Notes under the pieces: generated by a model
Database searches by the model: none
What the model saw: only the letters and a program-made list of their open reading frames with translations
Told to the model about the DNA's origin: nothing
Origin: Pseudomonas sp. Root71
GTDB lineage: Bacteria > Pseudomonadota > Gammaproteobacteria > Pseudomonadales > Pseudomonadaceae
Reading direction: 5' to 3'
DNA: 64,000 nucleotides
NCBI RefSeq assembly: GCF_001429045.1
Contig: NZ_LMHY01000012.1
Span: 538,695-602,694 of the forward strand
In this document: one piece after another, positions 1 to 64,000 of the stretch
Numbering within the stretch: the first letter of the stretch is position 1
Layout of the letters: each line of letters opens with the position of its first letter
Translations under genes and position numbers: made by a program

Positions 1-245
1 GATGTTGACTGATGCCCCGCCATCGCGGGCAAGCCACGCTCCCACAGTGGTCATTTGGCGAGCCGAAGACCCAGACAGCCCCCAATCCCCTGTGGGAGCG
101 AGCTTGCTCGCGATGGTGTCAGTACATTCAGCATTGATGTTGACTGACCCGACGCTTTCGCGGGCTTGCTCGCGAAGGCGTCAGTACATCCAGCATTGAT
201 GTTGACTGATACCCCGCTATCGCGAGCAGGCTTGCTCCTACACTG
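1..245. repeat. Cluster of REP-type repeats
   Basis: At least three imperfect units are present. Each carries a GC-rich core of the kind GGGAGCGAGCTTGCTCGCGA or a variant, separated by a recurring spacer that contains GATGTTGACTGA (near 1, 135 and 199). The same core recurs as clean inverted pairs near 27.2 and 59.4 kb. This is the usual intergenic REP family of fluorescent pseudomonads. No gene is supported here; the short open frame that starts at 2 is repeat sequence. Confidence 0.85.
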
Positions 246-291
246 GTCTTTTGGTGATCCATAAATCCGGGCAGTCCAAAATCACAGCCAC

Positions 292-318
292 AAAAAAGGG
301 GACTTGCGTCCCCTTGCG
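292..318 (-). terminator. Rho-independent terminator of the glycosyl-1-phosphate transferase gene
   Basis: Read on the minus strand, a perfect stem (AGGGGAC / GTCCCCT) with a four-base loop is followed by a run of six T. It lies about 30 bases after the stop codon of the gene at 345-1739. Confidence 0.85.
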
Positions 319-344
319 GTGTTGCCTTGTGCAGCCCTAAACCT

Positions 345-1739
345 TCAGTAGATGTCCTTCGACAACAAGGTGAACGGCGTTTTCACCAGAATCTTCAGGT
401 CCAGCCACAACGACCAGTTGTTGATGTACTTGAGGTCGATCTCGACACGCTTCTGCATCTTGTCGATGGTGTCGGTCTCGCCGCGGCAACCGTTGATCTG
501 CGCCAGGCCGGTGATGCCCGGTTTGATTCGATGGCGCGCCATGTAGGCGAGAATCTTCCCGGAGTAGTAGTTGTTGTGCGCGACGGCGTGAGGGCGCGGG
601 CCGACCAGCGCCATTTGCCCTTGCAGCACGTTGAACAGTTGCGGCAATTCGTCCAGCGAAGTGCGACGGATGAAGCGTCCGACGGCGGTGATACGCGAGT
701 CGTTGCGGCTGGCCTGTTTGACCTCATGGTCATCGTGCACACGCATGGAGCGGAACTTCCAGACCTGAATCACTTTGCCGTTCCAGCCATGGCGGTCCTG
801 CTTGAAGAATACCGGGCCAGGGGAGTTGAGCTTCACGGCCAGGGCGATGACCAGCAACACCGGGCTCAGCAGGATAATGGCCAACAGGGCCACGCTTTTC
901 TCCACCAGGCTTTTACTCAGCGCGGCGGTGGGCCGGCTGGTCAGCGGACTTTCGTTCAAGTAGATCGCCGGCAGGCCGTCCACGACTTTCACCGAGTGAT
1001 TGAGCAGCGTCAGGCTGTTCAAGTCCGGCACCCAGACCACGTCAACGTTGGCATCCAGCAAATCGACGTACATGGCTTCGATTTTTGCCGCTTCCGACAG
1101 GGGCAGGGTGATGTACAAACGACGGATGTCATGGGTCTTGATCAGTTCCAGCAGGTCTTCCTGGGCGCCGACGATGCTGGGTGCGCCCGGCTCCAGTGAG
1201 GGAGGGGCGCCGTTGCTGACCAGGCCCACCAACGGCAGGTTTTCGAGGTCGCTCAGCTTGTTCGCCAATCCCAGCGCCAGTTCACCGGTGCCGACGATCA
1301 GGGTTTTATGCTCGCTTTTGCGTGACCGCTGGTAGAACTTCGAGAACGCATGCAGCGGCGCGTACAGCAACGCCTGGCCGAGGAAACCGTACACCGCCCA
1401 ACCCAGGATGACTTGTCGGGAAAATAGCTCATCGGCCTTGCAGATAAACGCGATGCACGCCAGCGCGGCCATCGTCATGGACCAGCCCATGAACAGGCGT
1501 CCCAGCCCTGACAGATAATTGTCTCTTTTGCGGTACACACCGCTGAACGTATAAGCCGGAACCGAGGCCAGTACGGCGAGCGTTGCGCACATCCGGTAAT
1601 AGAACTCGACCGTTCCAGTGTGCCGCTCGGCAAGTATGAACAACAGGGAAACTACAAAGCCCTGTGCCAGCGCCCATTGCCCCCAAAAGGTAAGTCCCTT
1701 GAGGCCGGTGTTTCGATTGATACTAAGAGTAAGATCCAT
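345..1739 (-). CDS. Undecaprenyl-phosphate glucose phosphotransferase (WcaJ/PslA type)
   Basis: Inner-membrane enzyme that transfers a sugar 1-phosphate from a nucleotide sugar to undecaprenyl phosphate, the first lipid-linked step of exopolysaccharide synthesis. The N-terminal third has about four hydrophobic segments. A nucleotide-binding-like central part (near VGTGELALGLANKL) follows, then another membrane segment (VALLAIILLSPVLLVIALAVK). The C-terminal catalytic domain has FKQDRHG, KFRSM, the TSLDELPQL block, VGPRPHA and PGITGLAQING, all hallmarks of the bacterial sugar transferase family. I place the start at the ATG at 1739 (464 aa), which has GGGGAT upstream; an ATG at 1763 would add eight residues without a ribosome site. 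It is a single gene with its own terminator. The polymer made cannot be told, because no other polysaccharide genes lie in the window. Confidence 0.9.
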   Translation of the reverse strand: MDLTLSINRNTGLKGLTFWGQWALAQGFVVSLLFILAERHTGTVEFYYRMCATLAVLASVPAYTFSGVYRKRDNYLSGLGRLFMGWSMTMAALACIAFICKADELFSRQVILGWAVYGFLGQALLYAPLHAFSKFYQRSRKSEHKTLIVGTGELALGLANKLSDLENLPLVGLVSNGAPPSLEPGAPSIVGAQEDLLELIKTHDIRRLYITLPLSEAAKIEAMYVDLLDANVDVVWVPDLNSLTLLNHSVKVVDGLPAIYLNESPLTSRPTAALSKSLVEKSVALLAIILLSPVLLVIALAVKLNSPGPVFFKQDRHGWNGKVIQVWKFRSMRVHDDHEVKQASRNDSRITAVGRFIRRTSLDELPQLFNVLQGQMALVGPRPHAVAHNNYYSGKILAYMARHRIKPGITGLAQINGCRGETDTIDKMQKRVEIDLKYINNWSLWLDLKILVKTPFTLLSKDIY

Positions 1740-2130
1740 ACAATATCCCCAAAAGACGTCCATTCAGGTTTCGACAGTTGAAATCCGAGTTGTTAAACAG
1801 ACTTGTTATTGTTGTTATAGCGAGTGTCCTGAGGTAACAACGTCGATATGCCGAACTGTCGTCAGTCAATAGACTAAGTTATTGGCGGAGATGCTGTCTG
1901 ACGAGTTCTAACAAGGTGGCAAAGTGCCAACTATCAGGGTTTTAGAAAAAGCCGAGCGTTAGAAAAGGTCGAATGGAAGAGGGTGAATAATTAGAGTGGT
2001 CTTTGGTATTGTAGGAGGGGAGGGGATGAGGGCGGTCTGACTAGCGCGGAGGTTGAAACCAAACAGAGTGCTTTTTTATTATTGTAGTCGCACTGTTTCT
2101 GTTTGTTTTATTCGCTAAGGGTGGAGGTGT
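1740..2130. other. Intergenic region, AT-rich, no gene seen
   Basis: About 390 bases between the transferase start and the regulator stop. It must hold the promoter of the minus-strand transferase. I see no coding signal, no clear hairpin terminator and no recognisable operator. Confidence 0.5.
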
Positions 2131-2790
2131 TTACGCCACGACTTCCTGGATCAGGCAATAGCCACGATTTCTTACTGCGCGAAACAGTCGTTCACCGTTA
2201 CTGGCCATTTTGAATTTGTCTTGCAGCCGACTCAGGCACATTTCCAGGCCACGATATTGTTCTGGCTCCCTGCCGATGCTGAGGATCAGTTCGTCTCGAC
2301 TGACGACACGCTCTTCATGGTGCAGCATTTTCTTTACCAGCGCGGCTTCCAATCCGGTCAGGCTGATCTCGACGCCCTCTTTTACCAAGGCGCTTTGATC
2401 CTTGTCGAGTTGCCAGGCTTCGCTGTAAGGAGTGTCGCCCTCAATGGTTTGCGCAATATCGTTGGCTGCCCCGGTCGTTGCCGGCATGCTGTGGAATGGA
2501 TTCGTCGATTGCGCTGCCAGCCATTCGGATTCCAGGGTCGCCAGTAGTCGCTGTGTATCATGTTCGATACTGCGCGCTACGTTTTTCCTTGAAACGCTTG
2601 GGTAGCTGAACTCCATCAGCACAGGTGCGGAAGAGGGTGAAGCAACGCCTTCAATAAACATTTGTGCCTGGGAGGTGCCAAACGAGTTGAAGCGCTCACT
2701 GGACAGGATGGTCTCAAGTTCACGCTGCGACGTTGTGCTGTGGGTCACGACGACAAAGTATTTCCTTGGGAGGGTTGTACTAGTTTCCAT
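2131..2790 (-). CDS. Winged-helix transcriptional regulator (OmpR/PhoB-type DNA-binding domain)
   Basis: Predicted DNA-binding regulator of 219 aa. The C-terminal ~95 residues match the OmpR-type winged helix: EISLTGLEAALVKKML, then RDELILSIG, the recognition helix around YRGLEMCLSRLQDKF, and the final hairpin RAVRNRGYCLI. The N-terminal ~120 residues show no receiver-domain aspartate pattern, so this is not a standard response regulator. I chose the ATG at 2790 because AGGAGAGA precedes it; the open frame runs 71 codons further upstream without a ribosome site. The next gene on the same strand (3072-3812) has the same domain type but is not a close copy. The target is unknown; the neighbours suggest cell-surface polysaccharide or envelope control, which is inference only. 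Confidence 0.75.
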   Translation of the reverse strand: METSTTLPRKYFVVVTHSTTSQRELETILSSERFNSFGTSQAQMFIEGVASPSSAPVLMEFSYPSVSRKNVARSIEHDTQRLLATLESEWLAAQSTNPFHSMPATTGAANDIAQTIEGDTPYSEAWQLDKDQSALVKEGVEISLTGLEAALVKKMLHHEERVVSRDELILSIGREPEQYRGLEMCLSRLQDKFKMASNGERLFRAVRNRGYCLIQEVVA

Positions 2791-3071
2791 GTCTCTCTCC
2801 TGAAGTACACACCAAATTTGGCTAAAAGATGATCGGCAGGGGAGCAATGACTCCCTGGGAAGTAGTCGAAAGGCAGGGTCTGGGCCCAAATTTGGCCCTC
2901 GATGGGTTCCACTCGATCTGCTGCTATAGAATAAACTTTTATTGTTATGGTTAGATGTTGCCACGGTCATGGAATCGATAAGTGCCTTTGGTATGAAATA
3001 CAAGAAACGCTGAAGCCGAGGTCTTTGTATGGTTGATAAAGTTGATGCTAAAGCGCCATCTTTTCGGTGTG

Positions 3072-3812
3072 TCAGAGAGTTGAAATCAGTCCCCTCATCA
3101 ACCGGTACCCATGCCCGCGGATGCTCTGGATAGCGTTTGTGCCATAGGTGTCCTTGATTTTTCCACGAAGGCGACTGATCGATTTTTCCAGCGCCCTGGG
3201 GTCATAAAAGTTGCTGTTGAGCCCCATGATGTTGGCAATTTCATCGTGACTTAGTATGTGGTTACTGGTTTGCGCAAAGGCTTCCAGGATCTTCATTTCC
3301 GCAAAGGAGATGTCCAGCTTCTTGCTGGTGCCCAGTAGGCAAATACGGGTAGGGTCCAATATCAAATTGATATCTCTTTGCCATTCTTCACTGCTGAAGA
3401 ACTCGGCGAGCAACTCAGAGCTTTCATCGGAAAGGGTATTGAACTTGATGCAGTAGTCGGCCCCCGCAAGATAGTACTTGATCTTGTTGTAGGTGCCTCG
3501 GCCCGTGATGACCGCGCAAATGATGGGTTTCAAGTTGCCGTTGCGCAGGTTTTCCACTAGCGCGAGGCTTTCCTCGAGGGCCTGGGGGCTGTCGATGATG
3601 ATGAAGATGGCGCGATACGAACCAGAGCGTTCATTCTTCTTGAATGAACTAGTGTAGGAATTGGCCTCTAGTGCCATATCGGTCCGCACATGCCTTGCGA
3701 CTAGCGCTCTAAAATGTTCAGCCACGCCACGGGTACGACCCAGAGTGAGAACTCCGGGTTCATCGTTTGTCTGGCGCTGGCTTCTAGTCGCTAAGTTCCC
3801 TGTAAGCATCAT
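3072..3812 (-). CDS. Winged-helix transcriptional regulator with degenerate N-terminal sensor region
   Basis: Predicted 246-aa regulator. The last ~95 residues form an OmpR-type winged helix (LDISFAEMKILEAFAQTS, SHDEIANIMGL, ALEKSISRLRGKI, SIRGHGYRLM). The preceding region (YRAIFIIIDSPQALEESLALVENL...KPIICAVITG) resembles a worn receiver or pseudo-receiver fold, but I cannot see a complete phospho-acceptor set. No strong ribosome site stands before either ATG at 3812 or 3809, so the start is uncertain. It lies upstream of the second winged-helix gene on the same strand with a gap of about 280 bases, so co-transcription is possible but not shown. Family assignment is firm; function is not known. 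Confidence 0.7.
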   Translation of the reverse strand: MMLTGNLATRSQRQTNDEPGVLTLGRTRGVAEHFRALVARHVRTDMALEANSYTSSFKKNERSGSYRAIFIIIDSPQALEESLALVENLRNGNLKPIICAVITGRGTYNKIKYYLAGADYCIKFNTLSDESSELLAEFFSSEEWQRDINLILDPTRICLLGTSKKLDISFAEMKILEAFAQTSNHILSHDEIANIMGLNSNFYDPRALEKSISRLRGKIKDTYGTNAIQSIRGHGYRLMRGLISTL

Positions 3813-3997
3813 GCATTGACTCGAATAGGTGCTGACATCGGGATGTTAAAGCACCGGTTCTCATCTGTGACTGACAATTGGTAACATTTACGCGAATTTT
3901 AGACGTGGCTCCCGAGTTTTTTAACAATACTTAAGCTTTTCAAGCTTTTAGTTGATTTTCTCGGCGAACTGAACTAGTGGAGTATCGTCGTTAGATG

Positions 3998-4086
3998 GTG
4001 GCAATATGGAATTGTGCCACTATTTTGAAACGATGGCGATTAATTTTTTATGTCCTTTTGCCACTGTTTGGCCCACTACGTGCCAC
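3998..4086. promoter_or_regulatory. Repeated TGCCAC motifs upstream of uppP
   Basis: The gap from 3813 to 4370 has no gene. Within it, GTGGCA (3998-4003) and TGCCAC (4015-4020) form an inverted repeat with an 11-base spacer, and TGCCAC recurs at 4059-4064 and 4081-4086. The spacing of the first pair resembles a regulator binding site. Which flanking promoter it serves is unknown. Confidence 0.35.
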
Positions 4087-4370
4087 CATTCATGCCAAGG
4101 TGCTGAATCCACTAAGAAACACAAATAGTGTGAGAGCGATCACACTTTATTGAGTGGCGAGACTTTTTTCCACTAAATACCTAAATATATTTCCAGGGTG
4201 TTCGTACTCGGACGATTATTAACATGGCTTGAGTGTGCCTTTTAATAAGACATATTCTCCCTCGCTACATCAGATAATGGGTGTGGATGTGTCGAATGTT
4301 TTGCTTGAGCTACTCAATATCTGAGTGCAGTTGACGGATCGTTCCCAAAGAACGGTCTGACGGAGGATTG

Positions 4371-5204
4371 ATGGATTTCTGGACCCTTTTCAAAGTGTTG
4401 ATCCTGGGCGCGGTAGAGGGCCTGACTGAGTTTTTGCCGATCTCCAGTACGGGCCACCAGATTATTGTTGCGGACTTGCTGGAATTTGGCGGTGAACGCG
4501 CCATGGCGTTCAATATCATTATTCAGCTGGGCGCAATCCTTGCCGTTGTCTGGGAGTTTCGCCGCAAGATTACAGAGATCGTCAAAGGACTGCCGACCCA
4601 ACGCAATGCACAACGATTCACTCTGAACTTGCTGATCGGTTTTCTTCCGGCCGTGGTTCTGGGTGTCCTGTTCGCCGACCAGATTCATCATTACCTGTTC
4701 AACCCGATCACCGTGGCAGTCGCCTTGGTTGTGGGCGGCATTGTCATGTTGTGGGCGGAGCAGAGAGACCACGTGGTGCACATCGACCATGTCGACGATA
4801 TGCGCTGGTCGGATGCGCTGAAGGTAGGCTTCGCGCAATGCCTGGCGATGATCCCGGGCACTTCCCGCTCCGGATCGACCATTATCGGCGGCTTGCTGTT
4901 TGGCCTGTCGCGCAAGGCCGCCACCGAGTACTCGTTCTTCCTGGCAATGCCCACCATGGTCGGTGCGGCAGTGTATTCAGGCTACAAGTACCGGGAGTTG
5001 TTCCAGGCCGGCGACCTGCCGGTTTTCGCCCTGGGCTTCGTCACAGCGTTCTTCTTCGCCATGATCGCCGTACGCGGCCTGCTCAAGTTCATTGCGAACC
5101 ACAGCTATGCCGCCTTCGCGTGGTACCGGATCGTTTTCGGACTGTTGATCCTGGCAACCTGGGCATTCGGTTGGGTGAACTGGACGGCAGCGGCCGCCAA
5201 CTGA
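4371..5204 (+). CDS. uppP: Undecaprenyl-diphosphatase UppP (BacA)
   Basis: Integral membrane phosphatase that converts undecaprenyl diphosphate to the monophosphate, recycling the lipid carrier for peptidoglycan and surface polysaccharides and giving bacitracin resistance. The family's two signature blocks are present: [14 protein letters not shown] near the N terminus, with the two glutamates, and [13 protein letters not shown] near residue 160, with the catalytic arginine region. About eight hydrophobic segments fill the 277 aa, the usual family length. The ATG at 4371 is preceded by GGAGG; a TTG one codon upstream lies too close to that site. It faces dusA, with a hairpin between them. The sugar transferase at 345-1739 uses the same carrier. 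Confidence 0.95.
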
Positions 5205-5210
5205 CAGGCG

Positions 5211-5236
5211 AGCCAGGCGGATCAAACCGCCTGGCT
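5211..5236. terminator. Hairpin between convergent uppP and dusA
   Basis: A perfect ten-base stem (AGCCAGGCGG / CCGCCTGGCT) with a six-base loop lies seven bases after the uppP stop. It has no long T run on either strand, so its strength as a terminator is uncertain, but its place between two convergent genes fits a bidirectional terminator. Confidence 0.6.
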
Positions 5237-5259
5237 GAAATGGCGAGAACAACCGGGCA

Positions 5260-6255
5260 TTAACGCCCTTCAAGCAACCCGGCAGCTTGATCCAGCAGGG
5301 CCAGGGGCTCCTTGGCCTTGTGGATATCCACCGACAACAACTGCCGAAACTTGCGCGCCCCCGGGAACCCGGTCCCCAGCCCCAGCACATGGCGAGTGAT
5401 GTGGTGCATCGAACCGCCGGCGTCGATGTGTGCAGCGATATACGGCCGCAACTGCGCCAGTGCTTCGGCACGGGTGATCACCGGCGCCGTGCTGCCGAAC
5501 AGCTGCTGGTCCACCTCGGCCATCACATAAGGGTTGTGATACGCCTCGCGGCCCAACATCACACCGTCGAACGTCTGCAGATGCTCGTGGCAGGCCTCCA
5601 GCGTCTTGATCCCGCCGTTGAGGATAATCTCCAGCTCGGGAAAATCCGCCTTCAACCGCGCCGCCACGTCATAACGCAGGGGCGGAATGTCACGGTTCTC
5701 CTTCGGCGACAACCCCTCCAGAATCGCAATCCGCGCGTGCACGGTAAAACTGGTGCACCCGGCATCCCGCACCGTGCCAACGAAATCACACAGCTGCTCG
5801 TAACTGTCCCGGCCGTTGATCCCGATACGGTGCTTGACCGTCACCGGAATCGACACCGCATCCCGCATCGCCTTCACACAATCGGCCACCAGTTGCGGAT
5901 GCCCCATCAGGCACGCGCCGATCATATTGTTCTGCACCCGATCACTCGGGCAGCCGACATTCAGGTTCACCTCATCGTAACCATGCTCCTGCGCCATGCG
6001 CGCACACGCGGCCAGGTCCAGGGGAACACTGCCACCGAGCTGCAGGGCCAGCGGGTGCTCGGCTTCGTTGTGCCGCAGGAAACGCTCGTGATCGCCATTG
6101 AGCAGGGCACCGGTGGTGACCATTTCGGTGTAGAGCAGGGCGTTTTTCGACAGCAGGCGCAGGAAGAAGCGGCAGTGGCGGTCGGTCCAGTCCATCATAG
6201 GCGCGACGGAGAAACGGCGGGAGAGTGGGGCGGGTGTGGCGGTGGCTGCGGACAT
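5260..6255 (-). CDS. dusA: tRNA-dihydrouridine synthase A (DusA)
   Basis: Flavin enzyme that reduces uridine 20/20a in the tRNA D-loop to dihydrouridine. The 331-aa protein carries the DusA start FSVAPMMDWTDRHCRFF, the LQLGG segment, the catalytic-cysteine block LNVGCPSDRVQ, the KHRIGI block and the NGGI phosphate-binding loop. The gene is intact. Its 5' end is the known target of a family of dusA-specific integrases, and here an island lies directly upstream: a second, orphan copy of the dusA start region with its upstream DNA is found at 15686-15873 on the far side of that island. The present 5' end and promoter were therefore probably supplied by the inserted element. Confidence 0.95.
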   Translation of the reverse strand: MSAATATPAPLSRRFSVAPMMDWTDRHCRFFLRLLSKNALLYTEMVTTGALLNGDHERFLRHNEAEHPLALQLGGSVPLDLAACARMAQEHGYDEVNLNVGCPSDRVQNNMIGACLMGHPQLVADCVKAMRDAVSIPVTVKHRIGINGRDSYEQLCDFVGTVRDAGCTSFTVHARIAILEGLSPKENRDIPPLRYDVAARLKADFPELEIILNGGIKTLEACHEHLQTFDGVMLGREAYHNPYVMAEVDQQLFGSTAPVITRAEALAQLRPYIAAHIDAGGSMHHITRHVLGLGTGFPGARKFRQLLSVDIHKAKEPLALLDQAAGLLEGR

Positions 6256-6370
6256 GGGGGATCTGGAATCGGTGAGGCTGGGAGGTGGGGAGTTTATCAG
6301 GAATGGGCTGATGGGGCTTGGGCATGCCTCAGGACGATTGAGCAGGTGCTGGGTATTGCGTTGAAAACAT
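6199..6370. repeat. Left boundary repeat of the dusA island (dusA 5' end plus upstream region)
   Basis: This stretch covers roughly the first 19 codons of dusA and about 115 bases upstream. An imperfect copy lies in the same orientation at 15686-15873. Shared blocks include GGCGCGACG, GAAACGGCGGGAGAG, ACATGGGGGATCTGGAATCG, GGGAGTTTATCAGGAATGGG, CAGGACGATT and TTGCGTTG. The two copies bracket the island and are best read as attachment-site repeats of an element that inserts at the start of dusA and restores its 5' end. Confidence 0.8.
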
Positions 6371-6698
6371 CACGAAAAAGTAGGAGATTTCCCTCAAGCC
6401 GCGTCCCCATTGCCCATATTGCCCTCCCTCTGATCGCCCAGTTAACCTCCCTCCGTCGCTGCAAATTCAGCGATAAGGGTGTGGAAGCCCTTCACAAGAT
6501 CTAGGCGCACAGGCGCCACCTGAATTTAGGCAGGCGCTTTTTTCATGTCTGCTGTTAAATTATGGCGGCTGTGCGCGGGGCACTTTCGGGTGCGCCGGGT
6601 TCCTAGATCCCCGGTCTTCCACACCTGCGCACAGCTGCCACCCCATCATGTGGAAGTGATGCCGGCAGTTCCCTTATTCAATTCTAGGAACGACAGCA
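6371..6698. other. Island left edge, no intact gene
   Basis: About 330 bases between the boundary repeat and the integrase remnant. GC-rich stretches (AGGCGC repeated, followed by six T near 6540) might end transcripts, but the pairing is poor. I see no supported gene. Confidence 0.4.
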
Positions 6699-7031
6699 AT
6701 GAAAAAAATCACGCCTGATCTGCGTATACTCGCAGAAGTTGACAGTAATAGTATATTTCCGTTTGTGGGGAAATCAGAAGGGAAGTCACTTCACGCCAAC
6801 TCCTTGTCTCGCGCGATCACTCAGCTTTAAGAGCGTAATACAAATAAATTTGAAGGGCCGTTTACTTTGCGAGATTTGCGGCAAGCTTGAAAAATTTTAA
6901 TGGGGGTTGCCGGACTAAGCAAAGAGCTAAGGGATAGAGTTCAGGGGCATGCTTTTAGTGATGTGTCATCAAAACATTATGAGCGTTATGATTACTTCAA
7001 GGAAGAAAGGTTGGGGTTGTTTCGGTGGTAA
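6699..7031 (+). pseudogene. Tyrosine-recombinase (integrase) C-terminal remnant
   Basis: One reading frame from 6699 to 7031 encodes the end of a phage-type integrase but has two internal stops (TAA at 6828 and TGA at about 6888). The readable pieces are LFP-like SIFPFVGKSEG, HANSLSRAITQL, FTLRDLRQA, then GLSKELRDRVQGHAFSDVS and KHYERYDYFKEER. The arginine of TLRDLR, the GH of the third block and the tyrosine of HYERY are the expected catalytic positions. The N-terminal DNA-binding part and most of the catalytic domain are missing. It sits just inside the left boundary repeat, where an integrase of a dusA element is expected, so the island is probably no longer able to move by itself. Confidence 0.8.
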
Positions 7032-7096
7032 GTTTGGTTGGATAAACATGTAACTTTGCTTGCGTTGTGAAGGGGCGGCAGGAAGGCGATAACTAA

Positions 7097-7711
7097 TTAT
7101 ACCCCTCCTGCCATTGTTTGAAGAACTAGCTTTGTTGAACTGATGTATCTAGTTAAATTGCATACGCTGTGGTGTCTCTTAGAGATTAAAAAGACACCGG
7201 GTGATATGTTTTTGTTGAAGCCGTAGAGTACTCTTAATACGTCTTTGAACTCAGCTCTAGCAGAGGGGCTATTATGTGCAAGCGCATTTCTTACCTTTCG
7301 CATCTCATCTATTATCTGTCCGTGGGCTTGGGCGTTGATAATAAAGGACTCGTTAGCGGGAATCACGTTGTCAACGCTCTCGCGGATGAATTTTGCTTTA
7401 GTCCACTTGAGGTTATCTTTGAATCTAGCTCGGTTGTGAGTTAGGAATAAGTTTCTTGAATCTTGAGTTCTCCCGGCGCGGATAGTTAAATTTGCGCCAG
7501 CACCATTTAAATAGAGCCCTCCCGCCGCAATTTTATATGCGATTTCGGCTACGGTATCTTCAAAAATTGAAAATAGCCGTAGCATTATCATTTCGCCAAT
7601 AAAGTGCTGATATTTGGCCTCGAGCTTCTCGCAGTCGATCTGGTGCGCAAGCAATTTATCTATCTGTTGCGCTGAATTCTGAATAGTAATACTCAGATTC
7701 GGCAATGCCAT
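7097..7711 (-). CDS. HEPN-family protein, putative RNase partner of the DUF262 protein
   Basis: A mainly helical 204-aa protein with the HEPN signature R-x4-H in RNALAH (residues 141-146), preceded by the polar helix IIDEMRKV. In HEPN RNases this arginine and histidine form the active site of the dimer. The N-terminal half has helices that could make the four-helix core (EKLEAKYQHFIGEMIMLRLFSIFEDTVAEIAYKI). It has no membrane segment or signal peptide. The start ATG directly follows the TAA stop of the upstream DUF262 gene with no gap, which means tight translational coupling and a joint function. HEPN proteins paired with DUF262 are known in genome surveys. A role as an anti-phage RNase or abortive-infection toxin is inference. 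Base composition is much richer in A+T than the core genes. Confidence 0.7.
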   Translation of the reverse strand: MALPNLSITIQNSAQQIDKLLAHQIDCEKLEAKYQHFIGEMIMLRLFSIFEDTVAEIAYKIAAGGLYLNGAGANLTIRAGRTQDSRNLFLTHNRARFKDNLKWTKAKFIRESVDNVIPANESFIINAQAHGQIIDEMRKVRNALAHNSPSARAEFKDVLRVLYGFNKNISPGVFLISKRHHSVCNLTRYISSTKLVLQTMAGGV

Positions 7712-8701
7712 TTAAAAGAAGCTCTTTATATAGTCGTGACGAATTCGTCGTTGCGTAATCCGCTGTGTTGTTGATGAACAGGCTTCTTTGAAAATATCAT
7801 CCGCAGGTGATCTGTTTTCCTCCGAATGGAACCTCTCATCAATATCATCAATAATAGTTGAAAGTCTCTTTTGGGAAATTCTCGGAATTTCGTGAAGCAC
7901 CAAGACGAGAGAGAAAAATATAGGTTGTCTATTAAATATAGTGTCGGTGATTTTTTCGGGGTTCAAGGCGCCAATTAAATCAAAAACTCGATCGAGTTTG
8001 GTTGCTATTTCATCCCTGTCGTCAAATTCCTCGTCATATTCTGTATACATATTGTTGAGCGATGTAGGGCTGTAGTCTGAAAGTCCATTCATGAGATTGT
8101 AAACTAGATCAGAAATGAACAAAACTTCTGACATGCGAGAAATATCAGTAGCTGAAAATATCTCGTATTGCCTCCAGAACGGTGTTCTTGATGATGCCTG
8201 AGCCAAACAGAACTGTTTCATTTCTCCGCTATAAGCAGCATTTCTTTTTTCTTGAGGGTTAAGCGTTTTGCTGATTGAATTAATTCGGCCAAAAATATCA
8301 ATTACATCCGCGTCGGTGGCTCCTAGTAAATAGCCAACCGGAATAGATGTAAGTAAAAGTGTTTGTTGTTCCTCTCGCTTTAATTGAGAGTAAAGAAGCT
8401 TTCTGTTGTAGTTGGGGTGTCGGGCGGTGAACTCGTTTTTGCAATAACTTAAAATGGCTCGTGTTCTCTGCTGGCCATCAACTATTTCTTTAATGCTTTT
8501 CGAGTTTTCGAGATCTAGATAGTGTCTGACATATATAGCAGGAATTGGCTTCTGCTCGAGAAGTGTGTTGACCAAATATGACTTTTGCGGAGTGCTCCAA
8601 ACAGAGCGTCTTTGGTACCAAGGAGTCAAATTTAACTCCCCTCGGCTCTCGAGGTTGATGATGTCCTGAATAATTAGGGCTTGGTAGTCAACTCTATCCA
8701 T
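7712..8701 (-). CDS. DUF262 domain protein (GmrS/ParB-like NTPase fold)
   Basis: The 329-aa protein has the DUF262 signatures: WYQRRSVW (residues 28-35) matching the family's P-x-YQR-x-x-W block, and DGQQRTRAIL (75-84), the DGQQR motif of the ParB/Srx-like nucleotide-binding fold seen in the type IV restriction enzyme GmrSD and the phosphorothioation-linked SspE. FGRINS and LNPQEKRNA follow as in the family. The C-terminal half is helical and has no visible HNH (DUF1524) motif, so the nuclease half of a GmrSD-like enzyme is absent. That role may be taken by the coupled HEPN gene whose ATG abuts this stop codon. The start ATG at 8701 has no gene immediately upstream, so a promoter should lie within 8702-8790. 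Role in defence is inferred from family and context. Confidence 0.75.
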   Translation of the reverse strand: MDRVDYQALIIQDIINLESRGELNLTPWYQRRSVWSTPQKSYLVNTLLEQKPIPAIYVRHYLDLENSKSIKEIVDGQQRTRAILSYCKNEFTARHPNYNRKLLYSQLKREEQQTLLLTSIPVGYLLGATDADVIDIFGRINSISKTLNPQEKRNAAYSGEMKQFCLAQASSRTPFWRQYEIFSATDISRMSEVLFISDLVYNLMNGLSDYSPTSLNNMYTEYDEEFDDRDEIATKLDRVFDLIGALNPEKITDTIFNRQPIFFSLVLVLHEIPRISQKRLSTIIDDIDERFHSEENRSPADDIFKEACSSTTQRITQRRIRHDYIKSFF

Positions 8702-8787
8702 TTCGAATTACTCAACGTTCAATGTTTTAATTGTCGCATTTATGCCGGCTTAGACATCCATTAGTCAAGCACATAGGGATCTGGTAA

Positions 8788-9492
8788 CCATTTTGGCCGT
8801 CATGCAGCACTGCAGTCCCCACGAAAAATAGAAGCCGGTCCTACCCCCTCTGCAAAGATGAAACACGCCTGGACCATCACGCCCCCGGGCGCGCCAGTTT
8901 CACAATCACCCCCAGCGAACCCGTACATGGTTTGGTGACTTTCGACATTGGCTACAACGACAGCCCACTCCAGCGGCATTTTCTGGGCTATGTGGAGCGT
9001 TGCACTGCCGCCAACAGCCAACAGCAAGTCCTGCTCTGCCGAGAGTTGTCCGCCGCACTGGAAATCCCCATGCCGCTGAACCTGCGTCATGTGGACTTGC
9101 ACGCCGTCCTGGCCGCGATCAGTGAGCGCAATGGCCTGCGTTTTCGGGTGCCTGATCAAGCCTACGCACACACCAAAACCGCGTTTTTCTTCAACCTGGC
9201 CAACGGCGTGCAAGCGATCGATAGCCTGGGCAAAGTGTTTTCGATTCCTGATTTTATGTGGCAGCAGCAGGGTGACGGCGAAATCTACGTGGGCAGTTGG
9301 ACCGACAGCTTTTGGGGACAGCGCCAGCCGCTGCAACTGCTTCGCGAGCTCTTTGACAGCTACAACAGCAACCAGAGCGCCGTGATTGCCGCACTGCCTA
9401 GGATTCGTCCTGGTGCGCCGATTAACTAGGGCGAACGCATTACCGCCGTGACCCTCACAGAAAGCCAGATGAGCATCAAATGGAAGACGTAA
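8788..9492 (+). pseudogene. Broken phage late-control D / tail hub-like gene
   Basis: A frame open from 8788 reads APGRASFTITPSEPVHGLVTFDIGYND..., typical of the late-control protein D or gp27-like hub of contractile tails. It runs on with FFFNLANGVQAIDSLGKVFSIPDFMWQQQGDGEIYVGSW. An in-frame amber TAG at 9427 interrupts it, after which the same frame continues as GERITAVTLTESQMSIKWKT and ends at TAA 9490. No plausible start codon or N-terminal part is present: a stop lies at 8785. The next gene begins inside its last codons, as in intact tail operons. It is a remnant of a prophage or tailocin. The family call is by pattern and moderately sure. Confidence 0.65.
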
Positions 9493-10450
9493 TTCGCCGT
9501 GTGGTTGACCGCCAGTATCCCGAACTGACCGGTGGCTATCACCTGCCGCGCTTTGCCCGGGTGGTGGCCATCCCCGACCCACCCACAAACGCGGGGCTGT
9601 GTGACGACTTCCGCCCACGTTTCGCCGCAGACCTTGAGGTTCTGGGGCCGGACGGCGAGCCCGATACGGCATTGCCACTGCTCCAGGGCGTGCCGCTGCC
9701 GTTGCCGATGGGTGGCGAGTCCATGGGGATCTACGGTCTTCCCGATGAAGGCACGATGGTCGTGGTGTCGTCTGCCTGCGGCCTAACGCACAAACCCTTT
9801 GTCCTAGCCATCCTGCCCTAGGGCTTGAGTCTGCCCAACCTGCCCAAAGGCGATCAGGTCTGGCAGCACAGCGAAGCGGTACAGCAGCGCATCGACGCGG
9901 ATGGTAACTGGCTGCGCCAGACCGCTGGCCAGATCCATGATCAGGCCAGCGAGCGCCGTGTGGAGGCGCTGGAGAACACTGAGCACCACCAGCACCACCA
10001 GCACCACCAGCGCCACAGCGTGACTGTGGATGACCACAGCCTCGAGTCAGTGGGTGGCATCAAAAAGATCGAGGCCCTGGGCTCGCTCAAGCTGCTCTCA
10101 GGCGGCTCCGCCAGCCTGGCGGCCGTGGACGACCTGCATCAGGCCACCGGGCGCGACTTGAATCTGGTGATCGGGCAGAAGCTCAATGCTTCGGTGGGAC
10201 GTGATATGGAAGAGCGCATCACCGGCTTACGACGCAGTGTCGCGGAAAAGGCCTGGATGGGGTCGGAGGGGATGAACGCGTTGCAGATTCTGTGCGACTT
10301 GCTCGACTTGGTGACGGCGATGACATGCAACTGGCCGGCCATACTCATGTCCCCGGACCGGCGCCGAGTCCGAGCGACGCGGGGGCCTTCACCGATAATG
10401 CGGCACAGGCCAGCGCGCTGGTCGGTCAGTTAAAACCCATCACTTTGTAG
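9480..10450 (+). pseudogene. Broken phage baseplate assembly protein V-like gene
   Basis: The ATG at 9480 overlaps the end of the tail-hub remnant. The first part (residues 1-113) has GGYHLPRFARVVAIPDPP...LPLPMGGESMGIYGLPDEGTMVVVSSACG, an OB-fold typical of gpV/gp5-type spike proteins. An in-frame TAG at 9819 stops it, and the same frame resumes as GLSLPNLPKGDQVWQHSEAVQQRID with a beta-rich spike region containing a His-Gln-rich tract (HHQ repeated three times). Near 10318 the frame shifts; only the frame ending at TAG 10448 gives the sensible C terminus (DMQLAGHTHVPGPAPSPSDA ... ALVGQLKPITL). Two stops and one frameshift make it non-functional as a single protein. Confidence 0.7.
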
Positions 10451-10571
10451 GAGGGAAGTTGCAAGACCTTCTGTCTGAGCGCTTGACGAGTGATCCAGCC
10501 CTCAAAGAGATTTGATGGGCTTTTTGTTTTTTCGTTTCGTATCTGAATTTTCATCGAATGCGACCAAGTTA

Positions 10572-11855
10572 TCATTTGATAGCGATATCCAAGCCGTGAT
10601 CTAACATTAACTGCGCTACTGCTTCTCGTCCACCTTCCATTGATTCCAGTTGTCGCACTACACTACTTATCTCGTTGCTGTACTTTATCTGATCATTGTG
10701 CGAAGCAGCCCTAATTAATTCGTTAGCTTGCTTGTAAGTGGGTTTGATATCTTGCATGGCGCGCCTCAGAGTGCGGCCATATAAGTTGGCGTCAGCAAAA
10801 TTTTTCGAAGTTGAATATATGGTTATAAATCGATTAATGACTGCCGGAGGACTGGCATACCAATCAGCCTTATCTAACTCCTCAAATGTAGCAAGCATGA
10901 TTCTTTTTTCTGCTGCCGAAAGTAGCTCGGCAGGGAGTGGCTCTATTAAATAAAACCAATCTAAGTCGGCGAATAATTTTGCTGGTGCGTTTTTTATAAA
11001 TGTCAAAATTCGCAACTGTTCCGCTTTTGGCAGCACACTCCATAAGTTCAGCTTTTCGAGGCGTACCACGCTTACAACAGCGCCACACATTTCCTCCTCT
11101 GTGCGCATTCGCTCGATGATCTGCTTTACGGTATCTGGAAAAAATTTCTCCCATAAATTAGGTTGGATGATTTTAATTGCCGACATTGCAAGCACGCACT
11201 TATTGAATTTTGCCGCAGCTTCATCAGTTCCAAAAGCTGCTTTTATCAAGACCTTCAATAGATTGTTGTAAAGCGACTCTCGAGACCGTTTTAATGGGCC
11301 GGCCTCGAATAATGTGACGACGTCTTCGAGATTGTTTGGGAAGAATTTAGAGTCTAAATCATTTAAAACTCGCGCCAATGCCACCTTACCTTGAGATGCA
11401 GGCTTGGACAGTATCGAACTTACGGCGTTAAATATATGTAGCCTTGCTAACTCCGCGGAGGCAGAAAATACTTGATTGTCTGAAACCTGGGAAGGATGAG
11501 CGCACCTGTTGCGATCCTCTACCAAACGCACAATATCCATATATTCAATATGAGAAATGAACTCAAATTTATCCTTTGCCATTAAAGGAAGCTCTTTCTC
11601 AAAGGTCAAAGCCCCCGGAAGATTGTGGGTCTTTTGGATGGTCTCAAATCTTGTAATTTCAACTTGGGCTTCTTTATCCCCCGCAGCAGCCAGCTCTCTT
11701 ATTTTGTCCACTAAATCGAAGGCAACTGCAATCCAGCAGGCTACAACTGACGAGCGGTATGCTCCTGCTTTGTAGCACAGTACGGCTTCTTCGATATATT
11801 GGCGGGATCGAGGGTCATCGCAGCTTAAAATTAATTCATCTAGGTCGTTAAGCAT
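10572..11855 (-). CDS. HEPN-like protein with long helical C-terminal region, unknown function
   Basis: The 427-aa protein begins with a region that looks like a HEPN domain. A helix pair (RQYIEEAVLCYKAGAYRSSVVACWIAVAFDLVDKIREL) resembles the substrate or nucleotide-binding helices of such domains, and DRNRCAHP gives R-x4-H at residues 115-120. The remaining ~290 residues are helical, without motifs I recognise, and end AVAQLMLDHGLDIAIK. There is no signal peptide or membrane segment. It is a single AT-rich gene between the phage remnant and the CBASS pair. The N-terminal family call is moderate. A defence or toxin role is inference from the R-x4-H pattern and the neighbourhood. Confidence 0.55.
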   Translation of the reverse strand: MLNDLDELILSCDDPRSRQYIEEAVLCYKAGAYRSSVVACWIAVAFDLVDKIRELAAAGDKEAQVEITRFETIQKTHNLPGALTFEKELPLMAKDKFEFISHIEYMDIVRLVEDRNRCAHPSQVSDNQVFSASAELARLHIFNAVSSILSKPASQGKVALARVLNDLDSKFFPNNLEDVVTLFEAGPLKRSRESLYNNLLKVLIKAAFGTDEAAAKFNKCVLAMSAIKIIQPNLWEKFFPDTVKQIIERMRTEEEMCGAVVSVVRLEKLNLWSVLPKAEQLRILTFIKNAPAKLFADLDWFYLIEPLPAELLSAAEKRIMLATFEELDKADWYASPPAVINRFITIYSTSKNFADANLYGRTLRRAMQDIKPTYKQANELIRAASHNDQIKYSNEISSVVRQLESMEGGREAVAQLMLDHGLDIAIK

Positions 11856-12109
11856 TTTATTCCTTATTGATCTTACTTGATTGGATTGTTATTTTTCACA
11901 TTCTTCTTTGCGCCATCCAAATGGGGTGGTTTAGCGGAGCGCAATTTGACAGTCGGTGCGTTTCATTTGGAAGTGTGATCGGCAAAGCGCAGTCCATTAC
12001 TGTTTGTTGCGATAGACAGCAATCAGCTAGGAGCGGACGCAGGGTACTCGAGCTTATTACACCAAATGGCGTATTCGGATCCCGACATCCGTATAGTGAC
12101 TGGCAGCTA

Positions 12110-13042
12110 TCAACGGGGTGTGAATCTTTCCTCAAGCTGTTGGGTAGATTGGCGCATAACGGCTTCGTCTGAGTTTCGTAAAACTTTATAGAAGAAATCT
12201 GGGATTAACCAGTCTGATTTACGTTTAACGAATAATTGATCTTGAATAGACTCTACCGAACGACGCAAAGAATCCTCACTTGGATTTGTTTCTGTATTAG
12301 CGATTGACTGCTCGATACAGTCTAATAATCGCTGAGCCTGCTCAATAGAGGCTTTGTTTTCCTTTAGAGTGTTATAGCCATAGTCTAGCATTGGTCCAAG
12401 CAGTGCTGTCAGGTTGGTAAGTATCGCCGATATTGAAAGATCGAAGTACAGACATAGGGTTAGCGCACCTGTCAGAATAGCTATGCCCCCAATTATGATC
12501 ACATAGTTAATTTTTTCTCTGAGGTTAGCGTCCCAATACAGCGAGGAGTTCTGACATATTAGAACTTGAAGATAATGCGGGATGAGGTCGGATTTTATGG
12601 CATACCAATCAAGAAGTTTAGCATTCGTGTGTTTTTGTAAGTACCATTCGCCGTGTCTGACAATGTCTTCAATCCGAGGGGCGGGGCCAGTCAGCGTAGT
12701 ATTCCAGTCTAGTCTGAATAAACCTCTATCAAAAAGCTCCTGGATTTTTGCTGCTTTTTCCCTATTGGCGTCAATTCTGTTTCCTATTATGAGTTTGTCG
12801 ATAGTAAGAACAACTATTGACACAATCGCTAACCAGTTAGAATGGTCTACTTGCGTGAAGCTGAATTGCTTGGCGAGCGCTTCACTGTTTAGTCCGATGG
12901 ATAAAAATGTCAGTGTCGTCATCATGACGACATTCAGCATTATATATCCATTATTGTATTTTTTAGCTATTGAGTATAGGCGTCGGAACGAGGCAAGTTT
13001 TTGAATGTAGATGTGCTCATTTTGCTCTGTTCTAATGCTCAT
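12110..13042 (-). CDS. S-4TM family CBASS effector (putative pore-forming)
   Basis: Predicted inner-membrane effector with four membrane segments: two near the N terminus (about residues 33-51 and 70-87 from the start used here) and two adjacent ones (about 180-199 and 201-218). A cytosolic linker between the pairs contains LLDWYAIKSDLIPHYLQVLICQNSSLYWD, which fits the SMODS-associating 4TM (S-4TM) family. In CBASS such proteins are thought to bind the cyclic nucleotide made by the neighbouring nucleotidyltransferase and permeabilise the membrane, killing the infected cell. The start at 13042 (310 aa) has GGTGA five bases upstream; an ATG at 13054 would overlap the upstream gene by eight bases and add four residues. 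Translational coupling is likely either way. Confidence 0.8.
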   Translation of the reverse strand: MSIRTEQNEHIYIQKLASFRRLYSIAKKYNNGYIMLNVVMMTTLTFLSIGLNSEALAKQFSFTQVDHSNWLAIVSIVVLTIDKLIIGNRIDANREKAAKIQELFDRGLFRLDWNTTLTGPAPRIEDIVRHGEWYLQKHTNAKLLDWYAIKSDLIPHYLQVLICQNSSLYWDANLREKINYVIIIGGIAILTGALTLCLYFDLSISAILTNLTALLGPMLDYGYNTLKENKASIEQAQRLLDCIEQSIANTETNPSEDSLRRSVESIQDQLFVKRKSDWLIPDFFYKVLRNSDEAVMRQSTQQLEERFTPR

Positions 13043-13046
13043 CGTT

Positions 13047-14045
13047 TCACCCATACGCCGGGAATTCTAAGCCGAATATTTCGCGCCAATTGTTGATTGA
13101 AGACTTACAATCTTTGTTTGTTTCGAATTGGCGTGCTTCCAGTGATTTCAAATAGTCTTGATTGGCTCTCGCACTTATGCTTGTCTTTTGCTCAAACGTT
13201 AACGTATTTAAATCACCTTGGAGTCCCTTGGGATCAGGAACTACTTGGTAAACAGCTGAAGAAATATGGCTGAAAAGATTTGGTAGGGAAAGATCTACAA
13301 AGCGAGAGCAGTCTGTGCGGTATTTGTAGTAGTTGAGAATAATGTTCTCTAATAGGTAGGAGCCCATTGTGTGCATGGTTGCACGATTATTCCAGTATTT
13401 AATAATCCTAATGATATTTAGTACGTTTCCGCTATTTTGCTGATTGATAGCGGCCGTTCTGTCTTTATCAATCCGTGGGTCAGCTTTCTTCCAGTCTCCT
13501 GTTCCATTCGGAATCAGATAGAAGCTTTTGCCGAAATATTCTACGGTTCTAAAGCACGGTGCAATATCAAAGGACCAATCTTTATTTATAAGATTTAAGA
13601 GGATAACCTCTTGCCTTCTATTGACCTCTGCGTTTCGGTACTGATATATGTTTTCTAGGCTCTTCTTAAACTTATTAAGTATTTTTATCGAGCTTATCGT
13701 TTCATTATCATCTTTCGTGTAGTGATAGAGATTGCTATCTGTATTCTCAAGCGTCAACGTAATGTTGTTGGGGTCGTAATCATTGTAGGTCGCACCCTGA
13801 GCCATCAAGCAAAAAAACATATCCACGTCATCTAGTGGTCTTTTTTTCGTGCGTCGGGAAAACGACCCGTAGTTTATGTCGGCTTCGGTGTAGAGCGCTG
13901 GGAAATAGTCGACTGACGTTTGGAGCCCTTGAATGCGTGTACGTAGGTTGTCCCTGTCCTGACGTGCTGCCTTAGTATCCTCTGGATCTAGATTAACCGT
14001 TTCCTTCAGGAATTCATCGAAAGCAGAGATTACAGTGGTAGCCAT
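13047..14045 (-). CDS. CBASS CD-NTase (SMODS-type cGAS/DncV-like nucleotidyltransferase)
   Basis: Nucleotidyltransferase that should make a cyclic oligonucleotide second messenger on phage infection. The catalytic core is intact: GS at residues 60-61 (INYGSFSRRTKKRPLDDVDMFF), the metal-binding D-x-D at 73-75, and the third acidic residue in WSFDIAPCF (D160). The C-terminal helical region has MGSYLLENIILNYY, usual in SMODS proteins. AGGGAAGTGAT stands before the ATG at 14045. The next gene encodes the S-4TM effector and overlaps or abuts it, so this is a minimal two-gene CBASS without the Cap2/Cap3 or Cap6/7/8 ancillary genes. The nucleotide product cannot be told from sequence. Confidence 0.88.
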   Translation of the reverse strand: MATTVISAFDEFLKETVNLDPEDTKAARQDRDNLRTRIQGLQTSVDYFPALYTEADINYGSFSRRTKKRPLDDVDMFFCLMAQGATYNDYDPNNITLTLENTDSNLYHYTKDDNETISSIKILNKFKKSLENIYQYRNAEVNRRQEVILLNLINKDWSFDIAPCFRTVEYFGKSFYLIPNGTGDWKKADPRIDKDRTAAINQQNSGNVLNIIRIIKYWNNRATMHTMGSYLLENIILNYYKYRTDCSRFVDLSLPNLFSHISSAVYQVVPDPKGLQGDLNTLTFEQKTSISARANQDYLKSLEARQFETNKDCKSSINNWREIFGLEFPAYG

Positions 14046-14474
14046 ATCACTTCCCTAATTGAGCGAGACCCTTACCCGGATTGGATCATAGATCCCGTTT
14101 TCTGGCCATCACTGTGCCAGTCGTTGACAGGATTTCAGGCTCGTGGTCGGTCAGGCCGAATGCCAACGGGTGGCTAGTCCGTGCAATTACCTCGGAAATC
14201 AAAGAAACCGACAGCCCCTTAGAACTCTCAAACACAACCGCCAGAGCACGGAACCGTAGGGGAAAAAATTGTTCGCAGTCGCTGAGGGCCCACTACAACC
14301 TCCTGAGAATGGGTCAGAAGGTGTAAACCTTATTCAGGACGGGACAGGGTCAACATAAAGGGGGGAGGGCGGTGCTGGCCAGAAGCGTGACATGCAAATT
14401 CTTGGTAACTGTCACGAAACCGTCACCAGTCTCGCCTGACGCTACCTCGATACCGCTGGAGGCCTTGAAAATAG
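14046..14474. other. Intergenic region upstream of the CBASS operon
   Basis: About 430 bases with an 81-codon open frame (14081-14326, plus) that shows no family resemblance and that I do not call. The CBASS promoter should lie near its left end. GC content rises here compared with the flanking genes, so this may be older or differently derived DNA. Confidence 0.4.
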
Positions 14475-14522
14475 TGGAGCGGGTGAAGGGAGTCGAACCC
14501 TCATTATCAGCTTAGGAAACTG
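14475..14522 (-). repeat. tRNA-Gly(CCC)-like 3' fragment, probable old attachment site
   Basis: Read on the minus strand, these 48 bases match the 3' half of a Pseudomonas tRNA-Gly(CCC) from the anticodon arm to the terminal CCA: the T arm GAGGGTTCGACTCCCTT and acceptor CACCCGCTCCA are clear. I count about five differences from the sequence I expect. The 5' half is absent, so it is not a tRNA gene. Such a fragment inside an island is the usual trace of integration at a tRNA by another element. Confidence 0.7.
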
Positions 14523-14587
14523 GTAACGGGGTGATTCAATTGAGGGGGCGGATTTCTGTTGGGCGTTCACCCTGTTTCTTTTCGAAC

Positions 14588-15427
14588 CTACAATTCGCCG
14601 ATCATGCTCTTGAACCTTGCACGATGTTCTTTGCGTGAGGCCAGTTCACTCACAAGGAACGCCAAGCATTCACTCGTTGCCTTGGCTTTCTTCAAGCATT
14701 CCTCTTCCGGAAGGTTATGCACTCCTTCGCTCAAAACCTGGTAAAGCTTGCCCAACGGATTGAGTCCATCCGGCTTGAGATGCCCTGGAAGCGCAAGGTT
14801 GGCGATTTTGATCTTTTCGCTCATAGGCGACTCTTCCCGCAGAGACTGAATTGCAATGAAGTTTTCGTCATCTCCCCCGGAAGATTTCAAGTCTTCCAGC
14901 AGCAGATCCAGTAAGCGGTAGATGTTATTTTCCACTATCCGCCTAAAGTATGCGAAGGCAGCGATACCGTACTCATGACTTAGGCAGATTACTGCTTTCT
15001 CATAGTTGTCGCGGTCACCCTTCAAGAATCTTTGCAGCGTTTTGTCTCGGGGTATATCCCCTCTGGGTAGTTGACCGTACTTCTGAATCGTTATCGTGCG
15101 ATCGTCGACAATCTGCTCAACCATATAGATTCTGATCGATTTTCTGCATGAGACGCAGCTGAAAGAAAAACTGTGCTTCCCAGTACTCAAATACTGAGGG
15201 ATCAGCATTGCTGCCGCCGCTTTATCAGCACCAGTGTCGCGTAGAGCATTATTATGGAATGGACGTGTCTGATCGCAAACTTCACAAAATGAGTCGATCT
15301 CTTCGATGCGTAGATTTTTGCGCGGTGTCAGCGGCAGCTTGAAGCGCCTTTGGGAATAAAGCGGAGCCGTCTCAAGGAAGGATTTGATACCGGCATCTGT
15401 GAGGTTGGGGAGTCCATCTGTACTCAT
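14588..15427 (-). CDS. Zinc-ribbon protein with a HEPN/DUF4145-like C-terminal region, unknown function
   Basis: A 279-aa protein whose N-terminal part has two CxxC pairs (CEVC at residues 48-51 and CVSC at 91-94) that could form one zinc ribbon. The second half is helical, with YGIAAFAYFRRIVENNIYRLL near 155-175, resembling the DUF4145/HEPN-type helix that often carries an active-site arginine. Near the end, KLYQVLSEGVHNLPEEECLKKA supplies a conserved-looking His (237) preceding an acidic helix. No membrane segments are seen. I use the ATG at 15427; a GTG at 15439 would add four residues. It is the last gene inside the right boundary of the dusA island. A defence role is possible but unproven, and the HEPN relation is tentative. 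Confidence 0.55.
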   Translation of the reverse strand: MSTDGLPNLTDAGIKSFLETAPLYSQRRFKLPLTPRKNLRIEEIDSFCEVCDQTRPFHNNALRDTGADKAAAAMLIPQYLSTGKHSFSFSCVSCRKSIRIYMVEQIVDDRTITIQKYGQLPRGDIPRDKTLQRFLKGDRDNYEKAVICLSHEYGIAAFAYFRRIVENNIYRLLDLLLEDLKSSGGDDENFIAIQSLREESPMSEKIKIANLALPGHLKPDGLNPLGKLYQVLSEGVHNLPEEECLKKAKATSECLAFLVSELASRKEHRARFKSMIGEL

Positions 15428-15685
15428 TGAATCATCCACGCAAGGTTGGGAGGAGAGATAACTCTGGCTAGATGACCCTGATGGTCATGGCACCGGATCA
15501 TAGCAGCGTCAGTGCCCGTAATCGGAGCACAATTTAGCCGCTTAAGATTCGGCACGTCGAAGGAAGGTATGTTTGGATCGGGGGGAGAAAGGAGAGATGT
15601 GATTGGTACGTAAATGGTACAAGGCGTTGAGCACGATCCTACGAGCCTTTGTTTACCAGAGCTTCATGGGTGGTAGCTCCAATAT

Positions 15686-15873
15686 CGGCGCGACGCTGAA
15701 ACGGCGGGAGAGCGAGGCAGGTGTGACGGTGGTTACGGACATGGGGGATCTGGAATCGGTGAGGTGGGGAGGTGGGGAGGTGGGGAGGCTGGGAGGTGGG
15801 GAGTTTATCAGGAATGGGCTTGTGGGGCGCGAACGGGTCCCAGGACGATTTAACGGGCGTTGCGTTGCCGACA
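15686..15873. repeat. Right boundary repeat of the dusA island (orphan dusA 5' end)
   Basis: An imperfect copy of 6199-6370. On the minus strand it still encodes MSVTTVTPASLSRRFSVAPI, matching the DusA start MSAATATPAPLSRRFSVAPM, and then leaves the dusA frame at the shared GGCGCGAC core. It also retains the region upstream of the dusA ATG, expanded by extra GGTGGGGA units at 15761-15795. It is most simply the original dusA promoter and 5' end cut off by the island. The stretch 15428-15685 has no other gene I can support. Confidence 0.8.
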
Positions 15874-15995
15874 TTTCGACTGTTCCTGAACCGGAGCTGT
15901 CGCAGCGCTAAGTTTCATCATGCCTGGCCATTAACCTGCATAGGATCCAGGCCAAAGCACTTCAATCTGCTTCCACACCCACAGGAACCTGCAAA

Positions 15996-16214
15996 ATGAT
16001 CGCAAACCTGATCAAAGTCTCGCTGATCGCGGGCGTCGTGCTGTTGAGCGCCTGTTCGAGTGTGAGTACCGACGACCGTTTTCCGGATGACTCGCAGTCG
16101 TCTAACGGTTTCGGTCCAGGGCCGACCCACAACCCCAACCAACTGAATTTACATGGCAGTGCGCTCGGCAACAGCTTCGGCGAGTACAGTTCGGGGTTGT
16201 TGCGCGACGATTGA
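15996..16214 (+). CDS. Small lipoprotein, unknown function
   Basis: A 72-aa secreted lipoprotein. The signal peptide MIANLIKVSLIAGVVLLSAC ends in a clear lipobox (L-S-A-C, Cys at residue 20), so it should be lipid-anchored in the envelope; serine at +2 favours the outer membrane. The mature part is short, polar and Gly/Asn/Ser-rich, without a known fold. AGGAACC lies just before the ATG. It is the first gene after the dusA island and reads with core-like codon use. No function is assigned. Confidence 0.8.
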   Translation: MIANLIKVSLIAGVVLLSACSSVSTDDRFPDDSQSSNGFGPGPTHNPNQLNLHGSALGNSFGEYSSGLLRDD

Positions 16215-16264
16215 CCGGTGGCGCAACGGTGGAGTGATTTCCACCGTTGCGCTTCGGGTGAGAC

Positions 16265-16693
16265 TCAGACGAACCTCAAGCCTTCAAAAGGATTCCAGCC
16301 TTGCGAACCTTTTACCTGTTTCAGGTAGTAGGCGTAGTTGGCGCTCAATCCGTACATAAGTGCAAAGGCGACGTTCATGCCGGTGTCAAGGGCCTTGGGC
16401 GCTTCTTCATAACCCAGCAGGGTGAAAATCAATGCCAGGGCAAAGGAAAGGGCAACGATGATCGCGATGATTGCCAGGTTCTTTTTCCACAGCCCAAGTA
16501 CGAAGAAATAGATCGGCCCGAAAAAAAACGCGATGAAGTTCAGGTTGATCAGGATGCGCTTGCGCGCTGGCAACTGTTTGAAAGCCGTTTTGAATTCGGG
16601 GCTTTTGGGGCTGCCGTGTTGATCAAAAAAAGCGAAACGTTCTTGCCATTTCGGGCTGGCGTTGTAGGTTTGCAATTCATCCGTGCTGCTCAT
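16265..16693 (-). CDS. DUF2628 family membrane protein
   Basis: The 142-aa protein has a soluble N-terminal third (SPKWQERFAFFDQHGSPKSPEFK...LPARKRILINLNFIAFFFGPIYFFVLGLWKK) that fits DUF2628, whose members are small inner-membrane proteins of unknown role. About three hydrophobic segments follow (FFFGPIYFFVLGLW, LAIIAIIVALSFALALIFTLL and MNVAFALMYGLSANYAYY). The ATG at 16693 has AAGGACAG upstream; the frame is open for 40 further codons without support. It is a single gene and converges on the lipoprotein gene at 15996. Confidence 0.75.
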   Translation of the reverse strand: MSSTDELQTYNASPKWQERFAFFDQHGSPKSPEFKTAFKQLPARKRILINLNFIAFFFGPIYFFVLGLWKKNLAIIAIIVALSFALALIFTLLGYEEAPKALDTGMNVAFALMYGLSANYAYYLKQVKGSQGWNPFEGLRFV

Positions 16694-16924
16694 TGTCTGT
16701 CCTTTTTTGAGGGGGCTGCTCGGTCGAGGCATCGACCGAGTTTTCGTTCGGTGCGTGTCAACGCGTCTTGCATATGACCGGCTTGCTACCGGTGCGATAG
16801 TAGTTTTAATCATGTAACGATATTTAACAAGCCATGAGGTAGAGCCTTGGCGGGCTGTTGGCGCGTCACGGCTTGCGGGACAGTCGATCAGGCGGCGGTC
16901 TCCATTTCAGTGGCGGGCACGCCG

Positions 16925-17710
16925 TTATTTACCCCCAGGCACCGCCAGCCACTGGCGCAGGATCTTCTGGTAGTTGCCTGTTGCCTTGGCCAGGTGCAGC
17001 CACTGATCGACGTACAGCTTCCAGGTGATGTCGTCGCGGGGCAGCAGGTAGGCTTTTTCGCCGTATTGCATGTAGTGCGTGGGGTTGACCGCGCACAGGC
17101 CCGGCTTGAGCTTCTGCTGGTACAGCGCCTCCGAGGCGTCGGTGATCATCACGTCGGCTTTTTTATCCAGCAATTCCTGAAAGATGCTCACGTTGTCGCG
17201 CAGTTGCAATTGCGCCTTGGGCAGGTAGGCGTGGACGAAGGCTTCGTTGGTGCCGCCGGCGGGTTCGACCAGGCGAACCGAGGGTTGGTTGATCTGTTCG
17301 ACGGTCTGGTACAGCGCCTGGTCTTCGCAGCGCACCAGGGGGATTTTGCCGTCGACGTCGAGGATGCTGCTGAAGAAGGCTTTTTTCTGCCGTTCCAGGG
17401 TGACCGAGATGCCGCCCATGGCGATGTCGCACTTGCCGGCGAGCATGTCGGGCATCAGGGTTTTCCAGGTGGTGGGCACCCACTCGACCTTGACGCCAAG
17501 GCTGTCGGCCAGGGCGCGGGCCATGGCGATGTCGATGCCGGAATATTCGCCGTCCTCGGCTTTGAGGGTGTAGGGCTTGTAGTCGCCGGTGGTGCAGACG
17601 CGCAGTTGTCCCTGTTGCATGACGCTGTCCAGGTGCGAAGGTTCTGCCAGGGCGCCAAGGGAGAGTGCGAGCAAGCCGCCGAGCATCATTGCTCTTTTGA
17701 TGTTTTTCAT
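16925..17710 (-). CDS. pheC: Periplasmic cyclohexadienyl dehydratase (PheC)
   Basis: Enzyme of phenylalanine synthesis that dehydrates and decarboxylates prephenate or arogenate; in Pseudomonas it is exported to the periplasm. The 261-aa protein has a signal peptide (MKNIKRAMMLGGLLALSLGALAEP) and the family-3 solute-binding fold shared by PheC: QLRVCTTGDYKPYT, GIDIAMARALADSLG, AGKCDIAMGGISVTLERQKKAFFS and DVMITDASEALYQQK. GGISVTLERQ and the trailing catalytic region separate it from ordinary amino-acid binding proteins. There are no transport genes beside it, which also argues for the enzyme. It is a single gene. An amino-acid-binding protein is the alternative, but less likely. Confidence 0.85.
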   Translation of the reverse strand: MKNIKRAMMLGGLLALSLGALAEPSHLDSVMQQGQLRVCTTGDYKPYTLKAEDGEYSGIDIAMARALADSLGVKVEWVPTTWKTLMPDMLAGKCDIAMGGISVTLERQKKAFFSSILDVDGKIPLVRCEDQALYQTVEQINQPSVRLVEPAGGTNEAFVHAYLPKAQLQLRDNVSIFQELLDKKADVMITDASEALYQQKLKPGLCAVNPTHYMQYGEKAYLLPRDDITWKLYVDQWLHLAKATGNYQKILRQWLAVPGGK

Positions 17711-18076
17711 TGTTATCGGGCTTTTGTGCTGGAGTGGTATTGAAGCGGGGAGTGTAGTGAAGTTTTCATGGGTGTGAAAAATCCGGTTCGGGAAGATGTC
17801 GTTTTTTAGTTAACCCATCGGACTACGCTCGCACGCGAAAAAACCACACACACAGCGGGCCTCCACTGCGCAAAAAAAATACTTCTTGTAACTACCGTTG
17901 TAGGAAATGGGTTGTTGGTTATTGCGAAAATTCCTATTCGTTCATTTGGCTATGCCAGTGTATTGCTTTCAGCACGCACTCCACCGTCTTATTCGTCGTC
18001 GTCCAATCTTCTCTTTGCTCAGCACTTCTGCCGAGAGGGAAGGCAACTCAAACCGATGACGATAAGGAAGTGGCAA
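17711..18076. promoter_or_regulatory. Divergent intergenic region, pheC / effector cassette
   Basis: About 365 bases between two divergent starts, so both promoters must lie here. An open frame extends upstream of 18077 but has no protein-like features. I see no clear operator or terminator. Confidence 0.4.
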
Positions 18077-18574
18077 ATGAATGCACCTGTGCACCCCTTG
18101 TATACCAACGAAGTTTCTCCTGAATTTCTCCGCAGTCTTGACGCCCCAAATTTCACTGAAGAGCGACTTGCGCACTTTTGCGACGAAGCTTTGGCAGTTG
18201 TTCGCCAGGGGCAGGCATACATGGAAGCTCATCCCGCTCAGGCCATTTACCGAATCGCGACTGAGGGCAGTCAAACCCGCGATGGCGGGGTGATCAAGCA
18301 GGGAGTTGCTCACCTGGAGTTCACATTAGAGAGCGGCCAGAAAGTACGGGCGGCACAGAAAGGCGACTACGTCGTGTACGCCGATGGGCGTACGGCGCAG
18401 ATCGTCACGGGCGCGGGACAAGGAAATAGCGATGTGGCGCTGGTCGGCAGTCGTCTTTGCAATGGAGACGAGATCATCAACACCTTGCAAGGCGGTTGTT
18501 TGTTGGTGGGACGTGAAGGTGTAGCGATGGCCGAGGATTTTCTGCCCTCCATCAAGCAGGAAGAACATCAATGA
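18077..18574 (+). CDS. PAAR-like protein, first gene of a T6SS-type effector cassette
   Basis: A 165-aa soluble protein. The second half is beta-rich with a pattern seen in PAAR-like domains of Pseudomonas effectors: GQKVRAAQKGDYVVYADGRTAQIVTGAG, then DVALVGSRLCNGDEIINTLQGG. The first half (LYTNEVSPEFLRSLDAPNFTEERLAHFCDEALAVVRQG) is helical and may be an adaptor. I chose the ATG at 18077 because AAGGAAG lies upstream; the frame is open much further. Its stop overlaps the ATG of the PAAR effector gene by four bases (ATGA), so the two are co-translated and probably act together in loading or tipping the secretion spike. The family link is tentative. Confidence 0.6.
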   Translation: MNAPVHPLYTNEVSPEFLRSLDAPNFTEERLAHFCDEALAVVRQGQAYMEAHPAQAIYRIATEGSQTRDGGVIKQGVAHLEFTLESGQKVRAAQKGDYVVYADGRTAQIVTGAGQGNSDVALVGSRLCNGDEIINTLQGGCLLVGREGVAMAEDFLPSIKQEEHQ

Positions 18575-19983
18575 ACGAGGGACATTTCATTGGTCTGGAT
18601 GACAAGACTACCTGTGGTGGCAAAGTCCTGGATGGTCATACCGGCGTCATGATGTTCGGTATCGCCCATGCCCGCGAAGGTGATCGAGTCAGCTGTGGCA
18701 AGGATGGCAAGACTTACAAGATCGTGGGTGGCATTTCGTACATGATCAGTCATGGCAAAGCCTTGGCGGGCACGCTGGACAGTCATAGCGATTGCCCCTG
18801 CAAAGCCCGGCTGATCCCTTCGATGGTCACGGCGACCTATCGCAGCGCCAATTCTGCACCGCGAACGGGCAGGAGCGTTGTGCAACCCGTTTCCAGTGCG
18901 GCAACCAGTCAACCGGCCGCGCCACGCCAGCCTGGTTTCGCCCCTTCGAACCCTCCAGCGCCTGCGATATTCGCCCGCGCGGAACCTCAAGAACCGGGCT
19001 TCTATGTGGTGCCCAAAAGCATGACCCGCGAGGCCATGGAGGCCACACTGTTCGCCACACCCGATGCCGTCGTGATGCGCAAGTTTCGAGCGCTCAATCC
19101 TGAGCGAGGCGATATCAAGGCCGGTTCGCTGATCGTGCTCGGCGACCCGAACAACCACTCCTGCACCTATCAGGAAGCGCAACTGATGCAGGCCGCGCAG
19201 CAGGTCAAGTTGGCCCTCGATCCCCTGACGCCGGACGAAGCCGAATTCATGTTCCGCCACGGTGCTGAAATCGCCAGTTTTACCGGCCGTACCTCGACCT
19301 GGCTTGGCGTCAGCGCGGTGGTGATGGAAAAACACCTGACCCGATTGCGCGACACCCTGCAAGCCATGGAGCGCCTGCATCAGGACAGCTATCGTCAGCA
19401 TGGCCACCTGCGGTCGCCGCAGTTCTTCGCCGAGCGCCAGCGGCTGCTCGCCCAACTCGATGCTCATCTGCTGAACTCCACTCGCCTGCGTGGCCAGACT
19501 ACCTTGGGCGATCACCCGAAGCTGAAGACGGCGCTCGGCATTTCCAGTCGCAGCCTGGTGCACCATTGGGACAAGGCCGGGGCGCCGGGGCAGATACCAG
19601 GGTATTCCACTCATGTGAATGCAATCAGTCGGGCTGCCAAGTACATGAGCACCGGTGGTTACATCGGGATTGGCATTGGCGGAGTTTCGTCGTTGCTGGC
19701 TATTCAGGAGGTTTGTGTTGGTGACTCTGGAACTGCGTGCGAGAAGGTCAGGTTTACGGAGGGAGGAAAGTTTGTTGGGTCCACCTTTGGTGGCGTTGCG
19801 GGTGCAGAGATAGGTAAATATGTCAGTGGACCTATCTGTCTGGCACTTGGAGTATCTACCGGAGTTGGAGGAGTTGTCTGCGTCGCGACCTTGATAGGTG
19901 CTGGAGCATGGGTGGGTACGACTTATATGGGGGATGGAGGTGAGTTAATGGGTGAAATTTTATACGAGAAAACCCATCCATGA
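18571..19983 (+). CDS. PAAR-domain T6SS effector with hydrophobic glycine-rich C-terminal toxin region
   Basis: A 470-aa putative type VI secretion effector. Residues 1-90 form a PAAR domain (DDKTTCGGKVLDG, AREGDRVSCGKDG, CPCKARLIP), which caps the VgrG spike. A Pro-rich linker leads to a LysM-like stretch (FYVVPKSMTREAMEATLF...FRALNPERGDIKAGSLIVLGDPNN). A helical middle follows, then a C terminus made of glycine-rich hydrophobic stretches (GGYIGIGIGGVSSLLA, GGKFVGSTFGGVAGAEIG, LALGVSTGVGGVVCVATLIGAGAWVG). Such segments suggest membrane insertion and pore formation. Its start overlaps the upstream gene (ATGA) and its stop overlaps the downstream membrane protein (ATGA), the classical effector-immunity arrangement. 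No T6SS structural genes are in the window, so it is an orphan cassette. The toxic activity is inference. Confidence 0.8.
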   Translation: MNEGHFIGLDDKTTCGGKVLDGHTGVMMFGIAHAREGDRVSCGKDGKTYKIVGGISYMISHGKALAGTLDSHSDCPCKARLIPSMVTATYRSANSAPRTGRSVVQPVSSAATSQPAAPRQPGFAPSNPPAPAIFARAEPQEPGFYVVPKSMTREAMEATLFATPDAVVMRKFRALNPERGDIKAGSLIVLGDPNNHSCTYQEAQLMQAAQQVKLALDPLTPDEAEFMFRHGAEIASFTGRTSTWLGVSAVVMEKHLTRLRDTLQAMERLHQDSYRQHGHLRSPQFFAERQRLLAQLDAHLLNSTRLRGQTTLGDHPKLKTALGISSRSLVHHWDKAGAPGQIPGYSTHVNAISRAAKYMSTGGYIGIGIGGVSSLLAIQEVCVGDSGTACEKVRFTEGGKFVGSTFGGVAGAEIGKYVSGPICLALGVSTGVGGVVCVATLIGAGAWVGTTYMGDGGELMGEILYEKTHP

Positions 19984-20369
19984 TGGGAAAGGGTTTTTGG
20001 ATGTCTTGGCTAGCTTTTTGGCTTCTAGCCGGTCCGATCTTGCTGGCCATTGCGAGCACTGCATACAGTCTGTACCTCAGATGGCGTTACCTTGATGCCA
20101 TGCTGGAGGCCTTAAAAAATAGTCGTTATGTCCACACCTGGGGGCCAGGTTTGCGGCAGCAGGGGTGGTTTGGGGGCCTCTTGCTAATAGCAAAAATCGC
20201 CGGGATGGTGACTATGCCAAGGGTTTCAATCCGCATTGGCGAGCTGGACCCCGAGGATATTAAAAACTTTCCCCCACATCTAAAGCGTCTTTTGAAAATC
20301 AAAGCGGTAATGCTGGTAGGCATTGCTGTTTGGGGATTCATTGCGTATGGGCTGATGAAGTTGGAGTGA
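19980..20369 (+). CDS. Putative immunity protein (membrane) for the PAAR effector
   Basis: A 129-aa integral membrane protein with hydrophobic segments at its N terminus (WLAFWLLAGPILLAIASTAYSLYL) and C terminus (AVMLVGIAVWGFIAYGLM) and a third in the middle (WFGGLLLIAKIAGMVTM). Its ATG overlaps the effector stop codon by four bases. Small membrane proteins coded directly after pore-forming effectors are their usual immunity partners, since the toxin acts in the membrane. No family is recognised, so the role rests on position and topology. Confidence 0.65.
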   Translation: MMGKGFWMSWLAFWLLAGPILLAIASTAYSLYLRWRYLDAMLEALKNSRYVHTWGPGLRQQGWFGGLLLIAKIAGMVTMPRVSIRIGELDPEDIKNFPPHLKRLLKIKAVMLVGIAVWGFIAYGLMKLE

Positions 20370-20375
20370 TATTTG

Positions 20376-20466
20376 GGGCTATCACCTCAAGCTTAAAACA
20401 GCCCTCGGCATTTCCCGTCATAGCCAAATGGACCTCTGTGACAAGGCCGGGACACTGGGCAAGATA
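20376..20466 (+). pseudogene. Orphan duplicate fragment of the effector gene
   Basis: These 91 bases align without gaps to 19506-19596 inside the effector gene. They encode HLKLKTALGISRHSQM...CDKAGTLGKI against HPKLKTALGISSRSLV...WDKAGAPGQI, followed at once by a stop. It is a diverged piece of a second effector copy left downstream of the immunity gene, as often found where effector C termini are exchanged by recombination. Confidence 0.75.
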
Positions 20467-20493
20467 AGTTAAAGCAGGACTGCGAAATTCGAA

Positions 20494-20517
20494 CGGCACC
20501 GGAAGGTGCCGTTTTTT
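20494..20517 (+). terminator. Rho-independent terminator of the effector cassette
   Basis: CGGCACC and GGTGCCG pair around a GGAA loop and are followed by six T. It closes the cassette that begins at 18077. Confidence 0.9.
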
Positions 20518-20553
20518 CACCGCTATGAAAAATCAACGCCCCCTAAAGATGGC

Positions 20554-21477
20554 TCACTCCATTTCCGGACTCAACGTCCCCAACCACGCCACCAACCCCA
20601 CAATCAAAAACGCCGCGGCCATTTCCACTACCACACTGCGCCGAAGCGCATGGGCTGCCACGCGATACTGGCCCTCCCGCAACGACCGCTCCAGCAAGGG
20701 GCCAAGATGAAAGCGGTTTAGCGCCGCCAACGCCAGCATCCCGGCAAACAACAGCACTTTGATCGCCAGCAGAACTCCGTACTGGCTGAGTAAAACCTCA
20801 TCGAGTTTCGGCCCGACGATGAACAGGTAGTTCACCACGCCCGTGACGGTGATGATCAGAACGACCAGCGCGCCGACAAGCTCAAATCGCCTGACTGCGC
20901 GAGCCAACAAGCGTATGTGTGCTTCGGTTTGCAGGGCCCGGGGTTGCGCCATCAACGCAAACGCCAGCAGCGCACCGAGCCAGGCGCCGGCGGCCAACAG
21001 GTGCAGGATGTCCGTTGTAAAGTGCCAGAAACGGCGGCTGCCTTCGTCCATGGCACCATGCCCGCTCCAGGCCAGGCTGGCGAGGGCGATGCCGCCGGCC
21101 GTGGCAGCGATCACCAGGCTGATGCCGGGGGCGCGAGGGTTGAGCATCAACGCCAAACCCGCGACTGCTAACGCAATCATCCGCACGGCCCAGGCCAACC
21201 CCATGTCTGTCTCGGACAGCATCATTTCGAGGTGAGGGCGCAACTCGGTGACGTCTGATTCGCCGCTCATGGCGCGGACCATCAGCACCATGCCGGCGAC
21301 GGACAGCAGTGCGCCGAGCCCGACTGTTGCCGTCGACAATCGGTGGAAGGGAAGCACTGTCCCGGATAGCCGTTCCTGTCCCTTGAGGCTGTAGAGCCCG
21401 AACAGCGCCACGCCAAACAACAGCATCAAATCCACATACAACACAAACCGCAGCACGACGTTGGCCGAGTCGCTCAT
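20554..21477 (-). CDS. copD: Copper resistance membrane protein CopD
   Basis: Inner-membrane protein of the copper resistance system, thought to take up or move copper together with the periplasmic carrier CopC. About eight hydrophobic segments run through its 307 aa. Conserved features include SGHGAMDEGSRRFWHFTTDILHLLAAGAWLGAL, with the histidines of the CopD family, and the LNRFHLGPLL block. It is the last gene of a copABCD-like operon on the minus strand; only three bases separate it from the copC stop. Confidence 0.9.
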   Translation of the reverse strand: MSDSANVVLRFVLYVDLMLLFGVALFGLYSLKGQERLSGTVLPFHRLSTATVGLGALLSVAGMVLMVRAMSGESDVTELRPHLEMMLSETDMGLAWAVRMIALAVAGLALMLNPRAPGISLVIAATAGGIALASLAWSGHGAMDEGSRRFWHFTTDILHLLAAGAWLGALLAFALMAQPRALQTEAHIRLLARAVRRFELVGALVVLIITVTGVVNYLFIVGPKLDEVLLSQYGVLLAIKVLLFAGMLALAALNRFHLGPLLERSLREGQYRVAAHALRRSVVVEMAAAFLIVGLVAWLGTLSPEME

Positions 21478-21480
21478 CGA

Positions 21481-21864
21481 TCATTTCACTTTGAAGGTGA
21501 CGTTGCCGGTGATCGGGTGGGTGTCCGACGACACCGCACGCCATTCGACCTTGTAGGTGCCGGCAGCCAGGGGGGCTGTCGGGGTGATGAACATGGTTTT
21601 TGGATCGCTGCCGCCGCTGACCTTGGCCTTGACCGGCATCGGGGCGTGGGCCATGCCGGCCATTTCGGTCATCAGCAGTTTGGCGCCGGAAAACTGGGTG
21701 ACGAGGTTTTCCGAAAAGTGCAGTTCGATCTTCTCGGGTGGCGCACCTTCCGCGCCATCCGCTGGGGTGGAGGCGAGCAGTTTGGGGTGTGCCTGAGCGA
21801 GGGTGCTCATGAGCAGGCCGCTGAGCAACGCGATAACGACGGCGGTGGGTTTGATGATGCGCAT
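21481..21864 (-). CDS. copC: Periplasmic copper-binding protein CopC
   Basis: A 127-aa exported beta-sandwich protein. The signal peptide (MRIIKPTAVVIALLSGLLMSTLAQA) precedes HPKLLASTPADGA, which carries the N-terminal histidine of the copper site. ELHFSENL, a Met-rich segment (MTEMAGMAHAPM) and the C-terminal SSDTHPITGNVTF follow, all typical of CopC. AAGGA lies upstream of the start. It sits between copB and copD, as in other pseudomonads. Confidence 0.93.
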   Translation of the reverse strand: MRIIKPTAVVIALLSGLLMSTLAQAHPKLLASTPADGAEGAPPEKIELHFSENLVTQFSGAKLLMTEMAGMAHAPMPVKAKVSGGSDPKTMFITPTAPLAAGTYKVEWRAVSSDTHPITGNVTFKVK

Positions 21865-21916
21865 GCAAGGTCCTTTACCGCTTGAAGCGGTTGTTGTTGA
21901 TTTTAGGTGAGTCTGT

Positions 21917-22804
21917 TCAGAACCACATCCGAATACCGAGCACCAGGCGGGTTTCGCTGCGGTCCTCGTCTTCGTCGTTGGCGTAGTCGGCGGTGTTGCC
22001 GTAGGTGCGGTTCCAGGTCACGCCGAGGTAGGGCGCGAATTCCCGGCGGATTTCGTAGCGCAGGCGCAAACCCGCCTCGGTGTTGGACAGCCCCGAGCCG
22101 ATGCCCCGTTGTGGATCGTTTTTGCCGTAGGCGTTGAGTTCGACGGTCGGCTGCAGGATCAGCCGATTGGTCAGCAGGATGTCGTAGTCGCCTTCCAGCC
22201 GCACGGCGCTCTGGCCGCCTTCGCCGATGAAGGCCGTGGCTTCGGCCTCGAAGTTGTACAGCGCCATGCCCTGCACGCCGAACGCGGCCCAGGTTTGCGG
22301 GGCGCCGGGTTTGAAGTCCTGGCGCACGCCGCTGACGACGTCCCACCACGGGGAAATGGCGTGGCCCCACAGGGCCTGGATTTCCGCGTCCTCGGTCACG
22401 CCGTTGGTGCGTTCGCCTTCGGAGCGCAGCCACAGGCGATCAATGTCGCCGCCGACCCAACCGGACAAATCCCAGGCCAGGGTGCTGCCGTCATCGGCGT
22501 CCTGCCATTCCAGTTTGTCGGCGAGGAAGAATGAATTGAGCGTGCTGTCATGTACGTGGTGGCCGGCGGGATCGGCATACACCGCCGCGCGATCGGCGTC
22601 GGTCAGCACCGGGATTGGCGTACGGCTTTCGCTGGGGGCGGCGGGCTGCATCTGGCCCTCGTCCATGGTTTGCATCTGATTGTCGTCCATGCCCTGCATC
22701 TGGCTGTGGTTCATCAGGCTGTGATCCATGCCTTGCATGTCATCGCTGGCGGCCATCGCCGTCGAGGTCGCGAGGGCCAAAAAAAACGGGGTGAATCGAA
22801 TCAT
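21917..22804 (-). CDS. copB: Outer-membrane copper resistance protein CopB
   Basis: Outer-membrane beta-barrel protein of 295 aa that binds or holds copper in the cop system. A signal peptide ([18 protein letters not shown]) is followed by a Met/His-rich copper-binding region ([21 protein letters not shown]...), then a barrel domain with alternating aromatic strands ending in a terminal phenylalanine (LGIRMWF), as expected for outer-membrane insertion. GAGGTG precedes the ATG at 22804; the longer open frame upstream overlaps copA and is not used. Confidence 0.92.
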
Positions 22805-22814
22805 GGGGTGCACC

Positions 22815-24506
22815 TCATTCTTCCACGCGAACTTCACGGAACATGCCCATTTCCATGTGGTACAGGAGATGGCAGTGGTAGGCCCAGCGGCCGAGCGCAT
22901 CGGCAGTGACCCGATAGGTGCGCCGGGAGCCCGGTGGCATGTCGATGGTGTGTTTGCGCACCATGAACTGGCCGTTCTCGTCTTCGAGGTCGCTCCACAT
23001 GCCGTGCAGGTGGATGGGGTGCATCATCATTGTGTCGTTGACCAGCACGATCCGCAGCCGCTCGCCGTATTTGAGGCGCAGGGGCTCTGCATCGGAGAAC
23101 TTCACACCGTTGAACGACCAGGCGAATTTTTCCATGTGGCCGGTCAGGTGCAGCTCTATGGTGCGGCCGGGCTCGCGGCCGTCCGGGTCTTCGAAGGTGC
23201 TGCGCAGGTCGGAGTAGGTGAGCACGCGGCGCCCGTTGTTGCGCAGGCCCATGCCGGGATCGTCGAGTTTCGGTGAGGTGGACATGGCTTGCATGTCCAC
23301 CAGCGGGTTGTCGGTTTCCGAGGCCGGGTGGGACTGCATGCCGGGCATGTTGCTGTGATCCATGCCTGCCATGCTGCCGTGGTCCATGCCGCCCATGCCC
23401 ATGTCCTCCATGGTCACCAGGGGGCGCGGATCCAGTGGCGGCAGTGGCGCAACCTGTCCCGCTTTCAGCGCCAGGGTGCCCCGTGCGTAGCCGGTGCGAT
23501 CCATTGCCTGGGCGAACAGGGTGTAGGCCGCTTCGGTCGGCTCGACGATAACGTCGAAGGTTTCCGCCACGGCAATGCGAAACTCGTCGACGCTCACCGG
23601 TTTGACGTGCAGGCCATCGGCGGCGACCACGGTCATTTTCAGGCCGGGGATGCGCACGTCGAAGTAGCTCATGGCCGAGCCGTTGATGAAGCGCAGCCGC
23701 AGCTTTTCCCCCGGGCGGAACACCCCGGTCCAGTTCGAATCCGGCGCCTGGCCGTTCAACAGGTAGGTGTAAGTGGCGCCGCCGACGTCCGCCAGGTCGG
23801 TGGGGTTCATCTTCATCTCGGCCCACATCTTGCGGTCGGCGACGGTCGGCCCCCAGCCTTTTTCGCTGACGTCGTGGATGAAGTCGCCCACGGTGCGTTT
23901 GTTGAAGTTGTAGTAATCGGACTGTTTTTTCAGGGTCTTCATCAGGCCGACCGGGTCTTCATCGGTCCAGTCGCTGAGCATTACCACGTAGTCGCGGTCG
24001 TACTGGAACGGCTCCGGGTCCTTGGCGTCGATCACCAGCGGGCCGTAGACCCCGGATTGTTCCTGAACCCCCGAATGGCTGTGATACCAGTAGGTGCCGT
24101 TCTGGCGCACGGTGAACTGGTAGACGTACATGCCGCCCGGCTCGATGCCCTTGAAGCTCAGCCCCGGCACGCCGTCCATGTTCGCCGGCAGCAAGATGCC
24201 GTGCCAGTGAATGGAGGTGTTGTCCTTGAGTCTGTTGCGCACCCGCAGCGTCACCGTATCGCCTTCACGCCAGCGCAACAGCGGGCCGGGGATGCCGCCG
24301 TTGATGGTCATCGCGGTGCGCGGGCTGCCGGTGAAGTTGACCGGGGATTCACCGATGAACAGCTCGAAATCATTACCGGCCAGCACCTGGGGTTCGCCGG
24401 GGCTGCTGATCGCCCAGACCGGCGTGCGCCATAACCCGAGGCCGCCGAAGAGCCCGCCGATGGCCAGGCCTTTGACGAAGGTGCGTCTTGAAGTGTGGGA
24501 GTGCAT
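22815..24506 (-). CDS. copA: Multicopper oxidase CopA
   Basis: Periplasmic multicopper oxidase that binds copper and oxidises Cu(I). A twin-arginine signal ([13 protein letters not shown]) starts the 563-aa protein. Copper ligands are in HWHGILL and WYHSHSG (N-terminal cupredoxin) and in HPIHLHGMW and [13 protein letters not shown] (C-terminal cupredoxin). A Met-rich segment ([19 protein letters not shown]) between domains 2 and 3 is the known copper-loading loop of CopA. It leads the operon copABCD, with ten bases to copB. The usual copRS sensor-regulator genes are not adjacent. Confidence 0.95.
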
Positions 24507-24585
24507 GCCGTGTGTTCCGCCCGTCAGCCTGTTGAACTTGTCGACTAGTCTAGCGGGCGGTGCTTTCAGCAGGCTGAGGCGAAGA

Positions 24586-25314
24586 TTACAGTTTTGACAG
24601 GTTGGGCGTCGTTTTCTGGCTTGAAGTGGACTTTTCCCTCGAGGCCACGGTGTCGCCGCCGCAGTTGATGTAGGACGACGACTTCAGCCAGCGTTGGTCC
24701 GGGTAGTAGGAAAACAGCAACTGCCCGTCCTTCATCGAATCAATCAGCCGGTGGGCAATCGCCGGTCTGACGGCGGGGCAACCCAGGCTGCGGCCGATAC
24801 GGCCATTGGCGCGGGCCAGCACCGGGCTGACATAGGGCGCGCCGTGAATGACGATGGCCCGGTCAAAGGCGTTGTCGTTGAAGCCGGGCTCCAGGCCTTC
24901 CATGCGCAACGAGTAACCGTTCTGGCCGAGGTAGCTTTGCTGGGTGCGGAACAGGCCGAGGCTGGTGGCGTGGCTTTCGTTGCGGTTGGAAAACAGCGTG
25001 GCCATGTTTTCACCGCTGTTGCGACCATGGGCGACGAGTTCGTGAAACAGCAACTTGCGCCGCTTAAGATCGAAGACCCACAGGCGTTGTTCGGTCGAGG
25101 GCAGGGAGTAATCGATCACCGCCAGTCGTTGGGCGGGGGCGACACCCTGGGCGCGGCTGCATTGGGTGGCGCGAACGGCCAGGGCAATCACTTTGGCGTC
25201 GGCGCCGGGTGCTGCTTTGACCAGCGCGTTTTCAAGCGAATCGGCGTAGGCTGACGTTACTGAAAGGCACGTCAGTAAAATGGCAAATAAAAGGCCAAAG
25301 CGGTTTAGCGCCAT
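24586..25314 (-). CDS. L,D-transpeptidase catalytic-domain family protein (YkuD_2 type)
   Basis: A 242-aa exported protein with a signal peptide (GLLFAILLTCLSVTSAYA). The catalytic part has VIHGAPYVS and then GRSLGCPAVRP, i.e. the HG...S-x-GCPA pattern in which the cysteine is the nucleophile of the YkuD_2 branch of murein L,D-transpeptidases. LGLFRTQQSYLGQNGYSLRMEGLEPGFNDNAFDRAIVIHG is conserved in that branch. The tail is Ser/Thr/Lys-rich and likely disordered. It is divergent from the larger L,D-transpeptidase at 25396 with only ~80 bases between. It should act on peptidoglycan in the periplasm; exact substrate is not known. Confidence 0.85.
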   Translation of the reverse strand: MALNRFGLLFAILLTCLSVTSAYADSLENALVKAAPGADAKVIALAVRATQCSRAQGVAPAQRLAVIDYSLPSTEQRLWVFDLKRRKLLFHELVAHGRNSGENMATLFSNRNESHATSLGLFRTQQSYLGQNGYSLRMEGLEPGFNDNAFDRAIVIHGAPYVSPVLARANGRIGRSLGCPAVRPAIAHRLIDSMKDGQLLFSYYPDQRWLKSSSYINCGGDTVASREKSTSSQKTTPNLSKL

Positions 25315-25395
25315 AGTCGGGTCTCATCATGATAATTTCGAGTCTAGCAGCGAGTGGAAAGCTAGCCGTTTGAAACGGAGGATTAAGGATTATCC

Positions 25396-27150
25396 ATGGT
25401 GCAATTAACAAGGTCATTCGTCATAAGCCGCATATTTTTTATGGGCTTTCTGATCAGCGGTGCGGCGTTTGGGCAAACTTCGCCGATTGAGCCGGTATCT
25501 GCGCCGAGCAGCACAATCGATGCCGCGGCGCCCGACGACGCGGTCGGCCAAGCGATTCAGGCGACGCTCGAACCGCTGCGCTCGGCCTTTCCGCCGTTGC
25601 TCACCTCCAGGCGCCATCAGCGTGTGGATGTCAGCCGGGTGGTGCTGGATTTCTATATGCATCGCAACTATCGCGCCGCGTGGACGGACGATCGTGACGT
25701 GGCGCAATTGCTCAAGAGCCTCGAAGACACCCGGATCGACGGCCTGAACCCATCGGATTTCCGCATAGCCGAACTGGCCCAGGCCCATGAATCGCTGGTG
25801 GCGGCCATGCCATCCACGGCGCAACGGGCGATGTTCGACATGGCGGCGACCCGCACCTTCATCACCGCGCTGCTGCAGCTGCGACGGGGCAAGGTCGATC
25901 CGTCGCGGCTGGACATTCACTGGAATTTCGAACCTGCCGGCGGCGATGCCCACGAAGACATGAACAATCTGTTTGCCGCCCTCGATGCCCACGACGTGGC
26001 GCGTGCATTCGCCGATGCACCGCCTCAGGAAGAGATTTACCGCAATTTGCGTGAAGGCCTGGCCCGGTTGCGTCAGGTCCAGGATGCGGGCGGCTGGCCG
26101 AAAGTCACCGAAGGTCAATCGCTCAAGCCCGGTATGGACGGGGTGGCGGTCTCACAACTGCGCGCGCGCCTGGTGGCGGGCGGTTACCTGGACCCGCACC
26201 TGTCGAAAAAAGCCGGCTACGACGATAAGGTCATTGCCGCGGTGAAGAAATATCAGGCCGAGCAATACCTGGGGGCCGATGGCGTGGCGGGGGCGGCGAC
26301 GCTGGCGGCACTGAACGTGCCGGTCGCGGCGCGGATCGATCAGGTGCGGGTCAACATGGAGCGCGCCCGGTGGCTGTTGTACAAGCTTCAGGGCACCTTC
26401 GTGATCGTCGATATCGCCGGCTACAAGGTGGCGATGTACCGCGACGGTCTGCCGATCTGGCGTTCGCGGGTGCAAGTCGGTAAACCGGTGCGCAGTACGC
26501 CGGTATTCCAGGCCGAAATCACCTACATCACGTTCAACCCGACCTGGACCGTGCCGCCGACCATTCTCAAGCAGGACGTGATTCCAAAAGTCCAGAACGA
26601 TCCGGGCTATCTGGCGGCCAACCGGATTCGCGTGCTTGATCGCGAAGGCAATGTGCTCGATCCGTCGAGTGTCGACTGGAGCAACCCGCGGGGCATCCAC
26701 CTGCGTCAGGATGCTGGCCCCGACAGTTCGCTGGGGCAGGTGGTCATCCGTTTCCCCAACGACTATGCGATTTACCTGCATGACACGCCGCACCGCGAAC
26801 TGTTTGCCAAAACGGTCCGGGCCACCAGTTCAGGCTGCATCCGCGTGGAAAACCCGCTGCAACTGGTCGAGTTGTTGTTCAACGACCCGGTGCGCTGGAA
26901 CAGCGCCGGCATCCAGAAGCAATTGGCCAATGGCCGGACCGAGAACGTCCTGCTGCCGGTGAAAGTGCCAGTGTTGTTGGCTTACTGGACCGTGGACTTG
27001 AGCAATGACGGGCGGGTGACGTTCAAGCCCGACATTTATGATTACGATGCCAGGGTGCTGCAGGGCCTGAGTCAGCCTACGAAGTTGCCGGCCCTGGACT
27101 TGCGTCGTGCAGAGATACCGCTGGTGGTGACGGGGCAGAACCAACAGTAA
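25396..27150 (+). CDS. Murein L,D-transpeptidase (YcbB/LdtD-like)
   Basis: Periplasmic enzyme that makes 3-3 cross-links in peptidoglycan. The 584-aa protein has a signal-like N terminus (SRIFFMGFLISGAAFG), a scaffold domain, a peptidoglycan-binding repeat (GMDGVAVSQLRARLVAGGYL...AVKKYQAEQYLGADGVAGAATLAAL), and the catalytic YkuD domain. In the last, IYLHDTPHRELF and SSGCIRVENP supply the active-site histidine and cysteine (Cys near residue 481). Size and domain order match LdtD/YcbB. AAGGAT precedes the ATG. It is divergently placed with another, unrelated-class L,D-transpeptidase. Confidence 0.92.
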   Translation: MVQLTRSFVISRIFFMGFLISGAAFGQTSPIEPVSAPSSTIDAAAPDDAVGQAIQATLEPLRSAFPPLLTSRRHQRVDVSRVVLDFYMHRNYRAAWTDDRDVAQLLKSLEDTRIDGLNPSDFRIAELAQAHESLVAAMPSTAQRAMFDMAATRTFITALLQLRRGKVDPSRLDIHWNFEPAGGDAHEDMNNLFAALDAHDVARAFADAPPQEEIYRNLREGLARLRQVQDAGGWPKVTEGQSLKPGMDGVAVSQLRARLVAGGYLDPHLSKKAGYDDKVIAAVKKYQAEQYLGADGVAGAATLAALNVPVAARIDQVRVNMERARWLLYKLQGTFVIVDIAGYKVAMYRDGLPIWRSRVQVGKPVRSTPVFQAEITYITFNPTWTVPPTILKQDVIPKVQNDPGYLAANRIRVLDREGNVLDPSSVDWSNPRGIHLRQDAGPDSSLGQVVIRFPNDYAIYLHDTPHRELFAKTVRATSSGCIRVENPLQLVELLFNDPVRWNSAGIQKQLANGRTENVLLPVKVPVLLAYWTVDLSNDGRVTFKPDIYDYDARVLQGLSQPTKLPALDLRRAEIPLVVTGQNQQ

Positions 27151-27168
27151 CGAATAACACCGGGCATT

Positions 27169-27256
27169 GTGGGAGCGGGCTTGCTCGCGAAAGCGGTGTG
27201 TCAGCGCGCCCTGAGGCGATTGACACGACGCCTTCGCGAGCAAGCCCGCTCCCACA
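27169..27256. repeat. REP inverted pair
   Basis: Two copies of a 24-base REP core (GGGAGCGGGCTTGCTCGCGA with flanks) face each other around a 40-base spacer. The perfect complementarity would give a strong hairpin that may also end or stabilise the transcripts of the convergent genes on either side. Confidence 0.9.
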
Positions 27257-27278
27257 GGATTTGCGGTGGGTGCCCTTT

Positions 27279-27746
27279 TTACAGCGCCAACCCTTGTTGC
27301 ACCACCACAAGCAGATCGGTTTCAGTCAGCGCCACCGCATCTGCCTGCGCGGTGGCTTGCTCGATCGTTTGTAGCCACCAGTGTGTTTCACCGTGTTCAT
27401 CCACGGTGCGCAACAGGGCGAGTTCATTGCCTGCGGTGTGGATTTCGACCCGCCCCTCGCCATCGGTGGTGAAGCGTGCAACCGGGTCAAAGGTAATGCT
27501 GTGCTCGTTGCCGGTGATCACCAACTGGTCGATGGCGTAGTCGTAAGCGTCGCCACCGGGGTGACTCTCGAACACGTGGGTGGGGTTGCGCCGCAGGACC
27601 AGGCCCGCTTCGGTCAAGGGCAGCAGCCAGGTTTCTATCCGCTGATACAGTTCGTAGACCAGGCCCGGCCAGCCATCGATCGCCTGATCCGCGCTGGTCA
27701 GCCGTGTCTGTTTCAATTTTGCAGCGAGCTCGTCTGCTTTGTTCAT
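27279..27746 (-). CDS. Conserved hypothetical protein
   Basis: A 155-aa soluble, acidic protein of unknown family. It contains LTEAGLVLRRNPTHVFESHPGGDAYDYAIDQLVITGNEHSITFDPVARFTTDGEGRVEI, which suggests a beta-rich core. I chose the ATG at 27746 (MNKADELAAKL) with AGGGAA upstream; the open frame continues 40 codons further without support. No signal peptide or membrane segment is seen. It converges on the L,D-transpeptidase gene and diverges from the diguanylate cyclase. Function is not known. Confidence 0.65.
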   Translation of the reverse strand: MNKADELAAKLKQTRLTSADQAIDGWPGLVYELYQRIETWLLPLTEAGLVLRRNPTHVFESHPGGDAYDYAIDQLVITGNEHSITFDPVARFTTDGEGRVEIHTAGNELALLRTVDEHGETHWWLQTIEQATAQADAVALTETDLLVVVQQGLAL

Positions 27747-27922
27747 GTCGATTCCCTGTATTGAGGTCTGTCTAATCGTAGCTCGTTGATGCGCAGGCAG
27801 TGTTTGCCCTGGGTCATGTTCGCAGCTCAGGCAGGGCAGGCGTGATACCGCTGGGCAAGTGGCCACCCATTTGTCCTGGATAACCCCGTAAACTACGCCC
27901 CACGAAGACTGAGGGCTTCGGG

Positions 27923-29530
27923 TTGTTGCCCACGCCTTGCCCCCGACAGGATGAATTTTTGCCCACGCGCTTTAACGACCTGGACCACACCCCTGGCATC
28001 GCATTGAAACGCATACCGCTGCGCAAGGCCGCGGTATTGTTCATTGCGACGGTGTGCCTGTGCCTGTGCGGTTTGCTCTACCTGCAACTGGAACAGTCCC
28101 GTCGCCACGACCTGAGCCTTGCGCAAGTGGCGTCTTCGAACCTGACGCGGGCCATGGCGCAGCAAGCCGAAGATACCTTCATGAAGGCCGACCTGGTGCT
28201 GACCAGCCTGGTGGACTGGATTCAGGTCGATGGTTTCGGCCCGGACCAGCGGCCACGCTTGCAGCAGACCTTCGCCCGGCGGGTGCTGGCGCTGGATCAA
28301 TTGCACGGCATCCTGCTGTTCGACCAGAAGGGCCAGTGGGTGGTGACCTCGTTTGAAAACCTGCCCCGGGGGCCCGGCGTCGCCGATCGCGAGTACTTCA
28401 AGTATCACCAGCAGAACGTATCGTCGGTGGCGCATATCGGCCCGGCCATCCGCAGTCGGGAAAACGGCGAGTGGATCATTCCGGTTTCCAGGCGGGTCAA
28501 CGACAGGAACGGGCACTTCCAGGGTGTATTGCTGGCCGGCATCAAGATGTCGTACTTCGACCAGTTCTTCAAAAGCTTCAGCCTCGACGACAACGGCTCG
28601 ATGTTTCTCGGCCTGACCGATGGCACGTTGTTGGCGCGCCGGCCTTTTGTAGAGGCGCAGATCGGCGTTTCGCTGGCCCAGAGCGAGATCTTCCAGAAGT
28701 TCCTGCCGCTGGCTACCTCCGGCAATGCGATGTTCGCGTCCACCATTGATGGTGTGACGCGCATGTACGGTTACCGACAGCTGGAGGGCTATCCGCTGGT
28801 GGTCGCTGCTGCGTCGTCCACGGAGTCTATTCTCGCGGGCTGGTACGACACGGCGTTTCGCTCCAGTCTCATCGTTGCCGTGGTGCTGCTGGGTGTGGGG
28901 CTGTTCGGGTGGGTGTTCCTGCATCAGGTGCGTGTTGGCGAGCGGGTCGAGTCGGATTTGCGCAGGGCCCAGCAAGCGCTGGAACTGATCGCCACCCACG
29001 ACAGCCTGACCGGGCTGGCCAACCGCCGACTGTTCGAGCGGGCACTGGACGTCGAGTTTGGGCGCGGTGCCCGGCAGGCCAGCCCGTTGAGCCTGATCAT
29101 GCTCGATATCGATTACTTCAAGCGTTACAACGACACCTACGGCCACGTGGTGGGGGATCACTGCCTGGCCGAAGTGGCGCGCGCGCTGAAAAGTTGCTGC
29201 CAGCGCAAGGCCGATCTGGCGGTGCGTTACGGCGGCGAAGAGTTTGCGGTGCTGCTGCCGGACACCGACATCCATGGCGCCATGACGATTGCCGAGCATA
29301 TTCGCCGCAGCGTCATCGACAGGCACATCAGTCACACCGGCTCGCCCAACGGCTACGTGACGGTCAGCCTCGGTTGCTATTCGTTTGTGCCGTCGGGGCG
29401 TGACAGCATGGATGTGTTTGTCGAGCGGGCGGATGCGGCGCTGTATCAGGCCAAGCATTCGGGGCGAAACCGCGTGGCAACCTTGTCGATGGCCGGTGGT
29501 GTCGAGGCGTTGATGCGCTCCGACCGCTGA
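27923..29530 (+). CDS. Membrane diguanylate cyclase with periplasmic Cache sensor
   Basis: Makes the second messenger cyclic di-GMP, which usually promotes biofilm over motility. A first membrane segment (AVLFIATVCLCLCGLLYLQL) precedes a ~250-residue double-Cache-like periplasmic region (with GVADREYFKYHQ), a second membrane segment (SSLIVAVVLLGVGLFGWVFL) and a GGDEF domain. The active site reads RYGGEEF (near residue 437), an allowed variant. Five residues upstream stands an intact inhibitory RxxD site (RKAD), so product inhibition is expected. The start is uncertain: TTG at 27923 or, better supported by AGGA upstream, TTG at 27959. It is a single gene. Confidence 0.9.
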   Translation: MLPTPCPRQDEFLPTRFNDLDHTPGIALKRIPLRKAAVLFIATVCLCLCGLLYLQLEQSRRHDLSLAQVASSNLTRAMAQQAEDTFMKADLVLTSLVDWIQVDGFGPDQRPRLQQTFARRVLALDQLHGILLFDQKGQWVVTSFENLPRGPGVADREYFKYHQQNVSSVAHIGPAIRSRENGEWIIPVSRRVNDRNGHFQGVLLAGIKMSYFDQFFKSFSLDDNGSMFLGLTDGTLLARRPFVEAQIGVSLAQSEIFQKFLPLATSGNAMFASTIDGVTRMYGYRQLEGYPLVVAAASSTESILAGWYDTAFRSSLIVAVVLLGVGLFGWVFLHQVRVGERVESDLRRAQQALELIATHDSLTGLANRRLFERALDVEFGRGARQASPLSLIMLDIDYFKRYNDTYGHVVGDHCLAEVARALKSCCQRKADLAVRYGGEEFAVLLPDTDIHGAMTIAEHIRRSVIDRHISHTGSPNGYVTVSLGCYSFVPSGRDSMDVFVERADAALYQAKHSGRNRVATLSMAGGVEALMRSDR

Positions 29531-29665
29531 AGTGCCGTTGCTGCCGATGGTCTGTCTCCCGGGCCAGGCTCGATTGATCGTATAGAGTTCGGTTAGCGCT
29601 GCCGAACCCGCCGGCGGTCAAGCCGATGCAAGCCTCGGGCGACCAAGACCCTCAACGACTGCAGG

Positions 29666-29989
29666 TCATTGGCGGCTTTGGCCTGTCCAGCTACCCGTTC
29701 CGCCGCCAGCTCCGCCGGTTCCGCCACCGGGCGCACCGGTGCCACCGCCCGCGCCACTGCCCGGACCATTGACGCCGGTAGTGCCGCTTGAGGAGCTGGG
29801 GCCACGACTGCTGCTGTTGCCCGAGGGGGCACTGGGGCGGTTGTTGTCTGGCAGCAGGGTTGAATTGCGGGTTGCGCCGGGTGCCGTACCGGGCGTGCCA
29901 GGGCTATCGCCGGACGCCGCAAAGGTGGCCAGGGACGTTGCCGACAAGCATCCGGCCAAGAGCAACGAAGTCATTCTGATGTTCATCAT
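29666..29989 (-). CDS. Small secreted Gly/Ser/Thr-rich protein
   Basis: A 107-aa protein with a signal peptide (MTSLLLAGCLSATSLATFAAS) and a low-complexity mature part rich in Gly, Ser, Thr and Pro (runs of GTG, GGTG and GGAGGG). GGGAG precedes the paired ATG codons at 29989/29986. Such proteins are common and of unknown function in pseudomonads. A high-GC frame on the opposite strand is a shadow of the biased codons. Confidence 0.6.
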   Translation of the reverse strand: MMNIRMTSLLLAGCLSATSLATFAASGDSPGTPGTAPGATRNSTLLPDNNRPSAPSGNSSSRGPSSSSGTTGVNGPGSGAGGGTGAPGGGTGGAGGGTGSWTGQSRQ

Positions 29990-30194
29990 GGTCGTCTCCC
30001 GGAGTGAGTCGTTACCTGATGTTGGTGTGACGGGGCACGCGGTTGGTGCTGACCGGATGACGAGCGGCTGTCTCAGCGCCGGCCATCATCTTCCAGCTTA
30101 CGCTCAAGGGTCTACGCCCCCGAGATTGGTGACGCAACCTCCGAAACGTGCTGCTGTCACACGTCAGGCATCTCGCCCTCAGGAGTGTCCATTC

Positions 30195-30989
30195 ATGAAG
30201 AAACTGCGGATTGCCACGTTCAACGTCAATGGCCTGCGCGCACGGTTGCCGAATCTGCTGGCCTGGCTTGAGCGGGAAAAACCGGACATCGCCTGCCTGC
30301 AGGAGTTGAAGGCGGTGGACAGCGCATTCCCGGCGGCTGAACTTGAGGCGGCCGGCTACGGCGCCATCTGGCAGGGGCAGGCGTCCTGGAACGGCGTGGC
30401 GATCCTGGCGCGGGATGCGCAGCCGCTGGAAAGCCGACGCGGATTGCCCGGCGATGACAGCGACAACCACAGTCGTTATCTGGAAGCCGCTGTCCACGGG
30501 GTTCTGGTGGGTTGCCTGTATCTGCCCAACGGCAACCCGCAACCGGGGCCGAAATTCGAGTACAAGCTGGCGTGGTTCGAACGGCTTATCCGTCATGCGC
30601 AGACACTTCAAGGCAGCGAACATCCGGTGGTGCTGGCGGGCGACTACAACGTGGTGCCCACCGACCTGGACATCTACAACCCGCGCTCCTGGCTCAAGGA
30701 CGCCTTGCTGCAACCGGAAAGTCGCGAGTGCTACCAGCGGTTGCTGGACCAGGGCTGGACCGATTCGTTGCGGCACTTGCATCCGCAGGACCGGCTCTAC
30801 ACGTTCTGGGATTATTTTCGCCAGCATTGGCAGAAAAACTCGGGGCTGCGCATTGATCATCTGCTGCTCAACCCGGCCCTGAGTCCGTATCTGCAAGACG
30901 CCGGGGTGGATGCGTGGGTGCGCAACGAGCCCCATGCCAGCGACCACGCGCCGACCTGGATTCAATTGGGCTCGCACAAGCGGCGTTGA
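30195..30989 (+). CDS. xthA: Exodeoxyribonuclease III
   Basis: DNA repair enzyme that cleaves at abasic sites and removes 3' blocking groups and nucleotides. The 264-aa protein shows the exonuclease/endonuclease/phosphatase fold: IATFNVNGLRAR at the start, LQELKAVD with the metal-binding glutamate, GDYNVVPTDLDIYNP, and NEPHASDHAPTW with the catalytic Asp-His. The ATG at 30195 is preceded by AGGAGTG; the frame runs open far upstream but that part is not protein-like. It is probably a second ExoIII paralogue rather than the sole copy, which cannot be tested here. Confidence 0.88.
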   Translation: MKKLRIATFNVNGLRARLPNLLAWLEREKPDIACLQELKAVDSAFPAAELEAAGYGAIWQGQASWNGVAILARDAQPLESRRGLPGDDSDNHSRYLEAAVHGVLVGCLYLPNGNPQPGPKFEYKLAWFERLIRHAQTLQGSEHPVVLAGDYNVVPTDLDIYNPRSWLKDALLQPESRECYQRLLDQGWTDSLRHLHPQDRLYTFWDYFRQHWQKNSGLRIDHLLLNPALSPYLQDAGVDAWVRNEPHASDHAPTWIQLGSHKRR

Positions 30990-31103
30990 GTTTTTTCATG
31001 CCGGGTGATTGGCTAAATCAATTGTCGGCGACAGTGCTTGATCCCGTATACATAGCGGCCACTGGCGGAACAATCCGCCGCTTGCGTGCAAAAGGATTGA
31101 ACG

Positions 31104-31934
31104 ATGAGCGAGCCACGCCTGACCGACCTTGTCTTGTATCTGCGACGCCTGGGCTTCGATGCACCTCCGGCACCGACCCTGGAAACCTTGCGCCAACTGC
31201 AATTGCGCCATACCGGCGTTTTCCCGTTTGAAAACCTCACCACGTTATCCGGCGAACCGGTGCTGATCGACTTGCCGTCCATCGAGCAGAAGGTCTTGCA
31301 CGATGGTCGTGGCGGGTACTGCTACGAACTCAACAACCTGTTCCTGGCCTTGCTTCAGGATTTGGGTTTCGACGCCCGTGCCATCAGCGGCCGGGTGGTG
31401 ATGGGCCAGCCGGAGGGTGCCTGGACGGCCCGGACCCATCGCCTGAGCCTGGTCATCATCAATGACGTGCGCTACATCACCGACGTCGGCTTCGGCGGCA
31501 TGGTGCCGACCGCGCCCCTGCTGCTTGATACTCGCGCCGAACAACCCACCCCACACGAGTCGTATCGCATCGACCTGCACGTCGATGGTTTTACCCTGCG
31601 CGCCAACGTCGCGGGCGAATGGCGAGCGATGTACATCTTCGACCTGCAACGCCAGGAAGACATCGATTTCGCTGTGGGCAACTGGTACGTCTCGACCCAC
31701 CCCGAGTCGACTTTCGTCAAGCAGTTGATGGTGGCGCGCACCGGGGAGGGATGGCGGCGCACGCTCAACAACGGCAGCTTCGCGATTCACCGGATTGGCC
31801 ATGACAGCGAGCGGCGGGAGGTGACGGATGTTCAGGAACTGATTGGCCTGCTGGGCAGCGAGTTCGGCATTCGCGTACCGGAACAGGCGCAATTGGCGCG
31901 GACGCTGGAACGATTGATCACTGCACCCCGGTAG
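31104..31934 (+). CDS. nat: Arylamine N-acetyltransferase
   Basis: Cytosolic enzyme that moves an acetyl group from acetyl-CoA to arylamines, arylhydrazines or related drugs. The catalytic triad is complete: Cys73 in RGGYCYELN, His112 in ARTHRLSL and Asp127 in ITDVGFGG. At 276 aa the length is normal. AAGGA lies before the ATG. It follows the exonuclease gene by about 115 bases, which contain no clear terminator. Confidence 0.93.
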   Translation: MSEPRLTDLVLYLRRLGFDAPPAPTLETLRQLQLRHTGVFPFENLTTLSGEPVLIDLPSIEQKVLHDGRGGYCYELNNLFLALLQDLGFDARAISGRVVMGQPEGAWTARTHRLSLVIINDVRYITDVGFGGMVPTAPLLLDTRAEQPTPHESYRIDLHVDGFTLRANVAGEWRAMYIFDLQRQEDIDFAVGNWYVSTHPESTFVKQLMVARTGEGWRRTLNNGSFAIHRIGHDSERREVTDVQELIGLLGSEFGIRVPEQAQLARTLERLITAPR

Positions 31935-31989
31935 CTGGCTGATCCTGGATATCACCAAGGGCTGATCCGATTGATCGGCCCTTGGTGTT

Positions 31990-32295
31990 TCAGGGCCGGA
32001 CTCCCGGCTCCATCACCCGCTGGATTTCGCGCAAGGCCTCTGCCAGTTTCTGCTCCAGGCCCTTGAGTTCGGCAGGGGTCAGGGGTTGCTTCAGGTGCGC
32101 GCGCTTGCCTTCGTTGAGCAAGGCTCGGCGCAAGGTATTGTTAATCGCCGTCTGGTAGCCGTACCCCTCGTTTTCCGCCAGAGCCCGGGCGGCTTCGATG
32201 ACAGCGTCATCGAGCATGATGGTTATGCGGGTCTTGCCTTTGGCGGGCACCACGGCCCCGCGCCTGGCGTTGCTGAAATCGTATTCGTCTTTCAT
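31990..32295 (-). CDS. brnA: BrnA-type antitoxin
   Basis: A 101-aa ribbon-helix-helix type protein. KTRITIMLDDAVIEAARALAENEGYGYQTAINNTLRRAL matches BrnA: the short beta strand, then helices ending in the paired sequence of the dimer. It should bind and neutralise the neighbouring BrnT and, with it, repress the shared promoter. It starts three bases after the brnT stop codon, the usual toxin-first order of this system. Confidence 0.88.
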   Translation of the reverse strand: MKDEYDFSNARRGAVVPAKGKTRITIMLDDAVIEAARALAENEGYGYQTAINNTLRRALLNEGKRAHLKQPLTPAELKGLEQKLAEALREIQRVMEPGVRP

Positions 32296-32298
32296 CGG

Positions 32299-32580
32299 TC
32301 ATGCCTCCAGGTACTGGCGGCGCTCGCTTTTGGTGGCGACGCGCGCGGAAATGATTCGAACGAAATCCGGATCGCGGTGGGTATACACGACAACCAGCAA
32401 ACGGCCTTTGGCATCCAGCCCCAGGGTGATCCAGCGTTGTTCATCATGGTGGTTGTCCTCGATGGTCAGCGCTCGTTCGTCATGGAATACCGGTTCAGTC
32501 TCTGCGAGGCTGATGCCTTGGTGCTTGAGTTTGTTGGCTGCGTTCTTTGCCTTGTGGAACTGAATTTCGAATGGCTTCAT
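32299..32580 (-). CDS. brnT: BrnT-type ribonuclease toxin
   Basis: A 93-aa toxin of the RelE-like fold that cleaves RNA and stops growth when free. Family marks are FHKAKNAANKLKHQGISLAET, the DERALTIEDNHHDEQRWITLGLDAKGRLLVVVYTHRD core and the C-terminal ISARVATKSERRQYLEA with the catalytic arginine and tyrosine. The promoter region just upstream (32581-32610) contains a TATATGTATATA stretch and is probably the self-regulated operator. Together with brnA it makes a complete type II toxin-antitoxin module. Confidence 0.9.
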   Translation of the reverse strand: MKPFEIQFHKAKNAANKLKHQGISLAETEPVFHDERALTIEDNHHDEQRWITLGLDAKGRLLVVVYTHRDPDFVRIISARVATKSERRQYLEA

Positions 32581-32755
32581 TATGCATACTTTATATGTAT
32601 ATAGAAGGGGCAGACCTTACCGATGGTCGCCAGGAATTCAAAAGACTAGTCAGCACCCGGTGGTGGGCGGCGAGGGATGTATTTCGAGGTTTTTGGCGGG
32701 GCCGGGAAGGTGGGGATCGGGCGGAAATGGACAAGTATCCATTTTGTGACCGACA

Positions 32756-32769
32756 AGTTGTATACAACT
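32756..32769. promoter_or_regulatory. Palindromic operator upstream of the NCS2 permease
   Basis: AGTTGTATACAACT is a perfect 14-base palindrome about 70 bases before the permease start. A related half-matching site (TTGCATACAG) follows at 32792-32801. A GTATAC-centred palindrome is typical of GntR-type repressor sites, but no regulator gene for it is in the window. Confidence 0.6.
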
Positions 32770-32835
32770 CTATAGACATTTGTCCTATGTCTTGCATACA
32801 GTGTGCGCATAACAAAAACCAGGGAACCCCCTACC

Positions 32836-34353
32836 ATGAAAACGCCCCATGTTTCACACCAACGGCCCGAGGACGAAAACCTAGGGATCGGCGCGAATAT
32901 GGCTTATGGCCTGCAACATGTTCTGACCATGTATGGCGGTATCGTCGCTGTGCCATTGATCATCGGCCAGGCGGCCGGGCTCTCGCCAGCGGACATCGGT
33001 TTGTTGATTGCTGCTTCATTGTTTGCGGGGGGGTTGGCAACGCTGCTGCAAACCCTGGGTCTACCGTTTTTTGGTTGTCAATTGCCGCTGGTGCAGGGCG
33101 TATCTTTCTCTGGCGTCGCGACCATGGTGGCGATTGTCAGCAGTGGTGGGGAGGGCGGGTTTCAATCGGTGCTGGGGGCGGTGATAGCGGCGTCCCTGAT
33201 CGGGTTACTGATAACCCCGGTGTTCTCGCGTATCACCAAGTTCTTCCCGCCGCTGGTGACCGGCATCGTGATTACCACCATCGGCCTGACGCTGATGCCG
33301 GTAGCCGCGCGCTGGGCAATGGGCGGCAACAGCCATGCGCCGGACTTCGGCAGCATGGCGAACATCGGTCTGGCGGCGGTAACGCTGGTGCTGGTGCTGT
33401 TGCTGAGCAAAATCGGTAGCGCGACCATCTCCCGCCTGTCGATTCTGCTGGCCATGGTCGTCGGCACGGTGATCGCGGTGTTCCTCGGTATGGCGGATTT
33501 CTCCTCCGTGACCCAGGGCCCGATGTTCGGCTTCCCGACGCCGTTCCACTTCGGCATGCCGACCTTCCACTTCGCTGCGATCCTGTCGATGTGCATCGTG
33601 GTGATGGTGACGCTGGTGGAGACCTCGGCGGACATTCTTGCCGTCGGCGAAATCATCGGCACCAAGGTTGACTCCAAGCGCCTGGGCAACGGCCTGCGCG
33701 CCGACATGCTGTCGAGCATGTTCGCGCCGATCTTCGGTTCCTTCACCCAGAGCGCCTTCGCCCAGAACGTCGGCCTGGTGGCGGTCACCGGCATCAAGAG
33801 CCGCTACGTGGTGGCCACTGGCGGTCTGTTCCTGGTGCTCCTCGGCCTGCTGCCGTTCATGGGCCGGGTCATCGCCGCCGTACCGACCTCCGTACTGGGT
33901 GGCGCCGGCATCGTGCTGTTCGGCACCGTCGCGGCCAGCGGCATTCGCACCTTGTCCAAGGTCGACTACCGCAACAACGTCAACCTGATCATCGTTGCCA
34001 CCTCGATCGGCTTCGGCATGATCCCGATCGCGGCACCGAGCTTCTACGATCAATTCCCGAGCTGGTTCGCAACCATTTTCCATTCGGGCATCAGTTCGTC
34101 GGCGATCATGGCCATCGTGCTGAACCTGACCTTCAACCACCTCACCGCCGGTAACTCCGACCAGCAATCGGTGTTTGCGGCCGGTACCGAGCGAGTGCTG
34201 CGTTATCAGGATCTGGCGGCGTTGCGTGAAGGGGACTACTTCAGCGACGGTAAACTGCACGATTGCGACGGCAAGGAGATTCCGGTGGTTGAGGTGGACC
34301 ACGAGCATGGCGAGCCACGGGCGGCGCACGTGAAAAGCAGTGAGCATGTCTGA
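32836..34353 (+). CDS. NCS2 family purine (xanthine/urate-type) permease
   Basis: A 505-aa proton- or sodium-coupled transporter of the nucleobase-ascorbate family with about 14 hydrophobic segments. The family signature QNVGLVAVTG near the middle and ALTETSAD-like VTLVETSADILAVGEIIG fit the xanthine/uric acid branch rather than uracil permeases. QHVLTMYGGIVAVPLIIG at the start is the usual first-helix motif. The ATG at 32836 follows AGGGAA. The soluble tail is short and charged. It stands alone with a palindromic operator upstream and a strong terminator downstream; no purine enzyme genes flank it. Exact substrate is inferred. Confidence 0.88.
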   Translation: MKTPHVSHQRPEDENLGIGANMAYGLQHVLTMYGGIVAVPLIIGQAAGLSPADIGLLIAASLFAGGLATLLQTLGLPFFGCQLPLVQGVSFSGVATMVAIVSSGGEGGFQSVLGAVIAASLIGLLITPVFSRITKFFPPLVTGIVITTIGLTLMPVAARWAMGGNSHAPDFGSMANIGLAAVTLVLVLLLSKIGSATISRLSILLAMVVGTVIAVFLGMADFSSVTQGPMFGFPTPFHFGMPTFHFAAILSMCIVVMVTLVETSADILAVGEIIGTKVDSKRLGNGLRADMLSSMFAPIFGSFTQSAFAQNVGLVAVTGIKSRYVVATGGLFLVLLGLLPFMGRVIAAVPTSVLGGAGIVLFGTVAASGIRTLSKVDYRNNVNLIIVATSIGFGMIPIAAPSFYDQFPSWFATIFHSGISSSAIMAIVLNLTFNHLTAGNSDQQSVFAAGTERVLRYQDLAALREGDYFSDGKLHDCDGKEIPVVEVDHEHGEPRAAHVKSSEHV

Positions 34354-34374
34354 CGCTCACTGCGACTGAAAAGG

Positions 34375-34406
34375 GCCGATCTGTCGAATAGACAGATCGG
34401 CTTTTT
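34375..34406 (+). terminator. Rho-independent terminator of the NCS2 permease gene
   Basis: GCCGATCTGTC and GACAGATCGGC form a perfect 11-base stem with a five-base loop and five T. It lies just before the tetR operator at 34417. Confidence 0.95.
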
Positions 34407-34416
34407 GCTGTCGGTT

Positions 34417-34442
34417 TGTGACTATAAAACTAATCGGTCACA
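34417..34442. promoter_or_regulatory. Operator TGTGAC-N14-GTCACA before the tetR gene
   Basis: An inverted repeat of TGTGAC and GTCACA with a 14-base spacer lies 37 bases before the tetR start. The same half-sites and spacer occur at 36741 and 36861 in front of the efflux genes. This is the likely binding site of the TetR protein itself, giving self-repression. Confidence 0.75.
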
Positions 34443-34479
34443 AGTTGTCAGTCTTTGATAGGGTGAGTAAGCTGTACTC

Positions 34480-35106
34480 ATGAATCAGCCATCAAAATCT
34501 TCCTCTTCGCCTAGCCTCCGTGGCCCGGCCGATCACGACATTCGAGACCAGATTGTCGCAGCGGCCAATGAACATTTCAGTCAGTACGGCTACGGCAAAA
34601 CCACGGTTTCCGACCTGGCTAAGGCCATCGGGTTTTCAAAGGCCTACATCTACAAATTTTTTGATTCCAAGCAGGCGATCGGTGAAGCCATCTGCGCAAA
34701 TTGTCTGGCAGAAATCGTCGCGGCTGTGGAGCAGGCAATCAATGTAGAAGACCTGTCGCCGACGGAGCGCTTTCGACGCTTGGTCAAGACGGTGATCGCC
34801 ACAGGTGTGAATCTGTTCTTCAACGACCGAAAACTGTATGACATTGCAGCGTTCGCGGCGTCGGAAAGCTGGCCCAGTACGCAGGCTTATGACGCACAGA
34901 TCAAACGCTTCGTGGCGCAAATCGTGCGAGAGGGGCGAGAGATTGGCGAATTTGAACGCAAGACTCCGCTGGATGAGACAGTAGAAGCGATACATCTCGC
35001 GCTGCGACCATTCGTCAACCCTTTACTGCTGCAGTACAACCTCGATTTCGTCGAGGAGGCGCCCACGCTCACCTCCAATCTCATCTTGCGTAGCCTCATG
35101 CCTTGA
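34480..35106 (+). CDS. TetR-family repressor of the adjacent RND efflux system
   Basis: A 208-aa regulator. The N-terminal helix-turn-helix is clear (IRDQIVAAANEHFSQYGYGKTTVSDLAKAIGFSKAYIYKFFDSKQAIGEAIC). The rest is the helical ligand-binding region, with DRKLYDIAAFAASESWPSTQAY. Three identical-type operators stand in its own promoter and in both efflux promoters, so it most likely represses itself and the whole RND system until a toxic substrate binds. It is convergent with the outer-membrane factor gene at 35255. Confidence 0.85.
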   Translation: MNQPSKSSSSPSLRGPADHDIRDQIVAAANEHFSQYGYGKTTVSDLAKAIGFSKAYIYKFFDSKQAIGEAICANCLAEIVAAVEQAINVEDLSPTERFRRLVKTVIATGVNLFFNDRKLYDIAAFAASESWPSTQAYDAQIKRFVAQIVREGREIGEFERKTPLDETVEAIHLALRPFVNPLLLQYNLDFVEEAPTLTSNLILRSLMP

Positions 35107-35254
35107 CCTTCGGCTAAAGGTTTGCGGCATACCCGGGTAAGCACCAGATCATCAAAACGGCTTTTAACTTTGCCCTTCTTCCCATCCATCGAAGGGCATT
35201 TTATTTATCTTTTTTGTGATTATTTATTGAGTTGGTCACTTCGCTCCTATCAGG

Positions 35255-36715
35255 TCATCGTGTCGCAACAGGCTGGGCTTCAGGAGGTTGCCAGCCACCA
35301 CCTAGCGACTTGAATGCCGCAACCGCCGCTCGTGCCGATTCCGTTCGTGCTTGAGCTCGGGCATCAGAAGCCTGCAGCAACGTCTCGTCAGCGTGCAGAA
35401 CATCGATCAGGCTGGCCGTGCCTTTCTCATAGGCAATGAACGACGATTGGCGAGCCTGTGTCAGAGACGCCTCTCCAACAGTGAGGGTGGTTGCTTGAGC
35501 TTCCCGATTCACCAGTGAGGAGAGCGCGTTCTCGACATCCTCGGTGGCACGCAGTACGGACTGACGGTAAGCGGCCAGGGTTTCGGTCTCCTGTCCCTTG
35601 GCTTGGTCGATTTGGGCGTTTATGCGACCGAAGTCGAAGAGTCTCCAGCGCAGTCCCAATACGCCCGCCGACTGGCTGGCGCCGCCGGTAAAAAGGTTGC
35701 CTGCGGAGACAGCCGTGGCACTACCCAGCAATGCGCCAAGGGAGAATTTCGGGTAGTACTCAGCAATCGCCTCTCCGATGCGTGCGTTTGAGGCTGCAAG
35801 ATGGCGCTCAGCCACAATGAGATCTGGCCTGCGGCGCAGCAAATCGGCCGGCGTTCCCATTGCCTTTATCTGCGGCGCTACCGGAATGCTCCCCGCACTT
35901 GCCAATTGCGTGCGGTGAGTGCCTGGCGGCGTGCCGAGCATGACATCCAGCGCATTCATCGCAGCATCCAGTCCGGTCTGCAGGGCCGGCACTGTTGCTT
36001 GGACCTGCGATAGCGCCCCCTCGGTCTGGCGAACCTGATAGTTGGCGGCGAGCCCCTTGCTGTAGAGCAATTGGACTTTCTCTAACAAATCCTGCTGCGT
36101 TTTGACTTGCCTATTCGCAATGTCCAGCCGGGTCTGCAGTCCGCGGATAGTGATGTAGATATCAGCGGTCTGCGCGGCGATGGCCAATCTTGTGGCAGCG
36201 ACGCCCGCCTGGGAAGCCTGGTACTCGGCAAGAGCAGCCTCGTGTCCGCGGCGCAATCCGCCAAAGACATCTGCCTCCCAGCTGGCATCGAGGTTGGCCT
36301 CGTAGGAACTTGCGTACCGATCATTGCCAGGTGTTGAGTTCAACACCTGGCCGAGCGGCGTCTCGATTGACTGGTAGGAACGCGCGGCCTGTGCGCTGAT
36401 GTTCCCTGAGGGGAGTAAAGCGGCATTTGCAGCACCTAGTCCGGCCCGCGCCTGTGTGACTCGCGCCGATGCCTGCGCCAGGTCCAGATTCTGCTCAAGC
36501 GCCTTGGAGATGAAGTCGGTGAGCACTGGATCACCAAAGCCTTCCCACCAGGCTACAAGGCTGGCCGGCGTCGCTCCACGCCGCTGCTCGACAGAAGACT
36601 GACCCAAGTAACGATCCGAAAGCGGAGCGTCTGGACGATGGTAGTCCGGACCGACCGCGCAACCTGCCAATAAGCCGGCGCTGACCAAAAGAGCGATGGG
36701 GCGGAGGGGGGGCAT
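35255..36715 (-). CDS. Outer-membrane efflux factor (NodT/OprM family lipoprotein)
   Basis: A 486-aa outer-membrane channel that joins the RND pump to the outside. The signal peptide ends at a lipobox (LLAGCAVGPDYHRP), the standard NodT start. Two repeats of the outer membrane efflux domain follow; LRRRPDLIVAERHLAASNARIGEAIAEYYPKFSL is the conserved block of the second. The ATG at 36715 follows AAGGAAT. The gene is divergent from the adaptor-pump operon, an unusual split for this family, but the shared operator type joins them into one regulon. Confidence 0.9.
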   Translation of the reverse strand: MPPLRPIALLVSAGLLAGCAVGPDYHRPDAPLSDRYLGQSSVEQRRGATPASLVAWWEGFGDPVLTDFISKALEQNLDLAQASARVTQARAGLGAANAALLPSGNISAQAARSYQSIETPLGQVLNSTPGNDRYASSYEANLDASWEADVFGGLRRGHEAALAEYQASQAGVAATRLAIAAQTADIYITIRGLQTRLDIANRQVKTQQDLLEKVQLLYSKGLAANYQVRQTEGALSQVQATVPALQTGLDAAMNALDVMLGTPPGTHRTQLASAGSIPVAPQIKAMGTPADLLRRRPDLIVAERHLAASNARIGEAIAEYYPKFSLGALLGSATAVSAGNLFTGGASQSAGVLGLRWRLFDFGRINAQIDQAKGQETETLAAYRQSVLRATEDVENALSSLVNREAQATTLTVGEASLTQARQSSFIAYEKGTASLIDVLHADETLLQASDARAQARTESARAAVAAFKSLGGGWQPPEAQPVATR

Positions 36716-36740
36716 TGAGATTCCTTCAATAGAGGATATT

Positions 36741-36766
36741 TGTGACCATAGTACGCAATAGTCACA
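36741..36766. promoter_or_regulatory. Operator TGTGAC-N14-GTCACA before the outer-membrane factor gene
   Basis: The inverted repeat with a 14-base spacer begins 25 bases before the minus-strand start at 36715. It matches the sites at 34417 and 36861 in half-sites and spacing. Confidence 0.75.
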
Positions 36767-36860
36767 ACCTGTCAATTGAGGTGATTTGAGCGAATTTTGG
36801 GTTTTCTCGTTGGTAGCGCCGTTTATGTGTTGAGCTTGAGACGCTGAATGTTTCATGGTT

Positions 36861-36886
36861 TGTGACCATTGACACTTATGGTCACT
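36861..36886. promoter_or_regulatory. Operator TGTGAC-N14-GTCACT before the adaptor gene
   Basis: The same architecture as at 34417 and 36741, with one changed base in the right half-site. It lies 45 bases before the adaptor start at 36932. The 215-base gap 36716-36931 thus holds two divergent promoters, each with its own copy. Confidence 0.72.
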
Positions 36887-36931
36887 AGACTGAGAATGGG
36901 GCACTCGTCCTATTTTCAAGTAAGGGAACCT

Positions 36932-38041
36932 ATGCGCCGGCTTCGACCTTTCCCTATTGCCGCTTGCTTGTTGCCTCTCGTCCTGACGGCATGCGGCGAC
37001 TCATCCACCGTTGAAGATCCACGCACGCATGCTCCTCTGGTCAGGTCCGCAGCGGTTCAGGGTTCCTCCGGCGCCTCACGTTCTTTCACGGGGGTCGTGG
37101 CTGCCCGCGTCCAGGGCGATCTGGGTTTTCGGGTATCAGGCAAGGTGCTTGAGCGTCTGGTTGACACCGGTCAGACCGTTAAACGTGGTCAGCCACTCAT
37201 GCGCCTTGACCCAATCGACCTGGGATTGCAGGCGCGAGCACAGCAAGAGTCAGTCATGGCTGCTCGGGCCCGAGCCAAACAGACAGCAGATGACGAGGCG
37301 CGATACCGCAGTCTGGTTGCCGCAGGCGCTATTTCTGCATCGGCCTACGACCAGATCAAAGCCGCGGCGGATACCGCAAAGGCGCAGCTTAGCGCCGCCC
37401 AAGCGCAGGCTGATGTAGCCCGTAATGCTTCTGGTTATGCGGTGCTGTTTGCGGATTCCGACGGCGTTGTGGTGGAGACGCTCGCCGAGCCCGGACAAGT
37501 TGTCGGCCCGGGGCAGCCCGTGGTTCGATTGGCGCGGGCAGGGCAGCGCGAAGCGATCGTGCACCTGCCCGAGACGTTGCGCCCCGCAGCAGGATCCACC
37601 GCGCAGGCGACGCTTTATGGCAATGCCACGGATGCTGTTACAGCGAAGCTGAGATTGCTTTCTGATTCGGCCGACCGAATGACACGTACCTTCGAGGCGC
37701 GGTATGTGCTTGAGGGCGCGCTGGCCAATGCACCGATAGGTTCGACCGTCACGCTTCGGATCGCTGAAGGCGCCACGCAAGGGCAGGGGCTGCAAGTACC
37801 GATCGCTGCTGTCTATGACCCAGGCCAAGGCACTGGCGTGTGGGTCATCGCCGGTACACCGGCGAAGGTGGCCTGGCGACCTGTACAAATCCTGGGTTTG
37901 AGCGACGATACCGTGCGAGTCGCGGGCGACCTTAAAGTCGGCGAGCAGATCGTAGCGTTAGGTGCACATCTGTTGCGCGAAGGTGAAGAGGTGAGATTGC
38001 CTCAACAGGATGACGAAAAAGTTGCCGGGGGTCGTCCATGA
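36932..38041 (+). CDS. RND efflux periplasmic adaptor (membrane fusion) lipoprotein
   Basis: A 369-aa lipoprotein adaptor that links the RND pump to the outer-membrane channel. The lipobox is LVLTACGD. VAARVQGDLGFRVSGKVLERLVDTGQTVKRGQPLMRLDP is the lipoyl/barrel-sandwich half, followed by a coiled coil rich in Ala, Gln and Arg (ARAQQESVMAARARAKQTADDEARY). The second lipoyl half contains DGVVVETLAEPGQVVGPGQPVVRLA. AAGGGAAC precedes the ATG. Its stop overlaps the pump start by four bases (ATGA). Confidence 0.9.
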   Translation: MRRLRPFPIAACLLPLVLTACGDSSTVEDPRTHAPLVRSAAVQGSSGASRSFTGVVAARVQGDLGFRVSGKVLERLVDTGQTVKRGQPLMRLDPIDLGLQARAQQESVMAARARAKQTADDEARYRSLVAAGAISASAYDQIKAAADTAKAQLSAAQAQADVARNASGYAVLFADSDGVVVETLAEPGQVVGPGQPVVRLARAGQREAIVHLPETLRPAAGSTAQATLYGNATDAVTAKLRLLSDSADRMTRTFEARYVLEGALANAPIGSTVTLRIAEGATQGQGLQVPIAAVYDPGQGTGVWVIAGTPAKVAWRPVQILGLSDDTVRVAGDLKVGEQIVALGAHLLREGEEVRLPQQDDEKVAGGRP

Positions 38042-41000
38042 GCGAGGGGCGCTTCAATCTTTCCGCGATCGCCGTTCGTGAGCGCTCTGTCACGGTGTTT
38101 CTGATCTTCCTGATTGCCGTTGCGGGCATCCTGGCGTTCTTTCAACTGGGGCGTGCGGAAGATCCTCCGTTTACGGTCAAGCAGTTGACGGTCATTACCG
38201 CGTGGCCGGGCGCCACGGCGCAGGAGATGCAGGATCAGGTAGCAGAGCCACTTGAAAAACGCCTGCAAGAACTGAAATGGTACGACCGCACGGAAACCTA
38301 CACCCGTCCTGGCCTGGCCTTCACGATGGTGTCACTGCTCGATAGTACGCCGCCCTCGCAAGTGCAGGAGGAGTTCTATCAGGCGCGTAAAAAACTCGAC
38401 GACGAGGCCAGAAAGCTGCCGGCGGGTGTCATCGGGCCAATGGTCAACGACGAGTTTTCGGACGTGACATTTGCGCTTTTCGCCCTGAAAGCCAAAGGCG
38501 AGCCGCAGCGACTGTTGGTGCGAGATGCAGAGTCGTTGCGCCAACAACTGTTGCATGTGCCCGGCGTGAAGAAGGTCAACATTATTGGGGAGCAGCCCGA
38601 ACGTATCTTTGTTTCCTTTTCGCATGATCGGTTGGCCACCTTGGGTGTCTCTCCTCAGGACATCTTTGCCGCGCTGAATAATCAAAACGTGCTCACGCCC
38701 GCCGGTTCGATCGAAACCAATGGGCCGCAGGTCTTCCTCCGGCTGGATGGCGCCTTCGATAAGGTGCAAAAGATTCGTGACACGCCCATTGCGGTTCAGG
38801 GGCGCACGCTCAAGCTCGCCGACGTGGCGACGATCGAGCGTGGGTATGAAGATCCGGCAACCTTTCTCGTACGCAATAATGGTGAAGAAGCCTTGTTGCT
38901 GGGGATCGTGATGCGTGAGGGCTGGAACGGCCTTGACCTCGGCAGGGCGTTGGACGCGGAGACGGTCAAGATAAATGAAGGCATGCCGCTGGGCATGACG
39001 CTCTCCAAGGTCACCGATCAATCTGTAAATATCGATTCGGCCGTCGGCGAGTTCATGGTCAAGTTTTTCGTCGCGCTGCTTGTGGTGATGCTTGTCTGCT
39101 TTCTCAGTATGGGCTGGCGTGTAGGCGTTGTGGTCGCCGCGGCTGTGCCGTTGACGTTGGCCGTGGTGTTTGTGGTGATGGCGGCCACGGGAAAGAACTT
39201 TGATCGAATTACCCTCGGTTCGTTGATTCTGGCGCTCGGACTGCTGGTGGACGACGCCATTATCGCTATCGAAATGATGGTGGTGAAAATGGAAGAGGGC
39301 TACGACCGCATCAAAGCTTCCGCGTACGCCTGGAGTCATACGGCCGCGCCGATGCTTTCCGGTACGCTAGTGACGGCTATCGGCTTTATGCCCAACGGCT
39401 TCGCGCAATCGACAGCCGGCGAGTACACCAGCAACATGTTCTGGATCGTGGGCATTGCCCTGATTGCCTCCTGGGTGGTTGCGGTCGCTTTTACCCCATA
39501 CCTGGGGGTGAAGATGTTGCCGAACATCAAGAAAGTCGAGGGTGGTCACGCGGCCATCTACAACACCCCTAACTACAACCGCTTCCGCCGTGTTTTGACG
39601 CGAGTCATCGCTCGCAAATGGCTGGTGGCCGGCACTGTCATCGCTTCGTTTGTCGTGGCGATCCTCGGCATGAGCCTGGTCAAGAAGCAGTTCTTCCCGA
39701 CCTCGGACCGTCCCGAGGTATTGATTGAAGTGCAAATGCCTTATGGAGCCTCCATTGAGCAGACCAGCGCGACCACGGCCAAGATAGAGACCTGGCTACA
39801 AAAGCAGGATGAGGCAAAGATCGTCACGGCCTATATCGGGCAAGGCGCGCCGCGCTTCTATCTGGCGATGGCGCCGGAACTCCCTGATCCGTCGTTCGCC
39901 AAGATCGTGGTGCTGACGGACAGCCAGGAGGAGCGCGAGACCCTCAAGTTCCGAATCCGCGAAGCGGCGGCTGAGGGACTTGTCCCAGAAGCGCGTGTCA
40001 GGGTGACTCAGCTTGTTTTCGGGCCGTACTCGCCATTCCCTGTTGCCTACCGGGTGATGGGACCTGATCCATCAAAGTTGCGCGAGATTGCGGGCCAGGT
40101 ACAGGACGTGTTGCAGTCGAGCCCGATGATGAGAACCGTCAACACCGATTGGGGACCGCTGGCGCCGACGCTGCATTTTGCTCTGGATCAGGATCGCCTG
40201 GAGGCGGTGGGGTTGACGTCAAATTCAGTCGCGCAGCAATTGCAGTTCCTGCTGGCCGGAGTACCGATCACCGCGGTTCGTGAGGACATTCGTTCGGTGC
40301 AGGTGGTTGGTCGCGCAGCGGGTGATATCCGGCTCGATCCCGCCAGGATAGAAGGCTTTACGCTGGTGGGTGCGGCGGGGCAGCGGATTCCGTTGTCTCA
40401 GGTGGGAGCGGTCGATGTGCGTATGGAAGATCCGATCCTGCGGCGTCGTGACCGCACGCCGACCATCACTGTGCGTGGCGACATTGCCGAAGGCTTGCAG
40501 CCGCCAGACGTCTCGGGCGTGATCATGAAGGAGCTGCAGCCGGTCATCGACAAGCTGCCTGGCGGATATCGGATTGAACAGGCGGGTGCAATCGAGGAGT
40601 CGGGCAAGGCCGGTAAAGCGATGTTGCCGTTATTCCCGATCATGATTGCCATGACGCTGCTGATCATCATTGTCCAGGTGCGTTCGATCTCGGCGATGAT
40701 CATGGTGTTCCTCACCTCGCCACTGGGATTGATTGGCGTGGTGCCGACACTGCTGATCTTCCAGCAACCGTTTGGGATCAACGCTCTGGTCGGCCTGATC
40801 GCCCTTTCGGGCATTTTGATGCGCAATACGCTGATTCTGATTGGGCAAATCCATCACAACGCGCAAGAAGGGCTGGACCCGTTTCACGCAGTGGTCGAAG
40901 CCACGGTACAGCGTGCCCGCCCGGTACTGCTGACAGCGCTGGCGGCCATCCTGGCATTCATTCCGCTGACACACTCCGTCTTCTGGGGGACGCTGGCCTA

Positions 41001-41193
41001 CACGCTGATCGGAGGTACGTTCGTCGGAACCATCATGACACTGGTGTTCCTGCCAGCGATGTACGCCATCTGGTTCAAGATCCGTCCAGACAATACGGGT
41101 CAAACGGAGGCAGCGAATAAGCAGGCAAGCCTGGTGGACAGGACGCCACCCCGTCCTCTCGCCACTCACCTGAGCACCAAGCTCTACCCTTAA
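38038..41193 (+). CDS. RND-type efflux pump (AcrB/AcrD/AcrF family)
   Basis: Proton-driven inner-membrane pump of 1051 aa. It starts with FNLSAIAVRERSVTVFLIFLIAVAGILAFFQLGRAEDPPFTVKQ and has the usual twelve segments with two large periplasmic loops. GLLVDDAIIAIEMM carries the paired aspartates of the proton relay in segment 4. It couples translationally to the adaptor. The last few codons lie in DNA that matches the leader of the integrase gene at 58468-58530, so the true C terminus may have been replaced when an island inserted behind it. Substrates cannot be told; the TetR-operator arrangement points to induction by a small toxic compound. Confidence 0.92.
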   Translation: MSEGRFNLSAIAVRERSVTVFLIFLIAVAGILAFFQLGRAEDPPFTVKQLTVITAWPGATAQEMQDQVAEPLEKRLQELKWYDRTETYTRPGLAFTMVSLLDSTPPSQVQEEFYQARKKLDDEARKLPAGVIGPMVNDEFSDVTFALFALKAKGEPQRLLVRDAESLRQQLLHVPGVKKVNIIGEQPERIFVSFSHDRLATLGVSPQDIFAALNNQNVLTPAGSIETNGPQVFLRLDGAFDKVQKIRDTPIAVQGRTLKLADVATIERGYEDPATFLVRNNGEEALLLGIVMREGWNGLDLGRALDAETVKINEGMPLGMTLSKVTDQSVNIDSAVGEFMVKFFVALLVVMLVCFLSMGWRVGVVVAAAVPLTLAVVFVVMAATGKNFDRITLGSLILALGLLVDDAIIAIEMMVVKMEEGYDRIKASAYAWSHTAAPMLSGTLVTAIGFMPNGFAQSTAGEYTSNMFWIVGIALIASWVVAVAFTPYLGVKMLPNIKKVEGGHAAIYNTPNYNRFRRVLTRVIARKWLVAGTVIASFVVAILGMSLVKKQFFPTSDRPEVLIEVQMPYGASIEQTSATTAKIETWLQKQDEAKIVTAYIGQGAPRFYLAMAPELPDPSFAKIVVLTDSQEERETLKFRIREAAAEGLVPEARVRVTQLVFGPYSPFPVAYRVMGPDPSKLREIAGQVQDVLQSSPMMRTVNTDWGPLAPTLHFALDQDRLEAVGLTSNSVAQQLQFLLAGVPITAVREDIRSVQVVGRAAGDIRLDPARIEGFTLVGAAGQRIPLSQVGAVDVRMEDPILRRRDRTPTITVRGDIAEGLQPPDVSGVIMKELQPVIDKLPGGYRIEQAGAIEESGKAGKAMLPLFPIMIAMTLLIIIVQVRSISAMIMVFLTSPLGLIGVVPTLLIFQQPFGINALVGLIALSGILMRNTLILIGQIHHNAQEGLDPFHAVVEATVQRARPVLLTALAAILAFIPLTHSVFWGTLAYTLIGGTFVGTIMTLVFLPAMYAIWFKIRPDNTGQTEAANKQASLVDRTPPRPLATHLSTKLYP

Positions 41194-41329
41194 AACGGGT
41201 GGTACCCACCGGGATCCCACAGAACGCCAAAACGAAAAAACCCGCCTGAGAAGGCGGGTTTTTCGGTGGTTTCAGAAATTTTGGAAGCTTTCTCTGGAAC
41301 CTTGTCTGGCTCCACGACCTGGACTCGAA
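41168..41329. repeat. Left boundary repeat of the tRNA-Asn island
   Basis: This stretch repeats 58468-58625 in the same orientation. The last 40 bases (41290-41329) are identical to 58586-58625 and include the 3'-terminal 23 bases of tRNA-Asn. The match then continues leftward, imperfectly, through a terminator, AACGCCAAAACG and CTCTACCCTTAAAA, into the last codons of the RND pump. So the left edge keeps both the tRNA 3' end and the DNA that normally lies between that tRNA and an integrase. Confidence 0.88.
41234..41264. terminator. Bidirectional terminator after the RND pump gene
   Basis: CCCGCC and GGCGGG pair around TGAGAA, with A and T runs on both sides. The same terminator stands next to the intact tRNA-Asn at 58532-58560. 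Confidence 0.9.
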
Positions 41330-42110
41330 TAGATAAGTAAGTATTTGTTTTATAATAAAATTATTCTTGTTTCTAAAGTATATATCCCTACGATTATCCT
41401 AATCTAGCCCGTATTTTATTGGCATTCTTTCGATACCCCATTAGCACACGGCAGCAGTAAGTCTAGAGGTGGCGTACGCAGGCAATTCTGTGCTGGATCA
41501 GGAAAACACATCCAAGTGACTGCTTTTGACCGATTGTGTTGAAAAAGTCGACCCGGCCCGGCTATCCATGCATTAAGAGGTGAAAGCGCCTTTTTTCACG
41601 CAGCTACGTCAAATCTGAGTCCTGAACGTTCTGTATAAAACACAAATTTCAATCTCAGACGCATACTTTACTGCTGTGGAAACAGAAGCCAACTTTTTCA
41701 ACACAATCGGCCGATAGCTGTCTTTCGCCAATGGCCACAACCCAGAGTGTATAAAAATATCAGATTGGGTTTTCAATATCGACGCTAGGAGACCGTGCTA
41801 ACGTTTCGTATTAAATGCGTAACGATACATTAGCATTAATACGCTGGATGAAAGGCCCGAGAATGACGAAGACACACGTTCCCCACCGGGATAAAAATTT
41901 CGTGAAACTTGGCTGAGCTGTAAACATGAAGCCACGGTTGACAACGAAATATACGAGAGGTGCTGAAATGGGAGTGCGTCGAAGTCCGTCATTATTTTCC
42001 TCTCAAGACAATTTAGATAGAGAATCGAAAGTGCTTTTCTGTTGGTGATGAAACAATAGTTGTCTCTTCTTGAAGTGGGTGGATTAAATGCATGCGGCTT
42101 TAGTTATTAG
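41330..42110. other. Island left arm, no gene, with one small inverted-repeat element
   Basis: About 780 AT-rich bases inside the tRNA-Asn island. Apart from the 181-base element at 41530-41710 I see no supported gene. A 64-codon minus-strand frame (41798-41992) lacks any protein-like signal. Confidence 0.5.
41530..41710. mobile_element. MITE-like or insertion-sequence remnant
   Basis: A perfect 19-base terminal inverted repeat (CCGATTGTGTTGAAAAAGT at 41530-41548 and its complement at 41692-41710) encloses 143 bases without coding capacity. The TGTTGAAAAA type of terminus occurs in insertion sequences, so this is probably an internally deleted copy. No clear target-site duplication is visible. 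Confidence 0.6.
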
Positions 42111-43541
42111 TTACTCTGTGAGTAGAGCCTGGTTGTTGATTTTTGAATTTCTAGAGCGATGTAGTGCGTAATAAATACCGCCAGCGACACTGAAGCCGGC
42201 AAGCCATGAGAGATCTATACCACTCATTGCCATAGCGATCGGCCCTTGCATTGACTCGATAGTTCCAACTTGGAAAAGCCAAGCCGCAACGACGCCAAAT
42301 GCCAACGAAATAATTCCCCGCCAGTTGACATCCCCATAATGACTTGTGGAGTGATGACAATAGAGAGAGTTGACATCAATATCTCCACGGCGAAGCATGA
42401 AAAAATCGACAAGTGTTATTCCTGCCCATGGGCTAATCCACACAACGAAGAAAATCATCATGTTTTCAAACGCATGGACAAGCTCTCCGGACTGAACGAA
42501 CAGGTAGAGAATGAACAAGGCCACGATGCCAGAGATAATTGAGACAATCCAACGTGGCACACGCATATCGAGAGAAAGCGTTGCTAGCGCTGCGGAGTAA
42601 ATGACAACGATGTTGGTAGCGATTGGGCCGTGAAGCAGAACCAGCAGAACTGGAAGAGCCATCACGCCAAACACTGCGATGATCAGTTGGGCGGGGTCAG
42701 AACCACCACCAGCAGAGGCAATTGCAGCCCCTAGGAATGCCAGCCATACCGTTGGCACGAACATGCCCAGAAAAGTTGAGCGGAAGACCTGACGGTCAGT
42801 GAGCTTGGTCTGCGTAAAACGAGTGTAGTCCGATGCATACACCAACCACGAGATACCCCATCCAATCCCGATAGCCGTCATGAGGCTGCTCATCGCTGAG
42901 AGTTTGCTGATTCCTTGGATTGTCGACTGTTGCCAGCGTACGTCTACGTGCGTAAAGGCTAATGCGGTCATCACCACCATGATTAGCAGGATGAAAGGCA
43001 TCGAGTAGCGCTCGAAGTATTTGATGGCGTTGAACCCCCAAGCCGCGATTCCTACTTGGATGAACATGACTACTAGAGCAATACCAAATTTCAACTCCAT
43101 TCCACCTCTGATATCCATGCGTTCAAGAGCAGCAACCGCCAGATCCAATACAATCCAAGTATTCATCGCAACCCAGCCCATCGGCATGAGCACTTGCATG
43201 ACCGTCGGGAGATATGCTCCTCGACGACCAAATGCGAGACGAGAAAGAACCATCTGTGGCACACCAGTACGATGCCCCATTATGCACATTGCTCCAAACA
43301 GCGCACTTCCCAAAAGATTGCCAAGTAAAATCACAACTAAAGTTTCAACTAGACTAAGACCTGACTGAATCCCAATAGCACCCAGAATCCAGTTAATGGG
43401 TGCAACGTTCGCTCCAGCCCATATCCAGAATTGATCCAGTTGACTCGAAGTTCGATATTTGTCAGGAACTTTCTCAATTCCCGAGGCGTCATAATGCGAC
43501 TTAGCAGTTGTACTAAACTCAGTGGCACGATTTGCTGACAT
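42111..43541 (-). CDS. NCS1 family nucleobase/cation symporter
   Basis: A 476-aa transporter of the purine-cytosine permease family, with about twelve hydrophobic segments. DQFWIWAGANVAPINWILGAIG at the start and GWGISWLVYASDYTRFTQ near the middle are family marks. NCS1 members import cytosine, hydantoins, allantoin or related cyclic compounds. GAGGAAAA lies before the ATG. On this island it stands beside a chemoreceptor and a creatininase, so creatinine or a related ring is a reasonable guess for the substrate, but that is inference. Confidence 0.88.
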   Translation of the reverse strand: MSANRATEFSTTAKSHYDASGIEKVPDKYRTSSQLDQFWIWAGANVAPINWILGAIGIQSGLSLVETLVVILLGNLLGSALFGAMCIMGHRTGVPQMVLSRLAFGRRGAYLPTVMQVLMPMGWVAMNTWIVLDLAVAALERMDIRGGMELKFGIALVVMFIQVGIAAWGFNAIKYFERYSMPFILLIMVVMTALAFTHVDVRWQQSTIQGISKLSAMSSLMTAIGIGWGISWLVYASDYTRFTQTKLTDRQVFRSTFLGMFVPTVWLAFLGAAIASAGGGSDPAQLIIAVFGVMALPVLLVLLHGPIATNIVVIYSAALATLSLDMRVPRWIVSIISGIVALFILYLFVQSGELVHAFENMMIFFVVWISPWAGITLVDFFMLRRGDIDVNSLYCHHSTSHYGDVNWRGIISLAFGVVAAWLFQVGTIESMQGPIAMAMSGIDLSWLAGFSVAGGIYYALHRSRNSKINNQALLTE

Positions 43542-43942
43542 TTTTATTTTCCTCGCTGGTCGGCAATAACGAATCGCTCAGGGGCTATTTTAAGTGAGAA
43601 GCGGAAGGTAGCGGTATTGAGTAGTTCTCAAGATTGGTTGAGAAAAAATAGACCATATAAAAATAGTCAATGGCCTGAATTGTTTTAAATACGGTAGATT
43701 GAAGCGTGCTGGACATGACTGATGTCGCAATGCCATTCACGAGTCGAAGTCGTGAGCCTCATATCACTGATGATTTTCTGTGTGAAAATCGGATGCCGAA
43801 ATAAAGCTGCAGGTTCAGTGAAGGCAGGCAGAAAAAATTGATGGCCAGTTTTAACCAAGGAATCACAACCAGGCTTCGGTCAATAACAGCTACTTCTATT
43901 TCGGAATTACGCTATTGCGCCGCGGGACGATGGTCCAAGATG
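43542..43942. other. Intergenic region between permease and chemoreceptor genes
   Basis: 400 bases. The permease promoter must lie near its left end. CACGA and TCGTG pair near 43738 but without a T run. No gene or clear operator is seen. Confidence 0.4.
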
Positions 43943-46081
43943 TTAAACCTTGAACTGGTTTACCAAACTAAATTGATGACTTGCCAACGCATCAAGTTGG
44001 CTGCTGACATTGGCAGACTCCAATGCTTGCTCGGCTAGACTTTCCGTAACGCCCCGGATTGCGGAAACATTGCGACTAACCTCTTCCGCGACTGCACTCT
44101 GCTCTTCAGCTGCGCTAGCAATCTGCAAGTTCATATCGCTAATTATGGTGACTGCATCGTTGATGCTGCCTAGCGCTGACAATGCCAGTTGAATTTGCTT
44201 AGCACTGTCGAGAGCTTTGGTCTGGCTTGAGTGCATCGTTGTCACTACTCCTTGCGTCGCGTTCTGGATACGCTCAATGACGCTACCGATTTCTCCCACA
44301 GAATCTTGAGTTCGCTTGGCCAAGCTTCTGACTTCATCGGCAACCACTGCAAATCCACGTCCACTTTCCCCGGCTCTTGCGGCCTCGATAGCTGCGTTCA
44401 ATGCAAGTAAATTGGTTTGTTCGGCAACGCTACGGATGACCTCCAACACCGAACCGATTTCTTCGCTGTTCTTCGCGAGTTCCTCAACCTCTCGAACGGC
44501 CTTGCTTACCTCTTGAACGAGGCTATCGATTTCATGCGTACTTCGCTCAAATATCGCAACACCCTCCTTGACTGATTGGCCTGCCCCCCGCATTGCACTA
44601 GCTGCGTTTGACGCGCTAAAAGCGACTTCGTGCGCTGTCGCGCTCATTTCATTTGCAGCGGTAGCGACCTGATCAATCTCCCGAAATTGTGCCTGCATAC
44701 CACCACTGGTGAGCTGAGATATTTCAGAGGACTTAGTCACCGTAAATCGGGCATCAACAACGCTCCGCTTGATCTGCGAGATGGTGGGTTGCAGTTTGTC
44801 TAGAAAGCGATTGAACCAGTCGGCTAACTCGCCAAGTTCATCTCGCTTTGAGTACTTCAGACGCTGCGTAAGATCGCCGTCGCCGCTCGCGATGTCCTTC
44901 AGCATTGCCGCCACAACACTAATCGGCCGAGAGACGCCAGACGCCACCACCCACATCATGAGTAGACCCATACCTGCGACCAGCAAAGCAACGGATACGG
45001 ATTGGCGTGTACTGGCGCTTAAGGAGTCGTCGAGCGTCTTTTGCAGTTTTAGCGCGTCGGCCAGGACGACTTTCTTGGGCAGGCTAATAATGATTCTCCA
45101 CGCCGGCGTACCTTCGACAGGAGCGAATGTATGCAAAGCGGATATCTGATCGCCTGTATCGGCCACTTCGGGTGTCACCGCTTTCATAAGTTCTGCAATC
45201 ATGGTTGCTTCAAGGCCTGTTGCCTCTTTGATGTTTTTACCGACCATTGTTGGGTTGGTTCCAACCCCGGCAAGAACTCCACTGCCAGAGACAATCAGAA
45301 CATTGCCGGCACCATCAAACAAATCACGTTGGGATGCTTGCGCTTCGCTTTGAATGGAGTCCAGGGTGATGTCGATGCCAACAGTGCCGATGACTTTCTG
45401 ATCCACGACCAGTGGATAGGTGATGGTGGTTAGGAGCAACAAACGACCGCCTACCGTGTCCGAGTAAGGCTGTAACAAACACTCTTTCCCGCTGCTCCTA
45501 GAACAGAGGTACCAGTTGTTGTACGGAGTTCCGTCGGCACCTACAGAGGCATCGCTAAAATAACTTTCAGGAAATGCTGTATTCTGGCCCTTCCCATCGG
45601 GGCGACTCCAATAACTCGATACCCTTCCGGCCTCGTTCGAACCGTGTGCCATATCGTCTCTGAACTTTGAGTCGGTGGGGTCTAATGCGTTAGGATCAAA
45701 TGCCATCCAGACGCCAAGGACGTCTGTGTTGCGGTCAAATACTTTCTTAAGTGCTTCATTGAGGTCCTCTCTCAAGGCTGCGGGCTGTAAACCGCGACGC
45801 AGTCCCTGAGCGCGGATATTTAGTAGCTGATCCGCCAGTGCACTGACAACAGCACGACTCGCATAAAACTTGTTCTGTAACTTGGCCGCCTTCTCGCTTG
45901 CGTTACTTTTAAGAATGTCTTTGACTTTTTTGGCAATCATCTGCTCGCTCTCGGTACTCACTTGTCTAGTGCTGGAGTTGGCTTGATAAATATTCACACT
46001 CACAACAAGCGCAACAACTACAAACAGACAAAATCCTGTCATAGAAACTACTTTGAGTCGAAAAGATACGTTGTTAAACAT
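43943..46081 (-). CDS. Methyl-accepting chemotaxis protein with double-Cache sensor
   Basis: A 712-aa chemoreceptor that steers swimming through CheA/CheW. After a short cytoplasmic start and a membrane segment ([22 protein letters not shown]), a ~330-residue periplasmic dCache-type domain follows ([45 protein letters not shown]). A second membrane segment ([20 protein letters not shown]), a HAMP region and the signalling domain come next; the conserved hairpin tip reads [42 protein letters not shown]. The ATG at 46081 is the likely start; the frame opens 29 codons earlier. No chemotaxis kinase genes are nearby, so it plugs into the core system and may sense the compound used by this island. 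Confidence 0.9.
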
Positions 46082-46219
46082 GTTAGTCGCCCATGACAAA
46101 TTATAGTTGTCCGCACTGGGAATTAATAAAACCCAATAACTATCCGAAAGCACATCTGGGTATGCCAAAAAGCGTCAAAAAGGATGTTCGATGTCGTTTA
46201 TTTTATTCAGAGCCTTTAA

Positions 46220-47143
46220 TTACTTGACTACAGAAAGTGCTGGCATACCTCGACACAGATCCGCCTCTTGTCTCAACCAATCGATAAATACCGCGAGACT
46301 TTGCTTGCGACCAGGAGAGGAAACCTCAACCAATCGGTATGCAAAGCCAGGCATGCGCGGACCTTCAATCTGACGCATACGCCCGGATCGGATCTCGTCC
46401 TCAATGAGCACGTCACTGCATAACAATGGGCCTAGGCCACGCTCAGCGGCGTGGAGCGCGAGAGTCTCCTCGCTGTACCAGGAAATGCGGAAATCCGTAC
46501 CCTGACGATAATTAACTCGCGCCAGCCATGCAGACCAGGCAGGCGCTTCCAAATCCTGGTTCTTCCACTTATAGGCAAGCAGTGGGCGGTTTCTAAAATC
46601 ATCAATGGTTGGACATCTGTCCGCAGGACAAAGACTTTGATCCGCGACTGCAATGTAAAAGTCCTCCAATATTACCGAACCCCGATCACAGTCTTCGACT
46701 GGGCCGTATCGAATAGCAAGGTCGATACTTTCACAGCGCAAGTCGACTGCTTTTTCTGAGCCATGGATGTGCACGACGATGTTTGGATAGAGCTGATTGA
46801 ATCGAGCCAAACGAGGCATCAGCCAGCGCTCGGCAAATGCGCGGGTGGTGGAGAGCTGAATAGCATCGCCGTCTTTCGGAGCGCTGATTATCGAGAAGGC
46901 ATGCGCGATCTGATCAAAGCCATCACGCAGGAACGGGTAAATCGTCCTCCCTACCGGAGTAAGCTCCACGTTCCGCCCCGTCCTTTCAAACAGCTTGTGC
47001 CCGATGCACGATTCGAGCTGACGAACCTGATGGCTCACAGCGGTAACGGTTACACAAAGCTCAGCTGCCGCAGCAGTGAAGCTTTGGTGCCGGGCCGCGG
47101 ATTCAAATGCTCGTACCGAATTGAGGGGGGGTAATTTACGCAT
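46220..47143 (-). CDS. LysR-family regulator (GcvA type)
   Basis: A 307-aa regulator. The N-terminal helix-turn-helix region (LPPLNSVRAFESAARHQSFTAAAAELCVTVTAVSHQVRQLE) is typical of the GcvA branch, and the effector-binding domain ends with FIDWLRQEADLC. A broken relative of the same branch lies at 48158-48412. It is upstream of the chemoreceptor and downstream of the DUF1989 gene on the same strand. Likely targets are the island's catabolic genes. Confidence 0.88.
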   Translation of the reverse strand: MRKLPPLNSVRAFESAARHQSFTAAAAELCVTVTAVSHQVRQLESCIGHKLFERTGRNVELTPVGRTIYPFLRDGFDQIAHAFSIISAPKDGDAIQLSTTRAFAERWLMPRLARFNQLYPNIVVHIHGSEKAVDLRCESIDLAIRYGPVEDCDRGSVILEDFYIAVADQSLCPADRCPTIDDFRNRPLLAYKWKNQDLEAPAWSAWLARVNYRQGTDFRISWYSEETLALHAAERGLGPLLCSDVLIEDEIRSGRMRQIEGPRMPGFAYRLVEVSSPGRKQSLAVFIDWLRQEADLCRGMPALSVVK

Positions 47144-47219
47144 GGCTAGACTCCCGACGATCGAACGTCAATCAAACTGTCGATAGCCTAAACCTCTGGC
47201 GCTTGCCTGGCCTGTATTT

Positions 47220-47852
47220 CTATTGCTCATGTGAACGACAGACGACCGCGTAATGCACGTCAGCGGGCATCATCCCGTTGACTGCGGTGATGTCCTGAGG
47301 GCACGCAGATAACACAATGATCAAATCCATTTCAGCTCGCAGTGCCACGTATTGCCCCGGTTTACTCACAGGCTCAGCAAACTTAATTTGGCCATTGGCA
47401 GATAAGGGAACGTTCATGAAAAGGTTCAGTGGGCTAGGGGGGGCCTCTGCGACCAGACCGAGAGCATCCAGTGCGAGGAACAGATTCTCGTTGCAACTAT
47501 CGTGATGGCCAACAACTCCGAGCTGCTGGTAGCGAGCGTGATCGCAGGCTGCAATCAAGGTGTCATGCACTCCAGGAGTGGTGTCTTCAACGATGGTGAG
47601 AATGGGACGACGATTGTTGGTGATCAGGGTGTCGCCAACTTGAGGGTTGACCTTCAGCCACGAAGCGCGGCAATGCTCCATCGACATCGCCTCGTGAAGG
47701 TCATTAGGGTTGAAAGCCCAAGTGTCGACGACCTGCTTACCGTGTGTATTGATCACCTTAATTATTTGCCCCTTTTCGAGCTTGATCGCTGTACCACGAC
47801 GAGCAGGAAGGCACACGAGTTCATCGTGCTGGACTGCCGAGATTGCGTTCAT
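47220..47852 (-). CDS. DUF1989 family protein (urea-carboxylase-associated / carboxyguanidine deiminase-like)
   Basis: A 210-aa protein of the DUF1989 family. Members next to guanidine or urea carboxylases form the carboxyguanidine deiminase CgdAB, a metal enzyme that removes ammonia from a guanidino derivative. Visible features are the GKQVVDTWAFN block, MSMEHCRASWLKVNPQVGD, GVHDTLIAACDHARY and the likely metal-binding GHHDSCNEN (His116, His117, Cys120). Only one subunit gene is here and no carboxylase, so its substrate differs or it acts alone. AGGAGAAT stands before the ATG. With a creatininase on the same island a guanidino compound is plausible, but this is inference. Confidence 0.82.
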   Translation of the reverse strand: MNAISAVQHDELVCLPARRGTAIKLEKGQIIKVINTHGKQVVDTWAFNPNDLHEAMSMEHCRASWLKVNPQVGDTLITNNRRPILTIVEDTTPGVHDTLIAACDHARYQQLGVVGHHDSCNENLFLALDALGLVAEAPPSPLNLFMNVPLSANGQIKFAEPVSKPGQYVALRAEMDLIIVLSACPQDITAVNGMMPADVHYAVVCRSHEQ

Positions 47853-48157
47853 TCTGATTCTCCTAATTCGTCAATGTGCCAACGATCCTGCACTGAGAAG
47901 CCTAGGAAATCACAGCGCAACACCTAAATACAATAATAAAACTTAGCCTCTGTATAAGAGGATTTTATAGGTGTAAGTAGGCGAGCTCGATAGCTTGCCT
48001 GTCCGCGTAAGTTCACTGATAACCATAAAACATCAGAGAAGTAGGGGGGTGTGAAGTCAAAGGAGGGGCGTATGGCCTCACTCTATAAATTAAATTTATA
48101 ACTAACCTAAATTATATTATTGGATTTTAGTGTTGCCCCATGATCACCTGTACGTAA
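47853..48157. other. Intergenic region, no gene seen
   Basis: About 300 AT-rich bases between the DUF1989 start and a LysR remnant. The promoter of the DUF1989 gene should lie at its left end. No terminator, operator or gene is evident. Confidence 0.4.
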
Positions 48158-48412
48158 GCAATTCCAACTCGAGTGCGCGACGAAACGCTCGCGCTACATG
48201 CTGCAGTGCGCGGATTGGGATTGCTGTTGTGTAGGAAATTTTTGTTTGCTGAGGAATAGCGCATCGACCGCATGTGCAGAATCGAGGGACCGTACTTGCG
48301 AGGTTTACTCGTGAAAATCGAGCGCCTCGCTCCCACCCAAAAGCGTGGTGTCTAGCGCTTCATCGACTGGCTCAAACATGAGGTACTTGAGCAAAATCGT
48401 CACGCCCTTTGA
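48158..48412 (+). pseudogene. C-terminal remnant of a GcvA-type LysR regulator
   Basis: One frame reads VRDETLALHAAVRGLGLLLCRKFLFAEE, a stop, RIDRMCRIEGPYLRG...RGV, a stop, RFIDWLKHEVLEQNRHAL. It parallels the end of the intact regulator at 46220 (SEETLALHAAERGLGPLL ... FIDWLRQEA). Two internal stops (near 48257 and 48350) and the missing N-terminal half show that it is dead. It lies just before the APC permease gene, which it may once have controlled. Confidence 0.75.
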
Positions 48413-48585
48413 CGCCCGATTCAAAAATAACAATCACCGAGCCTGACTCGACGATTTGATTTCTTCTACGGAGCTGTTCTCGGCATTCGTACCGTACTGC
48501 TGAGCTGGACCATAAAAAACTGTGCGTCGACGGCTTTGTCGTAGGCGTAACACTCCCTCTTTGCACAGAATCAGAGTCTCGAAAA

Positions 48586-50004
48586 ATGAATCTTTCACAA
48601 TTGATTGGTTACGACCGTAATGGCACGGTCCGCGAACTGGACACCAACCTCGACAAGGGTACCCTGACGACTCGTGATGTAACATTCTCGGCGCTGGGCT
48701 TCAACGCTCCGGGCTGGATCGCGGCGTCCTCCATGTCGATTCTGTACTCGATCTCCGGTCACCACGCACCGCTGGCGATCCTTATTGCGTATTTCTTCCC
48801 AATGTTGGTCATGGCACTGTGCATGGTTGCGCTCACTCGGCAGGCGCCGTCGGCGGGCGGAATTTTCACGTTCGCCAGCCGATTTTTGCACCCCCACATA
48901 GGCAGTGTATTGGGCTGGGCGTACGCCGTGGCCTGCATGGCAGTGACACCGATGTGCGCGATCATCGGCACTGAATATATCCAGGCGCTATTCCCTTCGC
49001 TCACAGGCGCGCTGGCGGCTAAATGCATCGGCACAGCACTGGTGGTGGTGTTCTTGGGAATCTCCTGCAAAGGCGTCGGCCTGACTGCCAAAGTCGCGAG
49101 TGTGCTTTTGGTATTCGAGATTGCTGTCGTCGCCGGGCTGGGCGTGCTCGGGCTGGTGAATCCACAAGTGCCAGACCTTTCAGTGTTGTCGATGTATTCG
49201 CTGGAAGACGCGGGTGGTTGGTCGGTGATCGGTCCCGGCGTGTTGTTCGGGGTGTGGATGCTGGCCAACTTCGACTCGGCTATTAACTACATCGAAGAAG
49301 CGCGGATTCCTGTGCGCACGGTTCAGCGTTCACTGTTGCTGGTGCTGACAGCGGCTTTCGTGATCTACAGCCTAGCCGCGATTGGCTGGCAGTTCGCGGT
49401 GCCGGTAGAGAAGTTGGCAGCTATCGTCGAGGACGGCAATGGCGGCCCTATCGCTGCCGTAGCAAATGTTTATCTTCCGCCGTCTATGGCCTGGATTGCA
49501 TTGTTCGTGGTTATTACGTCGGCGTGTGCCGGACTGCAGATATCCTCCAGTGCTGCCGCGCGGACGTTGTACCGCATGAGCGAGGAGGGTCGTTTACCTA
49601 CCGCGTTGAGCTCGGTGAATGTGGCGAAGTCTCCATGGCTGGCCAACGTGATCGTCTCGCTGGTTGCCATCGGTTTATTGTGGTGGAAGCCACTGGACAA
49701 AATCGTCTGGTATTACGACGTGGTCACAATCACTTTGGTGATGTCTTACATGGCCGCGATTGCGGCGTTCATTGCGATGACCTGGAAACGGCAAGGCGGC
49801 TGGGTGTCGTTCTTTCTTAGTGTGCCGGCGGTGCTGGCGATACTGATGCTCGGTTACATCGGCTATACCGCTGGCGCCAACCCGGTTTCACCCGAGGATC
49901 AATACACCGCTTGGTATCTTGGAGCGCTGACGTTGGCCTCTGGGGTGTTTTTGATCCTGATTCAGGCGCGTCCTTTCCAGCGGCGATTCCCGGTCAAATC
50001 CTGA
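48586..50004 (+). CDS. APC-family amino acid/amine permease
   Basis: A 472-aa transporter of the amino acid-polyamine-organocation superfamily with about twelve hydrophobic segments. Family features are TTRDVTFSALGFNAPGWIAASSM in the first helix, QAPSAGGIFTFASRFLHPHIG, and the central FDSAINYIEEAR with neighbouring acidic residue; ISSSAAARTLYRMSEEGRLPTAL is the usual block before the last helices. Substrate is unknown. It is separated from the amidase by a convergent gap of about 50 bases. It may import an amine or amino acid from the same degradation route. Confidence 0.85.
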   Translation: MNLSQLIGYDRNGTVRELDTNLDKGTLTTRDVTFSALGFNAPGWIAASSMSILYSISGHHAPLAILIAYFFPMLVMALCMVALTRQAPSAGGIFTFASRFLHPHIGSVLGWAYAVACMAVTPMCAIIGTEYIQALFPSLTGALAAKCIGTALVVVFLGISCKGVGLTAKVASVLLVFEIAVVAGLGVLGLVNPQVPDLSVLSMYSLEDAGGWSVIGPGVLFGVWMLANFDSAINYIEEARIPVRTVQRSLLLVLTAAFVIYSLAAIGWQFAVPVEKLAAIVEDGNGGPIAAVANVYLPPSMAWIALFVVITSACAGLQISSSAAARTLYRMSEEGRLPTALSSVNVAKSPWLANVIVSLVAIGLLWWKPLDKIVWYYDVVTITLVMSYMAAIAAFIAMTWKRQGGWVSFFLSVPAVLAILMLGYIGYTAGANPVSPEDQYTAWYLGALTLASGVFLILIQARPFQRRFPVKS

Positions 50005-50052
50005 GTGCTGGAACCGGCTCGGCATCGTGGTTGTGATGCCGAGCCGGGGTGA

Positions 50053-51408
50053 TCAGAGCGCGCGTTCGATGGCGCAGCAGATGTCTAGCAAGCGATCGTC
50101 TTTCCCGGTAATGCTGGAGAACAGGATGGAGGTCGGCAGGTCTGATTCATTGACGCCCGAAGGCATCGCGACGCCAGGCATGTCCAGCAGACTGCCGACC
50201 ATGGTGATTGCCAGCGTGTCCAGATTGAGTTGAGCGAACAACGCGTCGTCAGCTTCCAGCGGTGCCAAGGCAGGCGCCACATGGAGTACCGTAGGCAGTA
50301 CCAGAATGGAATCACCCAGTTCCTCGGCCATGTCTGCGATCAACTGCTGACGAACAACGCGTAGCTGAACTTCTTTTTCGACGGTTAGGTCCCGTGCCTT
50401 CAACAGGCGGGTTCTGATCTGGCGATCCATGCGCTCTGCATCAGGCCCTTCAACCACGGCAATTAATAGCTTCCAGGCCTCGATCGCCCCGAGCCAGCCC
50501 ACCGACGAAATCAGCTCCCGAGCACGCTCGACGGCGCGCACCGGGCGCCTTTCTATTTGAGCTCCGCATTGGTGCAGGATGTCCATGACGCGCTCGAGAT
50601 TGCGTGCTACTGCAGGTTGGAGTCGAGGGTCCTGCAAGACTTTGGTGTCGACGATGAAGCGAACTTCGCTCAGGTCGACAGCGCTGGCGGGAGAGTCTGA
50701 GAGGCCACGCATTGCATTGTCCAGCAACCTGCAATCTTCCACTGTTTGGGCGATGGGGCCGAGGCTGTCGAGAGTCACGGCCAGCGGATGGACACCGCTC
50801 ATGTCATGGCGACTGGTGGATGTCTTAAAACCGACTAGCCCATTGAACGCGGCCGGCACACGAATTGACCCGGCTGTGTCCGTGGCCAGGGCCGCAGTCA
50901 CAATCCCTCGCTGGACCGCGATGGCCGATCCCGATGATGAACCACCTGGCGCTCGAGGATCACAGTTCGCGAACAGTGCTGTGGGCGTACCATAGTACGG
51001 ATTTAGCCCGAGTCCAGAGTAGGCAAATTCGCTGAGGTTAGTCTTGCCAATGAACACCACGCCAAGGGCTCGAAGTTTTTCTATTACAGCAGCGTCCCGT
51101 GTGGCTGGCGCGATTGCGCTTCGGGTGGTGGAACCTGCGGTGGTCACGGTGCCTTCGATGTCGAACAGATCCTTGATTGCCAGCGGCAACCCGTCGAGCG
51201 GACTCAAGGGTTGCCCATGCTGGCGTCGAACATCGGAGTCATGGGCCATTGCCAATGCCGATTCTTCGAGCAGCGAGATGAATACTGAGTCGGCCTCCCG
51301 CGCTTGGATAAAGGCGGCTTGCACCAACTGAGTCGCGCTGATGCTTCCGTCGTGCAGTTTTTTCAGGGTCTCTACGACCGTATCCATCCTGTTCTCAGAA
51401 TTATTCAT
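50053..51408 (-). CDS. Amidase signature family hydrolase
   Basis: A 451-aa cytosolic amidohydrolase that cleaves a C-N amide bond. The Ser-cisSer-Lys triad is in place: Lys79 in LAIKDLFD, the cis-Ser in GGSSSGSA (157-158) and nucleophile Ser181 in DTAGSIRVPAA. The start at 51408 overlaps the azoreductase stop by eight bases, and a second ATG at 51387 is possible. The two genes form an operon. The substrate is unknown. Amidases of this family act on allophanate, formamides and amides of many pathways. Confidence 0.88.
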   Translation of the reverse strand: MNNSENRMDTVVETLKKLHDGSISATQLVQAAFIQAREADSVFISLLEESALAMAHDSDVRRQHGQPLSPLDGLPLAIKDLFDIEGTVTTAGSTTRSAIAPATRDAAVIEKLRALGVVFIGKTNLSEFAYSGLGLNPYYGTPTALFANCDPRAPGGSSSGSAIAVQRGIVTAALATDTAGSIRVPAAFNGLVGFKTSTSRHDMSGVHPLAVTLDSLGPIAQTVEDCRLLDNAMRGLSDSPASAVDLSEVRFIVDTKVLQDPRLQPAVARNLERVMDILHQCGAQIERRPVRAVERARELISSVGWLGAIEAWKLLIAVVEGPDAERMDRQIRTRLLKARDLTVEKEVQLRVVRQQLIADMAEELGDSILVLPTVLHVAPALAPLEADDALFAQLNLDTLAITMVGSLLDMPGVAMPSGVNESDLPTSILFSSITGKDDRLLDICCAIERAL

Positions 51409-52051
51409 GGCAATGCACCAACTCACCCACCAGTTGTTGAATTGCCTCGAACGCTTCGGCAATCGAGACTTCGTGACGCGCGTCGTTAAACTCCTGAAAG
51501 TCGATGGTGATGACGTGGGTCTGTTCGACGCCAAGATAATGAGCGCATGTTTGAATATGCGTTTCCAGATGATTCATTTTTTCGCGGATGCCGCCCGCGC
51601 CGAAGCCGAATTCACCCCGTGAACTCAAAATTACCAAGGTTTTGCCGCTCATGATCGGCTCCAGCGGGAAGTCGCCGCGCGCCAGGTCGAATGTGAACGT
51701 CTTGCCGATTCGGATCACTTGATCGAACCAGGCTTTCAATGCGGCAGGCATTCCATAGTTGTACATGGGGCTACCAATGACAATCACATCGGCACGATCA
51801 ATCTCATCGATCAACTCGTCGGACAGATGGATCCGTTCACGTTGCACGACGGTGAGATCTTCTTCTGGAGTGAAAACAGCGCCGATCCAGTCTTCGGTCA
51901 TGAAGGGCGGAGGGTTGGCTCCGATATCGCGCACAATCACTTGGGCGTTCGGATCGGCCTCAATCCACGCATGGATAAATGCTCTGGATAGCTTTCGGCT
52001 TAGGGATCGTTCGCCCCGGGCGCTGGCATCGATGTGTAGAAGATGGGTCAT
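51401..52051 (-). CDS. azoR: FMN-dependent NADH-azoreductase
   Basis: A 216-aa flavodoxin-fold oxidoreductase of the AzoR/AcpD family that reduces quinones and azo compounds. The FMN-binding start HLLHIDASARGERSLSRKLSRAF and SPMYNYGMPAALKAWFDQVIRIGKTFTF are family marks. GAGGAATG precedes the ATG. It is the first gene of a two-gene operon with the amidase, divergent from the VOC protein gene at 52296. Confidence 0.92.
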   Translation of the reverse strand: MTHLLHIDASARGERSLSRKLSRAFIHAWIEADPNAQVIVRDIGANPPPFMTEDWIGAVFTPEEDLTVVQRERIHLSDELIDEIDRADVIVIGSPMYNYGMPAALKAWFDQVIRIGKTFTFDLARGDFPLEPIMSGKTLVILSSRGEFGFGAGGIREKMNHLETHIQTCAHYLGVEQTHVITIDFQEFNDARHEVSIAEAFEAIQQLVGELVHCHE

Positions 52052-52295
52052 GGCACATTCCTCAATGGACGGCAGGTACTTTCCCTACCGTAGAAGCGAA
52101 GTGGGCCATGACCCCGGGAGGTATCACATTCGATTTTTTTTTTGCATGAGTGCAATTTATCTCAAGTCACGGATCTGCTTATTAGGTCGCCCTGAAGAAA
52201 AAGATTTTCTCAACCCTGCTTGAGAATTACTCGATTTCGCTTAGTTTGCCCAGCCGCTTAAATACCTCTGTTCCCATCCGACATTGAGGTAACCC

Positions 52296-52847
52296 ATGTC
52301 CACCCTACTACAGAACAACGTGCTCAACGCACTGACCGACGGCGCTGAGGTCGACCCGTTTCTGGGCAACGTCGTGGAGATAGCAATCGTCACGGCTGAC
52401 CATAAACGTACCATGGACGGACTCCTTAAACTCGGTATCGGGCCTTGGCGCGTTTATACCTTCAGCCCTAAAAACACCGAGAATCAGACCTATCACGGAC
52501 AGCCTGCGGAGTTTGTTCTTACGGTCTGTTTTGCCCAAAGCGGCAACATGGTGTGGGAATTGATGGAGCCGGTCTCGGGCCCAACCATCTTCGCCGACTT
52601 CCTGGAAAAGCATGGAGAGGGCATTCAGCACGTTGCCTATGACTGCAACAACATCCCGTTCGAGGATCGAATCGCTGAACTGGAGCGTCGTGGCTTCAAA
52701 TGCGTGCAGTCTGGTTCCTGGTTGGGTCGTAACCACTTTGCTTTCTTTGGCACTGAAGCGGACACAACCACCGTTTTCGAAACCTATGCCTTCCCCGATG
52801 ACTGGGTATACCCAGAGCCGGACGAGTGGTACCCCGCGCGCGGCTGA
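52296..52847 (+). CDS. VOC (glyoxalase/epimerase) family protein
   Basis: A 183-aa protein of the vicinal-oxygen-chelate fold, close to the methylmalonyl-CoA-epimerase-like group. EIAIVTADHKRTMDGLLKLGIGPWRVYTF and GEGIQHVAYDCN give the two motifs with potential metal ligands (His, Glu). GAGGTAAC stands before the ATG. It is followed after 65 bases by the creatininase gene on the same strand, so the two likely form one operon. Its reaction is unknown; VOC enzymes include isomerases, dioxygenases and hydrolases. Confidence 0.8.
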   Translation: MSTLLQNNVLNALTDGAEVDPFLGNVVEIAIVTADHKRTMDGLLKLGIGPWRVYTFSPKNTENQTYHGQPAEFVLTVCFAQSGNMVWELMEPVSGPTIFADFLEKHGEGIQHVAYDCNNIPFEDRIAELERRGFKCVQSGSWLGRNHFAFFGTEADTTTVFETYAFPDDWVYPEPDEWYPARG

Positions 52848-52912
52848 TATCCATTTCCGGTGTGCCTGGCAGGCGCACCGGAATTGCCTCTGATGCTTCT
52901 GGAGATTTCACC

Positions 52913-53689
52913 ATGAACAACGTGCGCATGGACAACATGAGCTGGATTGAATACGAAAGTCGGGTCAAGGCTGGTGCGGTTGTCTTTCTGCCCTGCGGCG
53001 CTACCGAGCAACATGGTCCGCATCTGCCACTTGGCACGGATGCTTTGCTGGCCAGCGCGATCAGTGAGGACGTTGCCCTTGCTATAAATGGCATCGTCGC
53101 TCCCGCGCTGTCCTACGGTTATAAATCGCAGCCCAAGTGTGGCGGCGGGCAGCATTTCTGCGGTACCACTAGTGTCGACGGGGCGACGCTGACGGCTATA
53201 GTTCGCGATGCCGTCAAAGAGTTTCATCGCCATGGCGTCAAACGATTGGTCTTGGTGATCGGCCATTACGAGAACCAGTGGTTCGTCACCGAAGGCATTG
53301 AGCTGGCGCTGCGCGACATTGGGTCCGACACCGGATTGGAAGTCATGCGCCTGGAGCACTGGGAGTTCGTCAACGCATCGACTCTGGCAACGATATTCCC
53401 CAATGGCTTCCCAGGTATTGCCCTTGAACATGCCGCCGTCATCGAAACCTCGATGATGCTGCACTATCACCCGGATATGGTGGCGCTGCATAAAATCCCG
53501 GAACACGGACCTGCAGAATTCCCCGTCTACGATATTTACCCGACGCGGATTGAGTGGGTTCCAGAAAGTGGTGTTCTGTCATCGGCTAAGGGCTCGACGG
53601 CTCAGAAGGGGAAGCTACTTGTAGATGATGTGGTGGAAGGGATTTCGAGAGCGGTTCGGTATGAGTTCTTACTGCCGGAGGCATCTTGA
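52913..53689 (+). CDS. Creatininase family amidohydrolase
   Basis: A 258-aa protein closely patterned on creatininase (creatinine amidohydrolase), which opens creatinine to creatine. The metal-binding set is visible: Glu32 and His34 in ATEQHGPH, Asp43 in GTDALL, and His118 and Glu120 in GHYENQW. SYGYKSQPKCGGGQHFCGTTSVDGATLT matches the YGYKSQQKSGGGNH... stretch of Pseudomonas creatininase in detail. FETS-like VIETSMMLHYHPDMV and AEFPVYDIYP also agree. The ATG at 52913 follows GGAG. No creatinase gene is in the window. Other family members act on formamides, so true activity needs testing. Confidence 0.85.
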   Translation: MNNVRMDNMSWIEYESRVKAGAVVFLPCGATEQHGPHLPLGTDALLASAISEDVALAINGIVAPALSYGYKSQPKCGGGQHFCGTTSVDGATLTAIVRDAVKEFHRHGVKRLVLVIGHYENQWFVTEGIELALRDIGSDTGLEVMRLEHWEFVNASTLATIFPNGFPGIALEHAAVIETSMMLHYHPDMVALHKIPEHGPAEFPVYDIYPTRIEWVPESGVLSSAKGSTAQKGKLLVDDVVEGISRAVRYEFLLPEAS

Positions 53690-53740
53690 GAAATCGTTGT
53701 CCTCCGCGGCCAATGCGCGAGACATTAGCAAGAGGTTGAG

Positions 53741-54619
53741 ATGCGTATACGTCAGCTTGAGTGCTTCAGAACTCTGATGATTCACGGCACAATGACCCGA
53801 GCGGCAGAGCTGCTCAGAGTATCTCAGCCGGCTATAAGCACCACTATCGCGACCCTGGAACACGAAACGGGTTTGTCATTATTTGTCCGAAAAGGGGGGC
53901 GACTGCACCCGACACCGGAAGCTCGCCTGTTTTTTGTCGAAACTGAGAGAGCATTGGAGGCGGTAGAAAGAACAACGCGCATCGCAAAGGAAATTCGGAC
54001 GGGCAAACGAGGACATTTGGCTATCGCCGCTTATGCCAGTGTCTCCATTAACGTACTGCCGCGCTTGATCGCCAACTTCGCAAAAGAGCGTCCTGGCCTT
54101 CAGATAAAAATCATCACGCGCAATTCCCAGACGATACGCGAACTTATGTCCACGCAGCAATTTGATCTCGCCATTGCCGAACTGCCACTCGACTATCCGT
54201 CATCAAACATGGAGGTGATTTCATACGAATGCCAATGCATGATGCCGATGGATCATCCACTGTCCAAACTGGACGTCATTACACCCACCGACCTTGACGG
54301 TGTACCCTTTATATCGCTTTTTAAAGGTGACCCGATTTATCAGCAAATGGCCACTGCCTTTTCCGACTATGAGGCAGCTTGGAATGTAGTAGCTGAAACC
54401 GAGTTTTTCTCAACGGCCTGTGAGCTGGTGTGCTGCGGGATGGGGGTGGGCATCATCGACCCTGTCGTGAGCCTCCCGTTCACAAAGAATTTGGTGACGA
54501 AACCTTTCTTTCCGGCCATCAAGTACCAAATTGCGTTATTACTTCCAATCCAGGAAGAACCATCCCAGGTCGCTCTGGAGTTCATTACGGTGCTCAAGGA
54601 GATGCTCCGCGCGCCGTAA
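53741..54619 (+). CDS. LysR-family regulator (NocR/OccR-like)
   Basis: A 292-aa regulator. The helix-turn-helix region reads LECFRTLMIHGTMTRAAELLRVSQPAISTTIATLEHETGLSLFVRKGGRLHPT, with the substrate domain behind it (IAELPLDYPSSNMEVISYECQCMMPMDHPL). This branch often controls use of opines, arginine or related amino compounds. AGAGGTT precedes the ATG and the gene follows creatininase by about 50 bases on the same strand, so it may be read with the VOC-creatininase operon. Confidence 0.88.
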   Translation: MRIRQLECFRTLMIHGTMTRAAELLRVSQPAISTTIATLEHETGLSLFVRKGGRLHPTPEARLFFVETERALEAVERTTRIAKEIRTGKRGHLAIAAYASVSINVLPRLIANFAKERPGLQIKIITRNSQTIRELMSTQQFDLAIAELPLDYPSSNMEVISYECQCMMPMDHPLSKLDVITPTDLDGVPFISLFKGDPIYQQMATAFSDYEAAWNVVAETEFFSTACELVCCGMGVGIIDPVVSLPFTKNLVTKPFFPAIKYQIALLLPIQEEPSQVALEFITVLKEMLRAP

Positions 54620-54795
54620 CTTCCTTACCTTGAATGCTTACGAGTTTTCCATCGGATAGTGCTTGTAGGAATGCGTGCCTACAGCATTCACAAGTGCAGG
54701 ATGACAGTTGCGTATGGACAATACCTTGGGGCAGATTGGAGCGATTAGTAACAGTGACCGAACGGCAGCTTTTGGCCAAAAGTGTGTAAAAAGCT

Positions 54796-55230
54796 TCACC
54801 AAATTGAAGTGTGCGAGTCTATGTTAAATCTGAAATTCATCGGTACGTCAGCACATGTGGGTTTCGAGTAGATGCGCGATTTCCAGTCCGTTTTTGAGTA
54901 CCTGTCGCGCTCAAAAACGTTTTTACACAACCTCGGCCGGTTGTTGACCTTCGCCTGACGGTTGAACTGCCAGGCCTTTCCTAGACGATGAGCAAGTAAG
55001 TGCACGGTCAGCAGATAGTAGTAGCGCGTCGATTCAGCGTGCTGGTACACATGGTGATTTAGGAACCATGTGAGATGCTTTTTCTGCCAAGTCCATGGAT
55101 TGTCGCGTTGCCAGCGTTCAGCGATTGCTGTTTGGATAGCCTTCGCCTGACGAAGATGGCGTTGGCGTGTGGCATGCGCTCCGGTCAGGAAGCCCGCTAG
55201 GAAAAGCTCCATATCGAATGCCCTGCTCAT
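54796..55230 (-). CDS. Small basic partner of the neighbouring integrase, unknown function
   Basis: A 144-aa basic protein (MSRAFDMELFLAGFLTGAHATRQRHLRQAKAIQTAIAERW...TRYYYLLTVHLLAHRLGKAW). Its ATG overlaps the stop of the integrase gene by four bases (ATGA), so both are made together. Helical regions rich in Arg, Gln and His suggest DNA or protein binding. It belongs to a type regularly found behind this integrase class in pseudomonads, from memory of similar islands, but no function is known. Confidence 0.6.
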   Translation of the reverse strand: MSRAFDMELFLAGFLTGAHATRQRHLRQAKAIQTAIAERWQRDNPWTWQKKHLTWFLNHHVYQHAESTRYYYLLTVHLLAHRLGKAWQFNRQAKVNNRPRLCKNVFERDRYSKTDWKSRIYSKPTCADVPMNFRFNIDSHTSIW

Positions 55231-56207
55231 GCTCGACCACCAATGTAAGCCGACACTACGTCGATACGGCCGTGTCCGAGTTCATAGCTGATTTGCACTC
55301 GGGCCTCTTGATCGAGGCGTCGGTCGAGTTGCTGGCAATGGCCGCCATTGATAGGCGCGGGATGCTGGGTGATTTGCTCATAGCGTTCGCATGCAAAGGC
55401 CGCCCGTAATTCATGAAAGCCTTTGAGGTTGTGCATATGGAGGAGGTCTCGAATGGGACGGACGCTGCCCTGTATGAAATCCAGGTAGCTTTCGTGCGGG
55501 GCTAACAGGTTGTGGCTACCGTCAGGCGAGACCTTTTCGGCAAACCTCAGTGCGTCACGAATATGATCATTTACCGTAATCCAACGAGGTGCTGACGCGC
55601 CTGAACGGCCACCTTTGGTGCCATCCTGGATGTTGATCTTCCCGTATTGTTCGGACTCACGCTTCAGGCGCGGAAGGTCGGCCAAAATCGCCTCGCGTAA
55701 GCGCATACCGGTGGCTCGCGCTAACTGAGCGATGGCCGCGGCGCGTGCCTGCTGGTTTTCGCAAAGCACCTCTACGACCCGCTTCACCTGTTCGCGGTCT
55801 TGGCCTTGCGGCACAGAACGACGAACACTGGTGCGCCGCACTCCCAGCGCCTTGCTCGGACTCACGACTTTTACATACTGATCACCGCGAAGCGCGGCCA
55901 GGGTCCGGTTCACGCTGGACAATCGGTTTTGCGCAGTGGAGATGGCGAGTTCACCTTGTTCAACTTGCTGACGCAGATGTCCGGCGTAGTCCAGCAAGGT
56001 CTGCCAATTAATCTGCCGCGCATCGTTAAACCCCGGCCCTTCCTCCGACCGGCACCAGCGTACAAACGCCTGCCAGCGATCACTGTGCGCCTTGACCGTG
56101 CCGAAATGCCCGCTGCCAAATAGATCTTTCAGCGCTTGCGGCCCGGCATAACTCAATTGCCGACCATAGCCAAAATTGCGCCCGTCACGTTTACCTACCA
56201 GTGCCAT
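55227..56207 (-). CDS. Tyrosine recombinase, integrase-domain type
   Basis: A 326-aa recombinase. The N-terminal part (LKDLFGSGHFGTVKAHSDRWQAFVRWCRSEEG) is a SAM-like core-binding domain. The catalytic part has R in ATGMRLREAILADL, the HxxR in GFHELRAAFACERYEQ, H in YELGHGRID and the terminal tyrosine in VSAYIGGRA. GAGGAGTT stands before the ATG. It differs from the P4-type integrase at 57094, so the island has two recombinases; this one may serve an older or internal element. Coupled to the small gene at 54796. Confidence 0.85.
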   Translation of the reverse strand: MALVGKRDGRNFGYGRQLSYAGPQALKDLFGSGHFGTVKAHSDRWQAFVRWCRSEEGPGFNDARQINWQTLLDYAGHLRQQVEQGELAISTAQNRLSSVNRTLAALRGDQYVKVVSPSKALGVRRTSVRRSVPQGQDREQVKRVVEVLCENQQARAAAIAQLARATGMRLREAILADLPRLKRESEQYGKINIQDGTKGGRSGASAPRWITVNDHIRDALRFAEKVSPDGSHNLLAPHESYLDFIQGSVRPIRDLLHMHNLKGFHELRAAFACERYEQITQHPAPINGGHCQQLDRRLDQEARVQISYELGHGRIDVVSAYIGGRA

Positions 56208-56636
56208 GATCGAACTCCTCTCGAAGCCAAAACTATTGAAACCGTCCCCACGTCATCCCGCCAAGAATGTTCAGTGTTATCAGGGATCAAGGCCCCTGCG
56301 ACCTGTGAGGGTTGTCCTCTAACGCAGGACTGGCGGCTCCTTACGACCGGGAGCTTGGGCATCTCATGATCTGGCCTCCTGAACACTTCCGAGGAAGTGG
56401 GCGGGTGGAGGCTGCACTGGCTGACGAGACCTGCGCCGCGAGATCCTGAGTCGGGTGAAGGCAGTGAAGCGATGACCGGGGCATACCTGACTGTCAGTCA
56501 GGTGCAGTCCATTCCGTGGGCTGCGGCACCATCATCTGCATCGCTGTTGCGGGTAACTTCGGTGTTTGTCACGCCAATTGTCACGAGGGGAAATGCCGCA
56601 AAGCCTTGTACGAGTTGGGCTGCAGCAGTGGTAGGA

Positions 56637-56671
56637 GCGCCCGTCTCTTTCCGGAAGAAAGAGACGGGCGC
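56637..56671. repeat. Perfect 15-base inverted repeat
   Basis: GCGCCCGTCTCTTTC and its complement surround a five-base loop (CGGAA). No T run follows, so it may be a protein or recombinase site or an RNA hairpin. Confidence 0.75.
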
Positions 56672-57033
56672 AGGTTGGCGCAAGGAAATGGCCAAGCGGA
56701 TAGGTTGCTGCAGAGCAGCTATGAAAGGGAATGAATTGCCGCAGTGGGTACGCTGGTAAAAGTAGGCATCCATCACATCGCTGTGACTGTGCGAGCCGCC
56801 GGACGCTAATCGCACTTTGGGAGAACCACCACGGTGTGGCGTAGCCTTAAAGGTTCTGGCTACCTGGGTTGCTGTCAACGACAGCGCTTTGCCCGAACTT
56901 TTCTACGCCTGTGAAGAGTTCGGGTCAATGCTCGAATTTTTGGGAGTTCTGCGGCTGTGGATGAAATTATCCACTAATGGAAAACCGTGGTTTTCCACAG
57001 ATAGTTGCGTTGGCTTTAGATTTTTTAAGTGAG

Positions 57034-57076
57034 GTCCATGCAAGCAGGGCGGCTTTGCAGCCCTGCTTGCATGGAC
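57034..57076. terminator. Perfect 17-base hairpin behind the P4-type integrase gene
   Basis: GTCCATGCAAGCAGGGC and its complement pair around nine bases. It begins 18 bases beyond the integrase stop (minus strand). There is no T run on the minus strand, so it is a possible terminator or a recombination-related site. Confidence 0.5.
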
Positions 57077-57093
57077 CCGCGTGGACAAGCGGA

Positions 57094-58440
57094 TCACTGA
57101 GATATGAGGACCGAGCGCTTACTCAGTGCGCCACGTTTTGCTTTTAGGCGAGTGACATTCGCACCCGTCTGATTGGCGAATTCGCGTGGGCTGACATGCT
57201 TCTGCTGATTAGCCTCAAGGTAGCGACTCCACCAGTTCATGATCAGCCTGCGCTCCTCGATGAACTCGGCCTTGTGGATGTAAGCGGCGCGGACGCTGTT
57301 GCGTTCCTTGTGGCTCATCTGCCGCTCGATGGCTGTATCCATCCACAAGCCTGACTCGATTAGTGCGCTGCAGGCCATGGAACGAAACCCATGCCCACAG
57401 ATCTCGGATTTGGTGTCGTACCCCATCTTCCGAAGCGCGCTGTTCACCGTGTTTTCGGACATTGGTTTCCAAGATTTGGTATCGCCTGCGAACACCAAAT
57501 CAAATTTGCCTGTGATTGCGTGGATCTGCTCGAGTAGGGCGATCGCTTGCGGCGATAAGGGTACAAGATGGATATCGCCTGCGATCTTCGTACCCCTTGT
57601 GGAAAAGGGTACGCCTTCCAACGCTGGTCGCGTGTCGGGTATTTCCCAGACGCAACGTTTGAGGTCGAACTCGCTCCAGCGCGCGAAGCGCAGCTCGCTG
57701 GAGCGTACAAACACGTGCAGCGACAGCAAGACCGTCAGCCGGGTAAGTGCGCGGCCTTTATAGGTGTCGATCCGTTCCTGCAATTCAGGCAAGCGCGATA
57801 AGGATAAGGCGGGGCGGTGGACGACCCGCGAGGCTTTGATCGAGCCTACGAGGTCGTAAGCAGGGTTTACGGTGATAAGCCGGAGGCGCTTTGCCTCGCG
57901 CATGATGCTCTGCAGGTAGTTTTGTACCCTTAAAGCAACGTCTATCGTTCCGCGCTTCTTGATCACGTCCAAGGGCCGCATAAGGTCGTGGGTGTCGAGG
58001 TCGACAATGGCGCGAGCGCCGATCAGCGGGAAGAGGTGAGTTTTGAGGCGACTCATCACTGTCTTGGAATAGTCCGGTGCCCACTTGGCTGACATTTCCG
58101 TGTGCCAGCCGAGGGCAACGCTTTCAAAGGTGCGGCCTTTGATCAGAGCGTCCGTCTTGGCTTGGTTCTTGGCTCCTATAGGGTCAATGCCATCCGCCAG
58201 CATTCGCTTGACCTCCAAGCGCTTGCGGCGCGCATCCGCGAGGCCAACGATGGGATAGTTGCCGAATGAGGTCAGTCCTTCCCGGCCATCAGGTTTGACG
58301 TATCTGAGACGCCAGCCTTTTCGGCCATTGAGTTGGACTAGAAGGTAAAGGCCGTCGCCGTCGAAAAGCTTGTAGGCGCGGTCTGTGGGCTTGGCCGAAC
58401 GGCAAGCGGCGTCGGAGAGTGGAGCAGTAGTACGCGACAT
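57094..58440 (-). CDS. P4-type site-specific integrase of the tRNA-Asn island
   Basis: A 448-aa tyrosine recombinase. The N-terminal DUF4102-type arm domain is clear (LSDAACRSAKPTDRAYKLFDGDGLYLLVQLNGRKGWRLRYVKPDGREG...). The catalytic part has R in RSSELRFARW, the HGFRS block (HGFRSMACSALIESG), H in QMSHKERN and the active tyrosine in AAYIHKAEFIEERR. GGGAGT precedes the ATG at 58440. It reads away from tRNA-Asn, ~160 bases from its 3' end, which is the usual place for the enzyme that inserted the island at this tRNA. The upstream region is duplicated at the island's left edge. Confidence 0.93.
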   Translation of the reverse strand: MSRTTAPLSDAACRSAKPTDRAYKLFDGDGLYLLVQLNGRKGWRLRYVKPDGREGLTSFGNYPIVGLADARRKRLEVKRMLADGIDPIGAKNQAKTDALIKGRTFESVALGWHTEMSAKWAPDYSKTVMSRLKTHLFPLIGARAIVDLDTHDLMRPLDVIKKRGTIDVALRVQNYLQSIMREAKRLRLITVNPAYDLVGSIKASRVVHRPALSLSRLPELQERIDTYKGRALTRLTVLLSLHVFVRSSELRFARWSEFDLKRCVWEIPDTRPALEGVPFSTRGTKIAGDIHLVPLSPQAIALLEQIHAITGKFDLVFAGDTKSWKPMSENTVNSALRKMGYDTKSEICGHGFRSMACSALIESGLWMDTAIERQMSHKERNSVRAAYIHKAEFIEERRLIMNWWSRYLEANQQKHVSPREFANQTGANVTRLKAKRGALSKRSVLISQ

Positions 58441-58467
58441 AAGGGTACTCCCTTTTATCGAACTGAC

Positions 58468-58602
58468 CTTTATCCCAAACTCTACCCTTAAAATGGCTGG
58501 TATCCACCGGAATCCGACAGAACGCCAAAACGAAAAAACCCGCCAGAAGGCGGGTTTTTCGGGGGTTTCAGAGATTTTAAAAGCCTTCTCTGGAACCTTG
58601 TC

Positions 58603-58625
<23 letters not shown>
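58468..58625. repeat. Right boundary repeat of the tRNA-Asn island
   Basis: Partner of 41168-41329. The exact part (58586-58625) runs into the tRNA-Asn 3' end; the rest, including the terminator and the integrase leader, matches with some changes. The tRNA itself remains whole on this side. Confidence 0.88.
58532..58560 (-). terminator. Terminator of tRNA-Asn
   Basis: CCCGCC / GGCGGG stem with an AGAA loop and six T on the minus strand, about 45 bases beyond the tRNA 3' end. Confidence 0.9.
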
Positions 58626-58678
<53 letters not shown>

Positions 58679-58905
58679 ATGGCGCGTATCTTACTGATTC
58701 AAAAAGAGAAGTCAAGCATCGAATAACAATTGGCGCGAATCAGCGGGATGGGCGGTGGTTTGGTGGCGATTGACGGTTACCAGGATGGCCCCAGAGGTCT
58801 ACCATGGCCACCCGGAAGTGGTGACACGCGCTGCCGGCCATTCGCCGAAAAGGTACGCGCCATGAATCATTTGACCCTCACACCTCGATACCACGGGGTG
58901 CGCCG

Positions 58906-59136
58906 ATGAGCATCTCTCAGATCAGCCTGCCCAAAGGTGTCGGCCCCCACGCCGAAAAGTTGTTCGACGCCATCATCCAGGCCGGCACCGCTGAAGCATT
59001 GAACCGCGCTGGCGGCAAGGCCGAAGGCTTTGTCCTGGGCCTGGAAAGCACCAAAGCGATCAAGAGCCAGGTTGCGGAATCGCTGTATGTCGCCTACGAC
59101 GACGCTGCCACCCAGCGTGCGACCGAGCTGGCTTAA
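58906..59136 (+). CDS. Conserved small protein, unknown function
   Basis: A 76-aa protein of core-like codon use (MSISQISLPKGVGPHAEKLFDAIIQAGTAEALNRAGGKAEGFVLGLESTKAIKSQVAESLYVAYDDAATQRATELA). It is soluble and helical, and no family is recognised. It is convergent with the small membrane protein at 59133 and their stop codons overlap in TTAA. Confidence 0.65.
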   Translation: MSISQISLPKGVGPHAEKLFDAIIQAGTAEALNRAGGKAEGFVLGLESTKAIKSQVAESLYVAYDDAATQRATELA

Positions 59137-59342
59137 CCGCCGAAAGTAATCGTGGCAAGCATCAGCTTGGCGTAGAGCGCCGTGGCCCCCAATTGCACCA
59201 GCCACAGGGCCAGGCCGCCGAGAAACACACCGGCGGCCACTTGCATCACCAGGTTGTTGCCGCGTTTGGTCGGGACGCGGGGGGTGAAGTGATCCAGGTC
59301 ATCCAGATCATCGCGGTCGGCGCGCAGGTCATCGTTTTTCAT
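59133..59342 (-). CDS. Small membrane protein, unknown function
   Basis: A 69-aa protein with an acidic, Asp/Leu-rich N terminus (MKNDDLRADRDDLDDLDHFTPR) and one or two hydrophobic segments (NLVMQVAAGVFLGGLALWLVQLGATALYAKLML). The ATG at 59342 has GAGAA upstream. Its stop codon shares two bases with the stop of the convergent gene. A small inner-membrane protein is the best reading. Confidence 0.65.
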   Translation of the reverse strand: MKNDDLRADRDDLDDLDHFTPRVPTKRGNNLVMQVAAGVFLGGLALWLVQLGATALYAKLMLATITFGG

Positions 59343-59375
59343 TTGAGTTCTCGGGAATGCTTCGTACACAAATCC

Positions 59376-59465
59376 TGTGGGAGCGGGCTTGCTCGCGAAA
59401 GCGGTGGGTCAGGTTGTACAAGTATTGAATGTACTGCCGTCTTCGCGAGCAAGCCCGCTCCCACA
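59376..59465. repeat. REP inverted pair
   Basis: The same 24-base REP core as at 27169-27256, in head-to-head copies around a ~40-base spacer. Confidence 0.9.
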
Positions 59466-59525
59466 TTTTGACTTGTGTGGAGTTTAGAGGGCTGCGTCGT
59501 TGCGTTGAGAATTATCTGAAGCAAA

Positions 59526-59560
59526 TAAAAAAACGGGAAGCCACATGGCTTCCCGTTTTT
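59526..59560. terminator. Bidirectional terminator after the aromatic aminotransferase gene
   Basis: ACGGGAAGCC / GGCTTCCCGT forms a perfect stem flanked by A and T runs, 16 bases beyond the stop of the gene at 59576. Confidence 0.92.
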
Positions 59561-59575
59561 CATTTCAAGGCGTAA

Positions 59576-60772
59576 TCAGATGACCTGGACGATAGCGTCC
59601 GTCACAACCTTGATGTTGCTCTGGTTCAGCGCGGCCACGCAAATGCGGCCGGTGTCCAGGGCGTAGATGCCGAACTCGTTGCGCAGGCGGTGAACTTGCT
59701 CAACCGTCAGGCCGGAGTAGGAGAACATGCCGCACTGGCGACCGACGAAGCTGAAATCACGCTGAGGCGCTTTTTGTGCCAGCAGGTCGACCATCTGGGT
59801 GCGCATGCCACGAATGCGCAGGCGCATCTCGGCCAGCTCGGCTTCCCACTGGGCGCGCAGTTCCGGGCTGTTCAGTACTGCAGCGACAACGCTGGCACCG
59901 TGGGTCGGCGGGTTGGAGTAGTTGGTGCGGATCACACGTTTGACTTGCGACAACACGCGCGCGCTTTCTTCTTTCGATTCGCTGACGATCGACAGGGCCC
60001 CAACGCGCTCGCCGTACAGCGAGAACGACTTGGAGAACGAGCTGGAAGCGAAGAAAGTCAGGCCCGATTCAGCAAACAGGCGCACGGCGGCGGCGTCTTC
60101 GTCGATGCCATCGCCAAAGCCCTGGTAGGCCATGTCGAGGAACGGCACGTGGCCTTTGGCTTTAACGACTTCCAGGACGTTCTTCCAGTCCGCCGGGCTC
60201 AGGTCCACGCCGGTCGGGTTGTGGCAGCAGGCGTGCAGCACAATGATCGAGCCGTTTGGCAGCGCGTTCAGGTCTTCCAGCATGCCGGTACGGTTCACGT
60301 CGTGGGTCGCGGCGTCGTAGTAACGGTAGTTCTGCACCGGGAAACCGGCGGTTTCGAACAGGGCGCGGTGGTTTTCCCAGCTCGGGTCGCTGATCGCCAC
60401 GACGGCGTTCGGCAACAGTTGCTTGAGGAAGTCGGCGCCGATTTTCAGTGCGCCAGTACCACCAACGGCCTGGGTGGTGATGACGCGGCCAGCGGCGATC
60501 AGCGGCGAGTCATTGCCGAACAGCAATTTCTGCACAGCCTGGTCGTAGGCAGCGATGCCGTCGATTGGCAGGTAGCCACGGGAAACGTGTTGAGCGGCGC
60601 GAATGGTTTCGGCTTCGACAACGGCGCGCAGGAGTGGAATTCGCCCCTCCTCGTTGCAGTAAACACCGACTCCCAGGTTGACTTTGTTGGTCCGGGTATC
60701 GGCGTTGAATGCTTCGTTGAGGCCCAGGATTGGATCGCGTGGTGCCATTTCGACAGCGGAGAACAGGCTCAT
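59576..60772 (-). CDS. tyrB: Aromatic amino acid aminotransferase (TyrB/PhhC class)
   Basis: Pyridoxal-phosphate enzyme that interconverts tyrosine, phenylalanine or aspartate and their keto acids. The 398-aa protein has the class I fold: NLGVGVYCNEEGRIPLL, the TTQAVGGTGALKIGADFL and ISDPSWENHRALFETAGF blocks, HACCHNPTGVD, DMAYQGFGDG, and SSSFSKSFSLYGERVG with the Schiff-base lysine. LRAQWEAELAEMRLRI and the short C terminus also match TyrB/AspC. It could equally serve phenylalanine breakdown. Own promoter is in the gap to uvrB and a strong terminator closes it. Confidence 0.92.
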   Translation of the reverse strand: MSLFSAVEMAPRDPILGLNEAFNADTRTNKVNLGVGVYCNEEGRIPLLRAVVEAETIRAAQHVSRGYLPIDGIAAYDQAVQKLLFGNDSPLIAAGRVITTQAVGGTGALKIGADFLKQLLPNAVVAISDPSWENHRALFETAGFPVQNYRYYDAATHDVNRTGMLEDLNALPNGSIIVLHACCHNPTGVDLSPADWKNVLEVVKAKGHVPFLDMAYQGFGDGIDEDAAAVRLFAESGLTFFASSSFSKSFSLYGERVGALSIVSESKEESARVLSQVKRVIRTNYSNPPTHGASVVAAVLNSPELRAQWEAELAEMRLRIRGMRTQMVDLLAQKAPQRDFSFVGRQCGMFSYSGLTVEQVHRLRNEFGIYALDTGRICVAALNQSNIKVVTDAIVQVI

Positions 60773-61105
60773 TATTGCGGCGGCTCTGAATGGAGTGTGG
60801 AGGGACGTGTCGCGCTCCAGCCGAATGCACTAGAGCGGTGCACAAACGGGGAGCTAGTATAGAGGCCATCGGCGATGGCTGGCGACAGGCGAATCAACAT
60901 TTCGGGTAAGTTTTTCCTATTATTTCTCGACCGGTAGTCGAATGGCGTCGGCAAAGGTTTTGCGCGATGTAGGACGTTTGCCTTGAAAGCGCTGGCAATC
61001 GGCTCCACATTGAGCACAATCCAGTTTTTTTCGGGCGACATCGGTCGTTTGCGGTCTTTCTCGTTCGTGCCGGTTTTACCGGCAAGAGTGATCCAGAGGT
61101 ATTTC
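60773..61105. promoter_or_regulatory. Divergent intergenic region, aminotransferase / uvrB
   Basis: 330 bases holding both promoters. I looked for a LexA box of the CTGT-N8-ACAG type before uvrB and did not see one. An open frame continues upstream of uvrB but shows no family features. Confidence 0.4.
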
Positions 61106-63121
<2,016 letters not shown>

Positions 63122-63131
63122 CACAAATTCT

Positions 63132-63213
63132 GTAGGAGCTGCCGAAGGCTGCGATCTTTTGATCTTGTTTTGAAAGGAGCAATCTAAAGATCGCAGCCTT
63201 CGGCAGCTCCTAC
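63132..63213. repeat. Inverted repeat pair, second repeat family
   Basis: A 28-base unit beginning GTAGGAGCTGCCGAAGGCTG and its exact complement flank a 26-base spacer. It is another common intergenic repeat of the genus, and it may end the convergent uvrB and MFS transcripts. Confidence 0.88.
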
Positions 63214-63229
63214 GGTAATTTGCGGTGAG

Positions 63230-64000
63230 TCAATGAGCCTCACCCGCCTTCAACCCTTCCGGCAATTTCCTGGTCAGCAACACCGCCACCATGCTGATCC
63301 CCAACGCAATCCCGACAAAGTGAAACGCATCGTTATAGGCCATGATCGACGCCTGTTGGTGGGCGATCTCGCTGAGTTTGCCCAGGGCTGCCGTTTCGTT
63401 ACCCAGCCGGTCAGCCAGCGAGGCAATCCGTTCAGCCACCTGCGGATTGCCCGGCACGATGGATTCACGCAGGTAGTCAAAGTAAACCTTGGTCCGCGCA
63501 TCCAGCAGGGTGGCGAGCAGGGCGATGCCGATGGCGCCGCCGAGGTTGCGCAGGATGTTGAACAGGCTCGAGGCCGACCCCGCGTCTTGCGGAAGAATGT
63601 ACGCCGTGGCGATCAACGAAATGGTGACCATGATCAGCGGCTGCCCCAGGGCACGGATGATCTGGATCTGATTGAACTGCGGCCCGGCAAAGTCCGGGTT
63701 CAGCACGCCCGAAGAGAAGCTCGCCAGACCGAATAGCCCGAAGCCCAGGGTGCACAGCCATTTCGGCGAGACGTATTTCATCAACTTGGGCACCAGCGGG
63801 ATCAGGAACAGCTGCGGCACGCCCATCCACATGATCACTTCACCGATCTGCAGGGCGTTGTAGTTCTGGATCTGCGCCAGATAAAGCGGCAACAGGTAGA
63901 TCGAGCCGTACAGCCCGACCCCCATCCCGACACTGGAAATGCTCGATAAGCCAAAGTTGCGATTGCGCAGGATGCCGAGGTTGATCAGCGGATTGGGTTT
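63230..64000 (-). CDS. DHA2-family MFS efflux transporter (EmrB/QacA type), partial
   Basis: The 3' 770 bases of a gene that continues past the window edge. The visible 256 aa have about seven hydrophobic segments, with NPLINLGILRNRNFGLSSISSVGMGVGLYGSIYLLPLYLAQIQNY, SGVLNPDFAGPQFNQIQIIRALGQPLIMVTISLIATAYILPQDAGSASSLFNILRNLGGAIGIALLAT and the typical FHFVGIALGISMVAVLL end. This is the C-terminal half of an EmrB/QacA-like 14-segment drug exporter. Frame is open to the edge without a stop. Confidence 0.9.
   Translation of the reverse strand, partial: KPNPLINLGILRNRNFGLSSISSVGMGVGLYGSIYLLPLYLAQIQNYNALQIGEVIMWMGVPQLFLIPLVPKLMKYVSPKWLCTLGFGLFGLASFSSGVLNPDFAGPQFNQIQIIRALGQPLIMVTISLIATAYILPQDAGSASSLFNILRNLGGAIGIALLATLLDARTKVYFDYLRESIVPGNPQVAERIASLADRLGNETAALGKLSEIAHQQASIMAYNDAFHFVGIALGISMVAVLLTRKLPEGLKAGEAH

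Follow-up and report, generated by a model that had tools for sequence, protein, structure and literature searches.

The question raised by this locus is whether a TetR-family regulator governs, as a single regulon, an RND efflux system whose genes are split between two strands, and whether the DNA word that it reads can be recognized directly in the sequence. Both had been claimed in a first-pass annotation of this 64-kb stretch of DNA from a soil Pseudomonas (hereafter, the window), which reported three matching palindromes. We examined the sites themselves, followed them through related loci, and compared the descent of the regulator with that of the pump.

A palindrome ahead of three genes in a split RND locus

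The locus contains tetR (34480..35106, plus strand; 208 aa), an outer membrane factor (OMF) gene for a NodT/TolC-type efflux channel (35255..36715, minus strand; 486 aa), a gene for a periplasmic adaptor, or RND membrane fusion protein (36932..38041, plus strand; 369 aa), and an RND permease gene (38038..41193, plus strand; 1051 aa). The OMF and adaptor starts are our own choice of an ATG ahead of a lipoprotein-like signal. tetR and the OMF gene are convergent, while the OMF and adaptor genes are divergent. An RND tripartite set is present together, as the permease (PF00873, 1.7e-148), the adaptor (TIGR01730, 1.9e-56, above cut-off) and the OMF (TIGR01845, 1.3e-93, above cut-off; PF02321) were each matched. 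The regulator carries an N-terminal TetR_N HTH domain (PF00440, 6.9e-13, above the gathering score) with the recognition helix GFSKAYIYKFF and a ligand domain of the TetR_C_27 family (PF17935); no NCBIfam model matched it above cut-off. Its AlphaFold2 model has ten helices (mean pLDDT 85.6), and the 50 matches listed by Foldseek for this model were TetR-type or other bacterial transcription regulators. The HTH domain and the modeled all-helical fold place the protein in the TetR/AcrR family. On either side of tetR are inverted repeats: a strong one at 34363-34413, between a xanthine-permease-like gene and tetR, which scores on the minus strand as a terminator-like stem (34401-34375), and one at 35173-35212 (GCCCTTC/GAAGGGC, then T-rich DNA), which is kept in close relatives and resembles a tetR terminator, though it is absent from the terminator scan output.

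The closest solved relatives of the permease are MexK (9xwg, 860 bits, the best match) and 6vej (761 bits), the TriC structure. Like the window's system, MexL-MexJK of Pseudomonas aeruginosa has a TetR-family repressor beside an adaptor-permease operon. Unlike mexJK, which is not known to have an OMF gene, the system in the window includes one; its permease belongs to a separate clade, the MexK-like-clade permease of this genome being a different gene (C26:192466, 41% identical to the window's), and its TetR model is only 16% identical to MexL (8wrf) by structural alignment. MexL acts on the mexJ promoter (PMC13188873). A MexL regulon was rejected since the permease is not orthologous to MexK and the TetR is so distant from MexL. 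The TriABC-type pump likewise has a related permease, but the TriC-like permease of this genome lies elsewhere (C5:108015, 39%) with two adaptor matches, whereas the window's system has one adaptor and its own TetR, and a TriC regulon was rejected on these grounds. With two further permeases of the same group in the genome at 41% and 39%, the present pump is therefore a third branch with its own clade.

Three candidate operators accompany these genes. O1 (34417..34442) begins 63 bp before the ATG of tetR, O2 (36741..36766) precedes the OMF gene and O3 (36861..36886) precedes the adaptor gene. The first-pass annotation had given all three as TGTGAC-N14-GTCACA; their positions and the N14 spacing are right, but O3 ends in GTCACT, so that O1 and O2 have no mismatch to the pattern and O3 has one (final base T instead of A). 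Allowing at most one mismatch, we found three sites in the window against 0.17 expected, and none of 100 dinucleotide shuffles had three or more; the sites are far above chance, and a chance origin is rejected. At up to three mismatches there was no enrichment (15 found vs 24 expected), and the statistical case therefore rests on the near-perfect sites. Scanning the window for further copies revealed a weaker fourth one just past tetR, which the annotation had missed. This operator-like site, O4 (35215..35240, TGTGATTATTTATTGAGTTGGTCACT), has two mismatches to TGTGAC-N14-GTCACA, with arms GTGAT/GTCAC and a decayed -35 core. A repeat search that was independent of the annotated pattern recovered the same site family (D1), with its fourth member at 35213-35239.

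Across the 6.25-Mb genome, the pattern with at most one mismatch occurs at the three sites of the window and at one other place, C25:125172, which falls inside open frames of both strands. By themselves the 12 bases are not diagnostic, since a reversed-pattern control gave 11 genome matches at the same threshold. Both arms intact (GTGAC/GTCAC), in turn, occur only at this locus. An extended pattern that includes inner bases (GTGACYAT-N8-ATNGTCAC, at most two mismatches) matched 10 times on the forward and 9 times on the reverse strand, against 5 and 2 for its reversed control; here too, intact GTGAC/GTCAC arms were confined to this locus, and the other matches at one mismatch, C22:530094 and C27:101388, both overlap open frames. 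A larger regulon in this genome was rejected, since no extended-pattern match beyond the locus has intact arms.

A promoter scan placed O2 and O3 on promoter elements. For the adaptor-permease operon it predicted TTGACA-17-GAGAAT, in which the -35 (36869-36874) lies at the centre of O3 and the -10 (36892..36897, plus strand) follows 17 nt past it. For the OMF gene it predicted, on the minus strand, TTGACA (36775-36770), a spacer of 16 nt and TACTAT (36753-36748), with the -10 inside O2; shuffled sequence gives 1.3 promoter-hexamer matches on average, so that the two in this region exceed chance only slightly. For tetR the same scan gave no promoter; TATAAA at 34423-34428, which is covered by O1 and stands outside the scan output, is a possible -10 of this gene. 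Among relatives, TTGAC occupies the operator centre in all 100 adaptor sites, none of 74 OMF sites and none of 103 tetR sites. Judged by sequence, one palindrome covers promoters in two ways, enclosing the -35 at the adaptor gene and the predicted -10 at the OMF gene, and because of this overlap bound TetR would exclude RNA polymerase.

The half-site centres of the operator are 20 bp, or two turns, apart. A TetR dimer covers about one turn, and QacR is an example of a repressor whose long operator takes two dimers (PMC6018408). Since the spacing here exceeds the span of one TetR-family dimer, two dimers per operator, a QacR-like stoichiometry, are likely. QacR and other two-dimer repressors resemble this system in that the palindrome is long (28 bp for QacR) and its half-sites lie beyond the span of one dimer (PMC6018408), but QacR reads another DNA word and serves another pump class, and the two dimers proposed here are read from the spacing.

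Operators and regulators in related loci

The comparison drew on the best 80 among the TetR's 520 confirmed relatives, on 119 genomes of the genus, on six plasmid loci taken from 125 records with a DNA match, and on control loci. Of these 119 genomes, 39 have a TetR of at least 57% identity (25 with at least 76%; 14 with the 57-64% type only) and two have a TetR at 41-44%, the remainder having generic TetR proteins among the matches listed. By identity to the window's TetR, we distinguished TetR-A (at least 75%) from TetR-B (50-75%), a rule under which five loci, from Dechloromonas, Pseudogulbenkiania, Methyloversatilis, Sedimenticola and Aromatoleum (68-71%), were counted as TetR-B although their place is with the pump lineage of TetR-A. 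Operator counts cover 147 loci, with rows dropped when the match started after query residue 40 or lay too close to the locus end. The loci are closely related and some species are in twice, in two collections (L140 and L159, for example, are the same place), so row counts are not independent events.

All 100 rows whose TetR is at least 50% identical to the window's have GTGAC-N14-GTCAC ahead of the adaptor gene: 75 of 75 TetR-A rows (74 distinct upstream sequences) and 25 of 25 TetR-B rows. Two loci without the site (L145 and L155) fall outside this count through row dropping. N14 was the only spacing that occurred when spacings of 4 to 24 were tried. The site is absent from all three rows (two distinct places) in which the TetR is at 40-46% with an altered recognition helix, and it is found in one of 15 rows without a local TetR relative, which include same-subfamily permeases (56-59%) and MexK/TriC-like loci. 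The OMF operator follows suit (59 of 61 TetR-A rows, 15 of 16 TetR-B rows, none of three with a TetR at 40-46% and the single row without a TetR); it is missing in L070 and L128, and the miss in L064 concerns a different OMF (33%). Ahead of tetR itself, the operator is present in 76 of 102 TetR-A rows, at exactly -63 in 69 of those 76, in 28 of 32 TetR-B rows and in none of the three rows at 40-46%. Its absence from 26 TetR-A and four TetR-B rows indicates that autoregulation is common and not universal; the misses include loci that have no OMF gene beside the pump (L029, L036, L048, L053, L054 and others).

The recognition helix follows the same division. The motif GFSKAY[IV]Y[KR]F[FY].SKQAIG is found in 114 of 117 distinct TetRs, and of the remaining three, one has the helix in its full reading and two have GITTAYIYRFF instead, both at loci without the operator. 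The pairing of regulator and operator is well supported by these sequences because the operator accompanies every related TetR, and is found only once without one and never with the other helix. Thus, the operator tracks the type of TetR and not the pump, which supports the idea of one TetR regulon over the split system, and its association with GFSKAY-type helices agrees with the claim that specificity is legible from sequence. In the ligand part, away from the helix, identity between TetR-A and TetR-B is only ~46-60%, and the two therefore probably answer to different ligands.

In two related members of the genus (L140 and L141), a GITTAYIYRFF TetR lies beside a permease of 70-72% identity and the GTGAC/GTCAC palindrome is gone; TGTTTAC/GTAAACA-like arms surround the same -35, a suggestive arrangement seen in these two related loci only. 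This may be a natural operator switch, though the GITTAY-type loci yielded no firm consensus for an operator.

The palindrome could instead belong to a different regulator, either a global one of the CRP/Vfr kind or another TetR, with the adjoining tetR being incidental. The CRP/Vfr word has TGTGA/TCACA-like arms, which the arms here resemble, and one locus, on a Pantoea agglomerans plasmid (NZ_CP068443.1), keeps intact OMF and adaptor operators (at 5451 and 5601) with no TetR between the two genes and none of this type on the whole 568-kb plasmid (best 31%); its regulator may be on another replicon, or its operators may be orphaned. CRP-type sites, however, have a short spacer, unlike the N14 of every adaptor site, and a global regulator would imply sites throughout the genome, whereas near-perfect ones are restricted to this locus. 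The site also vanishes where the local TetR has a different helix or is absent, and we thus regard ownership by another regulator as very unlikely.

Lineages of the regulator and the pump

In loci of Burkholderiaceae, Enterobacterales plasmids and other proteobacteria with the order OMF(-)/tetR(+)/adaptor/permease, the operators, their places and the recognition helix are the same as in the window, but TetR lies between the OMF and adaptor genes, whereas the window's gap is empty and a TetR of another lineage lies beyond the OMF gene. We compared TetR placement in 80 loci where the OMF and adaptor genes are divergent within 3 kb. TetR-A is outside and the gap (172-301 bp) is empty in 32 loci, the window included; TetR-B lies between with TetR-A outside in seven; TetR-B is alone, between the two genes, in 11; and a gene of the TetR-A lineage lies between in 26 (21 Pseudomonas loci, with permeases at 78-80%, and five from other genera, at 77-79%). 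The rest are three loci with a TetR at 40-46% and one without a TetR.

In L019, L020 and L139, whose gaps hold TetR-B, the sequence at either end of the gap aligns with that of the window (75-85%), where the gene is absent. Searches for TetR-B remnants in the gaps of TetR-A-only loci gave only weak matches (best E 0.13), and we therefore base the case for TetR-B loss on the aligned flanks. Trees of 43 hand-picked loci point the same way: the window's permease falls in a 25-row group with the pumps of TetR-B (support 100/100), while its TetR is separated from TetR-B by a branch supported at 100/99 and groups with the TetRs of the 78-80% pumps, so that the two trees conflict across well-supported branches. 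On this phylogenetic evidence, the window's regulon is a hybrid, with its regulator from one lineage and its pump from another. The pump's own TetR, which lies between OMF and adaptor in relatives, is gone here, and its operators would therefore have been taken over. The likely history is that a TetR-A gene became the neighbour of a TetR-B pump, that both regulators read the same operators, and that TetR-B, the pump's paralogous regulator, was then lost, leaving the neighbouring TetR-A to serve the operators that the pump had inherited. Such a takeover would be possible because the recognition helices of TetR-A and TetR-B are almost alike and would read one and the same DNA word.

This inheritance also lends itself to another reading, in which TetR activates transcription, or has only its own gene and that of the adaptor under its control, the OMF site being a leftover of the lost TetR-B. 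Both the OMF and adaptor operators do come from the TetR-B arrangement, and a few TetR-family members are activators. Yet sites over a -35 and a predicted -10 fit repression, and OMF sites are intact in nearly all TetR-A rows, those without TetR-B included, which argues that they are maintained. We give this reading very little credence.

We instead favour, with a probability of roughly 0.85, a local TetR repressor that acts on three promoters through a shared palindrome and whose pump was acquired by takeover. In this model, ligand-free TetR would bind the 26-bp palindrome, through its outer half-sites TGTGAC and GTCACA, ahead of tetR itself, the divergent OMF gene and the adaptor-permease operon, and a ligand, probably a pump substrate, would free all three units together.

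The fourth site and a lost FadL-type gene

In many relatives, tetR is followed by a FadL/TodX-type gene (PF03349, 1.6e-119), and all 42 such TetR-A rows have a TTGAC-core operator ahead of it, with 139 of 140 core bases kept in the 28 of these rows that were sampled. The window has no FadL-type gene, and its O4 is 112 bp from tetR, the same distance as in L005. By position and sequence, O4 marks a lost FadL-type outer-membrane gene, the same place in relatives being the predicted operator-promoter of that gene. A 66% identical FadL paralogue is encoded at C12:279451, and the genome pattern scans gave no near-perfect operator site for it. In L080, a 457-bp gap after tetR (~9640-10075) has no long ORF and still matches FadL, as expected of an intermediate in gene loss. 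A short-chain dehydrogenase gene replaces the FadL gene after tetR in L076-L078 and L136, with the same type of operator and an intact core.

What remains of the site after gene loss was compared in samples of 28 of the 42 FadL-bearing rows and 17 rows without the gene, and then in 26 with and 13 without, hand-picked. Where neither a FadL-type gene nor the adaptor gene is next and enough sequence is available, 18 of 24 TetR-A rows retain the site; of the remaining six, three keep 9 of 10 arm bases and three have lost the stretch. In the 13 loci without an intact FadL gene, which were picked for having a site and include L080 with its FadL piece, the commonest base has a share of 0.98 and 0.97 in the arms, 0.57 in the core and 0.53 and 0.50 in the flanks. 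After FadL loss, the palindrome arms thus appear mostly to persist while the -35 core scrambles.

For the window itself, we think it probable that O4 is no more than a vestige of the lost gene's promoter, in decay and now functionless: the arms have one altered base and the five-base core has two, and divergence from the nearest relative is greater at the site than in the flanking terminator. Against this, the 13 loci keep their arms next to a core and flanks that look unconstrained, which speaks for continued selection in other species. O4 might accordingly be an operator without a promoter, kept because bound TetR still acts there, for example by forming a loop with the operator of tetR, ~800 bp upstream, or with those of the OMF and adaptor genes, ~1.5 kb downstream, or by keeping transcription of tetR from running on into the convergent OMF gene. 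This lead is weakened by selection bias and shared ancestry, and we consider it doubtful.

Taken as a whole, the sequence evidence describes a local TetR/RND regulon of an ordinary kind, whose operator code is unusually easy to read and in which the takeover by a second regulator is clear. Among the matches listed in a search of open-licence papers, there was no description of this regulator or operator, which is weak evidence of absence. The predicted code, TGTGAC-N14-GTCACA with the -35 inside it at the adaptor gene, would thus be one undescribed in the literature searched, for a widespread TetR/RND family that ranges over Pseudomonas, Betaproteobacteria and Enterobacterales plasmids. That relatives have a FadL-type gene behind this operator hints at the involvement of hydrophobic compounds. 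The locus would represent a natural case in which one repressor takes another's promoters through a common recognition helix, and the GFSKAY and GITTAY helices offer a clean pair of systems for the residues that set operator choice in TetR proteins.
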